Origin: Deltaproteobacteria bacterium
GTDB lineage: Bacteria > DRYD01
NCBI GenBank assembly: GCA_028276365.1
Contig: JAPYWL010000023.1
Span: 1-17,556, forward strand
Reading direction: 5' to 3'
Length of the DNA: 17,556 nt
The notes below the pieces were generated by a model that searched no databases, was not told where the DNA came from, and saw only the letters and a program-made list of their open reading frames with translations. The translations under genes were made by a program, and so were the position numbers. This document shows positions 1-17,556 of the stretch, one piece after another (within the stretch, counting starts at the first letter, position 1; each line of letters begins with the position of its first letter).

Positions 1-20
1 ATTTCATATGTTTGTAAAAC

Positions 21-49
21 CTTTCAATTCCCCTATGGGTAAGCTAAAC
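21..49 (-). CRISPR. Single type I (I-B-like) CRISPR repeat at array edge
   Basis: On the minus strand this 29-nt stretch begins GTTTAGC, has a central CCC-ATA-GGG stem (extendable to TTACCC/GGGGAA with one A-G mismatch), and ends ATTGAAAG. Many type I repeats, above all I-B repeats of low-GC anaerobes, begin GTTT and end ATTGAAAC or ATTGAAAG; the last eight bases form the crRNA 5' handle. That orientation puts the first spacer to the left, so bases 20-1 would be the visible part of a spacer and the array would continue outside the window. No second copy is visible, so the call rests on motif resemblance alone. The true repeat could be 30 nt, including base 20. Confidence 0.62.
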
Positions 50-71
50 TCGTATGCTATATATCTGCTCC

Positions 72-100
72 AATATAATAATTAGCTAAAAAAATGGAAA
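72..100 (-). promoter_or_regulatory. Candidate promoter for CRISPR array
   Basis: On the minus strand, TTTCCA (100-95; four of six matches to TTGACA) and TATATT (77-72) are 17 bp apart. Transcription would start near base 65, about 15 nt before the repeat. This is a sigma-70-style match in very AT-rich DNA, so chance is a real possibility. Confidence 0.28.
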
Positions 101-130
101 ATCCTTCATATAAATTTTTAATAAAAAATA

Positions 131-175
131 TCTGTCGATGTGAAATAGGGTAATTTTTCTGGGGGGATCGACAGA
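131..175. repeat. 9-bp inverted repeat TCTGTCGAT/ATCGACAGA
   Basis: The arms at 131-139 and 167-175 are perfect reverse complements around a 27-nt centre. A third copy of the arm, in the same orientation as the second, lies at 268-276. These are among the few CG-containing words in a strongly AT-rich stretch, which makes them stand out as possible protein-binding sites. Confidence 0.6.
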
Positions 176-229
176 TTCAGTATTACCAAGCAAAAAACAT
201 AATTTATAAACAAAAAACAAAAATTCAAT

Positions 230-245
230 ATTGACTTTTGTCAAT
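230..245. repeat. ATTGAC-TTTT-GTCAAT palindrome
   Basis: Perfect 6-bp arms (230-235 and 240-245) flank a TTTT centre. The element could form a small hairpin or serve as an operator for a dimeric regulator. It also contains TTGACT on the plus strand and TTGACA on the minus strand, but neither has a good -10 at the right distance. Confidence 0.45.
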
Positions 246-343
246 TTTTTTGAATACCTAAAAATCGATCGACAGAAACTAAACAAATAAAAAGATTAAA
301 AACTTTTTTGGTATCCTTTTGAAATATACAAATATAGTATTTA

Positions 344-370
344 ATTGCTTATAAATACTATATAAGCAAT
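344..370. repeat. 10-bp inverted repeat ATTGCTTATA/TATAAGCAAT
   Basis: Perfect arms at 344-353 and 361-370 enclose a 7-nt loop. Neither strand has a T-run after it, so it is not a typical intrinsic terminator, although it lies about 100 nt past the stop codon of the minus-strand ATPase gene. The 14-mer ATTGCTTATAAATA at 344-357 recurs at 9210-9223. Confidence 0.5.
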
Positions 371-474
371 AAGGTAAAATAGGATTGAGTTATATCAATA
401 AATACCGATTGTATCTATATTTTTTGTATCATTTACTAAATTTGGAGTTTAATACTTTAAATATTTTTTTTTCT

Positions 475-2007
475 TTATTTAACTTGTTGATATTCAAAAT
501 TAATAATTTGTTTTTTAGTTTTATCAATTTCTATTCCTATTAGATAAATCTTTTTATAATTTAAATATTTTTTATAATATTCTTTTTGTTCTATTTGTTT
601 TAAGGCTTTTCCTTTCTCTTTAGAATTTTTAATAACTTTAAATTCAAGGATATAAACGATAGAATTATTAACAATAATAGTTAAATCTATTCTACCTTTA
701 GAGGTATTATCTTCTGTTATAACATTTAAACCAGTAGAGTATAACATACTAAATACAGCTATTAAATAACTTGACTCTTGGTTAAAATGAACATAACTTA
801 TATTACTTATTAATATTTCAATTTGTTCTTTTAGCTTCTCTATTTCTTGTTTTTTTAATATCTCTATTATATTATCTGCTATATTTTCTCTTAAATCTTT
901 TGCTAATAAAATAGATAATATATCCTCATTAAAAGATATTCTAACTTCCTTATTTGGGAATCCTAATTTATATTCTTGTCCATACTCCTTTTGGTATTCC
1001 TCTTTTATCGTTAAATAGCCTGTTTGAAACATTAATGCCTCTATTTTGATTTCTTCTATGTCAAACTTTTCTAATATGTTGCTTTTTACTATTTTGTTTT
1101 CTAAATCTGAAACATCATATTCTTTTTTCTTTATTAGTTTTATTAAAAAAATGGGTGTTCCTGTCTTATACCAATAATTATCAAATCTCTTACTATCTAG
1201 ATATAACAAGATATCAAAGGGATTATAAAGTGTATCTTGTAGGAAGTAGTAGCCATTATACCATTCTTTAATTTCATCTAAATTTAAGTTTTGTAAATAA
1301 TCTTTAAAGTAAAGTTCTAATTCATTTTGAGTATATCCGCAAATATTACCATATCTAGGATCTAAGGAGATATCTTTTAGTTGATTTAATCCACTAAAGA
1401 GAGAGACTTTAGCAAATTTACTAACTCCTGTTATTAAAAGGAATTTGATATATTCATCTAAGCCTTTTAAGACGGAATAAAAACCTTTTAAATATTTTCG
1501 AACCTGTTCAGCTTCTTTAATGTTTTCTATTAAATCTAATATAGGCTTATCATATTCATCTATTAGTATAACTACCGGTTTTTTGTGTTTCCTATAAATA
1601 TTTATTATAAGATTTTCAAAGAGTTCAACTTCGTCTTCTGTTTTTTGAAATGTATCTAATTCATTATTAAGATAGTTTTTTAGTAATTCTTGGATTACTC
1701 TTTTTTTATAATCTTCTTTTTTAACTATATCTTTAGCAAAACTAATTCTTATTACGGGATAGATTTCATCCCAATTCCATTTATTATAAATATATAAATC
1801 TTTAAATAAGTTTTTTTGACCTTCAAAGAGGTATCTAATAGTGGAGATTAGTAAAGATTTACCGAAGCGTCTAGGCTTACTTAAAAAGTAATACCCTCCT
1901 CCTTCTGTTATTAACTTATATATATACTCTGTCTTATCAACATATATATAATTTCCTTGTATTAGTTTGTTAAAGTCGCTTATACCTATGGGTAATAATT
2001 TCTTCAT
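475..2007 (-). CDS. AAA-ATPase-like protein with PD-(D/E)XK nuclease domain (DUF1703 type)
   Basis: This 510-residue protein matches the AAA-ATPase-like/PDDEXK_9 family, which is widespread, often multicopy, and of unknown role. The N-terminal signature LPIGISDFNKL...YIYVDKTEYI is followed by an atypical P-loop, SKPRRFGKS (residues 43-51), and a Walker B, VILIDEYD (146-153). LLITGVSKF (190-198) and WYNGYYF (249-255) are also family features. The C-terminal nuclease-like core shows E411, D441 and E455-F-K457, so the putative catalytic set looks complete. The start is well supported: AAAGGGGGA sits 8 nt upstream. It lies upstream of, and on the same strand as, the putative CRISPR leader. A link to CRISPR is not implied, because this family is scattered across low-GC genomes without fixed neighbours. 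Family assignment is firm; function is unknown. Confidence 0.9.
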   Translation of the reverse strand: MKKLLPIGISDFNKLIQGNYIYVDKTEYIYKLITEGGGYYFLSKPRRFGKSLLISTIRYLFEGQKNLFKDLYIYNKWNWDEIYPVIRISFAKDIVKKEDYKKRVIQELLKNYLNNELDTFQKTEDEVELFENLIINIYRKHKKPVVILIDEYDKPILDLIENIKEAEQVRKYLKGFYSVLKGLDEYIKFLLITGVSKFAKVSLFSGLNQLKDISLDPRYGNICGYTQNELELYFKDYLQNLNLDEIKEWYNGYYFLQDTLYNPFDILLYLDSKRFDNYWYKTGTPIFLIKLIKKKEYDVSDLENKIVKSNILEKFDIEEIKIEALMFQTGYLTIKEEYQKEYGQEYKLGFPNKEVRISFNEDILSILLAKDLRENIADNIIEILKKQEIEKLKEQIEILISNISYVHFNQESSYLIAVFSMLYSTGLNVITEDNTSKGRIDLTIIVNNSIVYILEFKVIKNSKEKGKALKQIEQKEYYKKYLNYKKIYLIGIEIDKTKKQIINFEYQQVK

Positions 2008-2080
2008 TTTTTATTCCCCCTTTATCTTCTTTATATTTTCTCCTATTTTCACTATTCCCTCCTATCAGTTCTCCTTTTTA
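2008..2080 (-). promoter_or_regulatory. Purine-rich 5' leader with tandem SD-like sites
   Basis: Read on the minus strand toward the ATPase gene, this region carries four Shine-Dalgarno-like purine blocks: AAGGAGAA, AGGAGGG, AGGAGAA and AAGGGGG. The AGGAGGG block (2063-2057) precedes a GTG at 2052. That GTG opens a 13-residue reading frame (VKIGENIKKIKGE) ending in TAA at 2013-2011, one codon before the gene's ATG and in the same frame. It could be a leader peptide coupled to the ATPase, or simply a run of purines. Confidence 0.35.
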
Positions 2081-2279
2081 TCTTCTAAATTCTTTTCTCT
2101 ATATTTTGTTTTATTCGTTTTTCCTAAAACAACAATTTGAAATAATTTTAAAAAATTAAAAACACTTTTTTAAGAAAAATTAAAACATTTAAAAAATAAA
2201 TATCTTAAAAAGTAAACCTTTTAATCTTAAAGGTTTTTTTGGATTATAGATTAATTTTAATATTAGAGGGTGTGGTTTT
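2081..2279. promoter_or_regulatory. Divergent intergenic region
   Basis: This stretch lies between two divergently transcribed genes, so it should hold promoters for both. I see no convincing -35/-10 pair in either direction. It contains a hairpin with a T-run at 2214-2240 and the Shine-Dalgarno site GAGGG at 2266-2270 for the prepilin gene. Confidence 0.4.
2214..2240 (+). terminator. Hairpin with T-run upstream of prepilin gene
   Basis: AAACCTTT (2214-2221) and AAAGGTTT (2229-2236) form an 8-bp stem with a 7-nt loop, and the T-run continues to 2240. This looks like a weak intrinsic terminator on the plus strand. No plus-strand gene lies upstream of it, and it ends only 39 nt before the next start codon. 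It may insulate or attenuate the prepilin transcript. Confidence 0.4.
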
Positions 2280-5200
2280 ATGAGGTTTTTTAGGAGTTTT
2301 AGTTTAAAAGGTCTTAGTTTATTTGAGATGATGGTAGCTGTTTCTATTATATTAATATTTTTTGCTGTTAGTGTTAGTTCTTTTATTTTCTTTTATTATA
2401 ATTTTAATGTATCAGATAAATATAAGGAAATATCTATATTTAGGACTGTTTATTTTGAATTATCTCGTGCTATTAGGGAAGCTTCTGTTATTAAAAGGAT
2501 ATATGATACTTACCCTAATAAAGCTATTTACCTTCAAATTGGAAACTACTTGTACTCTTATAAATTAGATACTAATAATAAAAAACTTTATAAATCAACT
2601 GATGGGGGCTATTATTTTTATCCAATTCCTAATGCTTACAATATTAAAGATATAAAATTTATAAATAAATCTTCTATGGTTTATGTTTATTTTTATACAG
2701 AGTTTAATAATACTAAACAGGAGCACGCTTTCTTAGTAAAATTAAGAAAAGAGAATAAAAACTATTTTTATTTTATTATTTCAGGAATAAATCCTACTAC
2801 TAGTTTAATAGAGTATGCTATAAGTATTAATGAGAATTCATTTACTAATTTTACTCCATTAAATCAATCTAATACTAATAATTCTTTTAATATTGATACT
2901 GAATTAGGCTCTTATAATATTGTTTTTCCCAAAAGAGGCTCATCTGCTTCTTTTTATTACCTTTTTAAAGCTTATAAAAATGATCCTAATTCTAATTGGA
3001 ATTACAAAGATTTAGATAATACTAACTCTTATTCTTATTCTCTTCCTTCTACTAATTGGGGATTAAGAACAAAGATTTTATCTGTTGGAAATTATTTATA
3101 TACAGCTTATGTTAATACTAATGAAGTTTTATATGATCCTACTGATGGACAATTTAAACAATATAATGTAGTTTATTTTGCTTATAGGAAATTAGATAGT
3201 AGTTATAAAGGGAATTGGCTTAAGAAAGAAGTTTTTAGATTTCCTACTTCATATTCTGGTTATACAATGGTTATTAGATATCCAAGAATAGCTTATGGAT
3301 TAGCTGGTGGTAATAGATTCCATATTGTCTTTTCCACTGAAAGAATTGGTGGAAGCAATGTTAATATAAACTCAGTTAATGATATGTATTATGCAGCTAG
3401 TTATGATGGAATCAATTGGAATATTATTAACTTAGATAAAAAATTAATGGGAGCTACTGAGAATAATTTGTATCCAATTGTTCCTATTGTTTTAGTGGGT
3501 AATATTTCTAATACTACTAATACTTTACACTTTTTATTTTATAATAATACTACATCTACTCCTTATAATATGCGAATCTGTTATTTTTCTACAAATGATT
3601 TAAATACTTTTTCAGGTATTCAATCTTTAAATGATCAAGCTTATTATTCAAATAATTCAAACTCAATAACCATAAATACTTTTGGGGATATGGACGCTTA
3701 CTTTTTTAATAACTCTATTAATATAGTAGTTAGTTGTAATGCTAAACCAGAAAGTCCAATAAGGCAGAAATGGGCAGGTAACAGAGATAAACTTATCTAT
3801 TTTAGGAAATCTGATTTTAATAGAACAGATTATAATTTTTATCCTGATGATGCTAATAATAGTAGTAATATTTTTACTAATTGTTCACTAATTTTAACTC
3901 AGCCAACCTATTCAGGGGATAGTGTAGGCGAAGTTCATATTGTAGGGTATTCTTCTACATCCTCAAGAATTATTTATTTAAGGAATACTTATAGCAATGC
4001 TTTAAGTAATTCTTTTACTAATTTTACTAATACTTTAACTACAGATACTTTTCCTAATTTAGATATTAATTATAGTGTAGGTACTAATACTGCTTATATC
4101 CATGTAGCTGCTTATAATAATGATTTACGAGATTTGGATTATTTTAGGATAACTTCTGCATCTCTTGGAGTTACTTTTAGTAGAATAAATAATTCTACAA
4201 TTGATGATAATCTTAATAATCAAGGTCTTTTTGCGCGAGGAGAAAATAAACAAAATGGAAGGATTCCAGGGATTATTGTTGATTCTAATAATAATTTACA
4301 TATAATTACTTATGATGTTGCTGATAGTTCTTTAGGTGAGGTTATTTATTTAAATGCTAATGGTGCTTTAACTAATACTAATAGATTTGATACACTATTA
4401 ATAGATGATGGATATCCTTATTTTAAGAGTATTAATTATGATAAAGATAATCTAAATGAGGTTATTAGTTACTATGATTTTGATACAAATACTACTCCTT
4501 CTTTACCTCTTACAGGTAGTTTAGCTGATTTAAAATTATGTATTAATGGTTTTGTAACAAGGATAGATGGACATAGAAGATTTGATACCAATACTACTAA
4601 TACTAATATTTTTAATACACCAGGTTCATACCCTTGTGGATTTTATAATGATGTAAAATTAGTCAATAATTGGATATATGTAGCTTATTCTGAACGACAA
4701 CCAACCGCTACAGGTAATTTAAGATTAAAGTTAGCAATATCGAGGGATTTAGGACAAAGCTGGAGCTATGAATATACAGATACCTCTACTTCAGATCATG
4801 CTAGAAATATTAATTTAGAGGTAACAAATAATAGAATATATATAATACATACAAATAATACTAATAATGTGTTAATAACTTATAGAGATTTTGGGAGTTC
4901 AACATGGACTACAATACCTACTACTACTATTGCTACTTATTTAAGAGCTTTTAAAGATAAAAATAATAATATTCATATTTTAGCTATTAATTCACCTTCA
5001 GCTAATTATTTATTTGTTAATACTTCTACTAATTCTGTAAATGTAGAGAATTTAAATATTAATTATTTAGAATATATAAGTAGTTTTGGGGATTTTGGAG
5101 ATATAAAAGTAGATAATGATATTAATGTTTACATAGCTATAAACACAAAAAGAGGTCCAACAAATGGTAATGATTTATTGATAAAAAGGAATAATACTTG

Positions 5201-5285
5201 GCAAGCTCCTATAAGGCTACCTAATAACACTTCTCCTATTAATTACTTCTTAAATTCTATTAGATTGGATATTGGAAATTTTTAA
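2280..5285 (+). CDS. Giant type IV prepilin-like protein with beta-propeller-like body
   Basis: This 1001-residue protein has a class III prepilin signal. After a short basic leader comes G11, then LSLFEMMVAVSIILIFF, with the expected Glu at mature position 5 (E16) and a hydrophobic helix to about residue 40. It should be cleaved and N-methylated by a prepilin peptidase and inserted into a type IV pilus or related pseudopilus. Residues 41-165 resemble a PilW/GspJ-like minor pilin. From about 170 on it is Asn/Thr/Ser-rich and repetitive, with about ten strand motifs such as NRFHIVFS (345), GEVHIVGY (550), NNLHIITY (671) and NRIYIIHT (851). A canonical Asp-box, SRDLGQSW, lies at 821-828, with a variant SYDGINW at 374-380. 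This suggests BNR/sialidase-type propeller blades, but catalytic sialidase residues are not evident. SD GAGGG sits 9 nt upstream of the ATG. Minor pilins are usually 150-300 residues, so this is very large. Tip adhesin is an inference. Confidence 0.85.
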   Translation: MRFFRSFSLKGLSLFEMMVAVSIILIFFAVSVSSFIFFYYNFNVSDKYKEISIFRTVYFELSRAIREASVIKRIYDTYPNKAIYLQIGNYLYSYKLDTNNKKLYKSTDGGYYFYPIPNAYNIKDIKFINKSSMVYVYFYTEFNNTKQEHAFLVKLRKENKNYFYFIISGINPTTSLIEYAISINENSFTNFTPLNQSNTNNSFNIDTELGSYNIVFPKRGSSASFYYLFKAYKNDPNSNWNYKDLDNTNSYSYSLPSTNWGLRTKILSVGNYLYTAYVNTNEVLYDPTDGQFKQYNVVYFAYRKLDSSYKGNWLKKEVFRFPTSYSGYTMVIRYPRIAYGLAGGNRFHIVFSTERIGGSNVNINSVNDMYYAASYDGINWNIINLDKKLMGATENNLYPIVPIVLVGNISNTTNTLHFLFYNNTTSTPYNMRICYFSTNDLNTFSGIQSLNDQAYYSNNSNSITINTFGDMDAYFFNNSINIVVSCNAKPESPIRQKWAGNRDKLIYFRKSDFNRTDYNFYPDDANNSSNIFTNCSLILTQPTYSGDSVGEVHIVGYSSTSSRIIYLRNTYSNALSNSFTNFTNTLTTDTFPNLDINYSVGTNTAYIHVAAYNNDLRDLDYFRITSASLGVTFSRINNSTIDDNLNNQGLFARGENKQNGRIPGIIVDSNNNLHIITYDVADSSLGEVIYLNANGALTNTNRFDTLLIDDGYPYFKSINYDKDNLNEVISYYDFDTNTTPSLPLTGSLADLKLCINGFVTRIDGHRRFDTNTTNTNIFNTPGSYPCGFYNDVKLVNNWIYVAYSERQPTATGNLRLKLAISRDLGQSWSYEYTDTSTSDHARNINLEVTNNRIYIIHTNNTNNVLITYRDFGSSTWTTIPTTTIATYLRAFKDKNNNIHILAINSPSANYLFVNTSTNSVNVENLNINYLEYISSFGDFGDIKVDNDINVYIAINTKRGPTNGNDLLIKRNNTWQAPIRLPNNTSPINYFLNSIRLDIGNF

Positions 5286-5365
5286 AAATATTTGATATAA
5301 TTAGAGATAATTAAAGATTTAAATATTTTGTAATGTTTGGATAGTTTTTAAAGTTAATAACTTTT

Positions 5366-8344
5366 ATGTATTTTTTATATAATTTAAAAAATTTTGAATT
5401 AATTTTAAATGAATCAAATCTAAATCGGAGTTATTTTATTTTAGTTTTTTCTAATGATTATTTAATTCAAAATCATTATAACCTCATTAATTTTTTAAAT
5501 AATTTTCATAATAATACTGAAATTAAGAATTACCATATATTTTTGAATTATCTATTTAGTTTCATAAATTTAAAAAAATATTACCTTATAAGGGATTATT
5601 TAATTAATATACCTGTTTTTAATTATCATAATTTAAACAATTTAATTTATATTCTACAAAATTTATATAATCAAAGTGATTTTTTAGACAGGAAAATAAT
5701 ATCTGTAAATGATAAATATTCCTTAGAAGACTTTATTAATATCTTAGAAGATTTTGGATATAATAAAGCTAACTTAATTACTCAGTATTTTGAGTATAAT
5801 ACAAGAGGGAATATAGTTGATGTTTTTCCATATTTAAGTAAATATCCTATTAGGATTGAATTTGAAGATAATTACATAGAATCAATTAGGTATTTTGATA
5901 AAGAAGAATTCATTAGTATAAAAAGAATAAATAGCTTTGTTTTAATTAAGAAAAAACAAAATAATCAAATAGCTCTTGAAAATTTATTTACTCACTTTAA
6001 AAATAGAATTAATTTTATAACTGATCTATCCCAAGAATCATTTAAAAACAGAGTTTATTTTATATTAAAAAACGAATATAAATTAGAGCAAGATTTAATT
6101 AAGGATTTCCTAAATGATATTAATGTTTTTTATATAAATGATTTACTAAAGAAGAATGATTTTAATAATTTACCAGATTTAGCTTTAAAACAGAGTATAT
6201 TAGATAGTTATATCAAAAACAATTTTAAAGGATATAATATTATTTTAATTTCTCAAGATATAAAAGATTTCCTTGATTTAGATAATAAAGCTAATTATTT
6301 AAATAATAAGATAAATATTGAGATTATTAATGATTTGGAAGTAGCGGGTGGGTTTATAGATAATACTAAAAAAATAGTTATTATAACTCAAGCAGATATT
6401 AAAGGATTAATTTTTAGTGATTTATTTAATAAAAATTTAAAAAGAGATTTTATTATTGATATAGATAGATTTGAGGAAGGGGATTTAGTGGTTGTTGATA
6501 ACTTAGGGATTGGAATATACTTAGGGATAAAGAATATTGAGATAAAACCAGGTTATTATAAAGATATGGCTGCTATTCTATTTAAAAATAATCAAAAAGT
6601 TTATTTAAATATAGAGAATGTTTATATCCATAAATATATTGCTTCTAAAGAGATAAGTGATAAAATAAGGGATAAAATATTATCTAAGCCTTCATTATCT
6701 GAATGGAATAAAAAAATAAGAGAACTATATATCCAAACTAAAGATATAGCTGATACTATTTTAAAAATAAATGCAAATAGATTAAATACCAAAGGATTCA
6801 GGTTTTTTAAAACTGATTTAGAAGAAAAAGTAGCTAATGATTTTATTTATAAAGAAACCCAAGACCAGCAAAAAGCGATTAATGAAGTGTTAAAAGATTT
6901 GGAATCAGAACAACCTTCTAATAGGTTAATAATAGGTGACACAGGATACGGAAAAACAGAAATCTTAATAAGAGCTATCTCAAGAGTTATAGGTAATAAA
7001 TATAAAGTATTATTTATAGTGCCTTCTACTGTCTTAGCTTATCAACACTATAATACCTTATATAACAGATTTAACAAATATCTACCTAATTCCATAAAAC
7101 TATATTGTTCTATTGAAAAAAATTCACAAAAGAATTTAAAAGAATTTCTAAAAGATCCTGATTCACTTGTATTAGTATCTACCAATTTGGATTTAGATAA
7201 ACTAAAAAATGTTAGTGATAAAATAGGTTTGGTTATAATAGATGAAGAACATTTATTGGGATTATTATTTAAAGAGAAAGTAAAAGAAACATTTATAAGA
7301 TCTCATATATTAACAGTAAGTGCTACTCCAATTCCAAGGACTTTATTTTTATCCATTAATTCATTAATAGATACAACTATAATCTCTACTCCACCAAGTA
7401 ATTATAAACCACCATTCGTATTTTTATTTTATTTTAAAGATAGAAAAAATGCTTATGATATTATCTTATCTCTTATTTACAAACATCTACTTAACAGCAA
7501 AACAAATAAAAATCAAATGTATTATGTTAATAATAATATAGATGAACTTTATTTAATTTATAGGTATCTTTTAGAAAATTTTGATAAAAACAATATAAAA
7601 TTAAGAATGAATATTTTACATTCTAAATTATCAAAAAAATTAATTGAAAAAGTGTTCATAGATTTTATAAATGGAAAATATGATATAATATTATCAACTA
7701 CATTAATGCAATCTGGGCTGGATAATCCTAATGTAGATATTATGATAATAGATAATTCTCATTTATTGGGATTAAGTCAAATATATCAGTTAAGGGGGAG
7801 GGTTTCAAGGCAAGGTACTCAAGGATATTGCTATATATTATTTCCCGAAGATTTAGTTAATACTAAGACATTTGAAAGGATAAGTGTTTTTGAAAAGGAA
7901 AATATAAGTAATTATGATGTAGTTTTAAAGGATTTGGAATTAAGAGGCCCTGGAACATTATTATCTAAAAAACAATCAGGATATATTGATAAGATTGGGG
8001 TAATACAATACCTTAAGTTGCTTAGTAGTTATATTAATAATAAAAATGGGAGTTATGAGAATTTACCTGAGATAATAAGCGATTTACCAATGTATTTAGA
8101 CGATAGCCCCTATAAAAATATACTCTATAGAAAATTAGTATTAGCAAACACTTTAGAACAATTTGAAGAAATAAAAAAACAAATTATAGATATCTATGGT
8201 AAGAAATTATCTAAAAGTGCTCAAAACCTATTATTTGCTATTTATAACAGAATAAAATATAAGGGTAAAGCTAAAAGAATTATAATAAAAGAAGCTTTTG
8301 TAAAAGAAAAAGATAAAACAGATTATGAAATCATCTTTCAATAA
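5366..8344 (+). CDS. mfd: Transcription-repair coupling factor Mfd (divergent, short)
   Basis: Mfd removes RNA polymerase stalled at DNA lesions and recruits UvrA for nucleotide excision repair. The domain order is intact in 992 residues. A shortened UvrB-like module carries NTRGNIVDVFP (145-155) and PIRIEFEDNYIESIRYFD (161-178). An RNA-polymerase-interacting domain follows (about 368-424; EGDLVVVDNLGIGIYLG). The helicase motor has ETQDQQKAI (497-505), Walker A GDTGYGKTE (524-532), DEEH (626-629), SATPIPRT (652-659), TTLMQSGLD (778-786) and QLRGRVSR (808-815). A TRCF-type C-terminal region begins near 910. E. coli Mfd is about 1150 residues, so this one is compact. Motif drift includes TTLMQSGLD where families usually read TTIIETGID, and RGRVSR for RGRVGR. 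No Shine-Dalgarno site precedes the ATG. Its end overlaps the next gene by 20 nt. Confidence 0.95.
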   Translation: MYFLYNLKNFELILNESNLNRSYFILVFSNDYLIQNHYNLINFLNNFHNNTEIKNYHIFLNYLFSFINLKKYYLIRDYLINIPVFNYHNLNNLIYILQNLYNQSDFLDRKIISVNDKYSLEDFINILEDFGYNKANLITQYFEYNTRGNIVDVFPYLSKYPIRIEFEDNYIESIRYFDKEEFISIKRINSFVLIKKKQNNQIALENLFTHFKNRINFITDLSQESFKNRVYFILKNEYKLEQDLIKDFLNDINVFYINDLLKKNDFNNLPDLALKQSILDSYIKNNFKGYNIILISQDIKDFLDLDNKANYLNNKINIEIINDLEVAGGFIDNTKKIVIITQADIKGLIFSDLFNKNLKRDFIIDIDRFEEGDLVVVDNLGIGIYLGIKNIEIKPGYYKDMAAILFKNNQKVYLNIENVYIHKYIASKEISDKIRDKILSKPSLSEWNKKIRELYIQTKDIADTILKINANRLNTKGFRFFKTDLEEKVANDFIYKETQDQQKAINEVLKDLESEQPSNRLIIGDTGYGKTEILIRAISRVIGNKYKVLFIVPSTVLAYQHYNTLYNRFNKYLPNSIKLYCSIEKNSQKNLKEFLKDPDSLVLVSTNLDLDKLKNVSDKIGLVIIDEEHLLGLLFKEKVKETFIRSHILTVSATPIPRTLFLSINSLIDTTIISTPPSNYKPPFVFLFYFKDRKNAYDIILSLIYKHLLNSKTNKNQMYYVNNNIDELYLIYRYLLENFDKNNIKLRMNILHSKLSKKLIEKVFIDFINGKYDIILSTTLMQSGLDNPNVDIMIIDNSHLLGLSQIYQLRGRVSRQGTQGYCYILFPEDLVNTKTFERISVFEKENISNYDVVLKDLELRGPGTLLSKKQSGYIDKIGVIQYLKLLSSYINNKNGSYENLPEIISDLPMYLDDSPYKNILYRKLVLANTLEQFEEIKKQIIDIYGKKLSKSAQNLLFAIYNRIKYKGKAKRIIIKEAFVKEKDKTDYEIIFQ

Positions 8345-9209
8345 TAAAGAAAAAAATAAATATCTCAATAATAAACATCAAACTATAAGCTCTTTAGATA
8401 ATAAAATATTAACTGATAAAATAAAAAAAGTTAAATTACAGATAAATTATTTTATAAAAAATAAAAAAATACAATTATTAGATTATTACTTATTTAGATT
8501 AAGTGACCTTTATAAAAGCAAAAATAAAAACGAAAATTATAAGAAGAATAACCTTAAAAAATATAATCACAAAAAGCAGTTTTTAAGTTATATTAATAGC
8601 AAACTGAAAAAAATAAAAAACAGTAATTATGTAAATAATATAATTTATTTAGTTTTTTATAAACATAAATTAAATTTTTATCTTGAAAATAATGAAGATT
8701 TAAAAGATATTGATTTACAAAATATCCTAAAAAATATTAATGAAGTATTTGTAGTTGTTTATAATTATATATTTAATTTATTAAAGGAAGAGCTAATTAT
8801 TTTAAACGATATTGATTCTTATGAGTTTATATTTAATCTTGAAAATAAGTTTGAATTTAAGGATAATAAAAATAATAATTTATATGATAATTTGTTTTAT
8901 CAAAAGTTACTAAGTAGATCTAATTTGAATTTATTTAAAATAAGTAAAATTTTGGATAGTATTATTTTAATACAAAAAATATACAAAGTTAATACACAAA
9001 ATATAGAAAAGATTAAATTATTCTTGTTTAATTTGGGATTTTTAAAAGAATATTTATTACTTAGTGATGCTAATTTATTAAATAAATCTGCTTTCTTAGA
9101 CAAATCTAGTTTATTAAATGAATTTAGTAACATAGAGGATAGTTATAAGCATTTTTATGAAGACATAATGAAAAGATTAATAACTATTATTAATGATATA
9201 ATTAAATAA
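8325..9209 (+). CDS. Unknown Lys/Asn-rich protein overlapping mfd
   Basis: I do not recognise this 294-residue protein. It is dominated by Lys, Asn, Leu and Ile. The first 100 residues are highly basic and hydrophilic, and the rest looks helical, with Leu/Ile-rich stretches. It has no signal peptide or clear transmembrane segment, and no catalytic motif that I can see. The start codon lies inside the last 20 nt of mfd in another frame, with no clear Shine-Dalgarno site. Translation is therefore probably coupled to mfd termination, and the two share a transcript. The length of the open frame, the tight junction and similar codon use support a real gene. A role with Mfd would be guesswork. Confidence 0.7.
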   Translation: MKSSFNNKEKNKYLNNKHQTISSLDNKILTDKIKKVKLQINYFIKNKKIQLLDYYLFRLSDLYKSKNKNENYKKNNLKKYNHKKQFLSYINSKLKKIKNSNYVNNIIYLVFYKHKLNFYLENNEDLKDIDLQNILKNINEVFVVVYNYIFNLLKEELIILNDIDSYEFIFNLENKFEFKDNKNNNLYDNLFYQKLLSRSNLNLFKISKILDSIILIQKIYKVNTQNIEKIKLFLFNLGFLKEYLLLSDANLLNKSAFLDKSSLLNEFSNIEDSYKHFYEDIMKRLITIINDIIK

Positions 9210-9294
9210 ATTGCTTATAAATAAATAAAGTATGTGATAAAGGATTTATTGCTTGTAAGTAGGATATTTTAATAAAAATATATAATAAATTAAT
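9210..9294 (+). promoter_or_regulatory. Promoter region with ATTGCTT direct repeats
   Basis: Two near-identical words, ATTGCTTATAA (9210-9220) and ATTGCTTGTAA (9248-9258), lie 38 bp apart as direct repeats. TATAAT at 9281-9286 is a perfect -10 hexamer only 8 nt before the ATG at 9295. Transcription from it would start at or next to the start codon, giving a leaderless mRNA. No TTGACA-like -35 stands at the usual 17-bp spacing. Confidence 0.4.
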
Positions 9295-11136
9295 ATGGAT
9301 AGCATATTTAAAAATATGCTACTAAATTTCAGAACTTTAATTATTTATATAATAGTTTTTGTTTTTATTTTTGTTTTAGGTATATCTTATGTATTTGCGG
9401 GGGTTGATCTAATAGAGAAAAAAGAAGGTAATTTTATTGTTTATTATGCTAAAATTAATAAAACACTTACTAAGGTTTTTTATATCCATAAAAATTATTA
9501 CTCAAGAAATATAATAGAAACTTTAAATTATTTTAATCAAGGAAATATCTCTTATAAAGATATAAAATATACTTATGATGATTATAGCGGAGTTTATAAT
9601 GTTTTACTGAAAAATAGAAAATTAGTAGGTATTAATAAGGATTTAGCTTTTTTAAGTGGATATTATTCTAAAGAAGCATTATTAAACAGTTATTTAAATT
9701 TATTAAAGAAATATATTGATTTACTACCCCCTGTATTCTTTGAAAAAAATTATTTATTAGCTATAGTAAATAAAGATTATTATTTAAAGGTAATTAAAAA
9801 GGATAATATAGTCTTTAATATATTAACTAATGAAAATTTAGAAGTAAATTTAATAAGTGATAATTTATTCAAAATAATTCCTAAAAAACCCGGAAACTAT
9901 AATTTGAAATTAGTTGTTAATAAAGATAATAATATTTTTGAAGATGAGATAATTATAGATTCTAAAATCCCTGCTTTTGAATTACCTTTTAATGAATATT
10001 TTATTTCCTATTCTACTGATTTTAATTACCTAAAGAAAATAAATTGGTTTAATAATCTCATTTTACCTAATATAATTTATTATAAGGATACTAATTTGAA
10101 ATATGAGTATAAATTTAAAAATAATAGTTTAAAGTATTATATTTTTCCTGAAGAATTAAATAGTAATGAAAGACTAATTAATGGGATTTACTATTTTAAT
10201 AAGGAAAAAGTTGTTTTAAATTTTGAGCATCAAAAAATTTATAATCCTATTGATTTCGATTATTTAATAATATCAAATAATCCTGAAAAGATTTCATCTG
10301 AAGGTATATTATATGAGAACTATTTACAAGAAGATGCTAATTATTTTATCTGGTTTCATCATTTATTCTTAAATAATAAAAATTTTATTGTTGAACTTAG
10401 TAATGAGGGTGATTATAAAATAAATATAAATTATTATTTAGATTATAGTATATCAAATAGTGAGATACAAAGCGGGATTAATGCTTCTTATTCGTTTTTT
10501 GATTTTATTAATAATAATAGGTTTATTAATTTAAATATAAGACCTAAAAGTAGAATATTTTTAGTTTGCGAAAATATTTCAAAAGATAATGTTTTAACTG
10601 GTTTTATTTACTTAAAATCTAAAAAAATACTTAAAATTAAAATTTATACATTAAATAATAAATTTGAATTCAATAAAGAATTAAATTATTTGATTAGCGA
10701 TAATTCGCCAAGATCTACAGGGAAATTTGAAAAACCTTTTATTCAAAAGGAATTAACTTTTTATGTATCTAATCCCTTTTACTCAATTAGAATACCATCA
10801 AAAGAAGAAGAATTAAAATTAGCTAATTTTAATAATTATAATAAAAATAACCTCAATTATTCTAATTATGGGGTACTTTATAAGGTAAAAATTAATATTG
10901 TTAATAATACATTAAATAAGCAGAAGGTTTTTTTATATGCTTCAAGTGTTTCAGGCTATACCCCTTTTGTATTCCTATATAAAGGTAATATCTATAGAGT
11001 GGATTCAGGAATGTATAAAAATCTTCTTACATTTTACTTAGAACCTAATGAAGAAATTAATGAAAGTATTTATTTTCTTATAACACCTGGTTTGTTTTAT
11101 CCTATTGAATTAGAATTAACTACTAATAAACTATAA
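9295..11136 (+). CDS. Secreted or membrane-anchored unknown protein
   Basis: This is a 613-residue protein with one N-terminal hydrophobic segment (about residues 15-35, ending GISYVFAG) that could be a signal peptide or anchor. Everything after it looks extracytoplasmic and rich in beta strands. Residues 36-145 hold an alpha/beta module (YYSRNIIETLNYFNQG...). About 175-222 looks like a small Ig-like beta domain ending in KPGNYNLKLVV. The C-terminal third carries SPRSTGKFEKPF (471-482), NYGVLYKVKI (524-533) and TPGLFYPIEL (597-606). From memory, similar motifs (RGTF and NYGV within a beta sandwich) occur in uncharacterised secreted proteins of low-GC Firmicutes; this is weak. No Shine-Dalgarno site is present. 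M8 is an alternative start. Likely a cell-surface protein, function unknown. Confidence 0.75.
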   Translation: MDSIFKNMLLNFRTLIIYIIVFVFIFVLGISYVFAGVDLIEKKEGNFIVYYAKINKTLTKVFYIHKNYYSRNIIETLNYFNQGNISYKDIKYTYDDYSGVYNVLLKNRKLVGINKDLAFLSGYYSKEALLNSYLNLLKKYIDLLPPVFFEKNYLLAIVNKDYYLKVIKKDNIVFNILTNENLEVNLISDNLFKIIPKKPGNYNLKLVVNKDNNIFEDEIIIDSKIPAFELPFNEYFISYSTDFNYLKKINWFNNLILPNIIYYKDTNLKYEYKFKNNSLKYYIFPEELNSNERLINGIYYFNKEKVVLNFEHQKIYNPIDFDYLIISNNPEKISSEGILYENYLQEDANYFIWFHHLFLNNKNFIVELSNEGDYKININYYLDYSISNSEIQSGINASYSFFDFINNNRFINLNIRPKSRIFLVCENISKDNVLTGFIYLKSKKILKIKIYTLNNKFEFNKELNYLISDNSPRSTGKFEKPFIQKELTFYVSNPFYSIRIPSKEEELKLANFNNYNKNNLNYSNYGVLYKVKINIVNNTLNKQKVFLYASSVSGYTPFVFLYKGNIYRVDSGMYKNLLTFYLEPNEEINESIYFLITPGLFYPIELELTTNKL

Positions 11137-11160
11137 CTTTTGATAAATTTAAGGTGTTAG

Positions 11161-11552
11161 ATAAGTTTAGGGGGCCCTTGTTTAGAGATACATTTTACAG
11201 TTTCTGATGTAGTAAAGATAAGACCTACTGCTTTACCAGCACTATATAGAGAAAATTATTTTAACAATTTTTCTTTATTATTTAAAAACTTTAATGAATT
11301 CAAGGAATCCATTATTTATAATCTAAAAATGCTTCTATTTAATAAAGATTATAAAAAATTATTTTTTAGAGAAATTTATAATTTGTTTAAAAGTAGTGTT
11401 TATAATAAAGCAAAAAAGCTAGTAAAAGAGATACCATCTATAAGTGAGTTTAATTGGGCATTAAGTGGTATAAGACTCAATTAGTTAATAAAAAAAGTCT
11501 AAAATTAGAAAATGATTTTATTATTCTTGTTTTGAAATGTATAAAATTTTAG
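11161..11552 (+). pseudogene. Decayed C-terminal remnant of LhgO-type FAD oxidoreductase
   Basis: The 11161-11484 frame, translated without a start codon, reads LEIHFTVSDVV, then RPTALPALYRENY, and later SEFNWALSGIRLN before a TAG. These align in order with conserved C-terminal motifs of L-2-hydroxyglutarate oxidase/dehydrogenase (LhgO): GVHLT, GPNAV, REGY and AGVRAQ. After the stop, the frame starting at 11478 continues QLVNKKSLKLENDFII, matching the next LhgO motif (a KL..DF segment), so a one-base deletion near 11476 explains the break. The second frame ends at 11552 without the expected final segment (HxxNAPSP in LhgO). The N-terminal FAD-binding part is absent, because the preceding gene ends at 11136. 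Both ends are therefore missing and the frame is broken. This fills most of an otherwise gene-free stretch. Confidence 0.68.
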
Positions 11553-11596
11553 TTATTTGGAAATAATTATATATAGGAAAGGGGATTTAATGGTAT
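11553..11596 (+). promoter_or_regulatory. htpX upstream region with palindrome and SD
   Basis: TTATTT-GG-AAATAA (11553-11566) is a perfect palindrome. AGGAAAGGGG (11575-11584) is a good Shine-Dalgarno site. It stands 12 nt from the htpX ATG at 11597 but only 5 nt from an out-of-frame ATG at 11590, which opens a seven-codon frame overlapping the htpX start. Confidence 0.4.
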
Positions 11597-12427
11597 ATGT
11601 GGTATTATTTTAAAACTATATTGTTAATAGGAGTTTTAACGAGTTTATTTTTATTTTTAGGTAAGTTAATAGCTGGAGAAATAGGAATGTATATAGCTTT
11701 AATTATAGCTTTAGCTATTAATTTTATTAGCTACTATTTTTCTGATAAGATCGTATTAAGTTATTATAAAGCACAAGAAATTAATTCTGGTGAGATTTAT
11801 GATATAGTTAAAGAGATAGCATTTAAAGCAGGAATCCCTATGCCAAGGGTTTATATAATAGATGAAGATCAACCTAATGCATTTGCTACTGGTAGGAATC
11901 CGAGTAACTCTGCTGTAGCTATTACTACAGGATTGATAAATTTACTAAATTATAATGAAATAAGAGGAGTTGTAGCTCATGAAATTGCACATATAAAAAA
12001 TAGAGATATACTTATTTCTACTATAGCAGCTGGGATTGCTTCTGCTATTAATTTTATTATTGATATTTTCCAATGGACTTTATTTTTTAAGAGAGATGAA
12101 GAAGAAAATCATCTAAATATATTTTCTTATTTACTTATATTAATTTTGGGGCCTATTATTGCTTTAATAATTCAGATGGCAGTTTCCAGGACAAGAGAGT
12201 ATTTAGCAGATGAAACAGGAGCTAAGATAATAAATGATCCTATTTCGCTTGCTAAAGCACTAGAAAAGCTACATTACTACGCTTCTAATATACCTTTAAC
12301 ACGTCAAAACTTGGCTACTAATCACTTGTTTATTGTTAATCCTGGATCTTTATTAAATTTATTCTCTACTCATCCACCTATTGAAGAGCGTATAAAGAGA
12401 TTATATAAATTAGCCGGTAGATACTAA
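11597..12427 (+). CDS. htpX: Membrane zinc metalloprotease HtpX (M48 family)
   Basis: HtpX is an inner-membrane zinc protease that takes part in quality control of membrane proteins. At 276 residues the protein has the usual length. Two N-terminal transmembrane helices (about 7-24 and 28-49) are followed by PMPRVYIIDEDQPNAFATGR (81-100), the family hallmark before the active site. The zinc motif HEIAH is at 128-132, and the third ligand is E201 in SRTREYLADETGA. Two more hydrophobic segments lie near 140-160 and 175-196, and the C-terminus has the typical STHPPIEERIKRL (257-269). The active site looks complete. An in-frame TAA just upstream fixes the start at or after 11591. The gene converges with flgC, only 17 bp apart, and no clear terminator lies between them. 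Confidence 0.95.
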   Translation: MWYYFKTILLIGVLTSLFLFLGKLIAGEIGMYIALIIALAINFISYYFSDKIVLSYYKAQEINSGEIYDIVKEIAFKAGIPMPRVYIIDEDQPNAFATGRNPSNSAVAITTGLINLLNYNEIRGVVAHEIAHIKNRDILISTIAAGIASAINFIIDIFQWTLFFKRDEEENHLNIFSYLLILILGPIIALIIQMAVSRTREYLADETGAKIINDPISLAKALEKLHYYASNIPLTRQNLATNHLFIVNPGSLLNLFSTHPPIEERIKRLYKLAGRY

Positions 12428-12444
12428 AATAATAATAAATGTTA

Positions 12445-12891
12445 TTATTGTTGTTGAATAAGTTCAAGTGCTTTAGTAGCCATATTTTTAATTGATTCTA
12501 CTACACTTGTATTAGCTTCATACATTCTAGAAGCTTGTATCATCTTAGCCATCTCTTCTACTACATTAACATTAGGTAGAGTTACATAGCCGTCTTTATC
12601 AGCATTGGGATTAGTAGGATCATATACCTTTCTAAATCCATTATTTGCTTCTTTAACACCAACTACTTCAACCCCTGCTACTTTTTTTTCATATTCTTCA
12701 TCAAAACTAACTGTAAGTATATCATCATTTTCGTTTAGGTCCTTAGCGGCTACGACTACATCCTTTCGTTTATAAGGTTCTCCAGATATGGTCATAGTGG
12801 TATTTGCATTAGCTATATTTTCTGCTACTACATCCATCATTTGTCTACTAGCACTCATCCCTGTTGCTGCTATTTTTAAAGCATCAAACAT
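12445..12891 (-). CDS. flgC: Flagellar basal-body rod protein FlgC
   Basis: FlgC is a proximal rod subunit of the flagellar basal body, exported by the flagellar type III system. The 148-residue protein has the diagnostic N-terminus MFDALKIAATGMSASRQMMDVVAENIANANTT-like pattern, followed by GEPYKRKDVVV. The C-terminus carries YVTLPNVNVVEEMAKMIQASRMYEANTSVVES-like family sequence and ends KALELIQQQ. AGGAGGGG (12907-12900) lies 8 nt upstream of the ATG. It is the last gene of the flgB-fliE-flgC set. No further flagellar gene follows on this strand, because htpX converges from the other side. Confidence 0.95.
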   Translation of the reverse strand: MFDALKIAATGMSASRQMMDVVAENIANANTTMTISGEPYKRKDVVVAAKDLNENDDILTVSFDEEYEKKVAGVEVVGVKEANNGFRKVYDPTNPNADKDGYVTLPNVNVVEEMAKMIQASRMYEANTSVVESIKNMATKALELIQQQ

Positions 12892-12944
12892 ACTTAATAC
12901 CCCTCCTTTTTATAAACTATTTAAAGTTATATAAAAAATAAAAA

Positions 12945-13262
12945 TTATATATTAGTTTGGAATAGGGTTTTAGCTCCTTCTATAAGTTTTTGGGCTATTC
13001 CTTTTGTCATCTTTAATAATAATCCAGCTTCTTGCCAAGCAAAAACTACTTGGTTTATATCTTTTACTTCTCCACTTGCTACTTTCCTACTCATTTCACC
13101 AGCTTCTAATAATTTATTATTAACATTTCCAACTACATTATTAAATAATTGACTAAAAGTGCCTATTCCTTGAGTTTCTTTTGATTCTTCAGTTTTAAAA
13201 GGATTAGCTATTTTTTCTGGTTTTACTATATTAAAGTTAGTTAAATTATCGTTTATATTCAT
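12945..13262 (-). CDS. fliE: Flagellar hook-basal body protein FliE
   Basis: FliE joins the MS ring to the rod and is needed early in flagellar export. The 105-residue protein fits the family in length and C-terminal pattern: GTFSQLFNNVVGNVNNK (residues 33-49), then ASGEVKDINQVVFAWQEAGLLLKM (62-85) and a final helix. The usual end, YQEIMRMQI, is here LFQTNI, a modest divergence. The first 30 residues are variable, as in other FliE proteins. A strong SD, AGGGGTGA (13274-13267), precedes the ATG. It sits between flgB and flgC, whereas the common order is flgB-flgC-fliE. Confidence 0.9.
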   Translation of the reverse strand: MNINDNLTNFNIVKPEKIANPFKTEESKETQGIGTFSQLFNNVVGNVNNKLLEAGEMSRKVASGEVKDINQVVFAWQEAGLLLKMTKGIAQKLIEGAKTLFQTNI

Positions 13263-13300
13263 ATAATCACCCCTTTTTTATTTATTTAATTTTATTTAAT

Positions 13301-13708
13301 TTACATTCTTTCAAATATTTCGGTTAAGCTTTTTAAGGGAGAGGAAGCTCCTTTTAATAATAGTTGATATTTTATTTGGTTTTCAAGGACTTTATTCATT
13401 TCTTCATTAATATCAGGTCTTTTACCTAGAGATTCAGCTTCAGGATTATAACTTGCTAATTCTACATCATTGGTTATATGACCTTCTTCATCTGCTTGTA
13501 ATTTGACGTTAAATGGATCATTTTTGTTATCTATTTCTTTTCTAATTTCAGCAAAAACTTGTTCAAAATTTAAGTCTTTAGCAACATAATTAGGATTAGA
13601 TACATTAGCTATATTACTTGCTATAACTTGTTGTCTTTGCCAAGCTGCATCTAACGCTTTTCTCATATACTCATAGTGATCTCCAAATAATTCATTCATA
13701 AAATTCAT
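13301..13708 (-). CDS. flgB: Flagellar basal-body rod protein FlgB
   Basis: FlgB is the innermost proximal rod subunit. The 135-residue protein has the family N-terminal helix with WQRQQVIASNIANVSNPNYVAKDLNFE (residues 23-49) and a C-terminal ENQIKYQLLLKGASSPLKSLTEIF helix. A near-perfect Shine-Dalgarno site, GGAGGTGA (13722-13715), stands 6 nt from the chosen ATG. M4 is a possible but less well-spaced alternative. It is the first rod gene of the set. The glycosyltransferase gene upstream on the same strand is 130 nt away, in an AT-rich gap where I see no clear promoter. Confidence 0.94.
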   Translation of the reverse strand: MNFMNELFGDHYEYMRKALDAAWQRQQVIASNIANVSNPNYVAKDLNFEQVFAEIRKEIDNKNDPFNVKLQADEEGHITNDVELASYNPEAESLGKRPDINEEMNKVLENQIKYQLLLKGASSPLKSLTEIFERM

Positions 13709-13838
13709 TTCTTTTCACCTCCATTTATACTTACCTTTTTAATTCAAATTTAAATAAAAAATGTTAAAAATATATTAATAAAAAGTTAATTAATTGTAAA
13801 ATTTTTAGATTTGAAGGGTTTTTAATATAAATTTTTTT

Positions 13839-14786
13839 TTAACTTTTTTCAAAAGAGTTATAAAAATGATAATTTACATAAATATCTTCTATAAATCTTA
13901 TATATCTACTTTCATTATTGGTAAGATGATAATTACTAAAATAATAATTTTCTAATTTTTTTTCTATTTGGTTTATTAAAGTTTTTGGGATTGATTTATA
14001 TAGTATTTTAGAAAATAGATTTATCCCTAAAATTTTTAATATATTTGGGTTTTGATATTTTTGATAGAATAGTTTTAGATTTTTAACAGATTCTATTTTG
14101 TTTTTTGTCCGATTTTTAAAATTTAGTGGATGTAAGTGGTAGCAAACTGAAAGAGGATTAAAAATTAAATTTATCCCTAATTTATAGAATCTGTATCCTA
14201 ATTCTAAGTCCTCAAAACCATAGGTTTTAAAATTTCTATCAAATAATCCTGTTTTTATAAAATTCTCTTTAAATGATGATAAATTACCAGTTAAAAACTT
14301 ATACCAACTTATTTCCCTTTTTTTTAAATTTAATCTACTTTTAGGATATTTAAGATAAATATTGTTTATAAAATTTAGGTAATCATCAAAATTTTTAAGT
14401 ATAAATAAATCATTTATTCTAAGTTCTAAGCCTATAACTGCTATGTTTTTAGTTTTATATTTTTTGTAAATCATGATATGTTCTGTTATTAAGTTTTTAT
14501 GAGCAAGCATATCTGCATCTAAAAATAATACTATATCATTTTTAGAATATAGTATCCCTATATTTCTTGCAGAAGCTCTACTATTTCCATCCCCATTTAC
14601 TATTCTTAATTCATAGTTTAATTTGTCCGTTATATTTTCTTGTTTTAGAATTTCTTTTAATTTAAAGGAATTATCAACAATTATTACTTCAAAATCTCTA
14701 AATTCCTGGTAATTTAATGCTAACAAATTATTTAAAAATATTTGATTATAATCTTTAAAAGGAATAATAACACTTACTTTTAACAT
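13839..14786 (-). CDS. Family 2 glycosyltransferase (GT-A fold)
   Basis: This 315-residue enzyme probably moves a sugar from a nucleotide-sugar donor to a cell-surface glycan or protein. It opens with the GT2 signature VSVIIPFKDY (residues 4-13) and VIIVDNSF (34-41). SRASARNIGI (69-78) and the metal-binding D90-A-D92 motif in VLFLDADML follow. TGNLSSF (166-172) and YGFEDLELGYRFYKLG (189-204) match the acceptor-side and galactosyltransferase-type C-terminal motif, and YHLHP (216-220) may supply another metal-side residue. The basic C-terminal 100 residues are variable. There is no transmembrane helix, so it is likely cytoplasmic. Substrate cannot be told. Its position before the rod genes allows a link to flagellin or surface glycosylation, but this is inference. 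No Shine-Dalgarno site is present. Confidence 0.88.
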   Translation of the reverse strand: MLKVSVIIPFKDYNQIFLNNLLALNYQEFRDFEVIIVDNSFKLKEILKQENITDKLNYELRIVNGDGNSRASARNIGILYSKNDIVLFLDADMLAHKNLITEHIMIYKKYKTKNIAVIGLELRINDLFILKNFDDYLNFINNIYLKYPKSRLNLKKREISWYKFLTGNLSSFKENFIKTGLFDRNFKTYGFEDLELGYRFYKLGINLIFNPLSVCYHLHPLNFKNRTKNKIESVKNLKLFYQKYQNPNILKILGINLFSKILYKSIPKTLINQIEKKLENYYFSNYHLTNNESRYIRFIEDIYVNYHFYNSFEKS

Positions 14787-14788
14787 AT

Positions 14789-14801
14789 TAAAGATTTTAT
14801 A
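14789..14801 (-). promoter_or_regulatory. -10 element giving possible leaderless glycosyltransferase mRNA
   Basis: On the minus strand, TATAAAAT (14801-14794) lies 7 nt before the ATG at 14786. Transcription starting at the usual distance from it would begin at or within a few bases of the start codon, which fits the absence of an SD site. The -35 region at 17-bp spacing (TTATAA) is poor. Confidence 0.35.
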
Positions 14802-14933
14802 TTAACATGTAAAATGTTTTATAAAGATTTTAGCAATACTTTTCTATTTTATTAATAGATTAAATATTATTAATTACTAAAAAGTTTCTATTTTAAGTTA
14901 TTCTTTATTTATTTTTATTTAATTTTTAATTAT

Positions 14934-14950
14934 TTCCTTTAAAAAAGGAA
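14934..14950. repeat. TTCCTTT-AAA-AAAGGAA hairpin before accB
   Basis: Perfect 7-bp arms (14934-14940 and 14944-14950) flank an AAA loop, 29 nt before the accB ATG. The right arm contains AAGGA, an SD-like word too far from that ATG to serve it. The element may be a 5'-UTR hairpin or an operator. No T-run follows. Confidence 0.4.
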
Positions 14951-14979
14951 TGAAAGATAAATCAAAAGAATAAGATATT

Positions 14980-15498
14980 ATGAAGGAAAGTATTTTTATA
15001 GGTCAAAAAGAAAATGATATTCTTGAGTTATTGGATAAAATTTTAGAAATTTATAAAAAAAACAATTTGGAGGAGTTTGAATTAAAGATAAAAGATTTTG
15101 AAATAAAAATTTCTTCTAAACAAGAAATTGATCTTAAGGGGCTAATAAATATTAACCCAAATTTATTAACTTCAACACCTATAAGTATAGAACAAGAAAA
15201 AATACAAACTGAGTTAATAGAAGAAAATAATATAATTCAAACACCTCAAGAAGGTGATATATCAAAATATACTAAAATTATAAAGGCACCATTAAGTGGA
15301 AATTTCTATACTAATATATCAGGAAATGAGCTTATTAATTTGGGGAAAAATGTTAAAAAAGGGGATGTTGTTTGTGTTATTGAAGCTATGAAAGTAATGA
15401 ATGAAGTTAATTCTGATTTTGATGGTGTTGTTAAAAAGATTATCCCCAATAATGGAGACTTTGTTAAAGAAGGAGATATTTTAATTATTCTAGAATAA
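14980..15498 (+). CDS. accB: Biotin carboxyl carrier protein, AccB-like
   Basis: This protein carries biotin between the carboxylase and carboxyltransferase parts of a biotin enzyme, most likely acetyl-CoA carboxylase in fatty acid synthesis. It is 172 residues, the usual AccB size. The N-terminal part (1-48; ...LLDKILEIYKKNNLEEFELKIKDFEIKISSK) matches AccB, a low-complexity linker follows (about 50-95), and the biotinyl domain occupies 99-172. The biotin-accepting lysine is K138 in IEAMKVMNE. The N-terminal region favours AccB over decarboxylase-type carriers. No accC lies next to it here, although accB is often followed by accC. No usable SD stands close to the ATG. Confidence 0.88.
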   Translation: MKESIFIGQKENDILELLDKILEIYKKNNLEEFELKIKDFEIKISSKQEIDLKGLININPNLLTSTPISIEQEKIQTELIEENNIIQTPQEGDISKYTKIIKAPLSGNFYTNISGNELINLGKNVKKGDVVCVIEAMKVMNEVNSDFDGVVKKIIPNNGDFVKEGDILIILE

Positions 15499-15583
15499 CC
15501 AAATTAAGTGATTGCTTAAAATATTATACCCATATAGTAGGTAATAAATAAAAAAGGTGTTCTTAAAAACTAAGCTTAAGGTA

Positions 15584-15615
15584 TATATAAGATAATATTG
15601 ATGATATCTTATATA
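15584..15615. repeat. 11-bp AT-only inverted repeat
   Basis: TATATAAGATA (15584-15594) and TATCTTATATA (15605-15615) are perfect reverse complements around a 10-nt loop, about 60 nt before the next gene. It has almost no G/C pairs and no T-run, so it is a poor terminator. It could be an operator for the SAM-hydrolase-like gene. The rest of the 15499-15675 gap shows nothing I can support beyond another ATTGCTT word at 15511. Confidence 0.4.
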
Positions 15616-15675
15616 ATTGTTCAAGTAAATTAAATTAAGGAATTATCATAAATTATTTAAATTATTCAGTTATTG

Positions 15676-16602
15676 ATGATATATTTATTAACTGATTACG
15701 GATCTAAGGATTACTTTGTAAGTGCTTTAAAAATAGTTATTCATAATTTCTTAAATAATCTTAAACTAAAAACAGAATTACTAAGTATAACTCATAATAT
15801 TGAACGACATAATATTATACAAGGAATAATAAATTTACAAAGTGTTTTAGATATTGTTCCCAATAATTCAATTTTTTTAGTTGTTATAGACCCTCAAGTA
15901 GGAGATACCAAAAATTTAATATATAATAAACCAATAATTGCTAAGTTTTCTAAAACAAAAAATAATCTAAAAAAAGAATTATATATAATCTCAAGAAACA
16001 ATGGGATTTTAACTGCTTTTTATAATAGAAATTATAAACTTGAATTTATCTATAAAATTTCTGTAAAAAATATATTAAAGGATATAAAATCTAAAGGGAT
16101 ATTTTATAAGAGTTTTATAACTGATATAGATAACACTTTTCATGGGAAATCAGTATTTGCATCTATTGCCGCTTTAACATTTGCTAAATTAAATAACAAA
16201 AATTTATTAGATAAATTTATAACTAAAGATCATACCTTAAAACCTTTTATTTTTAAAGACTTATTTAAAATAAAACAAAAACAAAATTATATACAAGGTA
16301 GATTATTATATGCTGATCATTTTGGAAATGTCATAACTAATATTCCTCATAATAAAATTAAAAAAATTAAGCAATGTATAATTAAATTTAATGATTTAGA
16401 TAAACAATTAGTAATTGATAAATTTTATAATTCATATTCACAAGCTTTAGATGATGAATTATTTCTTATAAAGGGGAGTTTTGGATATTTAGAAATATCA
16501 GTTAATAAGCAGAGTGCACTTGAAAAGATAATGGATTACTTTAAAGATTACTATTATAGCGATATATATAATTTGTTGTCAGTTCATTTATTATTAAGCT
16601 AA
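15676..16602 (+). CDS. SAM hydroxide adenosyltransferase family protein (DUF62)
   Basis: Members of this family, related to fluorinase and chlorinase, split S-adenosylmethionine to adenosine and methionine using water or hydroxide. The 308-residue protein has the N-terminal signature IYLLTDYGSKDYFVSALK (residues 2-19), FLVVIDPQVGDTKNLIY (67-83), NNGILTAF (108-115), NTFHGKSVFASIAA (153-166) and LLYADHFGNVITNIP (210-224). The last is the hallmark of the C-terminal domain. Family catalysis uses an Asp-Arg-His set. Here D72 and H156 are in place, but the motif usually reading DPGVGTxR reads DPQVGDTK, so Lys79 replaces Arg. I start at the ATG at 15676, not the TTG just before it, to give MIYLLTD. 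No SD is seen. Activity may be altered. Confidence 0.9.
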   Translation: MIYLLTDYGSKDYFVSALKIVIHNFLNNLKLKTELLSITHNIERHNIIQGIINLQSVLDIVPNNSIFLVVIDPQVGDTKNLIYNKPIIAKFSKTKNNLKKELYIISRNNGILTAFYNRNYKLEFIYKISVKNILKDIKSKGIFYKSFITDIDNTFHGKSVFASIAALTFAKLNNKNLLDKFITKDHTLKPFIFKDLFKIKQKQNYIQGRLLYADHFGNVITNIPHNKIKKIKQCIIKFNDLDKQLVIDKFYNSYSQALDDELFLIKGSFGYLEISVNKQSALEKIMDYFKDYYYSDIYNLLSVHLLLS

Positions 16603-16714
16603 AATTATTAGTAAAATAAAATTTAAAAAACAAAAATTTATCTTTAAAATTACTTAGTAGATATGCTATTTTAACTTATGTATATTTTTTAAAAGGTAGT
16701 TTAAAAATAAGGTA
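16603..16714. other. Convergent intergenic gap
   Basis: This 112-nt gap lies between the 3' ends of the SAM-hydrolase-like gene and era. I see no GC-containing hairpin with a T-run in either direction. Termination here may rely on AT-rich signals or Rho. Confidence 0.4.
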
Positions 16715-17556
16715 TTAGTATCCTATGGATTGGATGAAATCTAGTTTAGAGGTCCAGTTTTCTTTTTCTTTAACCCAAAGATCTAAATAGATTTTCTTTT
16801 TAAGGATGAATTCAAGTTCTTCTCTAGCAGCTTTTCCTATTTTTTTTATCATTTGCCCGTTTTTTCCTATTATTATAGATCTTTGGGATTCTTTTTCTAC
16901 AAAAATAGTAGCAGCTATATAAAGAAGATTATTTTTTCTTTCCTCTATTTGTTCTACAAATACTGCAGTTTTATATGGTAGTTCTTGATGGGTAAATAAT
17001 AAGATTTTTTCTCTTATTACTTCTGCAATAAAAAATCTAAGATTCCCAATAAACGGCTGACTATCTTGGGGATCTATTAAATACTCGTTATAAGGTAAGT
17101 ATTTAGCTAATACTTCAATTAATCTATCTATATTTTCATTTTTTATAGCGGATATCGGAACTATTTCTTTAAATAAGTTATAACTATTCATTTCTTCTAT
17201 TATTGTTAAAGCTAAATTCCTATTTTCTAATTTATCTATTTTGTTTATGCCTAAGATTATATTTTTGTTTAAAAATTTTTCTTTTAATAAGTTAATAAAT
17301 AAGAAATCCTGATCATCTAATGGACTAGTAGCATCTATAAGCATTAGGATAACATCAGCTTCAGTTAATGCTGATTCTACATGCTTTATCATGTTTTGAC
17401 CTAATGTATTAAGTGGTTTATGATAACCGGGGGTATCTATTAATACTAATTGTATGATTTTATTATCAATTTCTTTTATTGTATAACCGTAGATATTAAC
17501 TCTGGTGGTTTGAGGTTTTGGAGAAACTATTGAAGCTTTTATATTTAATAGATTAT
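16715..17556 (-). CDS. era: GTPase Era, 5' end outside window
   Basis: Era is a GTPase that binds the 3' end of 16S rRNA and helps mature the 30S subunit. The gene runs off the right edge: 279 residues are visible, and about 20 N-terminal residues, including the P-loop (GxxxxGKS), are missing. The visible frame begins NLLNIKASIVSPKPQTTR, the Era switch region. DTPG (G3) is at visible residues 40-43, NKID (G4) at 104-107 and SAIK (G5) at 135-138. The KH domain has IIIGKNGQMIKKIG around 227-240, and the C-terminus is typical (LWVKEKENW). The ATG at 17390-17392 is internal, because Era sequence continues upstream in frame. The nucleotide-binding motifs seen are intact. Confidence 0.95.
   Translation of the reverse strand, partial: NLLNIKASIVSPKPQTTRVNIYGYTIKEIDNKIIQLVLIDTPGYHKPLNTLGQNMIKHVESALTEADVILMLIDATSPLDDQDFLFINLLKEKFLNKNIILGINKIDKLENRNLALTIIEEMNSYNLFKEIVPISAIKNENIDRLIEVLAKYLPYNEYLIDPQDSQPFIGNLRFFIAEVIREKILLFTHQELPYKTAVFVEQIEERKNNLLYIAATIFVEKESQRSIIIGKNGQMIKKIGKAAREELEFILKKKIYLDLWVKEKENWTSKLDFIQSIGY

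Follow-up and report, generated by a model that had tools for sequence, protein, structure and literature searches.

Modular pilins carry a functional module grafted onto a type IV pilin and are thought to serve as tip effectors of the filament (PMC8179133, PMC9934059), and 264 such architectures were counted in 2021 (PMC8179133). PilB and PilC of Streptococcus sanguinis combine a class III signal and a short pilin module with a large C-terminal module (vWA, or Ig plus a ConA-like lectin; about 50 kDa), and PilB was modelled to fit at the filament tip only (PMC8179133, PMC9934059). A design similar to that of the protein described here was published in 2025 for a saccharibacterium, Nanosynbacter lyticus TM7x, whose pilin PilX2 bears a beta-propeller at its C-terminus. 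Its deletion roughly halves host binding, and PilX2 is a candidate pilus adhesin; it has one seven-bladed RCC1-type propeller, no predicted PilD signal and a gene within a pilus locus (PMC12206443). ComZ of Thermus thermophilus is likewise an oversized minor pilin argued to be tip-only, in this case a DNA receptor of about 550 amino acids with a beta-solenoid inserted in the pilin sheet (PMC6561018). Proteins of the PilC/PilY1 family (PF05567/IPR008707) work in a comparable way, as beta-propeller adhesins held at the pilus tip by minor pilins, but are not pilins themselves.

We analysed a 17,556-nucleotide stretch of a deltaproteobacterial genome (hereafter the window), in which positions 2280..5285 of the plus strand form a single open frame of exactly 1001 codons encoding a 1001-residue prepilin, preceded by a likely ribosome-binding site (AGAGGG, 2265..2270, plus strand, 9 bases 5' of the ATG). 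Like S. sanguinis PilB and PilC, the protein joins a class III signal and a short pilin module to a large C-terminal module, but it is far larger (about 110 kDa), carries about 13 propeller-type repeats and is encoded outside any pilus operon. It differs from PilX2 in its canonical signal, its Asp-box character, its roughly two putative propellers and its stand-alone gene, and from ComZ in having a C-terminal propeller-type module rather than an inserted solenoid. The PilY1 propeller family gave no match to the giant prepilin, its body included, at E<=1.

The N-terminus, MRFFRSFSLKG followed by LSLFEMMVAVSIILIFF (in the longer stretch, MRFFRSFSLKG followed by LSLFEMMVAVSIILIFFAV), is a class III prepilin signal with a short charged leader ending in Gly(-1), a hydrophobic stretch and Glu at +5 after cleavage. 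A cleavage site with Glu+5 is the mark of filament subunits. The leader peptide comprises residues 1-11 (2280..2312, plus strand), and residues 12-41 (2313..2402, plus strand) hold LSLFE with Glu+5 and the hydrophobic alpha1-N segment. Pfam N_methyl matched residues 10-30 at 14-17 bits, under the curated cut-off of 21.2, and matched all four available N-termini; the signal G-[LA]-[ST]-L-x-E was retained in every orthologue that reaches the N-terminus. The perfect prepilin signal (G11, LSLFE) reported by the first-pass annotation was thus upheld by both sequence and conservation, as was its remark on unusual size, the median of the 26 N_methyl frames in the same genome being about 193 amino acids. 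From the alignment and a dN/dS of 0.10, residues 42-171 (2403..2792, plus strand) are the putative remainder of the pilin module, with a helix (FELSRAIREA) followed by a beta-rich head. The pilin module ends near residue 171, and the 13 repeats that follow make up the non-pilus-specific C-terminal domain that defines a modular pilin.

Full-length orthologues were found in G001, which shares the genus of the window (1030 aa, 74% identity; on a contig that is apparently the public record CAKZQG010000041.1) and in one of another genus (G002; 1010 aa, 46% identity), and fragments at contig ends were found in two more (G003, 42% identity; G005, 39% identity). No orthologue matched in G004, which is 71% complete, or in G006, which belongs to a different family. 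When the two closest copies were compared, dN/dS was about 0.25 across the reading frame and about 0.10 within the pilin module, indicating purifying selection. Because the orthologues lie in four other genomes with differing surroundings, the junction between N-terminus and body is no assembly artefact, a possibility that the first-pass annotation had named as one that would overturn its reading. Searches with the body and with the full-length protein across two genome sets that overlap (about 386 genomes) returned, outside the family, weak Asp-box or prepilin matches only. A 1135-residue prepilin of G006 was considered as a distant orthologue and rejected, its body being unrelated by BLAST. 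That protein (contig C66, L068:1048-4452) is a second giant prepilin, of a sister family, and besides N_methyl had no Pfam match above cut-off.

From about residue 200 the body, some 800 residues long, can be read as 13 four-strand units of 41-59 residues with a mean spacing of about 61 residues and a typical pattern of xIxVxxxNxIHIxYxxx...xLxYxxSxDxxxW. An automatic search placed the unit anchors at residues 212, 295, 347, 416, 480, 552, 607, 673, 727, 799, 853, 898 and 950. In a leave-one-out test, a profile built from 12 units was scored on the thirteenth, with 12 column-shuffled alignments subjected to the same anchor choice as controls. The observed mean of 9.1 bits exceeded all 12 controls (3.5-7.4), with some residual bias since the anchor pattern was drawn up with the protein already known; with units placed by eye, the mean was 9.3 bits, against 3.4-4.6 in shuffles. 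HHalign self-comparison of the protein did not clearly reveal the repeats, and the repeat assignment therefore rests on the leave-one-out test, which bears out the repeated strand motifs noticed by the first-pass annotation. Repeats 1-6 (residues 203-584; 2886..4031, plus strand) span 2886-3023, 3069-3245, 3276-3443, 3477-3632, 3687-3845 and 3879-4031 and would form a first propeller; repeats 7-13 (residues 592-982; 4053..5225, plus strand) span 4053-4193, 4263-4409, 4416-4571, 4641-4784, 4800-4925, 4935-5057 and 5094-5225 and would form a second. Two propellers of about six and seven blades are the most natural reading of the 13 units, although we infer the boundary between them.

The canonical Asp-box that had been read at residues 821-828 (SRDLGQSW; 4740..4763, plus strand) held up: it is a strict motif expected 0.0002 times in shuffled sequence, lies at the C-D turn of its unit and is conserved in four orthologues (counterparts SKDLGQTW, SVDGGQSW and SSDKGQTW). 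Looser Asp-boxes occur at residues 374 and 437 and, within the pilin module, at 106, where G002 has the strict form SIDGGYTW. Between repeats 9 and 10, a highly conserved loop, TRIDGHRRFDTN (residues 760-771; 4557..4592, plus strand), with residues invariant in four sequences, is a candidate ligand or ion site. Residues 983-1001 (5226..5282, plus strand) form a conserved terminal strand, NYFLNSIRLDIG, that by eye resembles the repeat A-strands and could possibly close the ring.

Sequence comparison of the body with Pfam, NCBIfam and the PDB gave no family above threshold. BNR_2 scored 12.2 bits against a cut-off of 31.4, and the BNR family test (PF02012, PF13088) gave a best E of 0.055, in two of five members. 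Protein, body, pilin and blade profiles searched against PDB sequences gave weak matches only (arabinofuranosidase, xyloglucanase, geopilin, myocilin and trans-sialidase). When the body profile was run against 386 genomes, three proteins outside the family were each matched at the Asp-box unit; all three carry Asp-box-type motifs and resemble sialidase-like propellers, and, judged by E-value, at least one of them may be a chance match, but it is unlikely that their shared Asp-box character is due to chance.

AlphaFold2 models were built from two sequences, an input that probably accounts for most of their low confidence. The full-length model (pLDDT 34) was unusable for a blade count, and its best matches, proteins with several propellers (EMC1 and DDB1 among them), were given little weight. 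The model of residues 578-1001 had a pLDDT of 44, reaching 60-86 only around residues 788-890, where successive strands agreed with the units derived from sequence; neither model contained a closed propeller ring. Among the 50 best Foldseek matches of the 578-1001 model in the PDB, the folds recognisable from their titles were beta-propellers: SAKe six-bladed designs, GH43, GH62, GH117, sortilin, kelch, WD40, neuraminidase/sialidase and the six-bladed lectin AofleA. Probabilities for the propeller matches were mostly 0.94-1.00, and TM-scores stayed at about 0.2-0.27 of the query, low values that reflect the partial order of the model. VIA-align gave a top Z of 9.7, to propeller-containing proteins, with Z values of 8-10 barely exceeding those of models that lack a clear match. 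The body shares its Asp-box, blade pattern and fold matches with BNR/Asp-box propellers such as sialidases and the sortilin Vps10p domain, but not an over-threshold sequence match or a conserved sialidase RIP motif. The propeller-like body proposed by the first-pass annotation was thus favoured by the repeats, the Asp-box and the named folds, whereas its blades could not be counted in models of such low confidence. Taken together, the leave-one-out repeats, the Asp-box and the Foldseek and VIA-align results on a low-confidence model argue that the body is very probably a beta-propeller structure, a fold that is well supported for the C-terminal half and suggested by the repeat pattern for the N-terminal half.

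The gene is present in one copy in its genome, stands alone and adjoins no pilus gene. Upstream, in divergent orientation, lies an AAA-ATPase_like/PDDEXK_9 gene (475-2007, minus strand), and downstream, on the same strand, an Mfd-like helicase gene starts at 5366. Neighbours vary from genus to genus: with genes named by eye, an mfd-like gene adjoins the orthologue in one, and murE-like and magnesium-chelatase-like genes in the other. AAA-ATPase_like/PDDEXK_9 genes are expanded, often in tandem (window 475-2007, minus strand; L007:4264-8864; L079:6895-10000); G001 has three in tandem, and in the genus of the window such genes adjoin the giant prepilin. Elsewhere in the window, 9295-11136 (plus strand) encodes a 613-residue protein with a hydrophobic N-terminal segment that is kept in G001 and has a weak DUF3370 match only, and flagellar rod genes resembling flgC, fliE and flgB by eye lie at 12445-13708 (minus strand); the organism probably has flagella besides type IV pili.

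A search for pilus assembly genes, suggested at first reading, was positive. The genome encodes one prepilin peptidase (PilD; PF01478), about six PilC-type platform frames (PF00482), two secretins (PF00263), PilB/PilT-type ATPases (PF00437) and 26 prepilin frames, so that peptidase and assembly platform occur in the same genome, and such machinery could display the giant prepilin. Every genome of the order has a single prepilin peptidase and one or two secretins, together with several platform proteins of the T2SSF type, PilB-like ATPases, several ATPases of the PilT-like kind and between 9 and 33 prepilin frames. Some genomes of 1.6-1.9 Mb in this poorly known lineage, including that of the window and its relatives, hold about 26-33 prepilin frames with about six platform proteins and several PilT-like ATPases. 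Many prepilins are paired or tripled with a larger third protein, GspI/J/K- or PilV/W/X-like by eye. PilY1 (PF05567) had no match in seven genomes, a result of limited force as 14 control genomes likewise gave none over the cut-off.

Other prepilins of the lineage, of 422-455 amino acids, end in a Hint (hedgehog/intein-like) module that follows a Thr-rich or Gly-rich linker (L069:6312-7676, minus strand, on contig C20 of the same genome; G001:C15, L113; G001:C5, L115; G002:C6, L114). In the copy from the genome of the window the module matched PF01079 at E 6e-9. These modules have a Cys at their start and a TPNHPL block, and a hydrophobic segment lies at the protein C-terminus; Hint may be a self-processing module on a pilin. 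A literature search found no description of Hint-bearing pilins.

On balance we consider it reasonably likely that the giant prepilin is a type IV minor pilin of the modular kind, with two tandem Asp-box/BNR-type propellers that form a binding module displayed at the filament tip. The single prepilin peptidase would cut after Gly11, and the hydrophobic alpha1 helix would then place the subunit in a type IV filament, leaving the C-terminal module, with its approximately 13 blade-like repeats folded as two tandem propellers, exposed outside the cell. The module would most plausibly sit at the tip, since it is too large to fit easily in the helical lattice; size and the precedent of related pilins both point to this location. 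By analogy, it would act in binding, as an adhesin or receptor, and one polypeptide would do the job that elsewhere falls to minor pilins and a separate propeller protein, PilY1. A more tentative extension, which we regard as possible but doubtful, is that a PilY1-less lineage moved the tip-propeller function into one giant two-propeller pilin, giving a self-contained, operon-independent receptor suited to any of the several type IV pilus machines of the lineage.

Low model confidence and the lack of any sequence family over threshold would also suit a body of non-propeller repetitive beta-structure, for instance small beta-sandwiches or solenoid units strung together. Four-strand units of 41-59 residues, the location of an Asp-box at the C-D turn, and named-fold Foldseek matches that are propellers do not fit a solenoid or Ig-like arrangement, and we judge this very unlikely. 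If the body does consist of propellers, these could instead be sialidase-like or belong to another glycoside hydrolase or lyase, making the protein an extracellular enzyme that acts on external polymers while anchored to a pilus or pseudopilus. The closest-ranked folds are often glycoside hydrolases and sialidases, Asp-boxes are common in sialidases, and predicted peptidase modules have been reported on modular pilins (PMC8179133). Yet many of the propeller matches, equally good, are non-enzymes, and no enzyme family was found over threshold in Pfam, NCBIfam or PDB sequences. As to GH33 sialidases, which have a conserved RIP motif with the catalytic Arg, the sole RIP-like motif of the protein (residues 661-663) is replaced by VMN and VMS in the second genus, and no family match pointed to them either. 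Over the residues compared (333-1001), E687 is the sole Glu that never varies; it falls inside a predicted strand, and no invariant Glu lies near an obvious pocket. The unconserved RIP-like motif and the near absence of invariant Glu in that region make an enzyme less likely, and we think it quite unlikely.

It is also conceivable that the protein is not a filament subunit, and that its pilin-like N-terminus is a membrane anchor or inner-membrane assembly primer, the body being a periplasmic scaffold or pilus-assembly initiation factor. Such a role would agree with the large size and the single-copy, stand-alone gene, and in Myxococcus pilus assembly is primed by minor pilins together with PilY1 (PMC7541494). 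Conservation of the Glu+5 cleavage site in all N-termini speaks against it, as does the view that modular pilins of such kind are exposed at the tip (PMC8179133), and we regard it as unlikely. Of these readings we retain the tip-displayed modular minor pilin.

The first-pass annotation had singled out this gene as a candidate for an undescribed surface system, a description that proved too strong: the modular-pilin strategy is known, a pilin-propeller fusion was published with PilX2 (PMC12206443), and the gene stands alone. The giant prepilin belongs to the known kind of modular pilins, and an N_methyl plus BNR architecture may already be among the 264 that were counted (PMC8179133). What sets it apart is its size, its probable double Asp-box-type propeller, its canonical signal, its lone gene and its lineage. 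With this protein the modular-pilin principle reaches a module size of about 800 residues, probably comprising two propellers. The protein also supports the view that fusions between pilins and PilY1-like tip propellers arose more than once, the other case seen being PilX2 of Saccharibacteria; if so, a propeller at the tip would be a convergent design. A count of about 26 prepilin frames within 1.6 Mb makes this pilus-rich and apparently uncultured lineage a promising source of further modules.
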